Source: Blattabacterium cuenoti
Lineage (GTDB): Bacteria; Bacteroidota; Bacteroidia; Flavobacteriales; Blattabacteriaceae
Direction of reading: 5' to 3'
Assembly: GCF_014251755.1 (NCBI RefSeq)
Contig: NZ_CP059200.1
Span: forward strand, 288,286 to 352,285
Length of the DNA stretch: 64,000 nt
Part shown: positions 1-64,000 of the stretch, one piece after another
Layout of the letters: every line of letters begins with the position of its first letter
Position numbering within the stretch: position 1 is the stretch's first letter
Notes under the pieces: model-generated
What the model was told of the DNA's origin: nothing
The model's database searches: none
What the model saw: the letters and a program-made list of their open reading frames with translations, nothing else
Program-made: the position numbers and the translations under genes

Positions 1-35
1 AGAACCACTATAATTGAGGAATAAAAAAGTTTCAT
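1..35 (-). CDS. Possible first codons of a gene cut by the window edge
   Basis: An ATG at 35 on the minus strand opens a frame reading MKLFYSSIIVV to the window edge without a stop. The short hydrophobic start resembles a signal peptide. It lies just downstream of ruvA on the same strand. In free-living Flavobacteriia ruvA is often followed by sprA, a large secreted T9SS component, which would fit, but eleven codons cannot identify a gene. A chance open frame is equally possible. Confidence 0.3.
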   Translation of the reverse strand, partial: MKLFYSSIIVV

Positions 36-91
36 AATAAGAGGTATTATTGAATTCACAAAAAAACAAAAGTATATTTTTCAGGTTTTTT

Positions 92-703
92 TTATAATTT
101 TACAATTTTTTTTAAAGATTCTTTAATGAGATTTTCTACAGAAAATTCGGGATTTTTCTCCAAAATATCATCCAAAACTTTTTTAGACTTTTGAGGAGAA
201 AATCCAAGTATACTCAAAGCACTTAAAGCTTCTTTTTTTATTAAGTAAGGATTATTTTCCAATAGTTTCACGTTTTTTTCTTTTTGAGAAAGAATTCCTT
301 TAATAATTTTATCTTTTAGTTCTATAATAATTCTTTGAGCTGTTTTTGTTCCAATTCCTTTAACTTTGTTAAGCACTTTTATATCTTCTTTAGATATAGA
401 TTTTTCTATTTCATATGGAGTCATAGAAGATAATAACATGATAGCAGAACTTGGACCTATTCCATTCACGGATATCAAATAAGAAAATATTTTTCTTTCT
501 TTTTTATCAAAAAAACCGTACAATATATGTTTATTTTCTTTGATAAATAGATAAGTATGTATACAAATACATTTTCCTTCTTCTTCTAACAAAGAAGAAT
601 AGGTATATGAGGATATATGAATATGATATCCGACTCCATGACAATCTATGATTAAATAAGATTTAGTTTTTTTAACTAACTTTCCTCTTAAGTGTGTTAT
701 CAC
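92..703 (-). CDS. ruvA: Holliday junction branch migration protein RuvA
   Basis: RuvA binds four-way DNA junctions as a tetramer and loads the RuvB helicase for branch migration during recombination and repair. The 203-residue product has the N-terminal OB-fold (starting MITHLRGKLVKKT), then two helix-hairpin-helix motifs (SVNGIGPSSAIMLLSS and LNKVKGIGTKTAQRIIIEL, about residues 78-130), then a linker and a C-terminal RuvB-binding helical domain (KKEALSALSILGFSPQKS). Length is normal for the family, so the gene looks intact. It follows der on the same strand with a 46-base gap and is probably cotranscribed. No ruvB or ruvC is in the window. Confidence 0.95.
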   Translation of the reverse strand: MITHLRGKLVKKTKSYLIIDCHGVGYHIHISSYTYSSLLEEEGKCICIHTYLFIKENKHILYGFFDKKERKIFSYLISVNGIGPSSAIMLLSSMTPYEIEKSISKEDIKVLNKVKGIGTKTAQRIIIELKDKIIKGILSQKEKNVKLLENNPYLIKKEALSALSILGFSPQKSKKVLDDILEKNPEFSVENLIKESLKKIVKL

Positions 704-749
704 AACAATATGATCTGATCAATTCAATAGATAATAAAACCTAAACAAG

Positions 750-2072
750 TTATTTTTTTCTAAAAAAGATTTGTATGGGGACTCCTATAAAATCAAAGTG
801 AGAACGAATTTTATTTTCAACAAATCTTGTATAAGATTTGTTTATGTATTGAGGAAAATTAGAAAAAAAAATAAATTTTGGCGTGCATGAAGGCAACTGA
901 GTACAATATTTTATAGTTATGAATTTATTTTTTTTCTTAGGAGTAGGAGGTTTTTTTTTCAAAATTGGTAACATAATTTTATTTAAAATATTTGTTTTTA
1001 ATCTGTGATTACGGAATTTTAAAACATGATAAGCCATGGGAAGAATATCGTGTATTCCATCTTTATTTTTTGCGGATATAAAAAAAATGGGAACATTGTC
1101 AAATGGATAAATTTTTTTTCGGATCAAACATTTGTAATCTTCTTGTGTAGAAACATTTTTATTATGAAATAAATCCCATTTGTTAACAAGAATTATAATT
1201 CCTTTATGATTTTTTTTCACTAATCTAAAAATATTCATATCCTGTTTTTTCCATCCACAAGCAGCATCTATCATTAAAAAACAAACATCCGCATATTCTA
1301 TTGTTTTAAACGTTCTCATAGTAGAATAAAATTCAATGTTTTCTCTGATTTTTGATTTTTTTCTGACTCCAGGTGTATCTACTAAAATACATTCATATTT
1401 TTTGTAAAATACATCTAGACTATCTCTGGTTGTACCCGAAATATTTGTCACAATGTGATGGTTTTTATTTAAAAAAGAGTTAATCAAAGTTGATTTTCCG
1501 ACATTAGGACGTCCTACTATTGAAAAACGAGGAATAGATTGGTTTTCCAATATGTTTTCTTTTTGTTTCAAAAATTCCTGTTTGAATATTTCTATTAATT
1601 TATCTAGTAATTCTCCCGTACCACTCCCATTTATAGCTGATATATAGTAATATTTTTCAAATCCTAAACGGAAAAAATCTGTATCAGAATATATAGATTT
1701 TCCATTATCTACTTTATTCACAACTAATAAAATGATTTTATGACTTTTTCTTAATATTTGAGCAATTTCTCTATCTGCATCTAAGATTCCTATTTTGATA
1801 TCTATTAAAAATAAAATAATATCAGATTCTTTAATAGCTATGAAAATTTGGTTTCTGATTTCTTTTTCAAGTACATCATTTGTTAAAACAGAAAAACCTC
1901 CCGTGTCTATTACAGAAAATTGTACTCCATTCCATTCTGAACTCCCATAAATACGATCTCTTGTCACTCCACTTGTAACATGAACAATTGCTTTTCTTCT
2001 TCCTACAAGACGATTAAACAAAGTAGATTTTCCGACATTGGTCCGTCCTACTATAGATACAATATAATTCAT
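750..2072 (-). CDS. der: Ribosome biogenesis GTPase Der (EngA)
   Basis: Der is a tandem-GTPase factor needed for 50S subunit assembly. The product has two G domains, each with a P-loop (GRTNVGKSTLFN near residue 9 and GRPNVGKSTLIN near residue 186), DTGG/DTPG switch motifs and NKVD/NKWD G4 motifs, followed by a C-terminal KH-like domain. I chose the ATG at 2072, giving 440 residues beginning MNYIVSIVGR as in the family. The longer frame starts with a GTG at 2090 and adds six residues. A promoter -7 box at 2090-2097 overlaps that GTG, which supports the shorter form. Confidence 0.95.
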   Translation of the reverse strand: MNYIVSIVGRTNVGKSTLFNRLVGRRKAIVHVTSGVTRDRIYGSSEWNGVQFSVIDTGGFSVLTNDVLEKEIRNQIFIAIKESDIILFLIDIKIGILDADREIAQILRKSHKIILLVVNKVDNGKSIYSDTDFFRLGFEKYYYISAINGSGTGELLDKLIEIFKQEFLKQKENILENQSIPRFSIVGRPNVGKSTLINSFLNKNHHIVTNISGTTRDSLDVFYKKYECILVDTPGVRKKSKIRENIEFYSTMRTFKTIEYADVCFLMIDAACGWKKQDMNIFRLVKKNHKGIIILVNKWDLFHNKNVSTQEDYKCLIRKKIYPFDNVPIFFISAKNKDGIHDILPMAYHVLKFRNHRLKTNILNKIMLPILKKKPPTPKKKNKFITIKYCTQLPSCTPKFIFFSNFPQYINKSYTRFVENKIRSHFDFIGVPIQIFFRKK

Positions 2073-2089
2073 TGTTAATAAATTATTCA

Positions 2090-2097
2090 CAAAGGTA
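2090..2097 (-). promoter_or_regulatory. Candidate -7 promoter box for der-ruvA
   Basis: The minus strand reads TACCTTTG, matching the Bacteroidetes -7 consensus TAnnTTTG, 17 bases before the chosen der start. I see no TTG at the usual -33 distance, so the call rests on one box. Confidence 0.4.
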
Positions 2098-2163
2098 GAA
2101 TTTTTTCATTAGTTTCATTCTTAGATTATTAGTCAAAGTGTATATTCACAAAAAAATAATGCG

Positions 2164-2832
2164 TTGCGTATAGATATTGTTAGTATAGTGCCTGAAATTT
2201 TTCATAGTCCTTTTTCCAATTCTATTATTAAAAGGGCAATTCATAAAGGGGTAATTGATCTTCATGTTCATGATTTACGTAAATATGGTTTAGGAAAACG
2301 AAAAAATGTAGATGATTATCCTTATGGAGGCGGATCAGGAATGGTCATTAGAATAGAGCCTGTATATCAATGTTTTTCAAAACTTTTATCAGAAAGAGAT
2401 TATGACGAAAAAATTTTTATGACTCCTGATGGAAAATTATTTTCACAAAAATATGCTCAATATTTAATTGATAAGAAAAATATTCTGATTCTTTGTGGTC
2501 GTTATAAAGGAATTGATCAAAGAATTAGAGATCACTTAATATCCAAAGAAATATCTATTGGAAATTATATTTTATCTGGAGGAGAACTCGCTGCTGCTGT
2601 TGTTGTAGAATCTATAGTTAGATTGTTACCTGGAGTAATACAAAATCAAGATTCCATTCTTACAGATTCTTTTTTTCAAAGAGAATCTTTCATAGCTCCT
2701 CCCATTTATACTCGTCCAGTGATTTATAAAGGATGGTCTGTTCCAAAAATACTTTTATCTGGACATCATAAAAAAATAAAAGATTGGTTGGATCAAAAAT
2801 CCATGCAATTTAAACAAAAATCGGATTCTTAG
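2164..2832 (+). CDS. trmD: tRNA (guanine37-N1)-methyltransferase TrmD
   Basis: TrmD methylates G37 next to the anticodon of several tRNAs using SAM, which prevents +1 frameshifting. The 222-residue product shows the SPOUT-family knotted SAM site (ILCGRYKGIDQR, near residues 112-123, and GNYILSGGELAA, near 138-149) and a C-terminal tRNA-binding part. The start is a TTG at 2164 giving (M)RIDIVSIVPEIF, which aligns with the family N-terminus. The only nearby ATG (2159) is out of frame and hits a stop after four codons. The 3' end overlaps the convergent argH gene by 23 bases. Confidence 0.94.
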   Translation: MRIDIVSIVPEIFHSPFSNSIIKRAIHKGVIDLHVHDLRKYGLGKRKNVDDYPYGGGSGMVIRIEPVYQCFSKLLSERDYDEKIFMTPDGKLFSQKYAQYLIDKKNILILCGRYKGIDQRIRDHLISKEISIGNYILSGGELAAAVVVESIVRLLPGVIQNQDSILTDSFFQRESFIAPPIYTRPVIYKGWSVPKILLSGHHKKIKDWLDQKSMQFKQKSDS

Positions 2833-4198
2833 AGGATTCGTCAAAATAGATTTTGCTATAAATTAATCGTTTTATAACTTGATCGATTTGATCAAAATCA
2901 AATTCTTTGAGAACATCTTGCATCAAATTTCTAATTTGTGTGTTACACAAATTTCCTATACTTCCTTCATGAGAATAACAACTCTTAGTAAAAGGTTTGA
3001 AACATCCATTTTGAATATCTAAACCTACTTTTTGATAAGCTTTCCTAAAAGAATATCCTTTTTCAACAACCAGCTTGTTCACTACTTCTACACTAAACAA
3101 GTATTGATACTTTTCATCCTGAAGAATATCCTTTTTTACTGTGATATGATTCAACATATATTGAAACATGAAAAAACATTTTTTTATTTCTTCAAAAATA
3201 GGAAAAAATCTTTCTTTAATGATTTGAAAATCTCTATGATATCCGGAACATAAATTAGAAGAAATCAAAGAAATTTCGTTAGGTAACGATGTAATTCTAT
3301 TACATTTAGCTCGTATTATCTCAAAAACATCTGGATTTTTCTTATGAGGCATAATGCTAGATCCGGTAGTAAGATGATCAGGAAAACTAATAAAATTAAA
3401 ATTTTGGCTTAAATATAAACAAATATCTTGTGACATTTTACTTAAAGTTCTTGCCAAAGAAGAGATAGATTCTGAAACAATTCTTTCCATTTTTCCACGT
3501 CCCATTTGAGCATATACTACATTATAATTTAAATTTTCAAACCCAAGTAAATGGGTTGTCATTTTTCGATTTAAAGGCAAAGAAGATCCATAACCTGCAG
3601 CGGAACCTAAAGGATTTTTGTTTACAATACAATATGCGGTTCGCATTAATAGTAAATCATCTATTAAACTTTCTGCATATGCAGCAAACCAAAGACCAAA
3701 AGAAGAAGGCATCGCTATTTGATAATGAGTATAACCAGGCATTAATATGTTTTGATGTTGTTCACTTAATTTTAATAATAAATCAAAAAAAGTATAAGTC
3801 ATGTCTACAATTTCCTTGATTTCTGTACGAACAAAAAGTTTTAAATCCACCAAAATTTGATCATTTCTGGATCTTCCAGTATGGATTTTTTTTCCGACTT
3901 CTCCTAAACGATTGGTTAACAAAAATTCGATCTGAGAATGAATATCTTCTATTCCTTCATCTATCTTAAATTTATTTTTTAAAATTTCGTAAACATAAAT
4001 GTTACGCAATTCCTGAATTAAAATTTTGAAATCTTTTTGATTTAATAATCCTATACTCTTCAACATAATAACATGAGCTATGGTTCCCATAACATCATGT
4101 GGGGCTAAAAATAAATCTATTTTTGAATCCTTACTTGAAGTAAAACTTTCGATTTCTTTATTGAAACGAAAATTCGTTTTTTTTTCCCAAATTTTCAC
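2810..4198 (-). CDS. argH: Argininosuccinate lyase
   Basis: ArgH splits argininosuccinate into arginine and fumarate, the last arginine step. The 462-residue product belongs to the fumarase/aspartase superfamily. The signature loop GSSIMPHKKNPD lies near residue 280 with the catalytic serine region, and HTGRSRNDQ is near residue 103. The start is a GTG at 4198 (MKIWEKKTNFRF). The gene sits alone, away from the arginine cluster at 47.4-58.5 kb that supplies its substrate. It is convergent with trmD and overlaps its end by 23 bases. Confidence 0.95.
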   Translation of the reverse strand: MKIWEKKTNFRFNKEIESFTSSKDSKIDLFLAPHDVMGTIAHVIMLKSIGLLNQKDFKILIQELRNIYVYEILKNKFKIDEGIEDIHSQIEFLLTNRLGEVGKKIHTGRSRNDQILVDLKLFVRTEIKEIVDMTYTFFDLLLKLSEQHQNILMPGYTHYQIAMPSSFGLWFAAYAESLIDDLLLMRTAYCIVNKNPLGSAAGYGSSLPLNRKMTTHLLGFENLNYNVVYAQMGRGKMERIVSESISSLARTLSKMSQDICLYLSQNFNFISFPDHLTTGSSIMPHKKNPDVFEIIRAKCNRITSLPNEISLISSNLCSGYHRDFQIIKERFFPIFEEIKKCFFMFQYMLNHITVKKDILQDEKYQYLFSVEVVNKLVVEKGYSFRKAYQKVGLDIQNGCFKPFTKSCYSHEGSIGNLCNTQIRNLMQDVLKEFDFDQIDQVIKRLIYSKIYFDESSKNPIFV

Positions 4199-4214
4199 GG
4201 AATAATATTTTTTC

Positions 4215-4222
4215 TATCTTTG
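4215..4222 (+). promoter_or_regulatory. Candidate -7 promoter box for gyrB
   Basis: TATCTTTG matches the Bacteroidetes TAnnTTTG box and lies 55 bases before the gyrB ATG, between divergent argH and gyrB. No convincing TTG is seen at -33. Confidence 0.4.
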
Positions 4223-4277
4223 ATGAATTCTAAGATAAAACTATAAATTTTATGTAAAAAATAAAATTCATGGATGT

Positions 4278-6194
4278 ATGAATAAAAAACATAATACAAT
4301 CAAAGATTATACAGCAGATAGTATTCAATCTCTTGAAGGAATCGAACATATTCGACTCAGACCCTCTATGTATATTGGAGACGTAGGAATTAGAGGTTTA
4401 CACCATTTAGTTTACGAAGTCATAGATAATTCTGTAGATGAAGCTTTAGCAGGTTTTTGCAATAAAATATGGGTAACCATTCATAAAAATGGATTTATCA
4501 CTGTACTTGATAATGGACGTGGAATTCCAATAGACGTTCATAAAAAAGAAAAAAAATCGGCTCTAGAAGTCGTAATGACTAAAATTGGAGCAGGTGGTAA
4601 ATTTGATAAAAATTCTTATAAAGTTTCTGGAGGATTACACGGAGTAGGAATATCTTGTGTCAATGCTCTGTCTGAAAAACTTATAGTTACAATTTATCGT
4701 AACAATAAAATTTATCAACAAGAGTATTTTAAAGGAAAAGCCCTTTATTCTGTCAAATGTTTAGGAAAAACTAATCTGCAAGGAACAAAAATTTATTATC
4801 TTGCTGATTATTCTATTTTTAATTCCATTATATATCATTATGAAATTTTAGCTAATCGATTAAAAGAATTATCTTTTTTAAATAAAGGTTTGTATTTATT
4901 TTTAAAAGATGAAAGAAAAGAGATAAAAGAACATTTTTTTTCTAAAAATGGATTAAGAGAATACCTACCTATTTTAGATAAAAATCAGGAGTCTTTAACC
5001 AAAAAAATCCTTTTTATTGAAGGAGAGAAAGATAATACAATTGTAGAAGTCGCAATGCAATACAATACTTCTTTTAAAGAAAAAATTTATTCTTATGTTA
5101 ACAACATCAATACTAATGAAGGAGGAACTCATCTTTCTGGTTTTCGAAGAGCATTAACAAGAACGTTTAAAAAATATTCAGAGGGTTTTTTATCTCATAA
5201 AATAGAATTCACTGGAGATGATCTTCGAGAAGGGATTACAGCTATTATATCTGTGAGAGTAATGGACCCTCAATTTGAAGGACAAACTAAAACAAAATTA
5301 AGTAATCACGAAGTGGGAGGCATTGTGGATAAAATTGTGGGAGATGCATTGTATAGTTATCTAGAAGAAAACCCTAGTGATAGAAAAAAAATTTTTGATA
5401 AAATTACATTAGCAGCTAAAGCGCGTCAAGCAGCTAAAAAGGCTCGTGAATTAATACAGAAAAAGACTCCTATAAGTAGTATTTTACCTGGAAAACTCGC
5501 GGATTGTTCTTTCAATAATCCAGAAGACTGTGAAATTTATTTAGTAGAAGGAGATTCTGCCGGAGGGACAGCTAAACAAGGAAGAGATAGAAAATTTCAA
5601 GCTATTTTACCTTTGCGAGGGAAAATTCTAAATGTGGAAAAAGCTATGCAGTATAAAATATTTGAAAATGAGGAAATAAAAAATATATTTACTTCTCTAG
5701 GAGTTTCTATTGAAACAGAAGAAGATCAAAAAATATTAAATATCAAAAAACTTAGATATAATAAAATTATTATTATGACAGATGCAGATATAGATGGAAG
5801 TCATATTTCTACTTTAATTTTAACATTATTTTTTCGTTATATGAAACCCTTAATAAAAGAAGGATACATTTATATTGCTACACCTCCACTTTATTTTATT
5901 CGAAAAGGAAATCATTCTCAATATGCTTGGAATGATCAAGAAAGAGAAACCATTATCCATCAATTAGGAGGGAGAAAATCAGTCAATATACAACGATATA
6001 AAGGATTAGGAGAAATGAATGCAGAACAACTTTGGGAAACAACTATGAATCCAAAAAAAAGAACTTTACGTCAAGTAAATATAGACGATGATTCGGAAGC
6101 AGACAAAATTTTCTCCATTCTTATGGGAGACGAAGTTCCCCCACGAAGAAATTTTATAGAAAAAAATGCGATACATGCAAAAATTGATGTTTAG
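4278..6194 (+). CDS. gyrB: DNA gyrase subunit B
   Basis: GyrB is the ATPase and TOPRIM subunit of gyrase, which introduces negative supercoils. The 638-residue product has the GHKL ATPase domain (IDNSVDEALAG, DNGRGIP, GGLHGVGISCVNALS), the transducer domain, and the TOPRIM domain with EGDSAGGTAKQGRDR and DADIDGSHI metal-binding motifs. The C-terminal part (QRYKGLGEMNAEQLWETTM) is complete, and length is normal for Bacteroidetes. The ATG at 4278 gives MNKKHNTIKDYTADSIQ. It is followed 27 bases later by uppP on the same strand. Confidence 0.97.
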   Translation: MNKKHNTIKDYTADSIQSLEGIEHIRLRPSMYIGDVGIRGLHHLVYEVIDNSVDEALAGFCNKIWVTIHKNGFITVLDNGRGIPIDVHKKEKKSALEVVMTKIGAGGKFDKNSYKVSGGLHGVGISCVNALSEKLIVTIYRNNKIYQQEYFKGKALYSVKCLGKTNLQGTKIYYLADYSIFNSIIYHYEILANRLKELSFLNKGLYLFLKDERKEIKEHFFSKNGLREYLPILDKNQESLTKKILFIEGEKDNTIVEVAMQYNTSFKEKIYSYVNNINTNEGGTHLSGFRRALTRTFKKYSEGFLSHKIEFTGDDLREGITAIISVRVMDPQFEGQTKTKLSNHEVGGIVDKIVGDALYSYLEENPSDRKKIFDKITLAAKARQAAKKARELIQKKTPISSILPGKLADCSFNNPEDCEIYLVEGDSAGGTAKQGRDRKFQAILPLRGKILNVEKAMQYKIFENEEIKNIFTSLGVSIETEEDQKILNIKKLRYNKIIIMTDADIDGSHISTLILTLFFRYMKPLIKEGYIYIATPPLYFIRKGNHSQYAWNDQERETIIHQLGGRKSVNIQRYKGLGEMNAEQLWETTMNPKKRTLRQVNIDDDSEADKIFSILMGDEVPPRRNFIEKNAIHAKIDV

Positions 6195-6221
6195 TTTGTT
6201 TAAAAATTATTAATCGTCGTT

Positions 6222-7013
6222 ATGAATTATATTCAATCAATCCTATTAGGGATCATTGAGGGAATGACAGAATTTTTTCCGATTTCTTCTACAGGACACA
6301 TGATTCTTGCCGCTTCTATAATGGGAATACTAGAAAATAAAATCACTAATTTATTTCTTATTTCTGTTCAGTTTGGAGCCATTTTATCTGTAATTTTCTT
6401 GTATAGAAACAAGTTCTTTTTTCAAAAATTGGATTTTTATCTCAAAATTTTTTTAGCTAGTTTTCCTGTAGGGCTTTTTGGTTTGTTATTGAACAAAATT
6501 ATCAATTTTTTTTTAGATCAACCACTAATAGTCGCTTTATCTCTTATGATAGGAGGATTAGTGATTGTGAAAGTAGAAATGTTTTATGAAAAAAATTTTT
6601 ATAATATAAAAAATCATATTACTTACTCAAAAGCTTTTATTATTGGATTATTTCAATGTATGGCTTTAATTCCAGGAGTGTCTAGAAGTGCAACAACCAT
6701 TGTTGCTTGTATGCTACAAAAAGTGAATAAAATAAAAGCTATTGAATTTTCTTTTTTTTTATCTATACCTGTTATTGGAATTGCTACATGTAAAAAATTA
6801 TTCGACTATTATTTTCAATCAAATTCTTTCACATTGAAAGATTTAGAATTATTGTTATTAGGAAATATAGTATCTTTTGTAACTGGAATAATAGCTATCA
6901 AATGTTTCATAACATATTTAAATAATTTTAAATTATTCGGATACTATAGAATTGTTTTAGGAATTTGTTTTTTTATTGTACATTATTTCATCAAACCGAT
7001 TGGAAAATTTTGA
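6222..7013 (+). CDS. uppP: Undecaprenyl-diphosphate phosphatase (BacA family)
   Basis: UppP removes a phosphate from undecaprenyl diphosphate at the membrane, recycling the lipid carrier for peptidoglycan and other envelope polymers. The 263-residue product is a multi-pass membrane protein carrying both family signatures: EGMTEFFPISSTGHM (residues 13-27) and PGVSRSATT (residues 151-159), which form the active site. Length is normal. The gene probably shares a transcript with gyrB, and its stop codon overlaps the likely start of truB. Confidence 0.95.
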   Translation: MNYIQSILLGIIEGMTEFFPISSTGHMILAASIMGILENKITNLFLISVQFGAILSVIFLYRNKFFFQKLDFYLKIFLASFPVGLFGLLLNKIINFFLDQPLIVALSLMIGGLVIVKVEMFYEKNFYNIKNHITYSKAFIIGLFQCMALIPGVSRSATTIVACMLQKVNKIKAIEFSFFLSIPVIGIATCKKLFDYYFQSNSFTLKDLELLLLGNIVSFVTGIIAIKCFITYLNNFKLFGYYRIVLGICFFIVHYFIKPIGKF

Positions 7014-7714
7014 ATCAAAATTTATCAGAATTTAAAAATGGAAAAATATTGTTAGTAGATAAACCATGGGGATGGACTTCTTTTAAGATTGTTAAAAAAA
7101 TCAGAAGGTATATTCTTAATACTACTAAAGAAAATTTTAAAATCGGACATGCAGGAACTTTAGATCCTTTTGCTACAGGTTTATTAATTGTCCTAACAGG
7201 AAAATATACGAAAAAAGTAAATGAAATTCAAAATTATAAAAAAGTTTATACAGGTATTATAAAATTAGGCTGCGAAACCTTATCTTCTGATTCAGAAACA
7301 GAAGAGTATAATTTTTCTTCCATTTTGCATATTACTCCTAAATTGATAAAAAAAATATCTAAAAAATTTTTAGGAGAAATAGATCAATATCCTCCATCTT
7401 TTTCTGCCTTAAAAACAAAAGGAAAAAGATTCTATGAATATGCTAGAAAAGGAATAAAAATAGTTCGACAATCCAGACGTGTAAAAATTTATAAATTTCA
7501 TATCCTAAAAATAGGAATTCCCTACATAAAATTTTTTATAGAATGTGGAAAAGGGACTTATATTCGATCTATAGCTCAAGATTTTGGTAAAGCTCTTCGA
7601 AGCGGAGCTTATCTACTCTCTTTAAAAAGAGAACGGATAGGAAATTTTTCTATGAATTGTTCTTCTATAGAATTAAAAATTTCAAAAGAATTTCCATGTT
7701 ATTTATTGGATTAA
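7010..7714 (+). CDS. truB: tRNA pseudouridine(55) synthase TruB
   Basis: TruB makes pseudouridine 55 in the T loop of tRNAs. The catalytic-Asp motif [13 protein letters not shown] is present, and so is the [14 protein letters not shown] motif typical of the family. No in-frame ATG exists upstream of the conserved [13 protein letters not shown] segment. I chose the TTG at 7010, which overlaps the uppP stop (TTGA) and gives 234 residues. A TTG at 6965 is also open but would overlap uppP by 49 bases. The 3' end overlaps convergent rpsP by 4 bases. Confidence 0.9.
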
Positions 7715-8055
7715 ATTTTTTTATATTTTTGGTTGTACCATGCATGAAATTTTATTTGGTGTTCTTCATTAGTTAATACGCCCTTTTTGACTCCTTCTAA
7801 TAAATGTTTTTTCAATAAAACACCGGTTTTACAAAAAATGGATTTTACCGTATTGGTAGGTTGTGCCCCTTTCATTAACCAGGATAGAGCATGTTGCATT
7901 TTCAATACAGTTGAAGGAGGATCCGTATGGGGATTATAAGTTCCTAATTTTTCAATAAATTTTCCATCTCTCGGAGCACGAGAATCCGCTACAACTATAT
8001 GATAAATAGGTTTATGTTTTTTTCCAATTCTTTTTAAACGAATTTTTACGGACAT
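7711..8055 (-). CDS. rpsP: 30S ribosomal protein S16
   Basis: S16 is a small-subunit assembly protein. The 114-residue product opens with the typical [24 protein letters not shown]-type strand and continues with [17 protein letters not shown], the family hallmark. It has a short basic C-terminal extension (ending NQKYKKI), much less than the long acidic tail I recall in free-living flavobacteria. It overlaps truB at its 3' end by 4 bases. Confidence 0.94.
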
Positions 8056-8081
8056 AATTATATTAATTTATATTATATATG

Positions 8082-8121
8082 AAACCTTTTAAGGTTTTTA
8101 TAGAACAGTAGCCCAAATTTA
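8082..8121 (-). promoter_or_regulatory. Candidate rpsP upstream region: -7 box and short palindrome
   Basis: On the minus strand TAAATTTG (8114-8121) fits the TAnnTTTG box about 59 bases before the rpsP start. Between the box and the gene lies a perfect inverted repeat, AAACCTT-TT-AAGGTTT (8082-8097). It could be a leader hairpin or an operator, and nothing in the sequence decides which. Confidence 0.3.
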
Positions 8122-8174
8122 GATATAATTATCATGTTTTTGAAAAAAAATGGTATATATTTACATTTTTCCAT

Positions 8175-8245
8175 AGACCCGTTGTGTAACGGTAGCACAG
8201 CAGATTTTGGTTCTGTTAGTTGGGGTTCGAGTCCCTACGGGTCTG
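8175..8245 (+). tRNA. trnQ: tRNA-Gln (TTG anticodon)
   Basis: A cloverleaf folds with acceptor AGACCCG/CGGGTCT (8175-8181 and 8238-8244), anticodon stem GCAGA/TCTGT around loop TTTTGGT (anticodon TTG), and T arm TGGGG-TTCGAGT-CCCTA. The discriminator is G and CCA is not encoded. It lies 45 bases before the glutamate-type symporter gene and may share its transcript. Confidence 0.95.
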
Positions 8246-8290
8246 TATGTTCCCTGATTATTGGATTGATTGGATTCTTCATAGAAAAAA

Positions 8291-9685
8291 ATGAGTATTG
8301 GAATGAAAATAAAAAAAGAAAAAGTTTTATTAATAGCTTTTTTAAGTGTTTTAGCATATGTCTTTATTCATTTATCAAAATCCTTATTAGGATTAGATAA
8401 ATTTAATCTTTGTATATTAAGATGTTTCGTGATATCTATTTTCATATTGTATTCGTTTATGAAAAAAGACTTAACTACTTGGATTTTATTATCCATTATC
8501 ATAGGAATAGAAATGGGATTAGATATGCCAAAAATTGCTGTGGAACTCAGATTTTTATCTCAAATATTTTTGAGATTGATTAAAACTATCATTGCTCCAA
8601 TATTGTTTTCCACTTTGGTAGTTGGAATAGCCAGTCATTCTAATATTAAACAATTAGGTAGCATGGGATGGAAATCCTTACTATATTTTGAAGTGGTGAC
8701 AACTTTAGCTTTGTTTATTGGTCTTATTGCAATTAATATATCTCAGGCTGGAGTAGGCATTGTTATGCCTTCAGGAATGACGGAACAACAATTACCGAAA
8801 GTAGAAAGTAAAACTTGGCAAGATACAATTCTTCATGTTTTTCCGGAAAATTTTATAAAATCCATCTATCATGGAGATGTATTGCCTATAGTGGTATTTT
8901 CCGTTATATTTGGGATATCCATGGTTTTTTTAGAAGATAAAAAACGAAGTCCAATATTACTGTTTGCAGAAAGTATTTCAGAAATCATGTTCAAATTTAC
9001 TAAAATTATTATGTATTTTGCTCCTATAGGAGTAGGGGCCGCCATTGCTTATACAGTAGGACATATGGGATTGGATATTTTATACAATTTATTTCAATTG
9101 TTATTGACTCTTTATATTGCTTTACTTATTTTTTTGATAGTTGTTTTACTTCCTATTCTTTTGTGGATTAAAGTTCCTTTAAAAGGTTTTGTAAAAGCAT
9201 TAACTGAACCTGTATCACTCGCGTTTGCGACTACAAGTTCCGAATCCGCCTTACCTTTACTTATGGAAAATTTAGAAAAATTAGGTGTTCCCAGAAAAAT
9301 CATAGCTTTTGTGATTCCTACAGGTTATAGCTTTAACTTAGATGGAACCACTCTTTATTTATCTTTAGCAACTGTTTTTGTTGCACAAGCTTCTGGTATT
9401 CCTTTGAGTTTTAGTCAACAAATATTTATAGGACTGACGTTAATTTTAACTAGTAAAGGAGTTGCTGGAGTTCCTAGAGCATCTTTAGTAATTCTTTTGG
9501 CGACTGTGTCTTCTTTTGGATTACCAACTTGGCCTATATTAGCTATTATAGGAATAGATGAATTAATGGATATGGCTAGGACTACCGTGAATGTCATAGG
9601 AAATGGATTAGCGAGTTGTGTCATAGCTCGTTCTGAAGGAGAATTGGATGAAAAAAAAATGTTAGATTATATTCAAAAAAAGTAA
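8291..9685 (+). CDS. gltP: Proton/sodium-coupled glutamate/dicarboxylate symporter (DAACS family)
   Basis: This is an inner-membrane secondary transporter for acidic amino acids or C4-dicarboxylates. The 464-residue product has the family's conserved C-terminal core: the serine-rich hairpin region ATTSSESALPLL, the NLDGTTLYL motif of TM7 (NMDGT in most members), TSKGVAGVPRAS in hairpin 2 and a TM8 segment. It carries an extra hydrophobic N-terminal stretch of about 55 residues before the usual first helix. Substrate cannot be fixed from sequence. Glutamate/aspartate uptake would feed the nitrogen metabolism seen elsewhere in the window. ATG at 8291 is the first in-frame start after tRNA-Gln. 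Confidence 0.88.
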   Translation: MSIGMKIKKEKVLLIAFLSVLAYVFIHLSKSLLGLDKFNLCILRCFVISIFILYSFMKKDLTTWILLSIIIGIEMGLDMPKIAVELRFLSQIFLRLIKTIIAPILFSTLVVGIASHSNIKQLGSMGWKSLLYFEVVTTLALFIGLIAINISQAGVGIVMPSGMTEQQLPKVESKTWQDTILHVFPENFIKSIYHGDVLPIVVFSVIFGISMVFLEDKKRSPILLFAESISEIMFKFTKIIMYFAPIGVGAAIAYTVGHMGLDILYNLFQLLLTLYIALLIFLIVVLLPILLWIKVPLKGFVKALTEPVSLAFATTSSESALPLLMENLEKLGVPRKIIAFVIPTGYSFNLDGTTLYLSLATVFVAQASGIPLSFSQQIFIGLTLILTSKGVAGVPRASLVILLATVSSFGLPTWPILAIIGIDELMDMARTTVNVIGNGLASCVIARSEGELDEKKMLDYIQKK

Positions 9686-9698
9686 AAATGATTCGTAA

Positions 9699-10772
9699 TT
9701 GAATTTTGAAGAAAAAATTTTTTTTTATAGAAAAAAACAATCTTCTATAGTAGACCAACCAAATGGAGTAGTCACAAGCAAGAGTCATTCCAATATCGCT
9801 TTAATTAAATACTGGGGAAAACAGAATAATAAAATTCAAATCCCGTTGAATTCGTCTATTAGTTATTCTTTAGGAGAAGTATACACAGTTACACGATTAA
9901 TTTATAAAGAAAAAAAAAATAGGAATTTCTCTATAAAAATATTCTTTTCAGGAAAAGAAAAAACTAGTTTTCTTCCAAAAATTTTAGAATTTTTTCATAG
10001 AATTTCACTTTATTGTTCCTATTTACAAAATTTGAATTTTATTATAGAAACCTATAATACTTTTCCACATAGTAGTGGTATAGCTTCTTCTGCTTCTTCC
10101 ATGAGTGCTTTAGCATTATGTATCATGAAAATAGAAAAGAAATTAGTTTCCTCTTTAAAAGAAGATTTTTTTTTCAAAAAAGCTTCTTTTTTATCCAGAT
10201 TAGGTTCTGGAAGTGCTTGCCGATCTATTTATCCTGGACTTGTTGTTTGGGGATGTCATAAATCCATAAAAGAAAGTAATAATCTTTATGCTATACCATA
10301 TCCATATGAAGTCCATTCCATTTTTACAAAAATAGAAAATACTATTTTAATCATAGATGATAAACCTAAAAAAATTTTGAGTTCAAAAGGTCATCAATTA
10401 ATGAAAAATCATCCTTATGCTAGAAATAGATTGAAATGTGCTAATAAAAATATGAATAGACTTATATCTATATTAAAAATAGGAGATTTTCAAGAATTTG
10501 GAGAATTAATAGAACATGAAGCTTTGACTCTTCATGCCATGATCATGACCTCTCGTCCCTATTGTTTATGGATGAAACCAAATACTCTGAACGTCATTCA
10601 TACGGTATGGGATTTTAGAAAACATAGTAATAAAAATATTTATTTTACACTAGATGCAGGTGCCAATGTTCATCTTTTATATCCTATTCAAGAAAAAACA
10701 TTCATCTTAAAATGGATATATAGTGATTTATTTTCTTATTGTAAGAAAATTATAGAAAGTTTTTGTTTGTAG
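9699..10772 (+). CDS. mvaD: Diphosphomevalonate decarboxylase
   Basis: MvaD converts mevalonate diphosphate to isopentenyl diphosphate, the last step of the mevalonate isoprenoid route. The 357-residue GHMP-fold product begins its conserved part with SHSNIALIKYWGKQ, has the phosphate-binding loop PHSSGIASSASSMSAL, and has the C-terminal LDAGANVH segment with the catalytic aspartate. No in-frame ATG precedes the conserved region, so the TTG at 9699 is the likely start. A mevalonate rather than MEP route fits Flavobacteriia. Confidence 0.93.
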   Translation: MNFEEKIFFYRKKQSSIVDQPNGVVTSKSHSNIALIKYWGKQNNKIQIPLNSSISYSLGEVYTVTRLIYKEKKNRNFSIKIFFSGKEKTSFLPKILEFFHRISLYCSYLQNLNFIIETYNTFPHSSGIASSASSMSALALCIMKIEKKLVSSLKEDFFFKKASFLSRLGSGSACRSIYPGLVVWGCHKSIKESNNLYAIPYPYEVHSIFTKIENTILIIDDKPKKILSSKGHQLMKNHPYARNRLKCANKNMNRLISILKIGDFQEFGELIEHEALTLHAMIMTSRPYCLWMKPNTLNVIHTVWDFRKHSNKNIYFTLDAGANVHLLYPIQEKTFILKWIYSDLFSYCKKIIESFCL

Positions 10773-10790
10773 AATTATTAGTTATATTTG
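10763..10790 (+). promoter_or_regulatory. Promoter for tRNA-His
   Basis: TTG at 10763-10765, a 17-base spacer and TATATTTG at 10783-10790 match the Bacteroidetes -33/-7 pattern (TTG, about 19, TAnnTTTG). The -7 box ends 14 bases before the tRNA 5' end and overlaps the mvaD stop region upstream. Confidence 0.55.
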
Positions 10791-10804
10791 TTTTTTTGTA
10801 TTTT

Positions 10805-10880
10805 GGTGGACGTAGCTCAGTTGGGTTAGAGCATCAGATTGTGGTTCTGAGGGTCGCCGGTTCGAATCCGGTCGTCCACC
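10805..10880 (+). tRNA. trnH: tRNA-His (GTG anticodon)
   Basis: The acceptor pairs GTGGACG (10806-10812) with CGTCCAC (10873-10879). The extra 5' G (10805) faces C73 (10880), the tRNA-His hallmark. The anticodon stem TCAGA/TCTGA encloses TTGTGGT (anticodon GTG), and the T loop is TTCGAAT. CCA is not encoded. Confidence 0.96.
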
Positions 10881-10904
10881 CACAACACAAAATTTGTATA
10901 ATAA

Positions 10905-12092
10905 TTAATTTAATATCTTTTTGATTCTTGTAAAAGCTTCTATGATTTTATATTCTGATGAAGCATAAGAAATTCGTAAACATTCATTATCCCCAAAAGC
11001 ACTGCCACTAACGGTAGCTACTTGAGCTTTTTCAAGTAAAAATTCAGAAAATTCATATGAATTTTGAATCATTTTTCCATGTAATTTGTTTCCAAAAAAA
11101 CCTGAAACTTTTGGAAAAATATAAAAAGCTCCATTCGGTTGATAAAATTGAAATCCATCAATTTTTTTTATCATATCCAAAACTAAATTTTTTCTTTTTT
11201 CAAACTCTTTGATCATATATTCTATTTTATTGGGGTGAGCTGATAATGCAGTAATAGCAGCTATCTGTGCAATAGAATTAGCACAAGATGTCATCTGTCC
11301 CTGTATTTTATCACAAGATTGAGCAATCCATTCTGGAGCTCCAATATATCCAATTCTCCAACCTGTCATAGAAAAAGCCTTAGATAATCCATTCACTGTG
11401 ATAACTTGATGAAAGATATCAGGAAATATAGCAATACTAGTATGTTTTTCTGAGTAACAAATATGTTCATAGATTTCATCAGAAAGAATCATAATTTGTG
11501 GATATTTTTTAAAAACTTCTGATAAATCTTTTAATTCTTTATAAGAATAAACACTTCCGGTAGGATTACAAGGAGTACTGAAAAGAAATAATTTTGTTTT
11601 AGATGTAATAGCTTTTTCTAGTTGATATGGATCAATCTTAAAATTGTTCTCCATAACTGTTGGAATTATAACAGGATAAGATTCACAAAACTTTACCATT
11701 TGTAAATAACTAACCCAATAAGGAGCGGGAATAATAACTTCATCATCTTTATTCAACAAAGATAAAAGAACATTCATTATAGCTTGTTTGGCTCCGGTAG
11801 AAACTACGATTTGAGAAGGAGTATATTGTAATCGATTATCACGGTAGAATTTTTTGCATATTACTTTTTTCAGTTCGAAATATCCGGATACTGGAGTATA
11901 ATAATGATACCCTTCATCTATAGCTTTTTTCGCAGCGGATAAAACAAAATTAGGAGGGGAAAAATCGGGTTCTCCTAAACTCAAGTTTATAATGTCATAA
12001 CCTTTATTTTTTAATTTTCTTGCTTTGGATGACATAGCTATGGTTTGTGAATAAGATATATTCTGTAAACGATGAGATAATCTATTTTTCAT
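10905..12092 (-). CDS. aspC: Aspartate aminotransferase (class I, PLP)
   Basis: This cytosolic PLP enzyme moves the amino group between glutamate and oxaloacetate or related keto acids. The 395-residue product has the subgroup I-gamma signatures: SLGEPDFSPP near residue 38, STPCNPTGS (172-180), SDEIYEH (204-210), and the PLP lysine in GLSKAFSMTGWRIGY (Lys238). It is complete. A second class I aminotransferase at 24.8-25.9 kb lies in the aromatic operon, so this one is the better candidate for general aspartate transamination. It is divergent from rsmG. Confidence 0.92.
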   Translation of the reverse strand: MKNRLSHRLQNISYSQTIAMSSKARKLKNKGYDIINLSLGEPDFSPPNFVLSAAKKAIDEGYHYYTPVSGYFELKKVICKKFYRDNRLQYTPSQIVVSTGAKQAIMNVLLSLLNKDDEVIIPAPYWVSYLQMVKFCESYPVIIPTVMENNFKIDPYQLEKAITSKTKLFLFSTPCNPTGSVYSYKELKDLSEVFKKYPQIMILSDEIYEHICYSEKHTSIAIFPDIFHQVITVNGLSKAFSMTGWRIGYIGAPEWIAQSCDKIQGQMTSCANSIAQIAAITALSAHPNKIEYMIKEFEKRKNLVLDMIKKIDGFQFYQPNGAFYIFPKVSGFFGNKLHGKMIQNSYEFSEFLLEKAQVATVSGSAFGDNECLRISYASSEYKIIEAFTRIKKILN

Positions 12093-12113
12093 AGAAATTT
12101 TTATTGGAATTAT

Positions 12114-12143
12114 TTGAAATGATTACAAATCTAAATAAATTTG
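12114..12143 (+). promoter_or_regulatory. Promoter for rsmG
   Basis: TTG at 12114-12116, exactly 19 bases, then TAAATTTG at 12136-12143 gives a full match to the Bacteroidetes promoter consensus, 25 bases before the rsmG ATG. A minus-strand box, TAGATTTG (12126-12133), for aspC lies inside it. Confidence 0.65.
12126..12133 (-). promoter_or_regulatory. Candidate -7 box for aspC
   Basis: The minus strand reads TAGATTTG, a match to TAnnTTTG, 33 bases before the aspC start. It is embedded within the spacer of the divergent rsmG promoter. No TTG is seen at -33. Confidence 0.4.
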
Positions 12144-12168
12144 GTTATAAGTTTATTGATCCATTAAT

Positions 12169-12789
12169 ATGAAATTAATTAAAAAATATTTTCCATATTT
12201 ATTGAACCAACAAATATATAGATTGTATTCTTTAAAAAATTTATATGCGTATTGGAATGTATATGTGAATCTAGTTTCTAGAAAAACATTTCACGATTTT
12301 TATCAACAACACGTCCTTTTTTGTTTAGGAATCGCTAAAGTATTTTATTTTTATCCTGGATCATGTGTTATGGATTTAGGTACAGGAGGAGGATTTCCTG
12401 GAATTCCTTTATCCATAGTTTTTCCTCATACAAAATTTATATTAGTGGATTCTATTAGGAAAAAAATTCAAATTATAGAACAAATCATATATCATCTTCA
12501 TTTGAAAAATGCGTATCCTATTTGGATACGTGCAGAAAAATTAGAAAATAAATTTGATTTTGTAGTTACTAGAGCTGTCAATAAAATAAATATAATCCAT
12601 AATTGGATAAAAGATAAGTTTAAATATAAATCCAATTCTAGAATTCAAAATGGAGCTTTATATCTAAAAGGAGGAAATCTTTATGATGAATTAAAAAAAT
12701 TTCCTCATGCAATAGAATATCCTTTAAATCATTATTTTGAAGAACCATTTTTTAGAAAAAAAAAAGTTATTTGGATTTCCAACATTTAA
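12169..12789 (+). CDS. rsmG: 16S rRNA (guanine527-N7)-methyltransferase RsmG
   Basis: RsmG methylates G527 of 16S rRNA with SAM. The 206-residue product has the Rossmann methyltransferase motif I DLGTGGGFPGIP (69-80), followed by LVDSIRKK and the conserved VTRAVNKI segment. Length is normal for the family. It begins a short plus-strand pair with the amidohydrolase downstream (30-base gap) and has a good promoter directly upstream. Confidence 0.93.
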   Translation: MKLIKKYFPYLLNQQIYRLYSLKNLYAYWNVYVNLVSRKTFHDFYQQHVLFCLGIAKVFYFYPGSCVMDLGTGGGFPGIPLSIVFPHTKFILVDSIRKKIQIIEQIIYHLHLKNAYPIWIRAEKLENKFDFVVTRAVNKINIIHNWIKDKFKYKSNSRIQNGALYLKGGNLYDELKKFPHAIEYPLNHYFEEPFFRKKKVIWISNI

Positions 12790-12819
12790 TAAATAATAAA
12801 AACTGATTAAAATTACAAA

Positions 12820-13785
12820 ATGAATCCCAAAAAAATTTTCTTAGAAAAAGTAAAACAAAAAGGGGGATGGGTCAATGCTCATTCTCATTTAGATAGGGCT
12901 TATACTCTTACACATACAAATTTCAAATATTCTTATTCTCCCCTTCAAAAAAAATGGTATCTGGTTGATGAAATGAAACGTTTAGCTACAGAAGAAGAGA
13001 TTTATATCCGTATGGAAAAAGCTTTAGAATATTTTGTAATGCAAGGAACACAAGCTTTGTGTTCTTTTATTGATGTGGATGAAATTATTGAAGATCGTGC
13101 CTTGAAAGCAGCTAAAAAATTGAAAAATAATTATGGAAATTCTATTCGTATTTGTTTTGCTAATCAAGTTCTTAAAGGCGTATTGGATAAAAAGTCAAAA
13201 TATTGGTTTGATCAATCCATAGAATTTGTGGATATTATTGGTGGATTACCCGCTACAGATTATGAAAAAGAAGATGAACATCTAGATATTTTATTCCAAA
13301 CAGCTAAAAAAAAAGAAAAAATTATACATGTACATGTAGATCAATTGAATACAAGCGAAGAAAAAGAAACTGAAAAACTAGCAAAAAAAACAATTGAACA
13401 TGGAATGCAAGGAAAGGTCGTCGCTATACATAGTATTTCTTTAGCCGCACATGCTAGAGATTATCGCTATAAAATATACCAATTGATGAAAAAAGCGGAT
13501 TTAATGGTCATATCTTGTCCCATTGCTTGGATTGATCATACTAGAAGTGAACGTTTAACTCCTAGCCATAATTCCATTACTCCAGTAGATGAGATGGTTC
13601 CTGAAGGAATCATAGTGGCTTTTGGTACAGATAACATTTGTGATATATATAAACCTTTTTCTGATGGAAATCTATGGATAGAACTACGAGTGATGTTGGA
13701 AGCATGTCATTATTATGATATAGATCATTTAGTAAAAATTTCTACAATAAATGGATTAAAAGTATTAGGATTGTCAGAACAATAA
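12820..13785 (+). CDS. Metal-dependent amidohydrolase, cytosine-deaminase-like
   Basis: This is a TIM-barrel amidohydrolase resembling CodA-type deaminases. Visible metal-site elements are AHSHLD (His21, His23), HVHVDQ (His172 region), IHSIS (His204) and GTDN (Asp271), with a Gln at 116 in ANQVLKG. At 321 residues it starts almost directly at the first barrel strand, so the N-terminal strands of the beta-sandwich subdomain found in full-length (about 420-residue) relatives are absent. Where E. coli CodA has the proton-transfer Glu of HCDE, this protein has Gln175. The substrate is unknown; a deaminase or an amide/ring hydrolase are both possible. It ends one base before the convergent lysS end. 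Confidence 0.7.
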   Translation: MNPKKIFLEKVKQKGGWVNAHSHLDRAYTLTHTNFKYSYSPLQKKWYLVDEMKRLATEEEIYIRMEKALEYFVMQGTQALCSFIDVDEIIEDRALKAAKKLKNNYGNSIRICFANQVLKGVLDKKSKYWFDQSIEFVDIIGGLPATDYEKEDEHLDILFQTAKKKEKIIHVHVDQLNTSEEKETEKLAKKTIEHGMQGKVVAIHSISLAAHARDYRYKIYQLMKKADLMVISCPIAWIDHTRSERLTPSHNSITPVDEMVPEGIIVAFGTDNICDIYKPFSDGNLWIELRVMLEACHYYDIDHLVKISTINGLKVLGLSEQ

Positions 13786-13786
13786 T

Positions 13787-15325
13787 TTATTTTTTTCCTT
13801 TTTTTTCTGGACGCATTTGTGGAAAAAGTAAAACTTCTTGAATCGTTTTTTTTTGGGTTAGTAACATTACTAAACGATCTATTCCAATTCCAATCCCTGC
13901 AGTAGGAGGCATACCGAATTCTAAAGCACGTATAAAATCTAGATCAAGAGATATCGATTCGTCTTTTGTGTTTTTTTCGGATAACTTCATTTGTTCTCGT
14001 AAACGATCAAGTTGATCGATGGGATCATTAAGTTCTGAATAAGCATTAGCAATCTCTTTCCCATTTATAATGAGTTCAAAACGTTCTGATAAATTTTCTT
14101 GGTAACGGTGTTTTTTGGTTAAAGGACTCATTTCTATAGGATAATCAATAATAAAAGTAGGATTGATGTAATTTTTTTCGCATCTTTCTTCAAAAATGTT
14201 CTCAATCAGTTTAGCTTTACTCATTTTTATATTTTCTTCTATATGCAATTTTTTACAAACTTTTCTTAATTCTTCCTTTTTCATTTCTTTAAGATCAAAT
14301 CCGGTATATTTTTTAATAGAATCCAATATGGGAATACGAGGAAAAGGAGTTTTAAAACTAATATGATGATTTTCTTTTTTTTGAAATTTATTAAAGATGC
14401 ATTTCATCAATTTTTCTGTAAAATTCATCATCCAGTAATAATCTTTATAAGCGACATAAAGTTCTAATACAGTAAATTCTGGATTATGAAAACGATCCAT
14501 TCCCTCATTTCTGAAATTTCTAGAAAATTCATATACCCCGTGAAATCCACCAACAATCAATTTTTTAAGATAAAGTTCATTAGCTATCCGTAAATACAAT
14601 GGAATTCCCAGTGTATTATGATACGTTTCAAAAGGTCGAGCTATAGCTCCTCCAGGAATGGGATGTAGAATAGGAGTATCTACTTCTATGTAACCTTTTT
14701 TATTCAAAAAACACCTTATTTTTTGTATGATACGAGTCCGTTTTAAAAAAATTTCTTTTACATGATCATTAACAATGAGATCTACATAACGCATACGATA
14801 ACGTTGTTCCGTATTGGAAAAAGCATCATATATTTTTTGATTTTTTTTATCTATTTTTACTTGTGGTAAAGGTCGTATAGATTTGGATAATAGAGTGAAT
14901 TGATGAACATATATGGTTATTTCATTCATTTTTGTCTTAAATAAAAATCCTTTTACTCCAATAATATCTCCTATATCTATAAGTTTTTTTAAAAAAATAT
15001 TGTAAACCTCCTCTTTTTTCATTTCATCCGAAGATGAAAACAAATGATCCTGAGTAAAGTATATTTGTATTCTCCCCGTATGATCTTTTATTTCTCCAAA
15101 AGAAGCTTTTCCTAAAATACGCAAACGCATTAACCGTCCAGCTATGCTTATAGTTCCTTTTTCCGTAAAATTTTTTTGTATATTACAAATAGTATTTGTT
15201 ACAACATATTCTTCTGATGGATAAGGATTGATTCCCAATAGTTTTAATTGATCTAATTTTTTTATTCGTAGAATTTGTTGTTCTGATAAATAGATCATAG
15301 ACTGATTTTTGTGTATGTCCTCCAT
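13787..15325 (-). CDS. lysS: Lysyl-tRNA synthetase (class II)
   Basis: LysS charges tRNA-Lys. The 512-residue product has the N-terminal OB-fold anticodon-binding domain (ISIAGRLMRLRILGKASFGEI, about residues 57-77) and the class II core with motif 2 (YEFSRNFRNEGMD) and motif 3 (PTAGIGIGIDRLVMLL) near the C-terminus. The ATG at 15325 gives MEDIHKNQSMIYLSEQ. It looks complete. lipB is divergent upstream; the amidohydrolase is convergent downstream. Confidence 0.96.
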   Translation of the reverse strand: MEDIHKNQSMIYLSEQQILRIKKLDQLKLLGINPYPSEEYVVTNTICNIQKNFTEKGTISIAGRLMRLRILGKASFGEIKDHTGRIQIYFTQDHLFSSSDEMKKEEVYNIFLKKLIDIGDIIGVKGFLFKTKMNEITIYVHQFTLLSKSIRPLPQVKIDKKNQKIYDAFSNTEQRYRMRYVDLIVNDHVKEIFLKRTRIIQKIRCFLNKKGYIEVDTPILHPIPGGAIARPFETYHNTLGIPLYLRIANELYLKKLIVGGFHGVYEFSRNFRNEGMDRFHNPEFTVLELYVAYKDYYWMMNFTEKLMKCIFNKFQKKENHHISFKTPFPRIPILDSIKKYTGFDLKEMKKEELRKVCKKLHIEENIKMSKAKLIENIFEERCEKNYINPTFIIDYPIEMSPLTKKHRYQENLSERFELIINGKEIANAYSELNDPIDQLDRLREQMKLSEKNTKDESISLDLDFIRALEFGMPPTAGIGIGIDRLVMLLTQKKTIQEVLLFPQMRPEKKGKK

Positions 15326-15394
15326 ACAAAACGAACGAATTGAATAAAACGAAGGTACATTTGTTTTTTTTATTATATAAATTTTTAAAAAACT

Positions 15395-16117
15395 ATGAAA
15401 AAAAAAATACTTTTTTTCGAAGATTTAGGAAAAAAAGAATATCAAGAAACTTGGAAATATCAGAAAAGATTATTTGATGACATCATACGAAAAAAAATCA
15501 ATAATATACCTGATCAAAAAGCAGGATATTTTCTATTTGTAGAGCACCCTCATGTATATACTATAGGTAAAAATGAAAAAAAAGACAACCATTTGTTGGT
15601 TTCATTAGATTTTTTAAAAAAAATAGATGTTTCTTTTTATCAAACAGATCGAGGAGGGAAGATCACTTACCATGGTCCTGGACAGTTGATAGGATATCCC
15701 ATTTTAAATATGGATTATTTTTTTACGGATATTCATAAATATCTTCGTCTTTTAGAAGAAGTGATTATCCATTGTTTATGGAAAAATTATGAAATAAAGG
15801 GAGAACGAAAAAAAGGAAAAACAGGAATTTGGTTCAATGTAAAAAACGGAAAATCAAGAAAAATATGTGCAATAGGAATTAGAATAAGTCGTTGGGTAAC
15901 CATGCATGGATTTGCTTTAAATGTCAATACAGATTTACAGTATTTCAATCATATTATTCCTTGTGGAATTTATAATCAAGAAGTGACTTCTTTAAAAAAA
16001 GAATTGAAAAAGAATGATATCTCTTTTCAAGAGGTAAAACGTATGGTGAAAAAATCCTTTCAAGAAATTTTTGATGTAGAATTTATAAACATGCCGAAAA
16101 AAATTTCATTTTTTTAA
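15395..16117 (+). CDS. lipB: Octanoyltransferase LipB
   Basis: LipB transfers octanoyl from acyl carrier protein to lipoyl domains of dehydrogenase complexes or GcvH, before LipA inserts sulfur. The 240-residue product has DRGGKITYHGPGQLIGYPI (85-103), the catalytic lysine region KICAIGIRI (Lys156) and the catalytic cysteine in HIIPCGI (Cys190). A TACATTTG box at 15356-15363 lies 31 bases upstream of the ATG. It ends 4 bases before the convergent mtaB gene. Confidence 0.95.
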   Translation: MKKKILFFEDLGKKEYQETWKYQKRLFDDIIRKKINNIPDQKAGYFLFVEHPHVYTIGKNEKKDNHLLVSLDFLKKIDVSFYQTDRGGKITYHGPGQLIGYPILNMDYFFTDIHKYLRLLEEVIIHCLWKNYEIKGERKKGKTGIWFNVKNGKSRKICAIGIRISRWVTMHGFALNVNTDLQYFNHIIPCGIYNQEVTSLKKELKKNDISFQEVKRMVKKSFQEIFDVEFINMPKKISFF

Positions 16118-16121
16118 TGAA

Positions 16122-17441
16122 TTAATTTATTGGTTCTGCGATCATAATTCCATCTTTATCTACTTTTGTAATTAATACATCTTGTAATGTGTTTTCATAT
16201 ATAGAAGAATTGTATAACCGTAATGGTATCTTAGTTCGAATATAATTTTCTGTATATCCATATAAATATTCTTGATGTTTCGAATTTCTTTCGAATAAAA
16301 CGGTTTTTTTAGTGTTCATTTGCTTTTTACAAAAAAAAAGATATTTTTTGTTTGAAAGAACTCTCAAAACTTGATTCCGTTTCCATTGTATTTTTTTAGA
16401 TACATTTTCCTGTATCATACTGGATTTCGTATTGGGTCTAGTAGAATAGGAAAATATGTGTAGAGATGAAATTTCTAATTTTTTCAAAAAATGATAAGTT
16501 TCCAAAAAATGTTTGTGTGTTTCTCCAGGAAAACCAACAATAAGATCTGAACCGATATAAGCATATGGCATTAAAGATCTAATTTTATTTACTTTTTCTT
16601 GATAAAGTTCTCGTCTGTAACGTCGATGCATTTTTACCAAAATATTATTGCTTCCAGACTGTAAAGGAAGATGAAAGTGAGGAACAAAATGTTTACTTTT
16701 AGACAAAAATTCAATACATTCATTTTGAAGCAAATTAGGCTCTATAGAGGATAAACGGATTCTCCCTTTTTCTTCTATTTGATCTATGGATTGTATTAAA
16801 TCAAGAAATCGGATATTTTCTCCGTATATATTTTTTCCACCATAGTCTCCTATATTGACACCTGTTAACACAATCTCTTTGACACCTTGATTAAAAAGAA
16901 ATCTAATATTTTTCAGTATATTTTCTATACTCTCAGAACGAGAGGGGCCTCTTGACATAGGAATAATGCAATAACTACACTTATAATCACATCCATCTTG
17001 AATTTTTAAAAAAGAACGAGTTCTATCTCCAACGGAAAACGATGGAAAATAAGTTTTTCTAGAAATAATTTTTGCATAATATTTTTTTTTCAAAAACCAT
17101 TCTCGATTAAGATAATCGATGATTTTTAATTTTTCTTCATAGCCTAAAACAAGATCTACTCCAAGAATAGAAGACACTTCTTTAGGATTGAATTGAGCAT
17201 AACATCCTATTGCTACAATAAAAGCTTTGGAATTGTTCTTCATAGCAGAACGTACAATATGCCTAAATTCAATTTCTGCATTTTTTGTTACAGAACAACT
17301 ATTGATCACATAAATATCCGCATAACTCTTGAAAGAAACATGTTGATAATCTAAATTAGAAAATTTTCTTGCTATGGTAGAAGTTTCTGCGTAATTAAGT
17401 TTACACCCCATGGTATAAAATGCTACTTTTTTTTTCACCAT
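16122..17441 (-). CDS. mtaB: tRNA threonylcarbamoyladenosine methylthiotransferase MtaB
   Basis: This radical-SAM enzyme adds a methylthio group to t6A37 in tRNA. The 439-residue product has the N-terminal UPF0004 domain with three cluster cysteines (Cys13, Cys49, Cys80), the radical-SAM CxxxCxxC motif in DGCDYKCSYC (Cys151, 155, 158) and a C-terminal TRAM region. The start GCKLNYAET is typical of the MtaB/YqeV branch rather than MiaB or RimO. It is complete. Confidence 0.88.
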   Translation of the reverse strand: MVKKKVAFYTMGCKLNYAETSTIARKFSNLDYQHVSFKSYADIYVINSCSVTKNAEIEFRHIVRSAMKNNSKAFIVAIGCYAQFNPKEVSSILGVDLVLGYEEKLKIIDYLNREWFLKKKYYAKIISRKTYFPSFSVGDRTRSFLKIQDGCDYKCSYCIIPMSRGPSRSESIENILKNIRFLFNQGVKEIVLTGVNIGDYGGKNIYGENIRFLDLIQSIDQIEEKGRIRLSSIEPNLLQNECIEFLSKSKHFVPHFHLPLQSGSNNILVKMHRRYRRELYQEKVNKIRSLMPYAYIGSDLIVGFPGETHKHFLETYHFLKKLEISSLHIFSYSTRPNTKSSMIQENVSKKIQWKRNQVLRVLSNKKYLFFCKKQMNTKKTVLFERNSKHQEYLYGYTENYIRTKIPLRLYNSSIYENTLQDVLITKVDKDGIMIAEPIN

Positions 17442-17488
17442 TTATTTTCGTCTATCTGATCCGATCCGATATATTCCGTTTTTCTAGC

Positions 17489-18115
17489 CTAAGATGAAAA
17501 ATAATTTTCAATTCCACTATGGCTAGCTTTTATCGATTTTTTTCCTTTTGTCCAATTTGCGGGACATACTTCTCCACTTTTTTCGTAATATTGAAGAGCA
17601 TCTATCATACGAATAGCTTCATGTACATTTCTACCTAAAGGAAAATCATTAATTAAAAGATGTCTTATGATCCCTTCTTTATCTATTAAAAATAAACCTC
17701 TATAAGCAATCAGTTCTCCCGTAGCTTTCCATTCTTCATGATTATTAATCCAATTTCCAGACAATACCCCATAGTTATGAGATATGGTCTTATTGATATC
17801 AGAAACAATCGGATAAGTTACCCCATGGATGCCCCCTTTTTTTTTTGGCATCTGTAGCCAAGCCCAATGAGATTGTTCTGTATCCGTAGATACGGCAATA
17901 ATTTGTACATTTTTCATTTCAAAATCCTGAATTTTTTCTTGAAATGCATATATTTCTGTAGGACAAACAAAAGTAAAATCTTTAGGATAAAAGAAAAGTA
18001 AAACATACTTCTTTCCTTGAAATTGTTCTAAAGTAAAATTGGATACAATTTCTTTCCCATTTAATACCGCACTAGCCGTAAAATTTGGCGCTTTTTTTGA
18101 TATTAACGTATTCAT
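17489..18115 (-). CDS. Typical 2-Cys peroxiredoxin (AhpC/Prx1 type)
   Basis: This enzyme reduces hydrogen peroxide and alkyl hydroperoxides. The 208-residue product has the peroxidatic cysteine in FYPKDFTFVCPTEI (Cys51) and the resolving cysteine in GEVCPANW (Cys184), with a C-terminal tail after it. Its reductant may be the thioredoxin system (a trxA gene lies at 47.1 kb), but no AhpF is seen here. It lies 88 bases downstream of dnaG on the same strand. Confidence 0.93.
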   Translation of the reverse strand: MNTLISKKAPNFTASAVLNGKEIVSNFTLEQFQGKKYVLLFFYPKDFTFVCPTEIYAFQEKIQDFEMKNVQIIAVSTDTEQSHWAWLQMPKKKGGIHGVTYPIVSDINKTISHNYGVLSGNWINNHEEWKATGELIAYRGLFLIDKEGIIRHLLINDFPLGRNVHEAIRMIDALQYYEKSGEVCPANWTKGKKSIKASHSGIENYFSS

Positions 18116-18203
18116 TTTTTTTGTTTTTCGTGTTTATATGCACGAATTTACCAAAACTTAAAAAAAGAAAAAAATAATTTTTCTGTAAAAACAAAAAAAG
18201 GAA

Positions 18204-20048
18204 TCATACATATCTATGTAATTTTTTATGAAGTTCATTTTTTATATCTGTTAAATGCATAATTTTTTTTAGAAAAGCTTTTCTATCCTTATTTTTTATC
18301 ATATCTTTCTGATAATGTAAGATTTCTTTTTGAATCAATTTAGAAATGTATAAAGATTTATATCTCAATAAAATATCACTGATATATTGATTTATTCTCT
18401 CTTTTTGATAGGAAACTTGTATTCCTTTTCTATCCCATTTGGATAATGAATAAAATTTTGGATTTTTTTTATCCAAAAATTGGGATAAATCTGTTTTTTT
18501 CTTTTGTAAACAAATTTGATCAAAAATTTCTTGGTTCTTTTTCAAAGAAAAACGGAAATTACAGCATTTAAAAACGTGCAATACTTCTTCTAAAATCGTT
18601 GTGTTGTGTTCTTTTTTTTTGATGATTTGATTTCCATGATTTAAAATCAATTGAATCAATTCTTCTTCGATAAGAAGAAGAGTATTTTTTTTCAAAAAAA
18701 ACCTTGAATCTTCCTTAATCTGAACTGTACTAGGTTTCTGTGCATTTTTTTTGTTTATTTTTTTCAATTCAGAAATCAGAACTTTTTGACGAATATTTAG
18801 CACTTTGGAAGCTTCTTGCAGGTATAATTCCTTTTGAATAACATTGGATATTTTTGAAATGCTATTCAAAATATTTTTTACTAAAAATGATTTTTTAATG
18901 GGATCATCTTTATGTATTTTTTCATATATTTTTTGTTTAAAAGAAACAAAATTGTAACTATTTTTTGCTACAAAATCTCTGAATTGAGAAAAAGAATATT
19001 TTTTGGATATCAAATCTGGATCTTCTCCATTAGAAATAAATAATATGCGTAAATTTATTTCCTGTTCTAACATCATATTAATTCCTCTTAAAGAGGCTTT
19101 AATTCCAGAACGATCTCCATCATAAAAAAGAACAATATTTTTTGTAAATTTTTTGATCAACAAGATTTGGGACACGGTAAGTGAAATGCCAGAAGAAGAA
19201 ACTACATTTTTTATCCCAGATTGATGTAAAGAAATAACATCTGTATATCCTTCCACTAAATAACAAAAATTTTCTTTGAGAATGTTTTTTTTAGCTTGAA
19301 ACAATCCATATAAAATTTTACTTTTTTGAAAAATCTTACTTTCTGATGAATTGATATACTTAGTCGTAGTGGAAGATATAGAATCAATATTTCTGCCTCC
19401 AAAACCTATAACTCTTCCTGATAAATTATGAATTGGAAACATTACACGTTGACGGAAACAATCAAAAAAATGATTGGATTTTCTGAAAACCGTTAACCCT
19501 GATCTTTTTATATCCCGTTTTTGAAATCCTTGTTTTAATGCGTTTATCGTAAGTAATTTCCAAGAAATAGGTGCATAGCCTAATTCGAATTTTTGAATAA
19601 TTTTTATATCAAATCCCCTTGTTTGAATGAAATAACTCAATCCATTTTTCTGTCCTTCTTTGGTAGAATGTAATTGATAAATAAAAAAACGTTTTGCATA
19701 ATCTTGTATTAAGTATAATTTTTGATATTCTTCTTCCTCTTTATGATTGTTGTTGTCTATGTGATCCATTTCGATCTCATATTTTTTTGCAAGAAAACGT
19801 AATGATTCCTCATAAGTAAAATGTTCATGTTCCATAAGAAAAGTGATAATATTTCCTCCTTTTCCAGAACTAAAATCTTTCCATATTTTTTTTGTAGGAG
19901 AAACTATAAGAGAAGGTGTTTTTTCATTAGAAAAAGGACTTAGTCCTCTATAATTAAAACCACTTTTTTTTAATTCTACAAAATCTCCAATCACATCTTC
20001 TATACAAGAAGCAGAAAGTATTTTTTTTATAGTTTCTTTAGAGATCAT
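18204..20048 (-). CDS. dnaG: DNA primase DnaG
   Basis: DnaG makes RNA primers at the replication fork. The 614-residue product has the N-terminal CHC2 zinc-ribbon fold, the core with TOPRIM motifs (VEGYTDVISLHQ, FYDGDRSGIKAS) and a divergent C-terminal helicase-interaction region rich in Lys. In the zinc ribbon, the usual Cys and His ligands are replaced: the CPFH-type motif reads SPFS (37-40) and the CxxC region reads DFSSGKGG (58-65). The same substitution is, to my knowledge, shared by other Flavobacteriia, so it is a lineage trait rather than decay. rpe is 8 bases upstream. Confidence 0.94.
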   Translation of the reverse strand: MISKETIKKILSASCIEDVIGDFVELKKSGFNYRGLSPFSNEKTPSLIVSPTKKIWKDFSSGKGGNIITFLMEHEHFTYEESLRFLAKKYEIEMDHIDNNNHKEEEEYQKLYLIQDYAKRFFIYQLHSTKEGQKNGLSYFIQTRGFDIKIIQKFELGYAPISWKLLTINALKQGFQKRDIKRSGLTVFRKSNHFFDCFRQRVMFPIHNLSGRVIGFGGRNIDSISSTTTKYINSSESKIFQKSKILYGLFQAKKNILKENFCYLVEGYTDVISLHQSGIKNVVSSSGISLTVSQILLIKKFTKNIVLFYDGDRSGIKASLRGINMMLEQEINLRILFISNGEDPDLISKKYSFSQFRDFVAKNSYNFVSFKQKIYEKIHKDDPIKKSFLVKNILNSISKISNVIQKELYLQEASKVLNIRQKVLISELKKINKKNAQKPSTVQIKEDSRFFLKKNTLLLIEEELIQLILNHGNQIIKKKEHNTTILEEVLHVFKCCNFRFSLKKNQEIFDQICLQKKKTDLSQFLDKKNPKFYSLSKWDRKGIQVSYQKERINQYISDILLRYKSLYISKLIQKEILHYQKDMIKNKDRKAFLKKIMHLTDIKNELHKKLHRYV

Positions 20049-20056
20049 AATAATAT

Positions 20057-20710
20057 TTAAATTCCTAATTTCATTCTATGAATAATTTTTTTTGGATTAG
20101 AATCAGAAAAAATAGTAGTTCCTGCCACTAATATATCTGCTCCTTTTTGAAATAATAAAGAAGAATTTTCTAAATTGATTCCTCCATCTACTTCTATGAG
20201 AGCGGAAGAATCTTTTTTCAATATTAAATTTTGAATATCCTCTAATTTTTGATATGTTTGATGAATAAATTTTTGTCCACTATAACCAGGATTAACACTC
20301 ATCAATAAAACAAAATCTATATCATTAATAATGTCTTGTAAAAGAAAAACTGGAGTATGTGGATTCACAGCTACACCTACCTTCATTCCATTTTCTTTAA
20401 TAGAAAAAATTGTTCTGTTTAAATGAATACAAGCTTCATAATGAATATGTAAATGATCGGCGCCACAAGCTTTCAACTGTTCTATATATCGTTCTGGTTG
20501 TAATATCATTAAATGTACATCCATAGGCTTATGTGCATATTTTTTTACATATTTAATAAATAAAAATCCAAAAGAAATATTGGAAACAAAAGAGGAATCC
20601 ATTATATCAATATGAAACCAATCAGCCTCACTTTTATTCAGCATTTCTATATCACGATATAAAAAAGCTAAATTGGCGGAAAGTAAGGATGGAGCTATAA
20701 TTTTTTTCAT
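20057..20710 (-). CDS. rpe: Ribulose-phosphate 3-epimerase
   Basis: Rpe interconverts ribulose-5-phosphate and xylulose-5-phosphate in the pentose phosphate pathway, which supplies erythrose-4-phosphate for aromatic synthesis. The 217-residue TIM barrel starts IAPSLLSANLAFL and has WFHIDIMDSSFV, the MDVHLMI metal-binding strand, VNPGYSGQKFI and EVDGGIN. Length is normal. It sits between fabI and dnaG, all on the minus strand. Confidence 0.95.
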   Translation of the reverse strand: MKKIIAPSLLSANLAFLYRDIEMLNKSEADWFHIDIMDSSFVSNISFGFLFIKYVKKYAHKPMDVHLMILQPERYIEQLKACGADHLHIHYEACIHLNRTIFSIKENGMKVGVAVNPHTPVFLLQDIINDIDFVLLMSVNPGYSGQKFIHQTYQKLEDIQNLILKKDSSALIEVDGGINLENSSLLFQKGADILVAGTTIFSDSNPKKIIHRMKLGI

Positions 20711-20760
20711 ATTCTTATATTATAATTAAGAGTCACCTAATAGGTAGAGATTTTATTTTT

Positions 20761-21561
20761 TTATGAAATCAAAGCTTCACTAATTCCAGTATGAGAAAAA
20801 CCTCCATCATGATATAAGTTTTGCATGGTAACTTTTCTTGTTAAATCTGAAAAAAGTGTAATTATATAGTTAGCGCAATCTTGTGCAGAAGCGTTTCCTA
20901 ACGGAGATATTTTTTCAGATAATATTAAAAGTTGATTAAATCCTTTAACCGCTTTTGCTGCTCTTGTGAGACTAGGAGATTGTGATACAGTATTTACCCT
21001 GACTTTTTCTTTGATTCCCCAATGATAACCAAAATTACGTGTGATACTTTCTAAATAGGATTTATAATCTGACATATCTACATAATGTGGAAAAATTCGC
21101 TGAGAAGCAATATATGTTATAGCTACAATAGAACCCCATTTATTCATGGCTTTTTTATTCCAAGCTGTTTGCATAATCTTATGATAAGATACAGCAGATA
21201 TTTCCCATCCTTTTCTTAAAAATTCATAATTTAAAGAAGGATAAGTTAACCCCTTTCGTATATTCATAGACATCGCTATAGAATGCAATAAAAAATCTAT
21301 TTTTCCTCCAAAATGATCTAATGTTTTTTCAAATAAAATATTGAGATCTTGTATGGAAGTGGCATCTGCTGGAATCACCATAGATTTTGTTTTATGAGAT
21401 AATTCATAAATTTTACCTATTCTTAGAGAGGCTGGTGTATTGGTTAATACAAAAGAAGCTTTTTCTTCATAAGCACGTTCTGCTACCTTCCAAGCAATAG
21501 AATTTTCATCTAAGGCTCCAAATATAATTCCTTTTTTTTCTTTCAATAAATTGTAAGACAT
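20761..21561 (-). CDS. fabI: Enoyl-[acyl-carrier-protein] reductase FabI
   Basis: FabI is the NADH-dependent enoyl reductase of fatty acid elongation. The 266-residue SDR-fold product has the divergent FabI active site with Tyr160 and Lys167 in PHYVDMSDYK, a second tyrosine at 150, and the LLHSIAMS segment typical of FabI. The usual AGPI-type stretch reads VSQSPSLTRAA, as I recall for other Bacteroidetes. It is complete, with 15 bases separating it from metK upstream. Confidence 0.93.
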   Translation of the reverse strand: MSYNLLKEKKGIIFGALDENSIAWKVAERAYEEKASFVLTNTPASLRIGKIYELSHKTKSMVIPADATSIQDLNILFEKTLDHFGGKIDFLLHSIAMSMNIRKGLTYPSLNYEFLRKGWEISAVSYHKIMQTAWNKKAMNKWGSIVAITYIASQRIFPHYVDMSDYKSYLESITRNFGYHWGIKEKVRVNTVSQSPSLTRAAKAVKGFNQLLILSEKISPLGNASAQDCANYIITLFSDLTRKVTMQNLYHDGGFSHTGISEALIS

Positions 21562-21576
21562 AGTTAAAATATTTAA

Positions 21577-22842
21577 CTAAAAATACCTCTTTTTTGAAAT
21601 ATGAAAGATATCCTTTATCACGGATAAATAGTCCAATTTTTCCCATGTGAAAAGTTCTACTTCTTGTTTTTTTTTATTCCCTTCTATATCTAAAAAAGAC
21701 TTTTCCACTTTTTTGGGAGTTCTTCCCATATGTCCATATACAGATGTTTCTTCATACATTGGTTGACGCAATTTTAATCTTTTTTCTATAGCATAAGGAC
21801 GTAAATCAAAAATTTTCTTTACATTCAACGCAATGTTTTCATTATCTATTTTTGATTTACCATAGGTATTAACGAAAATTTCTATGGGTTCGGCAATCCC
21901 TGCCGCATAAGAGATTTGAATCAGCAATTCATCTGAAATTCCTGCTGCCACCAAGTTTTTGGATATATGTCTAGCGGCATAAGCTCCAGATCTATCCATT
22001 TTAGATGGATCTTTTCCAGAAAAAGCTCCTCCTCCATGAGAACCCCTTCCTCCATAAGTATCTACTATAATTTTTCTTCCGGTAATACCAGTATCCCCAT
22101 GAGGTCCTCCCGTAACAAATTTTCCTGTTGAATTAATGTAATATTTCGTTCTATCCGTAAATAATTTTTTTACATTATTTTTTATATTATTCATGACTCT
22201 TGGTATAAGAATCTTTTTAACATCATCAACGATACGTTGATGCATTCTTTCTTTCGTATCAAATTCATCATGTTGAGTTGAAATAACAATCGCATGAATA
22301 TGCACAGGAATATTGGCATCAGAATATTCTAAAGTAACTTGAGATTTTGCATCTGGACGTAAATAAGTCATTTTTTCTCCTTCATTTCTAAGATATGAAA
22401 GTTCCCTTAAGATATGATGTGAAATTTCTAATGACAATGGCATATAATTCTCGGTTTCTTTTACAGCATATCCAAAAACAAAACATTGATCTCCAGAACC
22501 TTGTTCTTCTTTTTTTGATTTTTGAATTCCCTCTAATAGATCCAAAGATTGTCCTTGAATAGAAGAAAGGACTCCACAAGAATCTGCATTGAATCTATAT
22601 TCATTTTTAGTGTATCCTATTTTTCTAAGGATGTCACGAGCTATTTTTTGAACATTAACCCAAGTCTTAGAATTAACTTCTCCAGCTAATATAATTTGTC
22701 CCGTGGTTACTAAAGTTTCTATAGCGACTTTTGCATCTGGATCAAACGATAAAAAATGATCTAATATAGAGTCAGATATTTGATCTGAAATCTTATCAGG
22801 ATGACCTTCTGAAACAGATTCGCTGGTAAATAAATAAGCCAT
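21577..22842 (-). CDS. metK: S-adenosylmethionine synthetase
   Basis: MetK makes SAM from methionine and ATP, the methyl donor for the methyltransferases and radical-SAM enzymes in this window (TrmD, RsmG, PrmC, MtaB). The 421-residue product has the N-terminal FTSESVSEGHPDKISDQISD segment, the GAGDQG-like hexapeptide as GSGDQC (within EEQGSGDQCFVFGYA), and the P-loop-like GGGAFSGKDPSKMDRS. It is complete and lies 26 bases downstream of the DAHP synthase gene. Confidence 0.95.
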   Translation of the reverse strand: MAYLFTSESVSEGHPDKISDQISDSILDHFLSFDPDAKVAIETLVTTGQIILAGEVNSKTWVNVQKIARDILRKIGYTKNEYRFNADSCGVLSSIQGQSLDLLEGIQKSKKEEQGSGDQCFVFGYAVKETENYMPLSLEISHHILRELSYLRNEGEKMTYLRPDAKSQVTLEYSDANIPVHIHAIVISTQHDEFDTKERMHQRIVDDVKKILIPRVMNNIKNNVKKLFTDRTKYYINSTGKFVTGGPHGDTGITGRKIIVDTYGGRGSHGGGAFSGKDPSKMDRSGAYAARHISKNLVAAGISDELLIQISYAAGIAEPIEIFVNTYGKSKIDNENIALNVKKIFDLRPYAIEKRLKLRQPMYEETSVYGHMGRTPKKVEKSFLDIEGNKKKQEVELFTWEKLDYLSVIKDIFHISKKRYF

Positions 22843-22868
22843 AGAAAGGACTAAGAAATATTTTTAAT

Positions 22869-23945
22869 TTATCGGATTTGATTCTGAATTTTAATAGATT
22901 CTTGATGCAAAAGTTGAAAAATTTCTTCAAGAAATTTTTCAGAAATTCCTAAATTTTTACCAAAATTTATAGATTTATTCATAATATCTTTCCATCTACT
23001 GGGTTGAAAAATCGCAATATCTGAAGATTTTTTAAAAGTTCCTAATTTTTTGGAAATATTCATTCTTTCTGCTAAAAGCGCTATAATATTTTCATCTAGT
23101 TCATCTATTAAAATTCTGAAAGAATCTAAAGATCTTTTACTTTTTTGATCAGATTTTTCAATACATGTTAATGTTTTTAACATTTCCAAAAGATTTTCTG
23201 GAGTGACTTGTTGTTGAGCATCGCTCCAAGCTTGATCAGGATCACAATGACTTTCTATCATTAATCCTTCATATTGAAAATGATAAGCTTTTTTTACGAT
23301 ATCAAAAATTCCTTCTGTTTTTCCACAAATATGTGAAGGATCACATAGAATAGGAATTCTAGGAAGAAGGGTCCTAAAATTGAACAAAAGATTCCAATTA
23401 GGTTGATTACGATATCTTGAGTTTTTGTAGGTATAGAAACCACGGTGTATGACTCCTAATTTTCTAATTCCTTTCCCTGATAAACGTTCTAAAGCTCCTA
23501 TCCATAATTCTATATCAGGATGAATCGGATTTTTCACTAAAATAATTTTATTATTTTCTTTTTCCAGAGCATCCGCTATTTCTTGAATTGTAAAAGGACT
23601 CGCCGTGCTTCTAGCTCCTATCCAAAGAATATCTATCCCAAAAGAAATGGCTAATTTCACATGTTCCGCATTTGCTATTTCTGTAGCGACCATTAATCCC
23701 GTACTCTTTTTAACCTTATGAAGCCATTCTAGTCCTTTTTTTCCAATTCCCTCAAAATTATTGGGTTTTGTTCTAGGTTTCCATATTCCAGCTCTAAATC
23801 CTTGAACATAGGAAGAATTCAATCTTTTGGCTGTTTCTAATATTTGTTGTTCACTTTCTGCACTACAAGGACCAGATATAATGAAAGGGTGATTCCACTT
23901 ATCAATCCAAGATCTGTCTATACTATTATTCAATTTTTCCATCAC
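22869..23945 (-). CDS. DAHP synthase fused to chorismate mutase
   Basis: This bifunctional enzyme covers the first shikimate step (phosphoenolpyruvate plus erythrose-4-phosphate to DAHP) and conversion of chorismate to prephenate. Residues 1 to about 265 are a type I-beta/KDO8P-like DAHP synthase (GPCSAESEQQILE, FRAGIWKPRTKP, CDPSHICG, MIESHCDPDQAWSDA). Residues about 275-358 are an AroQ-type chorismate mutase (LDSFRILIDELDENIIALLAERM, then KK and the C-terminal Gln-rich helix). The same fusion is common in Bacteroidetes. It is last of the aromatic block pheA(relic)-aminotransferase-tyrA, 12 bases after tyrA. Confidence 0.93.
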   Translation of the reverse strand: MMEKLNNSIDRSWIDKWNHPFIISGPCSAESEQQILETAKRLNSSYVQGFRAGIWKPRTKPNNFEGIGKKGLEWLHKVKKSTGLMVATEIANAEHVKLAISFGIDILWIGARSTASPFTIQEIADALEKENNKIILVKNPIHPDIELWIGALERLSGKGIRKLGVIHRGFYTYKNSRYRNQPNWNLLFNFRTLLPRIPILCDPSHICGKTEGIFDIVKKAYHFQYEGLMIESHCDPDQAWSDAQQQVTPENLLEMLKTLTCIEKSDQKSKRSLDSFRILIDELDENIIALLAERMNISKKLGTFKKSSDIAIFQPSRWKDIMNKSINFGKNLGISEKFLEEIFQLLHQESIKIQNQIR

Positions 23946-23957
23946 AATACATCTAAT

Positions 23958-24806
23958 TTACACATATTTTTTATCTTCTATATCGTTTGCTTTTTTCATA
24001 TATTGATCTATTTTATAAAATTTTTTGTTTATTAAATGATTACGAAATTTATTTAAATGATCAATATAAAAATCGATAGATTGAATCAGATTTTCTTTAT
24101 TTGAAATAAAAATAGGCAACCATGTTTCAGGATTACTTTTCGCTAAACGTGTAGTTGAATCGAATCCACTTCCCATCAGATTATGAAAAATTTTTTCTTT
24201 ATTTTTAAATTTTTTTAAAACTGTACTAGCTAAAGCAAAGGAAACCACATGAGGTAAATGAGAGATATAAGCAATATATAAATCATGTTCTTGAGAGGTC
24301 ATATAAATCATATGCATTTTCATCATAGAATAGATTTTTGTAGCAACAGATATTGCATCTGGAGCACTAAGTTGAGAATCACAAATGATGCATTTTTTTT
24401 GACAAAACAAATCAGAATCAGCTGAAGTAGGTCCAGAATTTTCAATTCCTGCAATCGGATGTGTAGCTACAAAGCGATTTCTTTTAGGATGAGAAGAAAT
24501 CCTATTACAAATATCATATTTGGTAGATCCAGTGTCTAGAATGACGGTATCCGTACTGATTCGATTTAAAATATTTGGAAGTATTTTTTCTATTCCATCT
24601 ACAGGAATAGATAAAACAATGACTGAAGATTGCAGAATAAGATCCTGTAAAGGAATTATCTCATCTACAATTCCAAGTTTGACAGCAGATAAAGCATTTT
24701 CTTTATTAGAATCTGTTCCTATAAATTTATCTCCAAAATTTGATTTTCTCAATCCTAAACCAATGGATCCTCCAATCAATCCTAATCCTATTATTCCAAT
24801 ATTCAT
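23958..24806 (-). CDS. tyrA: Prephenate dehydrogenase TyrA
   Basis: TyrA oxidatively decarboxylates prephenate to 4-hydroxyphenylpyruvate, the precursor of tyrosine. The 282-residue product has the NAD-binding GLGLIGGSIGLGLR (residues 7-20), the conserved ATHPIAGIENSGP segment with the catalytic histidine region, and HLPHVVSFALA. It is complete, with no added ACT domain. Its ATG overlaps the end of the upstream aminotransferase by 4 bases, so the two are likely translationally coupled. Its retention beside a dead pheA implies tyrosine but not phenylalanine synthesis. Confidence 0.93.
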   Translation of the reverse strand: MNIGIIGLGLIGGSIGLGLRKSNFGDKFIGTDSNKENALSAVKLGIVDEIIPLQDLILQSSVIVLSIPVDGIEKILPNILNRISTDTVILDTGSTKYDICNRISSHPKRNRFVATHPIAGIENSGPTSADSDLFCQKKCIICDSQLSAPDAISVATKIYSMMKMHMIYMTSQEHDLYIAYISHLPHVVSFALASTVLKKFKNKEKIFHNLMGSGFDSTTRLAKSNPETWLPIFISNKENLIQSIDFYIDHLNKFRNHLINKKFYKIDQYMKKANDIEDKKYV

Positions 24807-25942
24807 GAAAAAATTCTATTTTTTGCCTGTTTCAAAATTTTTACTGGACAACACATAGAAAACCTTACATATCCTTTTCCATTATGACCAAACACTCTCC
24901 CAGGTGTCACAAAGATGTGATAATTTTTTAGAACCTTGTCTGACCATATACGATCATTGTTATCTGAATCAGTGATTTTGGCCCAAACAAATATTCCAGA
25001 ACTATTTTTGTCATATTTTAAATTGAAAAAATCACATATATCCCATAGAATTTTTTTTCGTTTAAGATATTCTATATTAAGTTTTTCAACCCATTTTGAA
25101 TCATGATTCATGGCTTCTATGGCTCCAATTTGGATGGGATAATACATTCCAGAATCCATTTGACTTTTTATTTTCAATATATTCTGAATGAATTTTTTTT
25201 TTCCTATAATCATTCCAACACGCCATCCAGGCATATTGTAACTTTTACTTAAAGAATTTAATTCTAAAGCTATATCTTTAGCTCCTTTCACATTAAAAAT
25301 ACTGAAAGAACGTTTTTTATTCAAGATCAAACTATAAGGATTATCATGAACCAGTAATACATGATTTTTTTTCGCAAAAAAAACAATTTGTTCTAATTTT
25401 TCAAAAGAAATCGTTGCCCCCGTAGGCATGTGAGGGTAATTAATCCACATCATTTTTGCCTTTGACAGATTTTCCAATCTAGGAAGCCAATTTTCATTTT
25501 CATAAAGATCATAATAAATAATTTTTGCTTCCAAAAGTTTTGATATAGAGGAATAAGTAGGATATCCAGGATCGGGAATTAAAACCTTATCCCCTTGATC
25601 TAAATAAGACATACTTATATGCATAATTCCTTCTTTAGAACCCATTAATGGTAAAATTTCATTTTTAGGATCAACATCAACTTGATATATTTTTTTATAC
25701 CAATTAGAAATAGCATTTCGTAATGTTTCTATTCCAATATAGCTTTGATAAGTATTAGCATTCTTTAATTCTGACGCTTGTTTCATTTTCTGTATAACTC
25801 CAGATGGAGGAAGAAGATCTGGATTTCCAATTCCTAAATTGATGATTTTCAATCCATTTTTTTCAAAATTTTGAATTTCCTTCATCTTTTCTGAAAAAAA
25901 GTATTCCGATATTTGATGCATTCTTTTTGCGGATACAATCAT
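24803..25942 (-). CDS. Class I aminotransferase of the aromatic operon
   Basis: This PLP enzyme lies between the pheA relic and tyrA and is therefore the likely transaminase for 4-hydroxyphenylpyruvate (and formerly phenylpyruvate). The 379-residue product has LGIGNPDLLPP near residue 36, HDNPYSLI near 199-206 and the PLP lysine in SLSKSYNMPGWRVG (Lys233). The usual NPTG motif reads MPTG (172-175). Its ATG shares its first base with the pheA relic's final stop codon (TAATG) and its end overlaps tyrA by 4 bases. It could also act as a diaminopimelate or aspartate aminotransferase, since LL-DAP aminotransferase-like proteins share these features. Confidence 0.85.
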   Translation of the reverse strand: MIVSAKRMHQISEYFFSEKMKEIQNFEKNGLKIINLGIGNPDLLPPSGVIQKMKQASELKNANTYQSYIGIETLRNAISNWYKKIYQVDVDPKNEILPLMGSKEGIMHISMSYLDQGDKVLIPDPGYPTYSSISKLLEAKIIYYDLYENENWLPRLENLSKAKMMWINYPHMPTGATISFEKLEQIVFFAKKNHVLLVHDNPYSLILNKKRSFSIFNVKGAKDIALELNSLSKSYNMPGWRVGMIIGKKKFIQNILKIKSQMDSGMYYPIQIGAIEAMNHDSKWVEKLNIEYLKRKKILWDICDFFNLKYDKNSSGIFVWAKITDSDNNDRIWSDKVLKNYHIFVTPGRVFGHNGKGYVRFSMCCPVKILKQAKNRIFS

Positions 25943-26232
25943 TAGGATCTAATTCTACCATTTTTATATTCTCCCATAATAGACAATTGATGAAGACAAG
26001 GAATTTTTTGTATTTGTTTATAACAATTTTTAATAATGAAAAATCTGGTAAAATTACTTGTAATAGTTGGTATATTCTTAAAAAATGATCTACATACCAT
26101 AAAAACAGTACATTAGAATCGACAATATCCCCTAAAACATTCCATTAACTTATAATTACATCCTTCAAAATAGCTGAAAACAGCTGCATGATGAAAACAA
26201 CCCTTAAACCCTTGTATCGATATTTTTTTCAT
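25942..26232 (-). pseudogene. pheA: Decayed prephenate dehydratase gene (pheA relic)
   Basis: One continuous reading frame of 97 codons runs from an ATG at 26232 to a TAA at 25944-25942. It is interrupted by a TAA at 26115-26113. The N-terminal part reads MKKISIQGFKGCFHHAAVF, the typical Bacteroidetes PheA start. After the stop comes ITSNFTRFFIIK, the conserved catalytic NxTRF motif of prephenate dehydratase. The end, LSIMGEYKNGRIRS, matches the end of the ACT regulatory domain. A working enzyme needs about 270-280 residues, so most of the catalytic and ACT domains are deleted. The ending overlaps the aminotransferase start, as in an intact pheA-aminotransferase-tyrA operon. An in-frame ATG at 26259 would add nine codons. 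Confidence 0.9.
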
Positions 26233-26286
26233 GAAACCAAAAAAAGATTGAATTCCCATCAATCAATCAAGTGAAAAAATTTGAAG

Positions 26287-26317
26287 CAAAGATAAAAAAT
26301 TATTCTATCTTATACAA
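26287..26317 (-). promoter_or_regulatory. Promoter of the aromatic operon
   Basis: On the minus strand, TTG (26315-26317), a 20-base spacer and TATCTTTG (26287-26294) give a full Bacteroidetes-type promoter, about 55 bases before the relic ATG at 26232. It remains intact although the first gene is dead, and presumably still drives the aminotransferase, tyrA and the DAHP synthase gene. Confidence 0.65.
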
Positions 26318-26389
26318 TTTTTTCACAATCACAATGAAAATCATCCATGAATGGAATGGACAACAAAAAGATGAAAACGATTAACTTTA

Positions 26390-26397
26390 TATTTTTG
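26390..26397 (+). promoter_or_regulatory. Candidate -7 box for the Nramp transporter
   Basis: TATTTTTG fits TAnnTTTG and lies 17 bases before the transporter ATG. There is no clear TTG at -33. The stretch 26260-26414 between the pheA relic and this gene holds only these promoter signals. Confidence 0.4.
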
Positions 26398-26414
26398 TAT
26401 TCTACTATTTCATT

Positions 26415-27755
26415 ATGCAAAAAAAAAAATCTTCTATAGGATGGAGAAATGAAAATAAGCACCCTTCTCTTTCGGAAGTTTTTTCTTCCGTTTCTGTTCC
26501 TAAACAGAAAGGAATATGGAAAAAACTTTTTGCTTTTACTGGTCCAGGATTATTAATTGCTGTAGGATATATGGATCCAGGAAATTGGGCCACAGATATT
26601 GCTGGTGGCTCTCAATTTGGTTACATGCTTTTATCCGTTATTTTTATATCCAATTTTTTTGCCATCATTTTGCAACATTTAGCTTTAAAATTAGGAATTG
26701 TTTGTGAAAGAGATTTAGCACAAGCTTGTAGAGATCACTATACACCCTTGATTAGTTTTATCCTATGGATATTATGTGAAATTTCTATTGCAGCTTGTGA
26801 TTTAGCTGAAATCATTGGTTCTGTATTAGCCTTAAAATTGCTTTTCGGAATTCCTATTACATGGGGAGTATTGATTACAGCTATAGATGTTTTGATTATT
26901 TTATTTTTCCAATCTAAAGGATTTAGATATATTGAAAGTGTAGTAGCCGCTTTAATTTTTACAATTTTAGTTTGTTTTAGTTTTGAAATTATTAGTTCAA
27001 AACCTGAAATTTTTCCCATATTAAAAGGAATTGTTCCTAACCCTGAAATTATAAAAGATTCGCATTCTTTCTATATATCTATAGGAATATTAGGAGCCAC
27101 GGTCATGCCTCATAATCTTTATCTTCACTCCAGTATCATACAAACCAGAGATTATCCACGTACTACTGAAGGAAAAAAAATGGCGATAAAATATGCGACC
27201 ATAGACAGTACCTTATCTTTATCTTTAGCATTTTTCATCAATGCTGCTATATTAATTATATCGGCAGCTACTTTTCATAAAACTGGATATACAGAAGTTG
27301 CAGACATTATGGATGCACACAAACTTTTAAATCCGATACTAGGATCTAGCCTATCGGGAGTTTTTTTTGCCTTAGCTTTACTAGCATCAGGACAAAATTC
27401 AACACTAACTGGAACTCTAGCTGGACAAATAGTCATGGAAGGGTTTATTAATATAAAATTTAAACCTTGGATTCGAAGATTAATTACGAGACTTATAGCT
27501 ATTGTTCCTGCTATGATTGTCTCTATTGTTTATGGAGAAAAAGGAACAACGGAATTATTAATAATCAGTCAAATCATTTTATCAATCCAACTAAGTTTTG
27601 CTATTATTCCATTAGTGAATTTTACAGGAGATTCTGAAAAAATGGGACCCTTTGTAAATGGACCGATTTTAAAAATATCAGCTTGGGGTATTACAATCAT
27701 CATTCTATTGCTAAATTTATTTTTATTATATAATACTTTATTGGGAAGAAGATAA
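26415..27755 (+). CDS. mntH: Nramp-family divalent metal ion transporter (MntH type)
   Basis: This proton-coupled inner-membrane importer takes up Mn(II) or Fe(II). The 446-residue product has about eleven hydrophobic segments and the metal-site motifs DPGNWATD in TM1 (family DPGN) and MPHNLYLHSS in TM6 (family MPH), plus the Nramp signature around GQNSTLTGTLAGQ. Manganese is the usual substrate of bacterial members, but iron cannot be excluded. The 3' end overlaps convergent rplI by 18 bases. No regulator gene is adjacent. Confidence 0.92.
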   Translation: MQKKKSSIGWRNENKHPSLSEVFSSVSVPKQKGIWKKLFAFTGPGLLIAVGYMDPGNWATDIAGGSQFGYMLLSVIFISNFFAIILQHLALKLGIVCERDLAQACRDHYTPLISFILWILCEISIAACDLAEIIGSVLALKLLFGIPITWGVLITAIDVLIILFFQSKGFRYIESVVAALIFTILVCFSFEIISSKPEIFPILKGIVPNPEIIKDSHSFYISIGILGATVMPHNLYLHSSIIQTRDYPRTTEGKKMAIKYATIDSTLSLSLAFFINAAILIISAATFHKTGYTEVADIMDAHKLLNPILGSSLSGVFFALALLASGQNSTLTGTLAGQIVMEGFINIKFKPWIRRLITRLIAIVPAMIVSIVYGEKGTTELLIISQIILSIQLSFAIIPLVNFTGDSEKMGPFVNGPILKISAWGITIIILLLNLFLLYNTLLGRR

Positions 27756-28193
27756 TACTTCAAAATTTAACGTAAATTCGCGTTTTCTATGTAATCGGAT
27801 CCTTGCCTGATGTTTTCCTATTGTTTTAATAACTTTATTTCCAGGTATTCTAATAAATTTTTTATCTATAAAAATTCCTTCTTTATTCAAAACTTTCATA
27901 AGATATTGATTATTAATAGAACCGAAAAGTTTTCCTCCTTTCCCTACCTTTACTGGTATTTTAATAATTAATTTTCTTAATTTCTCTTCTATTTCTTTCG
28001 ATTTTTCAATTAAAAAACGTTCTTTTTTAGAACGTTGGTTCAATATTTCATGAGTATTTTTGATAGTCCCAGGCAATGCTAAAACAGCATATCCTTTAGG
28101 AATGAGATAGTTTCTAGCATAACCAGGTTTTACATCTAATTCATCGTATTGAAACCCTAAATTTTCTATATCTTTTTTAAGAAGAATTTTCAT
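27738..28193 (-). CDS. rplI: 50S ribosomal protein L9
   Basis: L9 binds 23S rRNA and bridges to the neighbouring ribosome. The 151-residue product has the N-terminal domain with LKKDIENLGFQYDELDVKPG and YARNYLIPKGYAV, the long connecting helix (KSKEIEEKLRKL) and the C-terminal domain (GKLFGSINNQYLM). It is last of the rpsF-rpsR-rplI operon (2-base gap from rpsR) and overlaps mntH at its 3' end. Confidence 0.95.
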   Translation of the reverse strand: MKILLKKDIENLGFQYDELDVKPGYARNYLIPKGYAVLALPGTIKNTHEILNQRSKKERFLIEKSKEIEEKLRKLIIKIPVKVGKGGKLFGSINNQYLMKVLNKEGIFIDKKFIRIPGNKVIKTIGKHQARIRLHRKREFTLNFEVLSSSQ

Positions 28194-28195
28194 GT

Positions 28196-28498
28196 TTATC
28201 TTAAATCATCTGTAACAAAAGGTAAAAGACCAATTTGCCTACATCTTTTAATAGCCGCATTTAATTTATTTTGATGTTTTTGTAAAGTGCCTGTGATACG
28301 ACGTGGTAAAATTTTTCCTTGCGCATTCAGAAATGTGATTAAAAATGTAGGATCTTTATAATCTATATATTTAATATTTTTTTGTTCAAAGAAACAATAT
28401 TTTTTTTCTACTTTGGTTTCTATTTTTATAGGAGATAAATATCTTAATTCATTATCTACTACTTTCTTTTCATGTTTATGGTTTTCCTCTAATATCAT
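28196..28498 (-). CDS. rpsR: 30S ribosomal protein S18
   Basis: S18 pairs with S6 on the small-subunit platform. The 100-residue product has the conserved IDYKDPTFLITFLNAQGKI core, then PRRITGTLQKHQNKLNAAIKRCRQIGLLPF. The N-terminal part is longer than in E. coli, and the first-strand motif reads KKYCFFEQK with a single cysteine. Its ATG overlaps the rpsF stop by 4 bases. Confidence 0.95.
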   Translation of the reverse strand: MILEENHKHEKKVVDNELRYLSPIKIETKVEKKYCFFEQKNIKYIDYKDPTFLITFLNAQGKILPRRITGTLQKHQNKLNAAIKRCRQIGLLPFVTDDLR

Positions 28499-28845
28499 AA
28501 TTCTTCATTTTTTTTTAACAATTTTTTTCTTCTTTTTTCAGCATATTCTATTCCATATTTATTTAATTTTACAGTTAAAAAACGTAAAATACGTTCATCT
28601 TGTCTTAATTTCAATTCTAAATCAGAAACTAAATCAGAATTTAACAAAAATTCAAATAAATGAAAACAACCGCTTTGTTTTTTTTGAATGGAATAAGCTA
28701 GTTTTTTTAATCCCCAATGTTCCTGATGAACGATTTTTCCTTTTTTTTGTATGATATAATTTTCATATTCTTTTGCTGTTTCTTTTGCTTGTTCATCAGA
28801 TAATATAGGAGTGATTATTATAATATTTTCATAATGTTGAAACAT
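28495..28845 (-). CDS. rpsF: 30S ribosomal protein S6
   Basis: S6 binds S18 and 16S rRNA. I chose the ATG at 28845, giving 116 residues that start MFQHYENIIIITPILSDEQ, which aligns with the usual MxxYE start. The longer frame from 28896 adds 17 residues that look like noise. Conserved KIVHQEHWGLKKLAYSIQKK and RQDERILRFLTVKL segments are present. It is first of the rpsF-rpsR-rplI operon, downstream of gltX. Confidence 0.94.
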   Translation of the reverse strand: MFQHYENIIIITPILSDEQAKETAKEYENYIIQKKGKIVHQEHWGLKKLAYSIQKKQSGCFHLFEFLLNSDLVSDLELKLRQDERILRFLTVKLNKYGIEYAEKRRKKLLKKNEEL

Positions 28846-28903
28846 TGAATTTTTTTTACGGAAATGTAAATCTATATTTTTATGTTCTTTTTTCAAAAAG
28901 ATT

Positions 28904-30412
28904 CTAAATTTTTTCTTTAATTTGATTGATTAGTTTTTCGATGCGTAGGATACTTTCTTTTTTTCCAATCATTTCAAAAATGATGAAAATATCAATTCCT
29001 TTTAGAACACCCACTAAAGCTAAACGAAATAATTGCATGGTTTGATTTTTATTTTTTGTTTGTTGAAAAACAAATCTCAAATTGAAAGACGTAAATTGAT
29101 TGATGTTATATAACAATATTTTAGCATTCTCTAATTGAAAAATAGTATTTTCATGACAAATTTTATTGAAAAAATTAACTTCATAAGAATGAGGAGAAAT
29201 AAAAAAATAAAAAGAATGTTCCCATATTTCATGAATAAAATGAATTCTATCCATTGTTAAATGGATGACTTTCCATAAATAATCTATTTTGCATAAAATA
29301 GAACGTGTTTTGATTTCTTCGAAAAGAAATGCAAATATTTTTTCTTTTTTTTTATTTAAATATTTTTTATTGAACCAATTTGCTTTTTTGATATCAAAAT
29401 AAACACCAGATTTTTTTATTTTTTCTAAAGAAAATAAATTGATTAATTCTTGTAAAGAGAAGATTTCTCTTTCAACTCCAGGATTCCATCCTAATAAAGC
29501 TAACATATTCACAAATGCTTCTGAAAAATAACCTAATTCCCTATATCCTGGTATGATAATTTTTGTTTTTGGAATTTTCCATTGTATAGGATATATAGGA
29601 AAATTGAAACTATCTGTATTTCTTTTACTAATTTTTCCTTTTCCATCATTTCTTAAAATTAAAGGCAAATGTGCAAAATGAGGAAGGGTCCACCCTAAAG
29701 ATCTATATAACAATACATGCAAAGACATAGATGGAAGCCATTCTTCTCCTCTGATTACATGAGTAATTTTCATTAAATAATCGTCTATTGTATTCGCTAA
29801 ATGATAAGTAGCTACTCCATCCGATTTTAACAAAATTTTATCATCTAAGTGATCTGTATCAACTATTATATTTCCACGTATGATATCATGCATTTTCAAT
29901 GTTTTTCCAGGTTCTATTTTAAATCGAACGACATAAGAACAAGATCGCAATTTATCATGTAATTGTTCTTCCGTCATAGTTAAAGAATTATTCAGTTTCA
30001 TTCTAATTCTAGAATTATAAGAAAAAGTTAACCCACGATGATTATATTCTTTTCTTTTTTTATCAAGATCCTGATCTGTGTCAAAAGCATAATAAGCATC
30101 CCCTTTTTTTAACAATTTATTGATATACATACGATAAATATTTATCCTTTTAGATTGATAATAAGGAGAATAAATACCTCCATATCCAACTCCTTCGTCA
30201 GGTTCTATATGACACCATTTCAATGTTTCCAAAATATATGATTCAGAATTCTCAACAAATCTTTTTCGATCAGTATCTTCTATTCTAAGGATGAATCTTC
30301 CTCCATGTTTTTTAGCAAAAAGATAATTATATAATGCGGTTCTGATTCCACCTAAATGAAGTGGACCTGTAGGACTAGGAGCAAAACGAACTCTTACAGA
30401 ATGTTGTAACAT
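28904..30412 (-). CDS. gltX: Glutamyl-tRNA synthetase
   Basis: GltX charges tRNA-Glu, and possibly tRNA-Gln if an amidotransferase is present. The 502-residue class I enzyme has the HIGH-type motif in PTGPLHLGGIRTALYNYL (residues 15-32) and the KMSKS-type motif in GKGKISKRN near residue 258, followed by a helical anticodon-binding domain. Length is normal. It follows mnmE with a 12-base gap. Confidence 0.95.
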   Translation of the reverse strand: MLQHSVRVRFAPSPTGPLHLGGIRTALYNYLFAKKHGGRFILRIEDTDRKRFVENSESYILETLKWCHIEPDEGVGYGGIYSPYYQSKRINIYRMYINKLLKKGDAYYAFDTDQDLDKKRKEYNHRGLTFSYNSRIRMKLNNSLTMTEEQLHDKLRSCSYVVRFKIEPGKTLKMHDIIRGNIIVDTDHLDDKILLKSDGVATYHLANTIDDYLMKITHVIRGEEWLPSMSLHVLLYRSLGWTLPHFAHLPLILRNDGKGKISKRNTDSFNFPIYPIQWKIPKTKIIIPGYRELGYFSEAFVNMLALLGWNPGVEREIFSLQELINLFSLEKIKKSGVYFDIKKANWFNKKYLNKKKEKIFAFLFEEIKTRSILCKIDYLWKVIHLTMDRIHFIHEIWEHSFYFFISPHSYEVNFFNKICHENTIFQLENAKILLYNINQFTSFNLRFVFQQTKNKNQTMQLFRLALVGVLKGIDIFIIFEMIGKKESILRIEKLINQIKEKI

Positions 30413-30424
30413 AATTTATCAATC

Positions 30425-31822
30425 TTATTTTCCGATACAAAATTTTGAAAAAATATTTTTGAGTATATCTTCACTTGTGATTTCTCCCGTAATCTCTCCT
30501 AAATACCGTAATGCTTCTTTAAGATATATTGAAACCAAATCTGTTGAAAATCCTTTATGAAAAGCATTATGTGCCAATGAGAGTTCTTTTAATGAGAGTT
30601 TCAAAGCTTCATAATGTCTGTGTTGTGTCACTACTATTTTTTGTTCTTTTAATTTATCCAAAAATAAAGAACTCAAAGCATGGAGTACCCTTTTGACTTC
30701 AGGATAATTCTTTGAAGAAATTTCAAAAAAATAAGGAATCTTTGACTTACAATTTTCAAAATCATGAAAATAAAAAGGAGATATATCTGATTTATTCGCT
30801 ATAACAAAAATATTTTTTAGTGGATATTTTTTGTGAATGTTTTGAATATTACTAATCATTTTTTGTTCTTCTTTATTCGAAGAATCAAAAATATAGAATA
30901 TGACTTGAGACTCTTCTATTTTTTTCATGGTTCTTTCCACTCCCATAATTTCTATAGGATCTTGGGTTTTTCTAATTCCTGCTGTATCCCAAAAATGAAA
31001 AAGAATTCCATTTAAAATAATTTTTCCTCCCACACAATCTCTAGTTGTTCCTTTTATATGGGATATAATAGAACGGTCTTCCTGAATTACCTGATTAAAA
31101 AAAGTTGATTTTCCCACATTGGTATCTCCAATAATGACCACATCTATTCCTTTTTTTATAGCATTTCCTAACGAAAAAGATTCAATTAAATCTTTTAAAA
31201 TTCCTTCTAATTCTTGTAAAAAAGAAAAAAGTTCTGATCTTTTAGCAAAAATCACATTTTCTTCGCCAAAATCCAATTCCAATTCTAGTAAAGAGGCAAA
31301 ATCCAATAACTTTTTTCTTAAATACTTAATAGTATTAGACAATGTTCCTTTGATTTGTTGTAAAGAGATTTCATGACAGATTTTATTTTCAGATACAATC
31401 AAATCAGCTATTGCTTCAGCTTGTGATAAATCCAATTTTTGATTTATAAAAGCACGAAATGTAAATTCTCCAGGACGAGCCAAACGGATTCCTTTTCTAA
31501 TAAGCAATTGCAATATCTGCTGTTGAATATAATAAGATCCATGACAAGAAATTTCTATCATATTCTCTCCTGTATAAGAAAAAGGAAATCTAAAAATAGA
31601 AACTAAGACTTGATCTAATAAATGATGATTTTCTGATACAATATATCCTAAATGAATCGTATGTGTAGATTGATTTTCCAGTTTTTTTCCAGGTTTAATA
31701 GAAGTAAAAACATTTTCAACAGTAGATATGGATTTTTTTCCAGAAATACGAATAACAGAAATAGCACTAGATCCAATAGGAGTTGCTAAAGCAGCAATGG
31801 TATCATCATCTAAATCTAACAT
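30425..31822 (-). CDS. mnmE: tRNA modification GTPase MnmE
   Basis: MnmE, with MnmG, installs the cmnm5 group on wobble U34 of several tRNAs. The 465-residue product has the N-terminal tetrahydrofolate-binding domain (MLDLDDDTIAALATPIGSSA and CHGSYYIQQQ), an inserted G domain (GDTNVGKSTFFNQV, DTAGIRKT, NKSD) and the C-terminal CIGK motif (family C-[IL]-G-K) with Cys462. It is complete. prmC is divergent upstream. Confidence 0.96.
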   Translation of the reverse strand: MLDLDDDTIAALATPIGSSAISVIRISGKKSISTVENVFTSIKPGKKLENQSTHTIHLGYIVSENHHLLDQVLVSIFRFPFSYTGENMIEISCHGSYYIQQQILQLLIRKGIRLARPGEFTFRAFINQKLDLSQAEAIADLIVSENKICHEISLQQIKGTLSNTIKYLRKKLLDFASLLELELDFGEENVIFAKRSELFSFLQELEGILKDLIESFSLGNAIKKGIDVVIIGDTNVGKSTFFNQVIQEDRSIISHIKGTTRDCVGGKIILNGILFHFWDTAGIRKTQDPIEIMGVERTMKKIEESQVIFYIFDSSNKEEQKMISNIQNIHKKYPLKNIFVIANKSDISPFYFHDFENCKSKIPYFFEISSKNYPEVKRVLHALSSLFLDKLKEQKIVVTQHRHYEALKLSLKELSLAHNAFHKGFSTDLVSIYLKEALRYLGEITGEITSEDILKNIFSKFCIGK

Positions 31823-31898
31823 AAATAAACGAACAAATTATGTGTTGTAATTTAAAATAAGTATTTTTTTGAAATTCTCATCATTTTAATTTCATCAT

Positions 31899-32807
31899 AT
31901 GGGATCTTTTGACAAATTTTACCGTGTGTTTCAAAACACTCTTCAAGACTTATATCCAGAACCTAAGGAATTAGAAAGTATTTTTTTCTTACTCACGACC
32001 CACATTTTTCAATGTGATAAAACAACTATTTTATTACGGGTAAATAGAAAAGAACAAATTCATTTTGTTACTTACGATAAGTTAATCAAAAAATTGTGGG
32101 AATTGAAAAAAAATAGACCCATACAATATGTCATTGGTCATGCCTACTTTTTTGGAATGAAATTCATTGTTAATGAAAAAGTATTTATTCCTAGACCAGA
32201 AACAGAAGAATTGGTATCATGGATACTACAGGATCATAAAAAAGATTATTGCCTTCATGACAATCATCCCATTCAAGTCTTTGATATTGGAACAGGAAGT
32301 GGATGTATTAGTATTACTTTAAAAAAGAAAAAACCTGAATTTGTACATATTTATGCCATGGACTCTGATCAAGAAGCTCTTAACATAGCTAAAAAAAACG
32401 CAAAATTACATAATGTAAAAATTTCATTAAACAATGTGGATGTTTTGAAAGATGGAATGGATATTCCTACAAAAATAAATAAAAATTCTGTTCACATTAT
32501 CGTAAGTAATCCTCCCTATGTAAGAATATCTGAAAAAAAACTTCTACACCCAAACATTGTTCAATACGAACCTTATCAAGCTTTATTTGTTCCTGATAAA
32601 AAACCTTTGATTTTTTATCAAAAAATTTCTTTTTGGATCAAAAAAAGACTAAATGGAATCGTTTATATTTATTTTGAAATCAACCAATTTATTTATTTGG
32701 ATATCATTGATCTTTTGAAAAAAATGGGATTTTTAAATATAGAAATCAGAAGAGACTTTCAAGGTTTTTTCAGAATGGTTCGTGCAATTTATTACGCAAA
32801 TAAATAA
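31899..32807 (+). CDS. prmC: Peptide chain release factor N5-glutamine methyltransferase PrmC
   Basis: PrmC methylates the GGQ glutamine of release factors 1 and 2. The 302-residue product has the N-terminal helical domain ending PIQYVIGHAYFFG, the IPRPETEELV segment (97-106), SAM motif I FDIGTGSGCISI (128-139) and the catalytic NPPYV (204-208). It is complete. ligA follows after 13 bases. Confidence 0.94.
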   Translation: MGSFDKFYRVFQNTLQDLYPEPKELESIFFLLTTHIFQCDKTTILLRVNRKEQIHFVTYDKLIKKLWELKKNRPIQYVIGHAYFFGMKFIVNEKVFIPRPETEELVSWILQDHKKDYCLHDNHPIQVFDIGTGSGCISITLKKKKPEFVHIYAMDSDQEALNIAKKNAKLHNVKISLNNVDVLKDGMDIPTKINKNSVHIIVSNPPYVRISEKKLLHPNIVQYEPYQALFVPDKKPLIFYQKISFWIKKRLNGIVYIYFEINQFIYLDIIDLLKKMGFLNIEIRRDFQGFFRMVRAIYYANK

Positions 32808-32820
32808 ATCATAATAACAA

Positions 32821-34845
32821 ATGGATAAAAAAATAGAAAAAAAAATATTTCAACTCAAAAAAGAATTGTTAAAATATAATGATCAATATTATAATTTTGG
32901 GATTTCAGAAATATCAGATTATCATTTTGATAAAAAATTGAAAGAATTATCTCTTTTAGAAAATCTATATCCTGAATTCCAGACTTCTACTTCTCCTACA
33001 ATCAAAGTAGGAGCAAAAGTTCATCCAACCGATTCTTCTATCTCTCCTGTTTATCATTATAAATATAAAATGTATTCTATTCAAAATACCTATTCTAAAA
33101 AAGAATTAATGATTTGGAAAACAAAAATAAGTAAATCAGTTCATTCTTTATCTTTTGTATGCGAACCCAAATATGATGGAGTCTCTATTAATTTGATTTA
33201 TAAAAACGGATTTTTAACCAATGCGGTAACTCGTGGTGATGGAGAAAAAGGAGAAAATGTCACAAAAAATATAAAAACGATAAAATATATTCCTTTCAAA
33301 TTAATAGGAAATCATTATCCTACGTATCTTGAAATACGTGGAGAAATTTTTCTTCCTATAAAGAATTTTATAGAAATAAATCAACAACGGATAAACAATG
33401 GCCTACCCCCTTATACCAATCCAAGAAATACGGCGAGTGGGACACTGAAAATTCGTGATCCTAAAGAAGTACGTAAAAGAGATTTATTTTGTATAGCATT
33501 TCATGTTGTAGGAAAACATTTACCTTTTAGTACACAATATGAAGCTATAAAATACATAAAAAATTGGGGGTTTCAAGCTCCTACAGCACGTTTTTGCAGA
33601 AACATGAAAGAAGTATTCCATTTTATAGACTTTTGGAAAATCTGTCAAAACCAACTCCCTTATCATACGGACGGAATAGTCATTAAAGTGAATGAATATC
33701 AAAAACAATCCTTTTTAGGATTTACCAATAAATACCCACGTTGGGCTATCGCCTATAAGTTCAGACAAAAATTGTCTGAAACCAAATTATTAAGTATTAC
33801 GTTTCAAGTGGGACGTACGGGAATCATTACTCCTGTAGCCAATGTTGTTCCTATTTTAATTACTGGAACCACAATCAAAAGAGTTGCACTTTATAATGAT
33901 CGTTTCATACAAAAAATGGGTCTTCATTATGAAGATACCCTTTTATTAGAAAAAGGAGGAAATATCATTCCAAAAGTCACAGAAATCAACATACAAAAAA
34001 GATCGAATCAAACTTTTCCTGTATTTTTTTTAAAAAAATGTCCATCATGTAATAGCATTTTAACGAAAAAAAATGAATTATTTTACTGTACTCATCAAAA
34101 CTGTTTTTCTAAAAGAATAGGAAAAATAATACACTTTGTAAATGTGATGAATATAAAAAAAATTGGAGTAAAAATGATTCATAAATTATATAAAAAAGGT
34201 TTTTTATATAATTTTTATGATTTATATGAATTGAAAAAAAAAGAACTATTTCAAATAGATGGAGTCAAAGAAAAATTGGCATGTGGTATTTTGAATAATA
34301 TAGAGAAATCTAAAGAAAACCCCTATTGTAGAGTATTATTTGCCTTAGGAATTCGTTATATAGGAGAATATTTTTCCAAAAAATTGACAGAACATTTTTT
34401 GGATATCAATTCTTTGATGCATGCAAATTATAATCATTTAATTTCTATTTCTGGAATAGGAAAAAAAATTGCAAAAAGTATCATTACTTATTTTTCAATT
34501 ACGGAACATATACACATAGTTAAAATTCTTGTAAAATATGGATTACAATTACATATTACAAAATGTATGATGATACAAAAATATTCTTTGATTCAAGGAA
34601 AATCTTTTGTATTTACAGGTAAATTATCTTGTTTGACCCGAAATGAGGCTAAAAATATAGTAGAATTTTTAGGTGGAAGAGTATATAATACGGTCAATAA
34701 TAAAATTAATTTTATAGTAGTTGGAAAAAATTTCGGTTCCAAATTAAAAAAAAGTATGAAAAAAAATCACGTAAAAATTTTGACAGAACAGATTTTTTTG
34801 GATTGGATTCAAAAAGAAAAAAATCAAAATAGATCAATTTTTTAA
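32821..34845 (+). CDS. ligA: NAD-dependent DNA ligase LigA
   Basis: LigA seals nicks between Okazaki fragments. The 674-residue product has domain Ia (YYNFGISEISDYHFDKKL), the adenylation lysine in PKYDG (Lys117), an OB-fold, a four-cysteine zinc finger (CPSCNSI then YCTHQNC), helix-hairpin-helix repeats (near HANYNHLISISGIGKKIA) and a C-terminal BRCT domain (GKSFVFTGKLSCLTRNEAK). All domains are kept, unlike several other replication proteins in this window. Confidence 0.96.
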   Translation: MDKKIEKKIFQLKKELLKYNDQYYNFGISEISDYHFDKKLKELSLLENLYPEFQTSTSPTIKVGAKVHPTDSSISPVYHYKYKMYSIQNTYSKKELMIWKTKISKSVHSLSFVCEPKYDGVSINLIYKNGFLTNAVTRGDGEKGENVTKNIKTIKYIPFKLIGNHYPTYLEIRGEIFLPIKNFIEINQQRINNGLPPYTNPRNTASGTLKIRDPKEVRKRDLFCIAFHVVGKHLPFSTQYEAIKYIKNWGFQAPTARFCRNMKEVFHFIDFWKICQNQLPYHTDGIVIKVNEYQKQSFLGFTNKYPRWAIAYKFRQKLSETKLLSITFQVGRTGIITPVANVVPILITGTTIKRVALYNDRFIQKMGLHYEDTLLLEKGGNIIPKVTEINIQKRSNQTFPVFFLKKCPSCNSILTKKNELFYCTHQNCFSKRIGKIIHFVNVMNIKKIGVKMIHKLYKKGFLYNFYDLYELKKKELFQIDGVKEKLACGILNNIEKSKENPYCRVLFALGIRYIGEYFSKKLTEHFLDINSLMHANYNHLISISGIGKKIAKSIITYFSITEHIHIVKILVKYGLQLHITKCMMIQKYSLIQGKSFVFTGKLSCLTRNEAKNIVEFLGGRVYNTVNNKINFIVVGKNFGSKLKKSMKKNHVKILTEQIFLDWIQKEKNQNRSIF

Positions 34846-34979
34846 CAATGGACAGTAATTCATTAAAGTCCGTATATATGGTTTTGTTTTTCATATAGAA
34901 AACAGTATATTTAATTTACAAGTAAGTGGGGATTGATTCTTAGATGAGTTAATCCATTAAGTCAGAAATCTATTTTTTT
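34846..34979 (+). other. Intergenic region before lon with inverted repeats
   Basis: This 134-base gap has no plausible gene. It contains GGATT...AATCC (34929-34954 region) and GGAC...GTCC (around 34852-34872) inverted repeats, but no TAnnTTTG match that I can find. The lon promoter or a heat-shock operator is presumably here. I see no CIRCE-like element. Confidence 0.4.
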
Positions 34980-37382
34980 ATGTTCTTAAAAAATATATTT
35001 ACAGAATCTGGATTCGAATCTGAAGCTGAATTTATACCCTTAATGAGTCAAGATGAAGAAGATCAGTTACTTAAAGACGATATTCCCGAACAATTATGTA
35101 TCTTAACAGTAAGAAATATGGTTTTGTATTCTGGAATTGTTTTTCCAATTATAGCAGGAAAAAGTGGATCCATACAATTGTTACAAGATGCTTATGGATT
35201 AGATAAAACAGTTGGAGTATTAACACAAAAAAATTCTGGGATAGAAAATCTTAGTGAAAAAGATTTATATTCTATTGGAACGGTTGCTAAAATATTGAAA
35301 TTATTAAAAATGCCTGATGGAAATACTACCGTTATTTTGCAGGGAAAAAGAAGATTTAAAGTCAATCGTTTTATTCAAAATGATCCATATTTTAAAGCAG
35401 AAATTATAGCGTTAGAAGAAAATAAACCTTCCTGCCAGGATAAAGAATACCTTGCTTTAGTAGAATCTATAAAGGAAATAGCTATAAAAATTATTCAAGA
35501 TAACCCCAATCTTCCATCAGAAGCAAGCATTGCGATTCGTAATATCGAAAGTCCTTCTTTTTTAATAAATTTTGTAGCAGCTAATATGAATTTAGCTACT
35601 AGAGATAAACAAAAATTGTTAGAATACGATGATTTGAAAAAAAGAGCAATGGAAACGTTACGTTTTCTAAACGTAGAACATCAACAAATTAAATTAAAAA
35701 ACGATATTCAATCCCGTGTTCGTAGTGATATGGATCAGCAACAGAGAGAATATTTTTTGCATCAGCAAATTAAAGCCATACAAGAAGAACTAGGAGATAT
35801 TTCTTATGAAAAAGAAATAGATGAAATGCGTGTTAAAGCTTCCAGAAAAAAATGGCCAAAGGAAGCAAAAAAACAGTTTGATAGGGAATTGCTAAAAATG
35901 CAAAGAACCAATCCTCAAATGCCAGAATATACGGTACAAAGAAATTATCTGGAATTAATGATTGATCTTCCTTGGGGAAGATATTCAAAAGATAATTTTG
36001 ATTTAGAATATGCACAAAAAATACTAGATAGAGATCACTATGGACTGGAAAAAGTAAAAGAGCGGATTATAGAATATTTAGCTGTCTTAAAATTAAGAGG
36101 AGATATGCGTTCTCCTATTCTATGCTTTTACGGTCCACCTGGAGTCGGAAAAACTTCTTTAGGAAGATCTATAGCTACCGCACTGAAAAGAAAATACGTT
36201 CGTATTTCTTTGGGAGGATTGCATGATGAATCAGAAATACGGGGACATAGAAGAACTTATATAGGAGCTATGCCTGGTAGATTATTACAATCTATTCGAA
36301 AAGTAGGAACTTCGAATCCTGTTTTTGTGATAGACGAAATAGACAAAATGGGTATAGGTACAAATGGGGATCCTTCTTCTGCCATGTTGGAAGTTTTAGA
36401 TCCGGAACAAAATACTTCGTTTTACGATAATTTTTTAGAAATGGGGTACGATTTATCAAAAGTCTTATTTATTGCTACAGCAAATTCACTTTCCCATATT
36501 CAACCTGCTTTAATAGATAGAATGGAAGTCATAGAAATGAATGGATATACGGTAGAAGAAAAAACACAAATTGTAAAAAAACATATACTTCCTAAACAAT
36601 TGAAAGAAAATGGATTAAAAAAATCAGATTTAATACTTGGAACGAAACAAATAGAAAAAGTCATTGAAAGTTATACAAGAGAATCTGGATTGAGAACTTT
36701 GGAAAAACAGATTGCTAAATTAGCACGTTATGTAGCTAAACATATTGCGATGAACAAAAAATATGTGAAAAATTTGAGTATGGAAAAAATAGAAAGAATT
36801 CTTGGTATTCCTAATGATCCAGATCGTTATGAAGACAATAATGTTCCAGGTGTGGTGACTGGGTTAGCTTGGACTCATTTTGGGGGAGATATTTTATATA
36901 TTGAATCCAGTTTATCTAAAGGTAAAGGTCATTTAAGTCTTACTGGCAATTTAGGTGAGGTCATGAAAGAATCTGCTACAATTGCTTTACAGTATATTAA
37001 AGCTCATTATAAAGAATTTCACATAGATCCTATAATGTTTGAAGAAAAAAATGTACATGTTCATGTTCCTGAAGGAGCCGTTCCTAAAGATGGTCCATCT
37101 GCAGGAATAACAATGTTAACATCTCTAGTATCAAGTTTTACGAAAAGAAAGTTAAGACCTAATTTAGCTATGACAGGAGAAATCACTCTAAGAGGGAAGG
37201 TTCTTCCTGTTGGTGGAATTAAAGAAAAAATTCTAGCGGCTAAACGTGCTAATATTAAAGAAATTATTCTATCACAGGAGAATAAAAAAGATATAGAAGA
37301 AATCAAAAACGAACACTTAAAAGGATTAACCTTTGATTATGTTAGAAATATGAATGATGTGATTCATTTATCTTTATTGTAA
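34980..37382 (+). CDS. lon: ATP-dependent protease Lon
   Basis: Lon degrades misfolded and some regulatory proteins in the cytoplasm. The 800-residue product has the N-terminal LON substrate domain (LCILTVRNMVLYSGIVFPI), a coiled-coil linker, the AAA+ module (Walker A GPPGVGKTSLG near residue 386; Walker B VFVIDEIDKMG), and the protease domain with the Ser-Lys dyad Ser707 (PKDGPSAG) and Lys750 (GGIKEK). It is complete. lysA starts 3 bases after the stop. Confidence 0.96.
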   Translation: MFLKNIFTESGFESEAEFIPLMSQDEEDQLLKDDIPEQLCILTVRNMVLYSGIVFPIIAGKSGSIQLLQDAYGLDKTVGVLTQKNSGIENLSEKDLYSIGTVAKILKLLKMPDGNTTVILQGKRRFKVNRFIQNDPYFKAEIIALEENKPSCQDKEYLALVESIKEIAIKIIQDNPNLPSEASIAIRNIESPSFLINFVAANMNLATRDKQKLLEYDDLKKRAMETLRFLNVEHQQIKLKNDIQSRVRSDMDQQQREYFLHQQIKAIQEELGDISYEKEIDEMRVKASRKKWPKEAKKQFDRELLKMQRTNPQMPEYTVQRNYLELMIDLPWGRYSKDNFDLEYAQKILDRDHYGLEKVKERIIEYLAVLKLRGDMRSPILCFYGPPGVGKTSLGRSIATALKRKYVRISLGGLHDESEIRGHRRTYIGAMPGRLLQSIRKVGTSNPVFVIDEIDKMGIGTNGDPSSAMLEVLDPEQNTSFYDNFLEMGYDLSKVLFIATANSLSHIQPALIDRMEVIEMNGYTVEEKTQIVKKHILPKQLKENGLKKSDLILGTKQIEKVIESYTRESGLRTLEKQIAKLARYVAKHIAMNKKYVKNLSMEKIERILGIPNDPDRYEDNNVPGVVTGLAWTHFGGDILYIESSLSKGKGHLSLTGNLGEVMKESATIALQYIKAHYKEFHIDPIMFEEKNVHVHVPEGAVPKDGPSAGITMLTSLVSSFTKRKLRPNLAMTGEITLRGKVLPVGGIKEKILAAKRANIKEIILSQENKKDIEEIKNEHLKGLTFDYVRNMNDVIHLSLL

Positions 37383-37385
37383 ATT

Positions 37386-38633
37386 ATGATGCATGAATTA
37401 GAAAATAAGAGCGATCCAGTTCAAGTTCATAGAGAATTCTTAATTCAACTCGCAACAAAATATGGCACTCCACTTTACGTATACGATTCTTACAAAATAA
37501 AGAAACAATATATAAAAATGAAAAAGGCTTTTAGTGGAATAAAAAATTTAATCATTAATTATGCCTGTAAAGCTAATACTAATCTGAATATATTAAAATT
37601 TTTGCAAAAATTGGGAAGTGGATTAGATACCGTGTCTATTCAAGAAGTAGAACTAGGATTAAAAGCAGGTTTTCATCCTAAAAAAATTATATTCACACCT
37701 AATTGTGTTTCTATTCAAGAAATAAAAGAAGCTGTTGGTTTCGGAGTTAGAATCAATCTAGATAATCTGTCCATTTTAGAACAATTTGGAGAATATTACC
37801 CTGATTATGCTATAGGAATCAGAATTAATCCGCATATTATGGCAGGAGGGAATTCTAAAATTTCAGTAGGACATATTGATTCTAAATTTGGTATTTCTTA
37901 CTATCAAATTCCTCATATGAAAAGAATATTAAAGAATACCGGACTTAAAATAGAAGGATTTCATATGCATACAGGATCTGATATATCAGAAATCAAAGCC
38001 TTTTTAGAAGGAGCAAAAGTATTGTTTCAAACAGCTATAGATTTTCCAAATCTTGATTATATTGATTTTGGAAGTGGATTTAAAGTGCCATACAAAAAAG
38101 ATGATATAAAAACAGATCTTAATTCTTTAAGTTACTCTATTACAAAAGAATTTGAAATTTTTTGTAAAACTTATGGAAGTCAAATTACCTTGATTTTTGA
38201 ACCAGGTAAATTTATAGTTAGTGAATCTGGATATTTTTTAGTTAGTGTCAATGTCATTAAACATACTACTTCTACTGTATTTGCTGGAGTAGATTCAGGA
38301 TTTAATCATTTTCTTCGTCCTATGTTTTACGATGCTTATCACTGTATTGAAAATATTTCTAATCCCAATGGTCGTCTTCGTTTTTACACAGTGGTTGGAT
38401 ATATTTGCGAATCGGATACCTTTGGTTTTAATAGAAAAGTTCAAGAAATTCGTGAAGGAGACATTTTATGCATTAAGAATGCGGGAGCTTATTGTTTCTC
38501 TATGTCTTCTAATTATAATTCTCGTTATAGACCTTCTGAAGTGATGATTTTTAAGGGAAAAGATTTTCTTATAAGAAAAAGAGAAACGATGCAAGATATT
38601 CTGAGAAACATAGTAGACATACACATCATATAG
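37386..38633 (+). CDS. lysA: Diaminopimelate decarboxylase
   Basis: LysA decarboxylates meso-diaminopimelate to lysine, the last lysine step. The 415-residue fold-III PLP enzyme has the PLP lysine in NYACKANTN, HMHTGSD, the PLP-phosphate loop GSGF and EPGKF, and C-terminal CESDTFGF and GAYCFSMSSNYNSR substrate-binding motifs. It probably shares a transcript with lon (3-base gap), and tRNA-Ser follows 7 bases later. Confidence 0.94.
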   Translation: MMHELENKSDPVQVHREFLIQLATKYGTPLYVYDSYKIKKQYIKMKKAFSGIKNLIINYACKANTNLNILKFLQKLGSGLDTVSIQEVELGLKAGFHPKKIIFTPNCVSIQEIKEAVGFGVRINLDNLSILEQFGEYYPDYAIGIRINPHIMAGGNSKISVGHIDSKFGISYYQIPHMKRILKNTGLKIEGFHMHTGSDISEIKAFLEGAKVLFQTAIDFPNLDYIDFGSGFKVPYKKDDIKTDLNSLSYSITKEFEIFCKTYGSQITLIFEPGKFIVSESGYFLVSVNVIKHTTSTVFAGVDSGFNHFLRPMFYDAYHCIENISNPNGRLRFYTVVGYICESDTFGFNRKVQEIREGDILCIKNAGAYCFSMSSNYNSRYRPSEVMIFKGKDFLIRKRETMQDILRNIVDIHII

Positions 38634-38640
38634 TTAGTTT

Positions 38641-38726
38641 GGAGAGATGGCAGAGTGGTTAATTGCGGCGGTCTTGAAAACCGTTGAGGATCAACACCTC
38701 CGGGGGTTCGAATCCCTCTCTCTCCG
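38641..38726 (+). tRNA. trnS: tRNA-Ser (TGA anticodon)
   Basis: Acceptor GGAGAGA (38641-38647) pairs with TCTCTCC (38719-38725), discriminator G. The anticodon stem GCGGT/ACCGT encloses CTTGAAA (anticodon TGA). A long variable arm (GAGGATCAACACCTC) marks it as class II tRNA-Ser. CCA is not encoded. It lies directly after lysA. Confidence 0.96.
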
Positions 38727-38737
38727 CACATGAATAA

Positions 38738-40423
38738 CTATTTTTGGATTTTTTCTAATTTTTGAATCTGTTTTTCAATACTTTCGTTATTTATTTTTTT
38801 AAATAAGAATGTGGTTCTCCCTAAAACATGTCCTGGGCATAAAATTTCTTCTATGTTTTTTATTTGATTCCAAAAAAAAATTTTCAAACGAAGCATATCT
38901 AACAATTTTTTTGCCGTATATGGAAGAAAAGGTTCGGCTAATTGAGCCAACACCCCAACAATTTGCAGTGATACATAAAGTATGGTATTAACACGTTTTT
39001 CTGTTTTTTTTTTATTATTCCAAGGTTCTTCCTCTGTTAAATATTTGTTTCCTAGTCTAGCTAAATCCATAAAACATGTTAAGGATTCTCTAAATTGATA
39101 GGATTCAATTAAATTTCCTATATGTTTTGGATAATTTTTAATTTTTTTTAAAATGTATTTATCCTTTATAGATAACATTTCAGGATTAGGAACAATTCCT
39201 TTATTGTACTTCTGGATTAAAGTTAGACTTCTATTTACAAAATTTCCTAATATAGAAACCAATTCCGTATTATTTTTTCTTTGAAAATCTTTCCAATTAA
39301 AATTATTATCTTTTTTTTCAGGCATATTAGATATGAGAATATAACGAAGTGTATCCTGTTGATTTGGAAAATCTTTTAAATATTCATGACCCCATACTGC
39401 CCAATTTTTAGAAGTAGATATTTTTTTATTTTCTAGATGAAGAAATTCATTAGCCAATATTTGATCTGGAAGAATATATCCACTATTATATGCTTTCAGT
39501 GTAACTGGAAAAATAATGCAGTGAAAAACAATATTATCTTTTCCTATAAATTGAATCAATTTGGTTTTTTCATCTTTCCAATAAGGTTTCCAATCTATTT
39601 TTGTTTGTCTAGCCCACTCTATCGTAGAAGAAATATATCCTATAGGAGCTTCAAACCATACATACAGAACTTTTCCTTTATTTTTTGGAATAGGAACACC
39701 CCAATTCAAATCTCTTGTGATAGCACGAGATTTTAATCCTTGATTTAACCAAGATTTTGCTTGTCCATATACATTCACTTTCCAATCTTTCTTATGATTC
39801 ATTAAAATCCATTTTTCCAAAAATTCTTGATATTGATTTAAAGGAAAGTACCAATGTTTAGTTTTTTTCAAAATGGGAAAACTTCCACTTATAGTCGATT
39901 TTGGATACATTAAATCTTCAGGGTTTAACGAACTTCCACAATTTTCGCATTGATCTCCATAAGCTTCTTTATTTTTGCAATGGGGACATGTACCAGATAT
40001 ATACCTATCCGCTAAAAATTGTTTAGCTTCTTGATCATAATATTGTTCAGATACTTTTTCAAAAATCTTTTTTTTTTCATGAAGTTTTTTAAAAAAAGAA
40101 GTAGAAATTTCGTGATGAATTTTTGCAGAGGTTCTGGAATAGTGATCAAACTGTATTCCAAAATTATTAAAACAATCTTTAATCATGTAATGATACTTAT
40201 TTACTATTTCTTGAGGAGTTTTTTTTTCTTTTTGAGCTTGCATAGCAATCGGAACTCCATGTTCATCCGATCCACATATAAAAATAACATCTATTTTTTT
40301 TCGTCTCAGATAACGAACAAAAACATCTGCAGGGAAATAAACTCCAGCCAAATGTCCTATATGAATTGGTCCATTTGCATAAGGTAAAGCAGCCGTGACT
40401 GTATATTTATTTGATTTTTTCAT
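38738..40423 (-). CDS. metG: Methionyl-tRNA synthetase, without C-terminal dimer domain
   Basis: MetG charges initiator and elongator tRNA-Met. I chose the ATG at 40423 (MKKSNKYTVTAALPYANGP), giving 561 residues. The frame from 40480 adds 19 residues and would run into the divergent gene at 40444. It has the HIGH motif PIHIGHLAG, a four-cysteine zinc knuckle (CPHCKN then CENCGS), a KMSKS motif as KISTSKNW, and the helical anticodon-binding domain. It ends after that domain. The C-terminal EMAP/Trbp111-like tRNA-binding domain found in about 680-residue relatives is absent. Confidence 0.94.
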   Translation of the reverse strand: MKKSNKYTVTAALPYANGPIHIGHLAGVYFPADVFVRYLRRKKIDVIFICGSDEHGVPIAMQAQKEKKTPQEIVNKYHYMIKDCFNNFGIQFDHYSRTSAKIHHEISTSFFKKLHEKKKIFEKVSEQYYDQEAKQFLADRYISGTCPHCKNKEAYGDQCENCGSSLNPEDLMYPKSTISGSFPILKKTKHWYFPLNQYQEFLEKWILMNHKKDWKVNVYGQAKSWLNQGLKSRAITRDLNWGVPIPKNKGKVLYVWFEAPIGYISSTIEWARQTKIDWKPYWKDEKTKLIQFIGKDNIVFHCIIFPVTLKAYNSGYILPDQILANEFLHLENKKISTSKNWAVWGHEYLKDFPNQQDTLRYILISNMPEKKDNNFNWKDFQRKNNTELVSILGNFVNRSLTLIQKYNKGIVPNPEMLSIKDKYILKKIKNYPKHIGNLIESYQFRESLTCFMDLARLGNKYLTEEEPWNNKKKTEKRVNTILYVSLQIVGVLAQLAEPFLPYTAKKLLDMLRLKIFFWNQIKNIEEILCPGHVLGRTTFLFKKINNESIEKQIQKLEKIQK

Positions 40424-40443
40424 AATAATATAAAAATTGATAT

Positions 40444-41346
40444 ATGAATAAAAAATTATTTTTAATTGACGCATATCCACTTATTTATCAGAGTTATTAT
40501 GCTTATAAACATCATCCACTTTTCACTTCTAAAGGACTCAATACTTCACCTATCATAAATTTCACATATTTTTTAATGAACACATTAAATAATGAAAAAC
40601 CATCCTATATGGCTACTATTTTTGATACGCATCAAGGTCCTTCTTTTAGGAAAAAAGAATATGACAAATATAAAGCGCATAGAAACAAAACACCGGAAGC
40701 TATTTTTGAGGCAATTCCTTATATTATAAAGATTTTAAAAACTTTTCAAATTTCTTTTTTTTATGCTCCCGACGGATATGAGGCAGATGATTTTATCGGA
40801 ACAATAGCTAAAAAAGCAGAAAATAAAGGATATGTAATTTATATAATTACTTTAGATAAAGATTTTTTTCAACTGATAACAGAAAATATTAAAGTTTATA
40901 TCCCACCTTTTAAAGGAAAACCAAAAAAAATATTGGGAATAGAAGAAATAAAAAAAAAATTTGGTGTGAATCATCCAAAACAAGTTATAGATTTGTGGAG
41001 TATGATGGGGGATCCTTCTGATAACATACCAGGATTACCAGGAGTTGGAAAAATAAATGCCATAAAATTTATTCAAAAATATGGAAGTATTGAAAAATTA
41101 TTGAATTCAACTCATGATCTTAACGGAAAAATTCAAAAAAATATTGAAAAAAATAAAGATTTAGGTATTTTATCAAAAAAATTAATTACTATTGTTACTA
41201 ATATTCCCTTTTTTTCTTTTCATGAAAAAAAATTTTTTGTAAAAAAACCAAACTGGGATTCTATAAAAAAAATATTCTTTGAACTTGAGTTTATAAAATT
41301 GTTAAAAAAAGCTCATGAATATTATAAATTAAAAATAAAAGAATAA
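40444..41346 (+). CDS. polA: 5'-3' exonuclease, remnant domain of DNA polymerase I
   Basis: The 300-residue product is the 5'-nuclease (FEN) domain found at the start of DNA polymerase I. It has metal-binding aspartates in LIDAYPL, GYEADDFIGT and TLDKDFFQL, and the DPSDNIPGLPGVG helix-hairpin-helix region. It ends at ELEFIKLLKK, the point where full-length PolA would pass into the 3'-5' exonuclease and polymerase domains, and the convergent nadD begins 2 bases later. It could remove RNA primers or flaps without fill-in, so another polymerase would have to fill gaps. A dedicated small exonuclease is the alternative reading, but the match to the PolA N-terminus is close. Confidence 0.88.
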   Translation: MNKKLFLIDAYPLIYQSYYAYKHHPLFTSKGLNTSPIINFTYFLMNTLNNEKPSYMATIFDTHQGPSFRKKEYDKYKAHRNKTPEAIFEAIPYIIKILKTFQISFFYAPDGYEADDFIGTIAKKAENKGYVIYIITLDKDFFQLITENIKVYIPPFKGKPKKILGIEEIKKKFGVNHPKQVIDLWSMMGDPSDNIPGLPGVGKINAIKFIQKYGSIEKLLNSTHDLNGKIQKNIEKNKDLGILSKKLITIVTNIPFFSFHEKKFFVKKPNWDSIKKIFFELEFIKLLKKAHEYYKLKIKE

Positions 41347-41348
41347 TT

Positions 41349-41925
41349 TTACTTTTTTATATACAAATTATATTTTTCCATATAATACCAAACTTCTGCA
41401 TGAAGCATAGGTTTCATATTTTTTCCTTCTTGAATAGATTTTCGAATAAAAGAAGAAGATATTTCAATAATTGGAGCTTTCAAAAAAATTATGTTCTTAT
41501 AATATTTAAAAACAGGATGGGAAAAATATCCAATTCTAGGATAAACCAAAATATTATATTTATTTAAAATGATTTTATAATTTTTCCATTTTCTAAAAAA
41601 ATAAAATGAATCTTTTCCCAAAAGAATAAAAAATTTATTTCTAGGATATTTTTTTTCTATTTTCGAAAGTGTATGAATGGTATAAGAAGGAAAATCTCCA
41701 GATTCAATATCCAAAACACTCATTTTTTCATAATTAGAAACAGCTATTCGAACCATTTCAATTCTATGTTCATAATCTAAAAGATTCTTTTTTTTTTAAT
41801 GGATTTTGTGGAGAAACCACAAACCAAACAGAATCTATATCTATAAATTCTGTTATATAATTAGCAATAATTGTATGTCCTAAATGAATAGGATTAAATG
41901 ATCCAAAATAAAGTCCGATTTTCAT
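41349..41925 (-). CDS. nadD: Nicotinate-nucleotide adenylyltransferase, split by a poly-A frameshift
   Basis: NadD adenylates nicotinate mononucleotide on the way to NAD. The N-terminal part from the ATG at 41925 has the nucleotidyltransferase motif GSFNPIHLGH (8-17). The C-terminal part has MVRIAVSN, FILLGKDSFYFF, KWKNYKIIL and the ISSSFIR motif. The two lie in different frames. They join if the run of ten A on the minus strand (41788-41797) is read as nine (or twelve), giving LKKKNLLDYEHRIEM and a normal 191-residue protein. As written, the frame stops at 41770. Sequencing error, transcriptional slippage, or a dying gene are all possible; the otherwise intact sequence argues against long-standing decay. 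Confidence 0.88.
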
Positions 41926-42006
41926 ACTGATCCATAAATCAAATAAAAAATACCGAGTAGACATACATATCGTCTATCGATATTTTTTATGATTTTTTTT
42001 TTTTTG

Positions 42007-43182
42007 TTAAATCATTTTCACACGATAATTCAATCCTAAAATAAGAAAATGATCATTATTCTTTTCTTTTTTAATTTGATCTAAATTGTAATTTATTCTA
42101 TAATTTTGATATGCAATAAAAAAACTAATATCATCATTTTTTATGATAGGAAGAAATTCTACACCTCCATAATAAGTATATATTTTTTGAAACAATTCAT
42201 TTGGTCCCAAAATATTATTTATTTTTTTCTTATAGCTCCCTATTTCATATACTCCTTTAGCAATTAAATTCCATTTTGGAAGAAAATTATATTTTAATTT
42301 TACTAAATAGGTTCCATATTTTACAGAGACAATATCATAATTATAATAATAATCACGATTCCATGATCGTGAAATGCTCTTATTTGTTTCTATGTCTTCA
42401 TTGCTCAATATATAGTCTGTTTCTATGGTGACAGGGGTATAATTGAATTGACTACCTAAAGCTAATAATTTCCAATATTTTTGTTTTTCATGTTCTTGAA
42501 AAATAGAATAGGACCATCTATTTTTTATGATTTTATCATCATGATCATGATCATGATCATGATCATTATTTGGTGGATTCATACCCCAATTCCAATTTAC
42601 AGAATATCCCATAGGATAATTGATGTCTTGAATTATCATATTTCCTTCTTCCTGTCGTTTCATATCATTGACAACTTGAAATTGTAACTCATGATCTTTT
42701 ATGGGATGATAAATAAAACTGAATCCAACATAATTATTATTTTTGTTTCTTTTGTGTACATGTGTATAACGGTATGCGTGTTCATAGGGTCCACTAGCAT
42801 ATTCCATACTTCCAAAAGAAAAAGGTTGTTTTCCAAACAAAAAATCAAGTTTATCGTTCCACTTATATTTTAAATAAGCTACATCTAGCATGTTATAATT
42901 TTTGTTTTCTATTTGTTTAACAAACTGTTTTGTAAAACAATAACTGATTTTATCATTTGCCTTTCCTATCACTTCCAAATTGAAATTGTTTTCAGAAAAA
43001 TGAGTATTTTCAGAAATGTCTTCTTTCATTCCAAAATGAATACTATTCGAATAATCTAAAAATACGTTAAAATTAGGATTTTCATCTATTGTTTTTTTTT
43101 GTTGTATGATTTCTGAAAAACTATGAAAAGGATAAAAAAATCCTAAAAAAAGAATCAGGAAAATAATTTTTGTTTTTTTCAT
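42007..43182 (-). CDS. Predicted outer-membrane beta-barrel porin
   Basis: The product starts with a clear signal peptide (MKKTKIIFLILFLGFFYPF, from the ATG at 43182; the frame also opens 21 bases earlier). It continues with alternating aromatic/polar strands such as DVAYLKYKW, KLDFLFGKQPFSFGS and a terminal LILGLNYRV, typical of porin-like barrels (OprO/P-like, my inference). At 391 residues it is complete. A likely surface loop holds an Asp-His repeat (DHDHDHDHDD) encoded by tandem ATGATC hexamers at about 42537-42574. Solute specificity is unknown. In a bacterium inside host vacuoles it would be a route across the outer membrane. It is divergent from ftsK. Confidence 0.75.
   Translation of the reverse strand: MKKTKIIFLILFLGFFYPFHSFSEIIQQKKTIDENPNFNVFLDYSNSIHFGMKEDISENTHFSENNFNLEVIGKANDKISYCFTKQFVKQIENKNYNMLDVAYLKYKWNDKLDFLFGKQPFSFGSMEYASGPYEHAYRYTHVHKRNKNNNYVGFSFIYHPIKDHELQFQVVNDMKRQEEGNMIIQDINYPMGYSVNWNWGMNPPNNDHDHDHDHDDKIIKNRWSYSIFQEHEKQKYWKLLALGSQFNYTPVTIETDYILSNEDIETNKSISRSWNRDYYYNYDIVSVKYGTYLVKLKYNFLPKWNLIAKGVYEIGSYKKKINNILGPNELFQKIYTYYGGVEFLPIIKNDDISFFIAYQNYRINYNLDQIKKEKNNDHFLILGLNYRVKMI
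42537..42574. repeat. Hexanucleotide tandem repeat (ATGATC)n inside the porin gene
   Basis: About six units of ATGATC/GATCAT encode alternating Asp-His in the minus-strand porin. Its in-frame unit size means copy-number changes would lengthen or shorten a loop without breaking the gene. Confidence 0.85.
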
Positions 43183-43293
43183 TTTTTTAATTTTATTATT
43201 CAATCATAATATAACATAATATATAAAAACTTTTTTAAACTATTTGTTTTGGTTTCAAAAAGATTAAATTTTTTTTCCAAAACTATAAAAAAA

Positions 43294-45159
43294 ATGTACA
43301 GAAATAAAATAAAAAAAACAGAAAGAAAAAATAAAAAAAAAACTCTTAAAACTATTTTTGGATTTTTTTTATTAGGAAATAGTATTTTTTTGTTTTTAAG
43401 TTTTTTTTCTTTTCTATTTCATTGGAAAAATGATCAAAGTCAACTCGAAAAACTTTTCGATAAAGAAATTATAGCAGAAAATTTACTTGGAAAAATGGGA
43501 GCGACCGTCTCTCACTATTTTATTCACTGTGGAATAGGAGTTAATGCTTTTTTTATTCCTATATTCTTATTTCTCACAGGATTAAAAATTCTTTTTTCAG
43601 AAAAAGAATTTTTCAATAATTTTTATAAATCCACAATATATAAATTCCTATTTTTTATCATATGGCTTCCCATATTTTTTTATGTTATTGTTCCTGATCA
43701 AGGAATATTCAGTGGAATTTTTGGATTTGAAATAGGAAACTACTTGATTCATTTATTTGGAAAAGTAGGATTATCTATGCTTCTTTTTACGAGTATCATT
43801 TTTTACTGGATCATCATTTTTCGTATCAATGATTCAACCATAAACAATGGAATAAAAAAAAAAATCCAAAATTTTAACAAAAAAATAGATACAACATTAC
43901 AATTGTGTAATGATTTTGATAATCATACAAAGATGGATTCTTCTTTCCATAAAAAAAAAAATATGCTTTATTCTATTCTTTACAAAAAAAAGGAAGATTT
44001 TTCATTCATTGATTTGAAAATAGATTTGGAATCTAATAAAAAAAAAATAATTCAAATCCTGAACCATTATAATATAGAAATATGTGAAATAAAAGCGAAT
44101 ATAGGACCTACTATCACTTTGTATGAAATCTATCCTAAAGTGGGAACACGTATTTCTAAAATCAAGAACTTAAAAAATGAAATCGCCTTAAATTTATCCG
44201 CTTTATCCATAAGAATTATAGCTCCCATACCTGGAAAAGGATCTATTGGAATAGAAATCCCAAATTATAAACGTTATCCTGTTTATATGAAAGACATTCT
44301 GTTTTCAGAAGAAAGTCACAAAAAAAGTCATAAAATGGAACTGCCCATTTCTTTAGGAAAAACAGTATTTAATGAGATTTTGATTGTAGATTTAGCAAAA
44401 ATGCCCCATTTACTTATAGCAGGATCAACAGGACAAGGAAAATCCGTAGGATTAAATGTCATGATTGTTTTTCTATTATATCAAAAACATCCAAAAGATA
44501 TCAAGTTTATTTTGATTGATCCAAAAAAAGTAGAATTATCAATCTATAAAAAAATTTCAAAATCTTATTTTGCTACACTTCCGAATTCTATAGAACCCAT
44601 CATTACAGATTTACATAAAGTAAAGAATATATTAAATTCTTTATGTAAAGAAATGGATCAAAGATATGCTCTTTTCGAAAAAAATAAGGTTAGAAATATT
44701 AAAGAATATAATAATGTCATAAAAAAATACAATAAATATCATTTACCTTATATTATATTAATTATTGATGAATTTGCCGATTTAAATATGAATCATCAAA
44801 AAAAACAAATAGAAATATATATCACCCGGTTAGCACAGCTCGCTCGCGCTGTAGGAATTCATTTGATTATAGCAACACAACGTCCATCAGTAGATGTAAT
44901 TACGGGGTTAATAAAATCCAATTTTACTGCAAGAATAGCATTTAGAGTTAGTTCTAAAATAGATTCTAGAACGATATTAGATTGCACAGGTGCTGAACAA
45001 TTAATAGGAAAAGGAGATATGCTCTTTTCGAATAGAAATGAATTGATACGATTACAATGTCCATTTATGGAATTATCAGACATTCAAAAAATTGTTGATT
45101 TTTATGGAAATAATAAAAAAAATGAGTACTTTTTTTTGCCGAAACCGGATTTATCATGA
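43294..45159 (+). CDS. ftsK: DNA translocase FtsK/SpoIIIE, lacking the gamma domain
   Basis: FtsK pumps chromosomal DNA at the division septum. I chose the ATG at 43294 (MYRNKIKKTERKNKKK), giving 621 residues; a TTG at 43249 would add 15. It has about four N-terminal membrane segments, a short linker, then the alpha/beta motor with Walker A AGSTGQGKSVGLN (near residue 378) and Walker B LIIDEFADL, and ATQRPSVDVITG. It stops at FFLPKPDLS. The C-terminal winged-helix gamma domain that reads KOPS sequences and activates XerD is missing. Its stop overlaps the permease ATG by 4 bases. Confidence 0.92.
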   Translation: MYRNKIKKTERKNKKKTLKTIFGFFLLGNSIFLFLSFFSFLFHWKNDQSQLEKLFDKEIIAENLLGKMGATVSHYFIHCGIGVNAFFIPIFLFLTGLKILFSEKEFFNNFYKSTIYKFLFFIIWLPIFFYVIVPDQGIFSGIFGFEIGNYLIHLFGKVGLSMLLFTSIIFYWIIIFRINDSTINNGIKKKIQNFNKKIDTTLQLCNDFDNHTKMDSSFHKKKNMLYSILYKKKEDFSFIDLKIDLESNKKKIIQILNHYNIEICEIKANIGPTITLYEIYPKVGTRISKIKNLKNEIALNLSALSIRIIAPIPGKGSIGIEIPNYKRYPVYMKDILFSEESHKKSHKMELPISLGKTVFNEILIVDLAKMPHLLIAGSTGQGKSVGLNVMIVFLLYQKHPKDIKFILIDPKKVELSIYKKISKSYFATLPNSIEPIITDLHKVKNILNSLCKEMDQRYALFEKNKVRNIKEYNNVIKKYNKYHLPYIILIIDEFADLNMNHQKKQIEIYITRLAQLARAVGIHLIIATQRPSVDVITGLIKSNFTARIAFRVSSKIDSRTILDCTGAEQLIGKGDMLFSNRNELIRLQCPFMELSDIQKIVDFYGNNKKNEYFFLPKPDLS

Positions 45160-46334
45160 TAATAAAAAAACTTGATTTATACATGATTCGTTTATTTATG
45201 GCTCCTTTTTTAATGATTTATTCTACAATATTTATCATTTTTATGATTCAATTTTTTTGGAGTCAAATAGATGAACTAACAGGGAAAAACATTAGCATTT
45301 TCATAATATTAAAATTTATATTATATTTTGGCATATCTATTCTTCCATTAGTAACTCCCATTGCCCTATTATTGACTTCTATTATAATATTTGGTGATTT
45401 TTCAGAAAATCAAGAACTGATCGCTATCAAATCTTCTGGAATATCTCTTTTCCGTGTTATGATTCCTATTTTAGGAATAACCTTCGTTTTATCCATTGGA
45501 TTATATTTATTTTCAGATTTTGTTATTCCAAGAGCAAAAATAAAAGTGAAAAAATTAGGATATAAAATATCGTTCACTTATCCATCTTTAAAATTAAAGG
45601 AAGGAATTTTCGTAAATCTATTTCCAAATTTTTTCATAAAAATAGATAGAAAATCAATAAATAATAATTATTTACATAATATATTTATTTTTTTCTATGG
45701 TAAAAATTCACTTGTCAATACAATTCTTTCTAAAAAAGGAATTTTAATCTCCAATCAAGAGGATGGATCTATTCAATTGAAATTAATGAATGGAGTTTTA
45801 TATAGTGAAAATTTGAATGTAGGACCCAAAAAAGAACAATCCTCTTATCAAATTGTAGAATTTGATACTTTAATTCAAAATTTTAAAATTCCTTCAGAAT
45901 CCCAAATAAAAAATTTATATGATGATGACTATGATTTTTATCAAACTCTAAATACGAAAAATCTTATTCAAAAAATAAATTTTTTAAAGAAAAAAAATGA
46001 TAAAAAAATCAATACAAACGAAAGTAAAATATACTTAGCCAAGCTGCAACTAGAATTACAAAAAAAATTTACATTTCCAGTAACATGCATTATAATGTTT
46101 CTTACTGGAGCACCATTAGGTGCTATTATTAGAAAAGGAGGAATAGGTTATCCAACTATGATAGCACTGATTATATTTATCATTTATTATACTTTACTAA
46201 CCATCACTCAAAATAAAGTAGAAAAAACTGAAATCTGTCCATGGATCGGGGCCTGGATCCCTAATTTAATTTTTTTTCCAGTAAGTATATGGATGACTTA
46301 TAAAACTGTAATGGATGATTTTTATATTATATAA
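45156..46334 (+). CDS. LptF/LptG (YjgP/YjgQ) family permease
   Basis: This inner-membrane component of the lipopolysaccharide export machine (LptB2FG) is likely. The 392-residue product has N-terminal membrane helices (about residues 15-35, 50-75, 95-120), a large beta-rich periplasmic region and C-terminal helices near residues 300-390, the topology of the family. Bacteroidetes often carry several such permeases, so LptF or LptG cannot be told apart. It begins in the last 4 bases of ftsK and precedes ribB by 10 bases. Confidence 0.85.
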   Translation: MIIKKLDLYMIRLFMAPFLMIYSTIFIIFMIQFFWSQIDELTGKNISIFIILKFILYFGISILPLVTPIALLLTSIIIFGDFSENQELIAIKSSGISLFRVMIPILGITFVLSIGLYLFSDFVIPRAKIKVKKLGYKISFTYPSLKLKEGIFVNLFPNFFIKIDRKSINNNYLHNIFIFFYGKNSLVNTILSKKGILISNQEDGSIQLKLMNGVLYSENLNVGPKKEQSSYQIVEFDTLIQNFKIPSESQIKNLYDDDYDFYQTLNTKNLIQKINFLKKKNDKKINTNESKIYLAKLQLELQKKFTFPVTCIIMFLTGAPLGAIIRKGGIGYPTMIALIIFIIYYTLLTITQNKVEKTEICPWIGAWIPNLIFFPVSIWMTYKTVMDDFYII

Positions 46335-46344
46335 TAATTAAATA

Positions 46345-46974
46345 ATGATGGTTTTTGACTTAAATGAAATTGAAGAGGCCATACAGGATATAAAAAATGG
46401 AAAAATTATTATCGTGGTTGATGATAAAAATCGTGAAAATGAAGGAGATTTTATAGTAGCTGCTGAAAAAATAACTCCTGAAATTGTAAATTTTCTCATT
46501 ACCCATGGGAGAGGATTAGTTTGTGTTTCCTTAACGGAAGAAAAATGTGATCAATTAGAACTTAAAATGATGGTAAAAAATAATACAGATCCTAGGAAAA
46601 CGGCTTTCACCGTCTCCGTAGATTTACGAGGGTATGGCGTTAGCACTGGAATTTCTGCTTCAGATAGAGCCAAAACTATTCTTGCCCTAGTGAATGAAAT
46701 CGAACCAAAAGCATTCAACAAACCAGGACATATATTTCCTCTACGCGCAAAAAAAGGAGGAGTCTTAGAAAGACCTGGACATACGGAAGCTGCTATCGAT
46801 ATCACTAAAATAGCCAGATGCATTCCTGGAGGAGTATTGGTAGAAATTCTGAATAAAAATGGATCTATGGCCCGTTTACCACAACTGATTCAGATCGCAA
46901 AAAAATTTCATATAAAAATCATATCCATAGAAGATCTTATTAAATATAAAATAAAACATAAAAAAGAATCATGA
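46345..46974 (+). CDS. ribB: 3,4-dihydroxy-2-butanone 4-phosphate synthase RibB
   Basis: RibB makes the four-carbon unit of riboflavin from ribulose-5-phosphate. The 209-residue product has VDDKNRENEGDF, the FLITHGRGLVCVSL stretch, STGISASDRAKT, the GHIFPLRAKKGGVLERPGHTEA-type core and a C-terminal SIEDLIKYK. In many bacteria, including Bacteroidetes, this domain is followed by a GTP cyclohydrolase II (RibA) domain or a degenerate copy. Here it stops and tRNA-Asp begins 3 bases later on the other strand. Whether ribA exists elsewhere cannot be told. Confidence 0.93.
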   Translation: MMVFDLNEIEEAIQDIKNGKIIIVVDDKNRENEGDFIVAAEKITPEIVNFLITHGRGLVCVSLTEEKCDQLELKMMVKNNTDPRKTAFTVSVDLRGYGVSTGISASDRAKTILALVNEIEPKAFNKPGHIFPLRAKKGGVLERPGHTEAAIDITKIARCIPGGVLVEILNKNGSMARLPQLIQIAKKFHIKIISIEDLIKYKIKHKKES

Positions 46975-46977
46975 ATG

Positions 46978-47051
46978 CGGTCTGGACGGGATTTGAACCC
47001 GCGACCCCATGCGTGACAGGCATGTATTCTAACCAACTGAACTACCAGACC
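46978..47051 (-). tRNA. trnD: tRNA-Asp (GTC anticodon)
   Basis: On the minus strand, acceptor GGTCTGG (47045-47051) pairs with CCAGACC (46979-46985), discriminator G (46978). The anticodon stem CATGC/GCATG encloses CTGTCAC (anticodon GTC), and the T loop is TTCAAAT. CCA is not encoded. It lies 5 bases downstream of trxA, probably on the same transcript. Confidence 0.96.
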
Positions 47052-47056
47052 CAAAA

Positions 47057-47380
47057 TTATGAATTTATTAAAGCATCTAATTTTTTTCTTATTTCTTCTT
47101 TAGAAAGAATTCCAATATGAATATCTTTTTTTTCTCCATTTTTAAAAAAAATCATAGTAGGAATACTACGGATACCATATTTAGAAGAAGCTTTTGGGTT
47201 ATTATCTACATTCAACTTAAAAACTAATATTTTGGTATGATATTCAGAAAAGATTTCTTCTAATAGAATAGATAAAGCTCTACATGGGGAACACCATGGG
47301 GCCCAAAAATCTACCAGAATAGGTTTTTCTGATTCAGAAATCAACTGTTCAAAATTTTCATCGTTTATTTCTTTTAACAT
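47057..47380 (-). CDS. trxA: Thioredoxin
   Basis: This small disulfide reductase serves ribonucleotide reductase, peroxiredoxin and others. The 107-residue product has the thioredoxin fold with active site WCSPC (Cys30, Cys33), DVDNN-like NVDNNPKAS, and IRSIPTMIFFKNGE containing the cis-proline. The usual Gly of WCGPC is Ser here. It has its own promoter directly upstream and is followed by tRNA-Asp. Confidence 0.93.
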   Translation of the reverse strand: MLKEINDENFEQLISESEKPILVDFWAPWCSPCRALSILLEEIFSEYHTKILVFKLNVDNNPKASSKYGIRSIPTMIFFKNGEKKDIHIGILSKEEIRKKLDALINS

Positions 47381-47416
47381 ACTTTTTCCATTTTATTTAA
47401 AAAAAAATATAACAAA

Positions 47417-47445
47417 CAAATTTACCTTTTTTGTTTCAAATTCAA
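47417..47445 (-). promoter_or_regulatory. Promoter for trxA
   Basis: On the minus strand, TTG (47443-47445), an 18-base spacer and TAAATTTG (47417-47424) match the Bacteroidetes consensus, 36 bases before the trxA ATG. The -33 box lies within the last codons of argE. Confidence 0.55.
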
Positions 47446-48521
47446 AAGTAAAAATCTTTCAATAAAGAGATATAAATATCTATTCCCTCCATGATTTCTG
47501 AAATCAAAACGTATTCATTAGGCGTATGAGAACGTACGCTATCTCCTACTCCCATTTTAATAGTAGAAAAAGGCATGATACTTTGATCTGAAAGAGTAGG
47601 AGATCCATAAGTATTTTTTCCTATCAATTTAGCTTTTAAAACAATAGGATGCATAGGATTTATGAAAGATGAATTGAAATGTGAAGAACGCGGTTTCATT
47701 TTAGAATGAATTTTTTTTCGTATCATATCAATCAATTCCTCGTTTTTATATAATTCATTACTTCTGACATCTATAACAAAAGAACAAGTATCAGGGATGA
47801 CATTATGTTGTATTCCTCCTTGTATTTGAGTTACATTTAAAGTAGTAAGACCTAATAAATCCGATTTTCTATCGAAATAAAAATTTCTCAAGTTTTCTAT
47901 ATCTTTTGTGGCTACATAAATAGCATTGACTCCCGTATTTCTCGCAGAGTGTCCTGTCTTTCCTTCAGCTATACAATCTAATACAATAAGTCCTTTTTCA
48001 GCAATAGCTACTTGCATTTGTGTTGGTTCTCCCACAATTCCTAAGTCTATAGATCCCAATTCAGGTAAAATTGATCGAAAACCCGAAGAACCAGATATTT
48101 CTTCTTCTGCAGTAATAGAAAGTACTAATTTATAAGACAACTCTGATAAATTACTTAAATATATAAAAGTAGATATCAATGAAACAACAGAAGCTCCAGC
48201 ATCATTACTTCCTAATCCGATTAGTTTATTTTCTTGTTGAATAGCAGTAAAAGGATCGGTTATCCAACTTTTTCCTGGCTTTACCGTATCATGATGAGAA
48301 TTTAATAATATGGTTCGCACATCTTTTTTTTTATAAAAATTATGATTTTCTGTCCATATATTGTTAAATTTTCTTTTTACATGAAATCCATATTTATGAA
48401 GATAATCCTCTATCAAAAAAGAGACCTTATTTTCTTGTTCAGATATGGAAGGGGTATTGATGATCTGAATTAGAAGTTGTATGGCTTCTTCCTTTAAAAC
48501 TTGTAAATCTACTACAGACAT
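47442..48521 (-). CDS. argE: M20-family deacylase of arginine synthesis (ArgE-like)
   Basis: This zinc-dependent amidohydrolase of the ArgE/DapE/ACY1 family should remove the acetyl or succinyl group from ornithine or citrulline in the route encoded here. The 359-residue product has the metal-site motifs LLNSHHDTVKPG, GSNDAGAS and TAEEEISGSSG, with VGEPTQMQVAIAEKG before the dimerization domain. It ends the cluster and overlaps argB by 10 bases. Because the transcarbamylase is of the succinylornithine type, the true substrate may be an acylated citrulline rather than acetylornithine. Confidence 0.85.
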   Translation of the reverse strand: MSVVDLQVLKEEAIQLLIQIINTPSISEQENKVSFLIEDYLHKYGFHVKRKFNNIWTENHNFYKKKDVRTILLNSHHDTVKPGKSWITDPFTAIQQENKLIGLGSNDAGASVVSLISTFIYLSNLSELSYKLVLSITAEEEISGSSGFRSILPELGSIDLGIVGEPTQMQVAIAEKGLIVLDCIAEGKTGHSARNTGVNAIYVATKDIENLRNFYFDRKSDLLGLTTLNVTQIQGGIQHNVIPDTCSFVIDVRSNELYKNEELIDMIRKKIHSKMKPRSSHFNSSFINPMHPIVLKAKLIGKNTYGSPTLSDQSIMPFSTIKMGVGDSVRSHTPNEYVLISEIMEGIDIYISLLKDFYF

Positions 48522-49297
48522 AGGATCGTCTTATTACGATCATTTTTTAATAAATGAGTAGGTAGACCTATACTAACCTTATATACTCCATTTTGGAATG
48601 CAAAAAAAGCATTTTCCAATTTAGGAATCATCCCATTTGTTATGGTGTGACTTTGTTTCATTTTTTGAAATAAATGAAAATTTATTTTTTTTAAATAAGA
48701 TTCCGAATCCTGTACATTTCGTAAAACCCCTTTTCTTTCAAAACAAAAATGTAACTCTACTTCACAATCTTTTTCCTTAGCTAAGGACATCGCTATATAG
48801 GCAGCTATTGTATCTGCATTTGTGTTGAGTAAATTTCCTATTCCATTATGTGTGATGGAACATAATACAGGAGTGATATTATTTTTTAATAAAAATTTTA
48901 TTAAATGTGTATTCACACTTTTTACATTGATATCTCCTACATATCCATAATCAATATTTGTCATTTTACGTAAATATGATTGGATGCAATTTCCATCCGC
49001 TCCACATAATCCTAAAGCATTACAATGATAAGACTGTAATCTCGCCACAATATTTTTATTAATTATTCCTGCATAAGTCATAACGACTATATCCAAAGTT
49101 TCTTTATCTGTTATTCTTCTACCTTGTATCATTTTTGGGTAAAAACCCATTTTGTTTGAAATAAAATCGGCTTTTTTTCCTCCTCCATGAATCAATACTT
49201 TATATCCTTGTAGTTCACAAAAAGCTTCCAAAGAATTATGAAGAGACTTACGATCATTAATCAAATGACCTCCAATTTTGACTATATGGATTTTCAT
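48512..49297 (-). CDS. argB: Acetylglutamate (or succinylglutamate) kinase
   Basis: ArgB phosphorylates N-acylglutamate, the second arginine step. The 261-residue amino acid kinase fold has KIGGHLI, LIHGGGKKAD, the PVLCSITHNGIG stretch and the NTNADTIAAYIA-like LLNTNADTIAA nucleotide site. It overlaps the transcarbamylase end by 4 bases and argE by 10, indicating one transcript. The acyl group (acetyl or succinyl) cannot be read from sequence. Confidence 0.9.
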   Translation of the reverse strand: MKIHIVKIGGHLINDRKSLHNSLEAFCELQGYKVLIHGGGKKADFISNKMGFYPKMIQGRRITDKETLDIVVMTYAGIINKNIVARLQSYHCNALGLCGADGNCIQSYLRKMTNIDYGYVGDINVKSVNTHLIKFLLKNNITPVLCSITHNGIGNLLNTNADTIAAYIAMSLAKEKDCEVELHFCFERKGVLRNVQDSESYLKKINFHLFQKMKQSHTITNGMIPKLENAFFAFQNGVYKVSIGLPTHLLKNDRNKTILCL

Positions 49298-50256
49298 GAT
49301 AAAGATTGTAACATTCTTAAAAAAATTATTTGCGAAGCGTAAATTCTATTTTTGGCTTGTTGCAATACAATAGAATATTTACTACTATCTAAAACCGCAT
49401 CTTCCACTACCACATTTCTTCTTACAGGCAAACAGTGCATAAATTTAGCTTGATTGGTTAGTTTCATTTTATTTTCAGTAATCATCCAATCGGAATTTTT
49501 ACAAAGAATTTTTCCATAATCTAAATAACTACTCCAATTTTTGGCATAAATAAAATCTGCATTTATAAATGCTTTATTTTGATTATGTGTGGTATAAGCT
49601 CCATTAGAAAATTTTTTATGTAAATTGTATCTTTCTGGACATGTAATCGTAAAATCTATTTGTTTTATTTTTGATACCCATTGAGAAAAAGAATTTGCAA
49701 CGGAATGAGGCAATGATTTTACATGAGGAGCCCAACTTAATACGACTTTACATCTTTTTCTAAAAAAAGATGTAAATTCTGCAATAGTCATAACATCTGC
49801 TAAAGATTGTAAAGGATGCAAAGTCGCACTTTCCATATTTACTACTGGAACTCTGGAATAATTTAATATTTTATTAAAAATAATTTCTCGATCATCATAA
49901 TCTCTATCTGAAAGATTCGGAAAAGTTCTGACTGCAAGAATATCACAATACATACTCATTACAGAAATCGCTTCTTTAAGATGTTCTTGTGTTGTAAGAT
50001 TCATGACACTTCCATCATTCATTTCAATTGTCCAAGAATCTCTATGAACATCTAATACCCAAGTATTACATCCTAAGTTAAAAGCAGCTTTTTGACAACT
50101 AATTCTTGTCCGTAAACTAGGATTAAAAAAAACCAATCCTATTGTTTTATTTTTTCCAAGATAATGAAAATCATATGGATTTTGTTTCAAAAGGAGAGCA
50201 TCTTTAATGAGATCATGTACATCGATAACATCTTCTACGCTAAAAAATTTTTTCAT
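49294..50256 (-). CDS. N-acylornithine transcarbamylase (succinyl/acetyl type)
   Basis: This enzyme transfers carbamoyl phosphate to an N-acylated ornithine, as in Bacteroidetes, rather than to free ornithine. The ATG at 50256 (MKKFFSVEDV) gives 320 residues and aligns with the Bacteroides fragilis succinylornithine enzyme. A TTG at 50274 would add six. Carbamoyl-phosphate motif FFNPSLRTRIS (43-53), HPLQSLADV, and MHCLPVRRNVVV are present. At residue 90, which in B. fragilis is Pro and in acetylornithine enzymes is Glu, this protein has Gln. It lies between carB and argB, matching its carbamoyl-phosphate supply. Confidence 0.88.
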   Translation of the reverse strand: MKKFFSVEDVIDVHDLIKDALLLKQNPYDFHYLGKNKTIGLVFFNPSLRTRISCQKAAFNLGCNTWVLDVHRDSWTIEMNDGSVMNLTTQEHLKEAISVMSMYCDILAVRTFPNLSDRDYDDREIIFNKILNYSRVPVVNMESATLHPLQSLADVMTIAEFTSFFRKRCKVVLSWAPHVKSLPHSVANSFSQWVSKIKQIDFTITCPERYNLHKKFSNGAYTTHNQNKAFINADFIYAKNWSSYLDYGKILCKNSDWMITENKMKLTNQAKFMHCLPVRRNVVVEDAVLDSSKYSIVLQQAKNRIYASQIIFLRMLQSLS

Positions 50257-50270
50257 AAACTTATTTATAT

Positions 50271-53200
50271 TCAATATTCATTCCAAGCTTTAATTAATAA
50301 TTGATCTATAGATAAATTACAAAATGCTTGTATAAAAGCTTTTGCTAAACGCGCATTAGTGAGTAGAGGAATATTAAAATCTACGGCATAACGTCTAATA
50401 GCGTAATCATTATTCAACTCTGATTTACTTAAATTCTTTGGAATATTAATAATAAGATCCAATTTTCTATTTTTTATTAACTCAATAACATTTGAATATT
50501 TTTTTACATTAGGCCAATAAACTTTGACTGAAGGAATTCCATTATGAGATAAAAAACTATTAGTTCCTTCTGTCGCAAACAATATATATCCTTTTTTATA
50601 CAAAAGTTTTGTTACTTCTAAAAGATCTAATTTAGATTCAATAGGTCCTCCAGATATCAATATATTTTTTTTGGGTACGGTGTACCCAACAGAGAGCATA
50701 GATTTTAAAAGCGCTTCATCAAAAGTATCTCCTAAACATCCTACTTCTCCTGTGGAAACCATATCAACACCCAAAATAGGGTCTGCATCTTGCAAACGGG
50801 AAAAAGAAAATTGAGAAGCTTTTACACCCAAGTAATGGGTACTTAGAAAAGTAGATTCCAATTTATTTTTTTTCTTTCCAAGGAGAACTTGAGTCGCTAA
50901 TTCAATCATATTAAAATGAGAGACTTTTGATACAAAAGGAAAGCTTCTGGAAGCTCTCAAATTGCATTCAATTACTTTTATTTCATTATTTTTAGATAAA
51001 AATTGAATATTGAAAGGACCAGATATATTAAAATATTTGGATATTTTTTCAGATATACGAATGATTTCTTTCAATGTAGATAAATATAGATTATGAGGAG
51101 GATATACCAGTGTTGCATCTCCTGAATGTACTCCTGCAAATTCTACGTGTTCTGATATAGCATAATACAAAATTTCTCCATTTTGAGAAACAGCATCTAA
51201 TTCAATCTCTTTAGCATTTTTAATAAATTCTGTAATAATTAATGGATATTCAGAAGATATAGATACTTTCTCACGAAGATAATGCTGCAATTCCTCTGGA
51301 TTAGAAATAACATTCATATCCGCTCCAGAAAGAACGTAAGAAGGTCTAACCAATATAGGAAAATCTACTTCTTTTATAAATTTATAAATGGCATCAAAAT
51401 CGGATAATTCTTTCCATTTTGGTTGTTTAATTTTTAAATGATCCATCGCATTAGAAAATTTATATCTATTCTCCACTTTGTCTATGGAAACAGGAGATGT
51501 TCCTAAAATTTTTACCTTTCTTTCATAAAGTTTTAAAACTAAATTATTAGGAATTTGTCCTCCCATAGATACAATTGTTCCTTTAGGTTTTTCTAATTCA
51601 ATAATATCTAATACACGTTCTAAAGTTAATTCTTCAAAATATAATCTATCACATAGATCAAAATCAGTACTGACAGTTTCCGGATTATAATTTATCATTA
51701 TAGATCTGTAAGATTCTTTATGAATCGTATTTAATGCATTGACACAACACCAATCGAATTCGACACTACTTCCAATTCTATAAACACCAGATCCTAATGT
51801 TATAACAGATTTTTCATCTTTTTCATAAAGAATATCATGTTGAATGGCGTGATATGTTAAATACAAATAATTTGTATGTGCTGGATATTCAGAAGCTAAA
51901 GTATCAATTTGTCTTACATGTGGAACTATGTTTTTCACTTTTCTATGTTCTCTGATTTCTTTTTCTAAATTAGAAATATTGTGATTTCGATTTTTTTTAT
52001 AAAAAATACTAGCTATTTGTATATCAGAAAAACCTTCTTTTTTGGCTTTTCGTAACAATTGTTCCGGAAGATCCATAAAATTATCAAAACGATCTATCTT
52101 TTTTTTTGTTTGAAAAATATTATCAAGTTGGTATAAAAACCATAGGTCTATCTTTGTCAAATGATGTATTTCTTTTATGGAAATACCTTCTTCTAAAGCC
52201 TCTTCTAAAAAGAAAATTCTTTGATCTGTAGGTTTTTTTAGATATGCTTTCAGCAATCTAGCAGATTTCAATTTTTTTTTATTCATAATATTAATGAATC
52301 CTTGCATTCCTATATCTAACATTCGAATTCCTTTTTGTAAAGCTTCTTCAAAAGAACCTCCAATTGCCATAACTTCTCCTACACTTTTCATACTACTTCC
52401 AATCCTATTAGAAACACCATAAAATTTATTTAGATCCCATCTAGGTATTTTACATACTACATAATCCAACGCAGGTTCAAAAAAAGCAGAAGTATTTTTA
52501 GTTATAGAATTTTTTAATTCGTGCAATCCGTATCCTAAAGATAATTTAGCGGCAACAAAAGCTAAAGGATAACCTGTCGCTTTAGAAGCAAGAGCACTAG
52601 AGCGAGACAGACGTGCATTCACTTCAATAACACGATAATCTTCTGAACTAGGATCTAACGCAAACTGAACATTACATTCTCCTACTATATGAAAATCTCT
52701 AGCTATATGTATAGCTAATTTTCTTAAACTATAATATTCAGAATTTGTTAAGGTTTGTGACGGTGCGACAACAATACTTTCTCCTGTATGAATTCCTATG
52801 GGATCAAAATTTTCCATATTGCATACAGCAATACAATTATCATATTGATCTCTAACTATTTCATATTCAATTTCTTTCCATCCTTCTAAATATTCTTCTA
52901 CAACAATTTGAGAAGAGTAAGAAAAAGCCTTACTTACTATTTTTTTTAAATCATGAACATTTTTAGCAAAACCACTCCCTAACCCTCCAAGGGTATAAGC
53001 AGATCTAATGATAATAGGAAATCCTATTTTTAAAGAATAGAAAACGGCATCATCCATAGAATGGACCACAAAACTTTTTGCCGTTTTGATGTTAATATGA
53101 GTTAACCTATTTTTAAATAAGTTTCTATCTTCACTATGAATAATAGAATCAATAGATGTTCCTAAAACTTGAATCTTGTATTTTTCTATAATTCCTTCTT

Positions 53201-53498
53201 GAAAAAGCTGAATTCCACAATTCAATGCAGTCTGTCCACCAAAAGACAGTAAAATTCCTTGTGGTCTTTCCTTAGAAATTACACGTTTAATAAAAAATAA
53301 AGTTAAAGGAAGAAAATAAACTTTATCAGCAATTTCTTTCGAAGTTTGAACTGTGGCAATATTTGGATTTATCAATATAGTATAATACCCCTCCTCTTTA
53401 AGGGCTTTTAATGCTTGTGTTCCAGAATAATCAAATTCACCAGCTTCTCCTATTTTTAATGCACCTGATCCCAGGATCAGTACTTTCTCTATTTTCAT
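50271..53498 (-). CDS. carB: Carbamoyl-phosphate synthase large subunit
   Basis: CarB makes carbamoyl phosphate from bicarbonate, ammonia and two ATP, feeding arginine and pyrimidines. The 1075-residue product has two homologous ATP-grasp halves: GSGALKIGEAGEFDYSGTQALK with IIRSAYTLGGLGSG, and GSGVYRIGSSVEFDWCCV with LVRPSYVLSGADM. An allosteric MGS-like domain is at the C-terminus (GPIESKLDLLEVTKLL, FATEGTNSFL). It is full length. It lies inside the arginine cluster, 18 bases after carA. Confidence 0.96.
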   Translation of the reverse strand: MKIEKVLILGSGALKIGEAGEFDYSGTQALKALKEEGYYTILINPNIATVQTSKEIADKVYFLPLTLFFIKRVISKERPQGILLSFGGQTALNCGIQLFQEGIIEKYKIQVLGTSIDSIIHSEDRNLFKNRLTHINIKTAKSFVVHSMDDAVFYSLKIGFPIIIRSAYTLGGLGSGFAKNVHDLKKIVSKAFSYSSQIVVEEYLEGWKEIEYEIVRDQYDNCIAVCNMENFDPIGIHTGESIVVAPSQTLTNSEYYSLRKLAIHIARDFHIVGECNVQFALDPSSEDYRVIEVNARLSRSSALASKATGYPLAFVAAKLSLGYGLHELKNSITKNTSAFFEPALDYVVCKIPRWDLNKFYGVSNRIGSSMKSVGEVMAIGGSFEEALQKGIRMLDIGMQGFINIMNKKKLKSARLLKAYLKKPTDQRIFFLEEALEEGISIKEIHHLTKIDLWFLYQLDNIFQTKKKIDRFDNFMDLPEQLLRKAKKEGFSDIQIASIFYKKNRNHNISNLEKEIREHRKVKNIVPHVRQIDTLASEYPAHTNYLYLTYHAIQHDILYEKDEKSVITLGSGVYRIGSSVEFDWCCVNALNTIHKESYRSIMINYNPETVSTDFDLCDRLYFEELTLERVLDIIELEKPKGTIVSMGGQIPNNLVLKLYERKVKILGTSPVSIDKVENRYKFSNAMDHLKIKQPKWKELSDFDAIYKFIKEVDFPILVRPSYVLSGADMNVISNPEELQHYLREKVSISSEYPLIITEFIKNAKEIELDAVSQNGEILYYAISEHVEFAGVHSGDATLVYPPHNLYLSTLKEIIRISEKISKYFNISGPFNIQFLSKNNEIKVIECNLRASRSFPFVSKVSHFNMIELATQVLLGKKKNKLESTFLSTHYLGVKASQFSFSRLQDADPILGVDMVSTGEVGCLGDTFDEALLKSMLSVGYTVPKKNILISGGPIESKLDLLEVTKLLYKKGYILFATEGTNSFLSHNGIPSVKVYWPNVKKYSNVIELIKNRKLDLIINIPKNLSKSELNNDYAIRRYAVDFNIPLLTNARLAKAFIQAFCNLSIDQLLIKAWNEY

Positions 53499-53516
53499 AT
53501 AATTATGAAAGATTCG

Positions 53517-54617
53517 TTAATTATATTTACTTTTTTTAATTGAATCTATAAAAACATCGAATAAAAATTCGGTATCTTGAGGCCCACTTGAAGCTTCTGG
53601 ATGAAACTGTACCGAAAAAAAAGGTTTATCATTATGAATGATCCCTTCGCAAGTTTCATCATTTAAATTTTTAAAAAATATTTTCCATTCTCTAGAAAGA
53701 TTTCTTGTATCCAAAACATATCCATGGTTTTGTGATGTAATAAAACTTTTTCCTGTTTTTAATGAAAAAACTGGTTGATTATGACTTCTATGTGCATATT
53801 TTAGTTTATAAGTATCGCCTCCTGCCGCTATCCCTAAAAGTTGATTTCCCAAACATATTCCAAATATAGGTTGTTCTTTCTTCAAAGCTATACGAATATA
53901 ATGTATCGGTTTTTTATAAATCTTAGGATTTCCAGGTCCATTAGAAAGAACTAATCCATCATATTCTTCTTTTGTAAAATCATAATTCCATGGAACTCTG
54001 ATAATAGAACAATCTCTTCGTAAAAGACAACGTAAAATATTATTTTTTAACCCAAAATCTACAAGTAGTATTTTGTATTTTCCATTTCCATACATAATTT
54101 TTTCATGTATCGATACTTTTTCAGAAAGATTATCCTGATTCGGATCATAAAAAGGAAGATCTTCCTTTTTCATTAAAATTTTACCTAACATAGATCCTCC
54201 ACTTTTTCTAAGTTTTTTTGCAATGAATCTAGTATCTACTCCATATAATCCAGGAATTCCATTTTCATACAACCAATTCGATAGAGATTGATTCATATTC
54301 CAATGATACGGACGATTAGAATAATAAGAAATAATAAGTCCGGATACTTGAATCCTATCCGATTCATAAAACTCAGAAAGATATTCTTCACTAGAAAAAG
54401 ATGGAATTCCATAATTTCCTATTATGGGATAAGTATAAGTCAATATTTGACCCTTGTAAGAGGGATCTGTTATACTTTCTGGATAACCTGTCATAGCCGT
54501 ATTAAATACAACTTCTCCAGAAGAAGAGATTGGTGCTCCAAAATGATCAGCTTCATACTGAGTTCCGTCTTCTAATACAAGTATCGCTTTTTTTATTTTT
54601 TTGTTACTATTTTCCAT
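53517..54617 (-). CDS. carA: Carbamoyl-phosphate synthase small (glutaminase) subunit
   Basis: CarA hydrolyses glutamine and channels ammonia to CarB. The 366-residue product has the N-terminal CPSase domain (VVFNTAMTGYPESITDPSY) and a class I glutaminase with the catalytic triad Cys255 (GICLGNQLLG), His339 and Glu341 (QFHPEASSGP). It is complete. Its start overlaps the end of argD by 11 bases, and carB follows. Confidence 0.96.
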   Translation of the reverse strand: MENSNKKIKKAILVLEDGTQYEADHFGAPISSSGEVVFNTAMTGYPESITDPSYKGQILTYTYPIIGNYGIPSFSSEEYLSEFYESDRIQVSGLIISYYSNRPYHWNMNQSLSNWLYENGIPGLYGVDTRFIAKKLRKSGGSMLGKILMKKEDLPFYDPNQDNLSEKVSIHEKIMYGNGKYKILLVDFGLKNNILRCLLRRDCSIIRVPWNYDFTKEEYDGLVLSNGPGNPKIYKKPIHYIRIALKKEQPIFGICLGNQLLGIAAGGDTYKLKYAHRSHNQPVFSLKTGKSFITSQNHGYVLDTRNLSREWKIFFKNLNDETCEGIIHNDKPFFSVQFHPEASSGPQDTEFLFDVFIDSIKKSKYN

Positions 54618-55749
54618 ATAGATACGCTAAGGCTTTCTTTAACTTTTTCAGGAATAATTTGATATGATTTTCATTAATATTTAATGGAGGAAGTAATCTC
54701 AAAACATATGGATTATTAGATGTCCCCACAAAGACTTTTTCTTTATAAACTAAGACATTTTTCAAATCCAGAATGGGAAAACCAAATTCTAAACCGATCA
54801 TAAGTCCTCTTCCCCTAATTCCTTTAATTTCAGAAATGATCCGTAATTCTTTTAACAATATTTTTCCCATTTTTTTTGCATTTTCAATTAATTTTTCTTT
54901 TTCAATAATTTCCAATACAGCAATCCCAGCTGTACAAGCTAAATGATTTCCTCCGAAAGTTGTTCCTAACATTCCATAATATGGTTGAAATTTAGGATGT
55001 ATGAGTACTCCTCCTATAGGAAATCCATTTCCCATTCCTTTAGCTACAGTAATTAAATCTGGTTTTATAGGATACAATTGATGAGAAAAAAAAGTACCTG
55101 TTCTTCCATATCCACTTTGTACCTCATCTAGAATCAATATTGTATTGTATTTTTTGCAAAAACTTTCTACTTGATAAAAAAAATCTAAACCGGGATCTAT
55201 AATTCCAGATACACCTTGTATTCCTTCAGTAATTACAGCACAAATATCTTTATTTCTTAATTTTTCTTCTAAAGAATCAAAATCTTTATAATTGATGAAT
55301 ATAGTTTCATGTTGAGCATTAAAAGGGGATATCAATTTGTAGTTATCCGTTACCGATAAACTTCCACTTGTTCTTCCATGAAAAGAGCCTTTAAAAGCAA
55401 TAACTTTTTTTTTACCTGTATAAAAAGAAGCTATTTTCAATGCATTTTCATTAGATTCTGTACCAGAATTACATATAAATAATGAATAATCTTCATATCC
55501 TGAAATATTTCCAAGTAGAGAAGCTAATTTATTTTTTTGAGAAATATAAACGCTATTAGAATAATAGGATATTTTATGAATTTGTTCAATCAAAGCTTTC
55601 ACATAATGTGGATGCGAATGTCCAATGGAAATCACAGCATGTCCTCCATAAAAATCTAAATACATATTTCCTTGTATATCAAAAACATAAGATCCTTCAC
55701 TCTTACTCAATTCTATATCTAAAATAGGATAAACGTCAAATAATTTCAT
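54607..55749 (-). CDS. argD: Acetylornithine (or succinylornithine) aminotransferase
   Basis: ArgD transaminates N-acylglutamate semialdehyde to N-acylornithine. The 380-residue class III PLP enzyme has FICNSGTESNENALK (91-105), ILILDEVQSGYGRTG (204-218) and the PLP lysine in TVAKGMGNG (Lys237). Length is normal. It sits 9 bases after argC and overlaps carA by 11 bases. Confidence 0.94.
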   Translation of the reverse strand: MKLFDVYPILDIELSKSEGSYVFDIQGNMYLDFYGGHAVISIGHSHPHYVKALIEQIHKISYYSNSVYISQKNKLASLLGNISGYEDYSLFICNSGTESNENALKIASFYTGKKKVIAFKGSFHGRTSGSLSVTDNYKLISPFNAQHETIFINYKDFDSLEEKLRNKDICAVITEGIQGVSGIIDPGLDFFYQVESFCKKYNTILILDEVQSGYGRTGTFFSHQLYPIKPDLITVAKGMGNGFPIGGVLIHPKFQPYYGMLGTTFGGNHLACTAGIAVLEIIEKEKLIENAKKMGKILLKELRIISEIKGIRGRGLMIGLEFGFPILDLKNVLVYKEKVFVGTSNNPYVLRLLPPLNINENHIKLFLKKLKKALAYLYGK

Positions 55750-55758
55750 TTTTATAAT

Positions 55759-56733
55759 TTAGAAACGAACGGATTTTAATTTTAAACCACAAGTTTCATC
55801 CAATCCAAACATAAGATTCATATTTTGTATGGCTTGACCAGAAGCTCCTTTGATGAGATTATCTATGATACTGATAACAATCAGTTGATTGTTCTCTTGA
55901 AGAAGATATAAAATACATTTATTGGTATTGATCACTTGTTTAAGATCAATGTTAATATCAGAAATCTTTACAAATGGATGATTTTTATAATATTCTTTAT
56001 AGATTTCTTGATTTTTTTTCAAAGAAAGAATAGAATAAGTATATAAAGTAGTTATAATTCCTCTAGAGAAATTTCCTCTGTAAGGAACAAAATAAATTTT
56101 AGAATCAAAATTGTTTTGCACTTGATGAATGGTTTGTTCAATTTCCTGCAAATGTTGATGTTGAAAAATTTTATAAGCAGAAATATTATTAGTTCTCCAA
56201 CTAAAATGATTTGTGTCACTTAATGTTCTTCCGGATCCTGTAGAACCTGTAATGGCACTAATATGAATATTTTTTTTTAATAATTGATTTTTAGCTAATG
56301 GTAAAATAGCTAATAGAATTGCTGTGGAAAAACAGCCAGGATTGGCTATATTATTTGATTTTTTTATTGTTTCTTTTTGTAATTCCGGTAATCCATAAAC
56401 AAAATTTCTATTGTTAAAAATGGATTGAATTTTGATTCTAAAATCTTGACTCAAATCAATCACTTTTATATTTTCTGATATATGATGCAATTCTTTTCTA
56501 GATTGTCCATGTCCAGAACAAAGAAATACAATATCTATTTTTTTGCTTAAATCATGGATAAACCTTTTATTTTGGATTTCTCCTAATAAATCTTGATGAA
56601 TTAAATGAATCAATTTTCCTGTATGACTTTTACTAACTATATTTTTAATCCTAATTTTTGGATGATGAATTATCAATCGAATCAATTCTCCAGCAGTGTA
56701 TCCAGCTCCTCCTATAATACCTATTTCAATCAT
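55759..56733 (-). CDS. argC: N-acetyl-gamma-glutamyl-phosphate reductase
   Basis: ArgC reduces N-acylglutamyl phosphate to the semialdehyde with NADPH. The 324-residue product has the nucleotide-binding GIIGGAGYTAGELIRL (5-20) and the catalytic cysteine in ANPGCFST (Cys134), and ends NLMFGLDETCGL. It overlaps the GNAT-argG gene by 4 bases. Confidence 0.94.
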   Translation of the reverse strand: MIEIGIIGGAGYTAGELIRLIIHHPKIRIKNIVSKSHTGKLIHLIHQDLLGEIQNKRFIHDLSKKIDIVFLCSGHGQSRKELHHISENIKVIDLSQDFRIKIQSIFNNRNFVYGLPELQKETIKKSNNIANPGCFSTAILLAILPLAKNQLLKKNIHISAITGSTGSGRTLSDTNHFSWRTNNISAYKIFQHQHLQEIEQTIHQVQNNFDSKIYFVPYRGNFSRGIITTLYTYSILSLKKNQEIYKEYYKNHPFVKISDINIDLKQVINTNKCILYLLQENNQLIVISIIDNLIKGASGQAIQNMNLMFGLDETCGLKLKSVRF

Positions 56734-58496
56734 TCTTCTTTTTTTTGATTATTTAAATTATGATACATTTTCATTTGATTGCTAAAAATTTTAGAAAAAC
56801 CCTTCACATCTTCTGCTGTCCAAGCATAATTCATTTCTCCATATTGAGCTGCCATATTAGAAGATGTCATTAAATCAAATTTAGATTTGATTCCTACTAA
56901 ATGAAATCTATGAGGATAAAGAATGATATCTACAGTTCCTGTTAATCTTTCTTGTGTACTTTTTAAAAATTTTTCTATATCACGCATGACAGGATCTAAA
57001 TATTGAGCTTCATGAAGTAACATTCCATACCAATTGGATAATTGTTCTTTCCAATAAAGTTGCCATTTCGTAAGAATATGTTTTTCCAACAAATGATGAG
57101 CTTTGATAATAATAATAGCAGCTGAAGCTTCGAATGCTATCCTCCCTTTAATACCCAAAATAGTGTCTCCTATGTGAATTCCTCTTCCTATAGCAAATTC
57201 TGAAGCTATTTGTTCAATTTTTATTATATTTTTTGTAGCTTTTCCTTTTTCTTGATTCACACTTACTAATTCTCCTTTTTCAAATTCTAATTTTAGGTTT
57301 TCACTTTTTTTTCTTTTTAATTTTGTGGGATAAGCCTCTTCCGGAAAGTCGTGATAAGAAGTAAGAGTTTCCTTTCCTCCTATACTAGTCCCCCAAATTC
57401 CTTTGTTGATAGAATATTTCGCTTGATCCCAACAAATAAAAACTCCTTTATTTTTCAAATATTCAATTTCTTCTTTTCTAGACACTTTCATCTCTCTTAT
57501 AGGAGAAAGAGTTATTTTTTCTGGACAAATAATTTGAAAAGCTATATCAAATCTGATTTGATCGTTTCCTGCTCCTGTGCTTCCATGTGCAATTGCTTTC
57601 GCTTGAATATAAGTGGCGTATTGTGCTATTTTGATAGCCTGAAAAATTCTTTCGGAACTTGCTGAAAGTGGATAAGTATTATTCTTAAGAATGTTTCCAA
57701 ATATAAGATATTTGATACAATTCTGATAATATTCTTCTATAGCGTCAATGGTTTTGTGGGATTTAGATCCAATGCTTAAAGCTCTTTTTTCAATTTGATC
57801 TAATTCATCCTTTTTAAAACCTCCCGTATTAATAATCACTGTATGAACTTCATATTTTTCCTGTATTAAATATTTTAAACAATAAGAGGTGTCTAATCCG
57901 CCACTATAAGCTAAAATAATTTTATCTCCAATAGATAAATAATTTTTATCTTTTTTTTTATTATTATCCGTATTTGGATTGTATAAAAGTCCTGTACATA
58001 AACACATTTTTCTTTGATTTCTGGTTAATATATCAAAATTGACACAATTTTGACATCCTTTCCAAAATCTTTCCGAATGAGTTAATTCACTAAAAGAAAC
58101 GGGTTTAAAACCCAATTCGGTATTGATTTTAATAACTGGATTACTTGTTGTGATACTAAAAATTTTAGAATTTGGAAATTTTTTTCTGGAAAGTTTAAAA
58201 ATTTCAATTTTAATAATTTTTGCCAATCCTTGTTTTCTAAATTCAGGAAAAACAATTAAACCGGAATTTACAACAAATTCTTCATTTTGAAAAGTTTCAA
58301 GGTAACTAAAACCCGCTAGTTTTTCATCACAAAAAGCAACAACCGCATTTCCATGAATTATTATTAATTTAATATACTCTGGATCTTTTTTTGAAATTCC
58401 AGTTCCCCTGATTTTTGCTGATTCTTCAATTTTTTTACAAATTAAGAATGCATATTTTGTATCCTCTTCATGAGATACTCTAACTTTTATTTTCAT
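56730..58496 (-). CDS. argG: Fusion of a GNAT acyltransferase with argininosuccinate synthase
   Basis: One 588-codon frame holds two proteins. Residues 1 to about 177 are a GNAT acyltransferase with acetyl-CoA loop RKQGLA (87-92) and a Cys-rich end (GCQNCVNF, KMCLCTGLLYNP). It closely resembles the separate protein next to argG in flavobacteria and probably acylates glutamate as the first arginine step. Residues about 188-588 are argininosuccinate synthase (AYSGGLDTSYC, 196-206; STGAGNDQIRFD). No internal ATG or TTG start lies before the synthase part, so it must be translated as a fusion. The junction is NNKKKDKNYLSIG, coded by a run of nine A (57951-57959). One extra A would place a stop right there, giving a free 183-residue GNAT. 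It heads the arginine cluster. Confidence 0.88.
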   Translation of the reverse strand: MKIKVRVSHEEDTKYAFLICKKIEESAKIRGTGISKKDPEYIKLIIIHGNAVVAFCDEKLAGFSYLETFQNEEFVVNSGLIVFPEFRKQGLAKIIKIEIFKLSRKKFPNSKIFSITTSNPVIKINTELGFKPVSFSELTHSERFWKGCQNCVNFDILTRNQRKMCLCTGLLYNPNTDNNKKKDKNYLSIGDKIILAYSGGLDTSYCLKYLIQEKYEVHTVIINTGGFKKDELDQIEKRALSIGSKSHKTIDAIEEYYQNCIKYLIFGNILKNNTYPLSASSERIFQAIKIAQYATYIQAKAIAHGSTGAGNDQIRFDIAFQIICPEKITLSPIREMKVSRKEEIEYLKNKGVFICWDQAKYSINKGIWGTSIGGKETLTSYHDFPEEAYPTKLKRKKSENLKLEFEKGELVSVNQEKGKATKNIIKIEQIASEFAIGRGIHIGDTILGIKGRIAFEASAAIIIIKAHHLLEKHILTKWQLYWKEQLSNWYGMLLHEAQYLDPVMRDIEKFLKSTQERLTGTVDIILYPHRFHLVGIKSKFDLMTSSNMAAQYGEMNYAWTAEDVKGFSKIFSNQMKMYHNLNNQKKEE

Positions 58497-58692
58497 TTTT
58501 GTTCATAAGAAGGATCTAAATAAAATAAAAACTAATAAAAATAAATGCATTGTCCCGACTGTATGTCGTTATAAATAATGCTTTATATATATATATAATA
58601 CATATATTTTACTTTACTTTTCTGTATCTAAAATACAAATTTTTGAAAGTCTTTTTAATTAATTTTAGTCTTTATTTTATACTTTTTGATTC
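58497..58692 (-). other. Intergenic region between dnaE and the arginine cluster
   Basis: This 196-base gap must end dnaE transcription and start the arginine cluster. It holds an alternating TA run (about 58584-58597) and, nearer to argG, nested inverted repeats: GCATT (58547-58551) with AATGC (58577-58581), enclosing CGAC/GTCG (58556-58559 and 58565-58568). I found no TAnnTTTG box on the minus strand and no gene. Confidence 0.45.
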
Positions 58693-61600
58693 TTAGTTTA
58701 AACAAAAATCTAATCCTTTTATTTTTTCCAATTTTTTTAAAAAACTTGAATTAATGTTAATTTCATATTTGATAGATTCGAAATTTAAAAAAACTTGATC
58801 TACTTTATCATAAAGAACTATATTCAATTTTTGATTTCCTATTTGTTGTTGAGAAAAAAGTTTTTCTATACTATTTATAAATACACTATTTAAATTGTTT
58901 ATATTGATTTTTATGATCAGTTTATGTACCAATTTTTTTAAAACATTTTGTAAGTTTTCTATATGTAAAATGGTGATTTTATATTTTTTATATTTTGATG
59001 GATCAATAGAAAAACATAAATACAACGGATTATTCTGAATCAAAAGAGGTTCATATTTCAAATATTGCTGTCCGTAAATTCTGAATTCTTTAGAAGAATT
59101 ATAATCTTCTAATAAAAAAATTCCATATTTTATTCCATTTTTTATATATATTTTTTTTTCGATTTGGGTTACAATTCCACATACATACATTTTTTTTCCC
59201 ATAAAAAAAGATTCATTATTCTTTAATTTTTTTAAAGATGTATTCGTACAATATTTCATTTCATAACAAAAATCATCCAATGGATGTGCAGAAGCATAAA
59301 CACCCAACACTTCTTTTTCTTTGGATAACTTGTATGTATTACTCCATAAATCACATTTCATAATAATAGGCTCCTCTATTTTATTCTTTGTTTTTCGTAA
59401 TTTGGACCCAAACCTAATAATTTTTTCTAAAGTACTTAATTGATCATCAGATCCAATGTGAAAATATTGTTCTCTATCAATATGAAAACTATCTAAAGAT
59501 CCTGATAAAATTAAACTTTCTAAAGTTTTTTTATTCACTACACGTAAATCTACTCTTTGAACCAAATTAAAAATAGAAGTATAGGGACCGTTTTTTTTTC
59601 TTTCTTGAAAAAGAATTTTTACAGCATTTTTTCCAACTCCTTTGATTCCTGCAAGGCCAAATCTAATACAATTAGAACCAGTAACTTTAAAAAAAGAATT
59701 ACTTTCATTTATATCTGGAGTAATTACAGATATATTCATCTTTTTACATTCTTCTATCAAAAAAGTAAGCTGTTTCATATTATGCATATTATTACTTAAT
59801 ACAGAAGCCATATATTCACACGGAAAATGTGCTTTTAAATAAGCAGTTTGAAAGGCGATATAGGCATAACATGTGGCATGAGATTTATTAAAAGCATAAC
59901 AAGAGAAATATTCCCAATCTTTCCATATTTTTTCTAATATATTTTTAGGATAACCTTTTTTCATAGCTCTATTAAGAAAAAAATTTTTCATTGTATTGAG
60001 TTTTTCTTTTTGTTTTTTTCCCATAGATATTCTCAATATATCCGCTTCTCCTTTGGTAAAATCTGCGATTTTTTGGGCTATCAACATGACTTGTTCTTGA
60101 TATATTGTTATTCCATAAGTTTCTTTTAAAAATTCCTCCATTTCCGGTAAATCATAGGTGATAATTTCTTTTCCATGTTTTCTTGATATAAAATTAGGAA
60201 TATATTGTAAAGGACCTGGTCTATACAATGCTGTCATTGCGATTAAATCATCGAATTTATCAGGTTTTAGTTTACGTAAATATTTTTGCATTCCTGTAGA
60301 TTCATATTGAAAAACGGCTACAGTTTCTCCTTTTTGAAAAAGATAATAAGTTTTCTCATCTTTTAAAGGAAATGAATGTTCTGTAAAATTTATATTTTTC
60401 CCTCTTTTTTCAATAAGATTCATAGCATCTTTAATAATAGTAAGAGTTTTTAAACCCAAAAAATCCATTTTTAATAATCCAGCATGTTCTACCACATGAT
60501 TATCAAATTGCGTAAGCAATAAATCAGATTCTTTTGATACAGATACTGGAATATATTCCTGAATCTTATATGGACTAATTATGATTCCACAAGCGTGTAC
60601 TCCTGTACTTCTTATAGTTCCTTCTAAAATTTCTGCTTGTCGCAAAACTTTTCCCTCCAATGTGTTTTGATCTTTTGCTATCTTTCTCAGTTTTTGTACA
60701 TTACTTATTTCTTCTTTATTTATTATGATCTTTTCTGGTATATTATTATCATATAAAATTGTTTTTAATGAAAACATATTAGGAACCATTTTTGCCATAC
60801 AATCTGTTTTTTTTAGAGACAAATTCAACACACGTCCAGTATCTCTTATGGAAGATTTAGCTCCCATAGTCGCATATGTTATAATTTGTGCTACTTGATT
60901 TTTTCCATATTTTTGAACAACCCATTCAATAATTTTTTCACGTCCTCTGTCATCAAAATCAATATCAATATCTGGCAAAGATATTCTATCCGGATTTAAA
61001 AATCGTTCGAAAAGAAGATTATAGATCATGGGATCTATATTGGTTATTTCTATGCAATAAGCGACGATAGATCCTGCAACGGATCCTCTTCCAGGTCCCA
61101 CTGAAATATTCATTTTTCTAGCTTGAGATATGAAATTATGAACAATGAGGAAATAACCAGGATAGCCTATTTTTTCTATTGTTTTTAATTCAAAAAGAAT
61201 TCTTTCTTGAATTTTTTTTGTAATATGTTTATAACGTTTTTTGGCTCCATCAAAAGTGATTTTTTTTAAAAAACGATTTTCTCCTCTATTTCCTCCATCT
61301 ATTTTGTCTGTAGGATCTTCAAAAGATTTCGGAATCTGAAATTTTGGAAGTAATGTTTTGTGAAAAAGATGATAGGATTCAATTTTATTAATCAATTCCT
61401 CCAGAAAATCAAAAGATTCTGGAAAATCGAAAAATATTTTTTTCATTTCTTCTGTGCTCTTAAAATAAAATTCATGATTGGGAAAACCAAATCTATAACC
61501 TCTTCCTTTTCCTATGGGAGTTAATTGTTTTTCTCCATTTTTTACACAAAGTAAAATATCATGAGCATTTGCTTCTTTTTTGTCTAAATAAAAAGTATTA

Positions 61601-62982
61601 TTTTGTATAATATATTTTACATGATATTTTTTTGAAAATTTCAGTAAAATATTATTGACATAATCTTCTTCTTCTAATCCATGACGAAATAATTCTATGT
61701 ATAAATCATCACCAAAAAGATCCTTCCACCATAAAAAAACTTTTTCTGCTTTTTTTTCACCATAATTCAGAATAGTATATGGGATTTCTGCATTTAAGTC
61801 TCCAGTAAGAGCAATTAAATTTTCCTTGTATTTTTCTATCAACTTTTTTCCAATTCTAGGAATTCCAGCATAAAACCCTTCTGTAAAACCCAATGAACAA
61901 AGTTTTGTTAAATTATGATAACCTTTTTTATTTTTGGATAAAAGAACTTGTTGATATCGTTGATCCGGTTCTTCTTTCGTAAATTTTTTTTGTAAATAAT
62001 TATTTGAAATAAATACTTCACAACCTACGATTCCTTTAATTGATTTTTCTGGATAATATTTTTTATTTATAGAATGAATAGCATTTAAAAAATGAAAAGA
62101 TCCCATCATATTTCCATAATCTGTTATGCCTACAGCTGGCATATTAAAATGAAAAGCTCTTCTTACTAAGGATTGAATATCTATAGTTGAATGAAGAATA
62201 GAAAAATAAGTATGATTATGAATATGAGAATATTTTTTTTGTTTCAATTTTTCATCTAATGTCTCATCATTTTTTAAAATATTTTTTTTTACTTTTTCTA
62301 AATAAGGCAAATCCTTTTCTTGAAGGAAAACCATAGAAGAAGAAATTTTTTGGGTATGATTTTTTCTAAAACTCAATAAAATATCTTCTTTAACCCCTAT
62401 TTCTTGATGTGAGATTACTCCAATTCGTAATAATTCCAAAAAAGAACGTGCTGTAGCTTTTACATCATTTGCTGCATTATGAAAATTGGCAATTTTCTCT
62501 CCAAAAAGCTTTTGATATAATTCAGATAATGTAGGCCATTTGAATTTTTTTCCACTTCCTAATAATTTGCAATAAGAAACAGAAATTTCTTTAGTATCTA
62601 AATTTTTTTTCTTTTTAAAAGAAATAGAAATTTTTTTTCTAAAAAATTCACATTCAATAACTTTTATATCAAATTTTAAATTGTGTCCAATTAAACATTG
62701 AGATTGATCAAGAGATTTTTGAAATTCATGTAGAACAAAATTTAAATCAAATCCATATTTTTCTGCTTTTTCATTAGTTATTCCATGAATTTTAAAAGCA
62801 TTAAAAGGAATATCATAATTATCTGGCTTTATAATAAAATTTTTAAATTCTATGAAATCTCCTACAACATTATGACTTTGCCATGAGATTTGTACAATTC
62901 TTGGCCAATTATCTATATGAGTAATTGGAGAATTATAAGATCTAGGCAATCCTGTTGTTTCAGTATCAACAATAAGGTACAT
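58693..62982 (-). CDS. dnaE: DNA polymerase III alpha subunit with N-terminal proofreading exonuclease
   Basis: This is the replicative polymerase. The 1429-residue product begins with a DEDDh 3'-5' exonuclease (DTETTG at 6-11, IGHNLKFDIK near 97-106, HNAANDVKAT near 168-177), a form common in Bacteroidetes that merges the epsilon role with alpha. Then come a PHP domain (HIHNHTYFSIL, ITDYGNMMGS), the C-family polymerase core (PGRGSVAGSIVAYC, PDIDIDFDD near residue 670) and an OB-fold region near the C-terminus (MYVCGIVTQIEKK). All expected domains are present. It is divergent from rpsA. Confidence 0.96.
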   Translation of the reverse strand: MYLIVDTETTGLPRSYNSPITHIDNWPRIVQISWQSHNVVGDFIEFKNFIIKPDNYDIPFNAFKIHGITNEKAEKYGFDLNFVLHEFQKSLDQSQCLIGHNLKFDIKVIECEFFRKKISISFKKKKNLDTKEISVSYCKLLGSGKKFKWPTLSELYQKLFGEKIANFHNAANDVKATARSFLELLRIGVISHQEIGVKEDILLSFRKNHTQKISSSMVFLQEKDLPYLEKVKKNILKNDETLDEKLKQKKYSHIHNHTYFSILHSTIDIQSLVRRAFHFNMPAVGITDYGNMMGSFHFLNAIHSINKKYYPEKSIKGIVGCEVFISNNYLQKKFTKEEPDQRYQQVLLSKNKKGYHNLTKLCSLGFTEGFYAGIPRIGKKLIEKYKENLIALTGDLNAEIPYTILNYGEKKAEKVFLWWKDLFGDDLYIELFRHGLEEEDYVNNILLKFSKKYHVKYIIQNNTFYLDKKEANAHDILLCVKNGEKQLTPIGKGRGYRFGFPNHEFYFKSTEEMKKIFFDFPESFDFLEELINKIESYHLFHKTLLPKFQIPKSFEDPTDKIDGGNRGENRFLKKITFDGAKKRYKHITKKIQERILFELKTIEKIGYPGYFLIVHNFISQARKMNISVGPGRGSVAGSIVAYCIEITNIDPMIYNLLFERFLNPDRISLPDIDIDFDDRGREKIIEWVVQKYGKNQVAQIITYATMGAKSSIRDTGRVLNLSLKKTDCMAKMVPNMFSLKTILYDNNIPEKIIINKEEISNVQKLRKIAKDQNTLEGKVLRQAEILEGTIRSTGVHACGIIISPYKIQEYIPVSVSKESDLLLTQFDNHVVEHAGLLKMDFLGLKTLTIIKDAMNLIEKRGKNINFTEHSFPLKDEKTYYLFQKGETVAVFQYESTGMQKYLRKLKPDKFDDLIAMTALYRPGPLQYIPNFISRKHGKEIITYDLPEMEEFLKETYGITIYQEQVMLIAQKIADFTKGEADILRISMGKKQKEKLNTMKNFFLNRAMKKGYPKNILEKIWKDWEYFSCYAFNKSHATCYAYIAFQTAYLKAHFPCEYMASVLSNNMHNMKQLTFLIEECKKMNISVITPDINESNSFFKVTGSNCIRFGLAGIKGVGKNAVKILFQERKKNGPYTSIFNLVQRVDLRVVNKKTLESLILSGSLDSFHIDREQYFHIGSDDQLSTLEKIIRFGSKLRKTKNKIEEPIIMKCDLWSNTYKLSKEKEVLGVYASAHPLDDFCYEMKYCTNTSLKKLKNNESFFMGKKMYVCGIVTQIEKKIYIKNGIKYGIFLLEDYNSSKEFRIYGQQYLKYEPLLIQNNPLYLCFSIDPSKYKKYKITILHIENLQNVLKKLVHKLIIKININNLNSVFINSIEKLFSQQQIGNQKLNIVLYDKVDQVFLNFESIKYEININSSFLKKLEKIKGLDFCLN

Positions 62983-63028
62983 TATTATTTTAATTAGTAG
63001 ATAGTAGAAAAAGTTACTGAAAAATTAT

Positions 63029-63036
63029 TAGTTTTG
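63029..63036 (+). promoter_or_regulatory. Candidate -7 box for rpsA
   Basis: TAGTTTTG fits TAnnTTTG and lies 126 bases before the rpsA ATG, leaving a leader of roughly 120 nt. No clear TTG is seen at -33. Confidence 0.4.
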
Positions 63037-63077
63037 TATGACCTGTTTTTTTTTATGAATTAAATAAAATAAATAAA

Positions 63078-63139
63078 CGAGAATACTCGAACTACTTTAG
63101 TTTTTCTGTCCATATATGTGTTTTATTATGGATAGAAAA
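63078..63139 (+). promoter_or_regulatory. Structured rpsA leader: three consecutive hairpins
   Basis: Within the rpsA 5' leader I see CGAG-AATA-CTCG (63078-63089), AACTA-CTT-TAGTT (63090-63102) and a long hairpin with arms TTTTCTGTCCATA (63102-63114) and TATGGATAGAAAA (63127-63139) around a 12-base loop. The long stem has 13 pairs, one of them G-U. It ends 23 bases before the start codon. A role in S1 autoregulation is an inference. Confidence 0.55.
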
Positions 63140-63162
63140 TCAGTGAAAAAATAATAAAAATT

Positions 63163-64000
63163 ATGTCTAATCAAACCGGAGAAATAAAAAGAAAATCACC
63201 CCCTTCATATGAAATCCAAAATGAAAAACAGAACGATCAGAAAAATATAAAAAACAGTTTTGATTGGACGAAATACGAAACTCATTTCAATAATGAGATA
63301 GAAGAAGAAAGAAAAAAATTGGAAGAAATATATACAAAAACTTTACCAAATATTCAAGAATTAGAAATATATCAAGGAATTGTAACACATATGTTGGATA
63401 CAATGATTATTGTAGATATTGGATTTAAAGCAGAAGGAGCCATTCCTATAAGTGAATTTAGAGAAAACTTGAATATCCAAGTTGGGAGTAAAATAGAAGT
63501 TATGGTTGTTAAGATTGATTATAAAGGACAATGCATCCTTTCGTATCAAAAAGCAAAAATGTTAAGAAATTGGCAACGTATTAATCAAGCATATGACAAA
63601 TCAGAGGTAATATTAGGTTATGTTGCAGCTAGAACAAAAGGAGGATTAATTGTTGAAATATTTGATATAGAATGTTTTTTGCCTGGATCACATATCAATG
63701 TGAAACCTGTTCGGGATTATGATACTTATGTAGGAAAAACTATGGAAATAAAAGTAGTTAAAATTAATCAAAAAACAAAAAATGTTGTTGTCTCTCATAA
63801 AGTGTTAATAGAAAGAGATATTGAAGAACAAAGAAAAGAAATGATATCAAAATTAGATAAAGGTCAAGTATTAGAAGGAAAAATCAAGAACATTCTTCCT
63901 TATGGAGCCTTTGTAGATTTAGGAGGGGTAGATGCTTTGCTTCATATTACCGATATGAGTTGGCCACATATTAACCATCCTACAGAGATAGTTCAATTAG
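63163..64000 (+). CDS. rpsA: 30S ribosomal protein S1 (5' part, runs off the window)
   Basis: S1 binds mRNA on the small subunit and is needed for initiation on leaders without a Shine-Dalgarno site, the norm in Bacteroidetes. The frame from the ATG at 63163 (MSNQTGEIKRKSPPSYE) stays open to the window end, giving 279 codons. Successive S1/OB repeats are visible: GIVTHMLDTMIIVDIGFKAE, GYVAARTKGGLIVEI, and GKIKNILPYGAFVDLGGVDA followed by LLHITDMSWPHI. The N-terminus has a charged, disordered-looking extension of about 60 residues before the first repeat. Confidence 0.95.
   Translation, partial: MSNQTGEIKRKSPPSYEIQNEKQNDQKNIKNSFDWTKYETHFNNEIEEERKKLEEIYTKTLPNIQELEIYQGIVTHMLDTMIIVDIGFKAEGAIPISEFRENLNIQVGSKIEVMVVKIDYKGQCILSYQKAKMLRNWQRINQAYDKSEVILGYVAARTKGGLIVEIFDIECFLPGSHINVKPVRDYDTYVGKTMEIKVVKINQKTKNVVVSHKVLIERDIEEQRKEMISKLDKGQVLEGKIKNILPYGAFVDLGGVDALLHITDMSWPHINHPTEIVQL

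Follow-up and report, generated by a model that had tools for sequence, protein, structure and literature searches.

In one Blattabacterium genome the gene for prephenate dehydratase, pheA, is a pseudogene, and it is very likely that its decay belongs to a recent and narrow reduction in the supply of essential amino acids (phenylalanine, leucine and isoleucine) that leaves prephenate to go to tyrosine only. Blattabacterium lives as a symbiont in the fat body of cockroaches. The relic lies in a stretch of 64,000 nucleotides, which we analyzed as a whole and refer to as the window. The genome that holds it (G000) is a single contig of 625,920 bp and is 99% complete; the evidence on it comes from one assembly, without reads, and from a single contig without the small plasmid that is usual in the genus. 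Our comparison set was 49 Blattabacterium genomes, made up of G000 and 48 congeners (36 + 12).

The closest relative in the set has an intact pheA and served as the reference for the relic. This genome (G035; 632,490 bp) we take to be BPAA, the strain from the wood-feeding cockroach Panesthia angustipennis. At the pheA locus its DNA is 96% identical to that of G000 over 3.2 kb. In a tree of three neighbouring proteins, the two genomes were sisters with a support of 0.975, and G005 was next with a support of 1.0. Across the window, synteny and gene content were near-complete between G000 and G035, and pheA was the only one of about 50 window orthologues without an intact counterpart.

The decayed gene has kept the position and parts of the sequence of pheA (Table 1). 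On the minus strand it translates as MKKISIQGFKGCFHHAAV...F*CTVF...SNFTRFFIIKN...IMGEYKNGRIRS* (asterisks are stops), with an in-frame TAA at 26113-26115, and its terminal TAA shares one base with the ATG of the aminotransferase gene that follows. An earlier note on this DNA had described pieces of PheA in order on the minus strand, including the in-frame TAA, the NFTRF motif and the ending IMGEYKNGRIRS, together with a final stop overlapping the next gene and at least 170 missing codons. The translation confirmed the pieces, the overlap proved to be a single base, and alignment to G035 put the net loss at about 182 codons (278 codons in the intact G035 gene and 96 codons plus a stop in the relic). 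Two stretches of the relic matched intact G035 PheA in the pairwise comparison (E values of 4e-19 and 5e-16), and at the DNA level both of its ends aligned to the pheA found at the syntenic locus in most congeners, indicating that the relic is pheA and not a chance resemblance. It lies upstream of the genes for the aminotransferase, TyrA and the DAHP synthase/chorismate mutase, as expected by descent, and the T-R-F motif that comes late in the catalytic domain is present as NFTRF. The full-length frame of the genus (about 278 codons) is absent, and there was no match at the curated cut-off of the PDT family (PF00800) in G000, the relic included. Based on the retained position and similarity and the missing PDT match and full frame, we conclude that the relic is a pheA pseudogene and not a working member of the family.

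Table 1. Positions in the window of the pheA relic, its parts, and the genes of the tyrosine arm.
Feature	Position	Strand	Details
pheA (prephenate dehydratase) pseudogene	25942..26232	-	291 nt of ancestral ~837 nt
N-terminal piece kept, PheA codons 1-32, 28/32 identical to G035	26137..26232	-	alignment, pairwise comparison
Scrambled junction zone, several deletions (~nt 96-468 in the intact gene), holding scraps and the in-frame TAA	26080..26136	-	
Piece kept with NFTRF motif, about codons 164-184 of intact PheA	26017..26079	-	alignment, pairwise comparison
Junction left by the in-frame deletion of 210 nt in the ACT domain, reads AAACAAA	26009..26019	-	alignment
C-terminal piece kept (IQKIPCLHQLSIMGEYKNGRIRS), codons 256-278, identical to G035	25945..26013	-	
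Class I/II aminotransferase, intact, 379 aa	24803..25942	-	dN/dS 0.21 vs G035
tyrA, prephenate dehydrogenase, intact, 282 aa	23958..24806	-	dN/dS 0.25; NF006307 above cut-off
DAHP synthase / chorismate mutase fusion, intact, 358 aa	22869..23945	-	dN/dS 0.36

The gene was broken by more than one event. An alignment with pheA of sister strains, which the earlier note had suggested, was made against G035 and resolved several deletions. Those around nt 96-150 are small, most of the sequence at about nt 110-468 is missing, with a few tens of nucleotides left as scraps, and there is a single 210-nt deletion (nt 555-764) that removed 70 in-frame codons, comprising most of the ACT domain. In some relatives, AAACAAA is present at both ends of the 210-nt stretch, as read by eye from the alignment, and direct repeats of this kind are expected of slippage between short repeats. 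The relic also carries changes at sites that are nearly constant among 40 strains: Q167P (Q in 39 of 40), S19F (S in 36 of 40) and A5S (A in 38 of 40). A search for RNA families near the pheA locus found none.

There was no substitute prephenate dehydratase in the genome. We searched the whole of G000 for the PDT family and found no match, and the same search found its target in 14 of 14 control genomes. An intact PDT gene was present in all 48 congeners (36/36 and 12/12), and in these, two-contig genomes included, the single PDT match was chromosomal. A search of G000 for SBP_bac_3, the family of the PheC-type dehydratases, also found no gene. Of the two candidates considered, a second pheA and a PheC-type dehydratase, neither was thus found in G000.

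The genes of the tyrosine arm are intact. All three (Table 1) are full length, have the expected domains and are under purifying selection (dN/dS of 0.21-0.36, compared to a median of 0.21 for 50 window genes), and aroA is intact as well; on these grounds tyrosine synthesis looks functional. The DAHP synthase/chorismate mutase gene ranked 45 of 50 window genes in dN/dS. The aminotransferase is the weakest part of the argument. The NCBIfam models that fit it best are those of LL-diaminopimelate aminotransferases, with scores below the cut-off, and it may serve other pathways, such that its conservation supports tyrosine synthesis only weakly.

The window also holds a rapidly changing surface protein. 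The Porin_O_P outer-membrane porin (42007-43203, minus strand, 398 aa) is 72% identical to its G035 orthologue and has a dN/dS of 1.87, with changes on both branches; no other gene of the window exceeds 0.56. Judged from these sequences, the cell surface seems to be evolving rapidly or under positive selection.

Genes for leucine and isoleucine synthesis have been lost from the same genome. A broken gene of the PALP family at G000:C1:99.9 kb is ilvA, as indicated by its G035 orthologue and by TIGR02079; a 778-nt deletion removed its middle and left scraps. We considered trpB as the identity of this gene and ruled it out, as the NCBIfam models point to ilvA and an intact trpB is present elsewhere (G000:C1:228954-229919). 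The adjacent gene for the acetolactate synthase small subunit, ilvN (G000:C1:98.4-98.8 kb), lacks one base next to an A tract and may be inactive or rescued by slippage. ilvC is intact, and so are the two large genes before it, which from their size and order we take to be ilvD and ilvB. At G000:C1:576347-577127, about 5.2 kb have been deleted relative to G035, and leuA, leuB, leuC, leuD and much of an adjoining 517-codon gene (no Pfam match) are gone, scraps aside.

The losses from G000 are narrow. Within the stretches that we examined, thrC, a putative hisC and trpB each lie in a complete block of genes. G000 has three Lyase_1 genes, compared to two in G007 and G036, and the third, which we take to be argH, is intact. 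Thus, among the genes examined, those for the synthesis of tryptophan, histidine, threonine and arginine and most of those for valine are intact. Together, the pheA, ilvA and leu losses amount to 6,517 bp, and in total G000 is smaller than G035 by 6,570 bp. This indicates a narrow change, with the reservation that the size difference is a net one in which other indels can cancel. The earlier note had held that pheA is a deletion relic and its product inactive, that the DAHP synthase/chorismate mutase, aminotransferase and tyrA genes are intact, and that the bacterium has undergone a specific change, relevant to host cuticle chemistry, to making tyrosine and no phenylalanine. Most of this stood: a second intact pheA was sought genome-wide and not found, and the tyrosine arm is conserved. 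The word "specific" did not, as the whole leuABCD operon and most of ilvA have been lost too.

Phenylalanine synthesis has been lost only in G000 among the 49 genomes. leuA was missing in six (G000, G060, G026, G007, G036 and G013), and an intact ilvA was missing in the same six; a few further genomes had lost ilvA alone. All five of the other genomes without leuA and ilvA, Cryptocercus and Mastotermes strains included, have kept pheA, making the phenylalanine loss unique in this set. G035 and G005 retain pheA, leu and ilvA, which places the G000 losses on its own terminal branch, in parallel with the losses seen in the strains of Cryptocercus and Mastotermes. G035 also has an intact ilvN, unlike G000.

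Two of these strains can be compared with published descriptions. We take G007 to be BCpu, from Cryptocercus punctulatus, and G036 to be BMda, from Mastotermes darwiniensis. Both have lost leucine and isoleucine synthesis genes, as has G000, but they are far from G000 in the tree, keep the pheA that G000 has lost, and have lost argH and trpB, both kept in G000. Strains from these hosts have lost several essential amino acid pathways, including those for branched-chain amino acids, and the loss has been linked to gut symbionts or social transfer (PMC9603385). Their published reduction is about 50 kb, in contrast to 6.6 kb in G000. In one published reconstruction of seven genomes, retention was complete except in the Cryptocercus and Mastotermes strains. 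It is therefore already known that Blattabacterium can lose the synthesis of essential amino acids, and the loss of pheA is a variant of this that may already be listed in the largest published comparisons.

Other genomes of the set had broken genes of the same kind. In G066 (G066:C1:100726-101935), ilvA is split into two frames of 362 and 80 aa, apparently an early stage of ilvA loss or a frameshift error. Stop-ridden remnants of the PALP family were present at G013:C1:552689-553045 (ilvA-like) and at G010:C1:203543-204187 (in the position of trpB), which suggests further recent losses of amino acid genes in the genus.

We propose that G000 lost its supply of three essential amino acids through the decay of branch-specific steps. 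pheA is the only gene for a phenylalanine-specific enzyme, and several deletions, at least one of them probably by slippage between short direct repeats, destroyed it after G000 and the Panesthia angustipennis strain had diverged. The DAHP synthase/chorismate mutase still makes prephenate, which can then be turned only into tyrosine, through TyrA and the aminotransferase. With leuABCD and ilvA lost on the same terminal branch, the pattern is one of narrow erosion of supply. We infer that symbiont and host get phenylalanine, leucine and isoleucine from the diet or from gut microbes; selection would therefore have been relaxed, and the three branch-specific steps would have decayed. Enzymes shared with products that are still needed would persist, namely those for tyrosine and, in the case of the ilv genes, valine. 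Tyrosine synthesis would have been kept since the host still uses tyrosine.

An alternative is that the loss of pheA was itself favoured, because all prephenate would then be turned into tyrosine for tanning of the host cuticle. We consider this unlikely. It would agree with the retention and conservation of tyrA, with the finding that removal of the symbiont from Blattella germanica alters the phenylalanine and tyrosine metabolism used for the cuticle (PMC11050582), and with the existence of beetle symbionts specialized on tyrosine precursors (PMC10284843, PMC8113238). In two of the latter, Nardonella and Shikimatogenerans, the shikimate pathway has been kept and serves the tyrosine branch, as in G000; in the beetles its output is used for the host cuticle (PMC8113238, PMC10284843). 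However, leucine and isoleucine, which have no role in tanning, were lost on the same branch as phenylalanine. This parallel loss speaks for a general cause, and a relaxed need for a number of essential amino acids accounts for the three losses together without selection for tyrosine. Moreover, the host is itself able to convert phenylalanine into tyrosine. The likeness to the beetle symbionts is in output only, with no shared family claimed: they are extremely reduced and have few other pathways, whereas G000 keeps most of the other amino acid genes examined and retains tyrA and an aminotransferase. A link between the loss of pheA and cuticle chemistry is conjecture.

It is also conceivable, and in our judgment decidedly improbable, that phenylalanine is still made, through spontaneous dehydration, an unrelated enzyme, or a dehydratase borne by a plasmid or the host, followed by an aminotransferase. 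Prephenate is acid labile and forms phenylpyruvate non-enzymatically to some extent, and trace synthesis of phenylalanine is therefore possible; intact aminotransferases remain, and a plasmid is not part of the assembly. However, G000 has no PDT and no SBP_bac_3 homologue, the dehydratase gene of the congeners is on the chromosome, and the loss of leucine and isoleucine on the same branch fits supply from outside better than it fits hidden enzymes.

Equally, we give very little credence to the relic being a functional short element, for example a frame of 52 codons that begins with the ATG at 26100, ends on the start of the aminotransferase gene and keeps translation coupled. The ACT-domain deletion and the overall loss both have lengths divisible by three, the last 23 codons do not differ from those of G035, and the overlap of stop and start has been preserved. 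A recent loss accounts for the same facts, though, the numbers are small, and the other pieces that were kept have changed at conserved positions. That pheA is intact in the living bacterium and was broken by an assembly or sequencing error is barely credible, even with a single assembly and no reads, because the lesions are several and independent, with scraps between separate indels and derived amino acid changes at conserved positions, and comparable relics of ilvA and leu are present while about 50 other window genes are intact.

A recent and narrow loss of phenylalanine, leucine and isoleucine supply is the reading that we prefer. All other Blattabacterium examined keep phenylalanine synthesis, even those that have lost leucine and isoleucine synthesis. 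We tentatively suggest, at somewhat less than even confidence, that G000 represents the first Blattabacterium lineage seen to drop phenylalanine and yet keep tyrosine, and that its narrow loss of three amino acids, with gene content otherwise almost unchanged, may reflect a new outside source of these large hydrophobic amino acids in one cockroach lineage. G000 and G035 differ in little other than three amino acid functions, and this sister pair is a clean natural comparison with which one can ask when a host stops needing the essential amino acids of its symbiont, and whether tyrosine has a value of its own, separate from that of phenylalanine.
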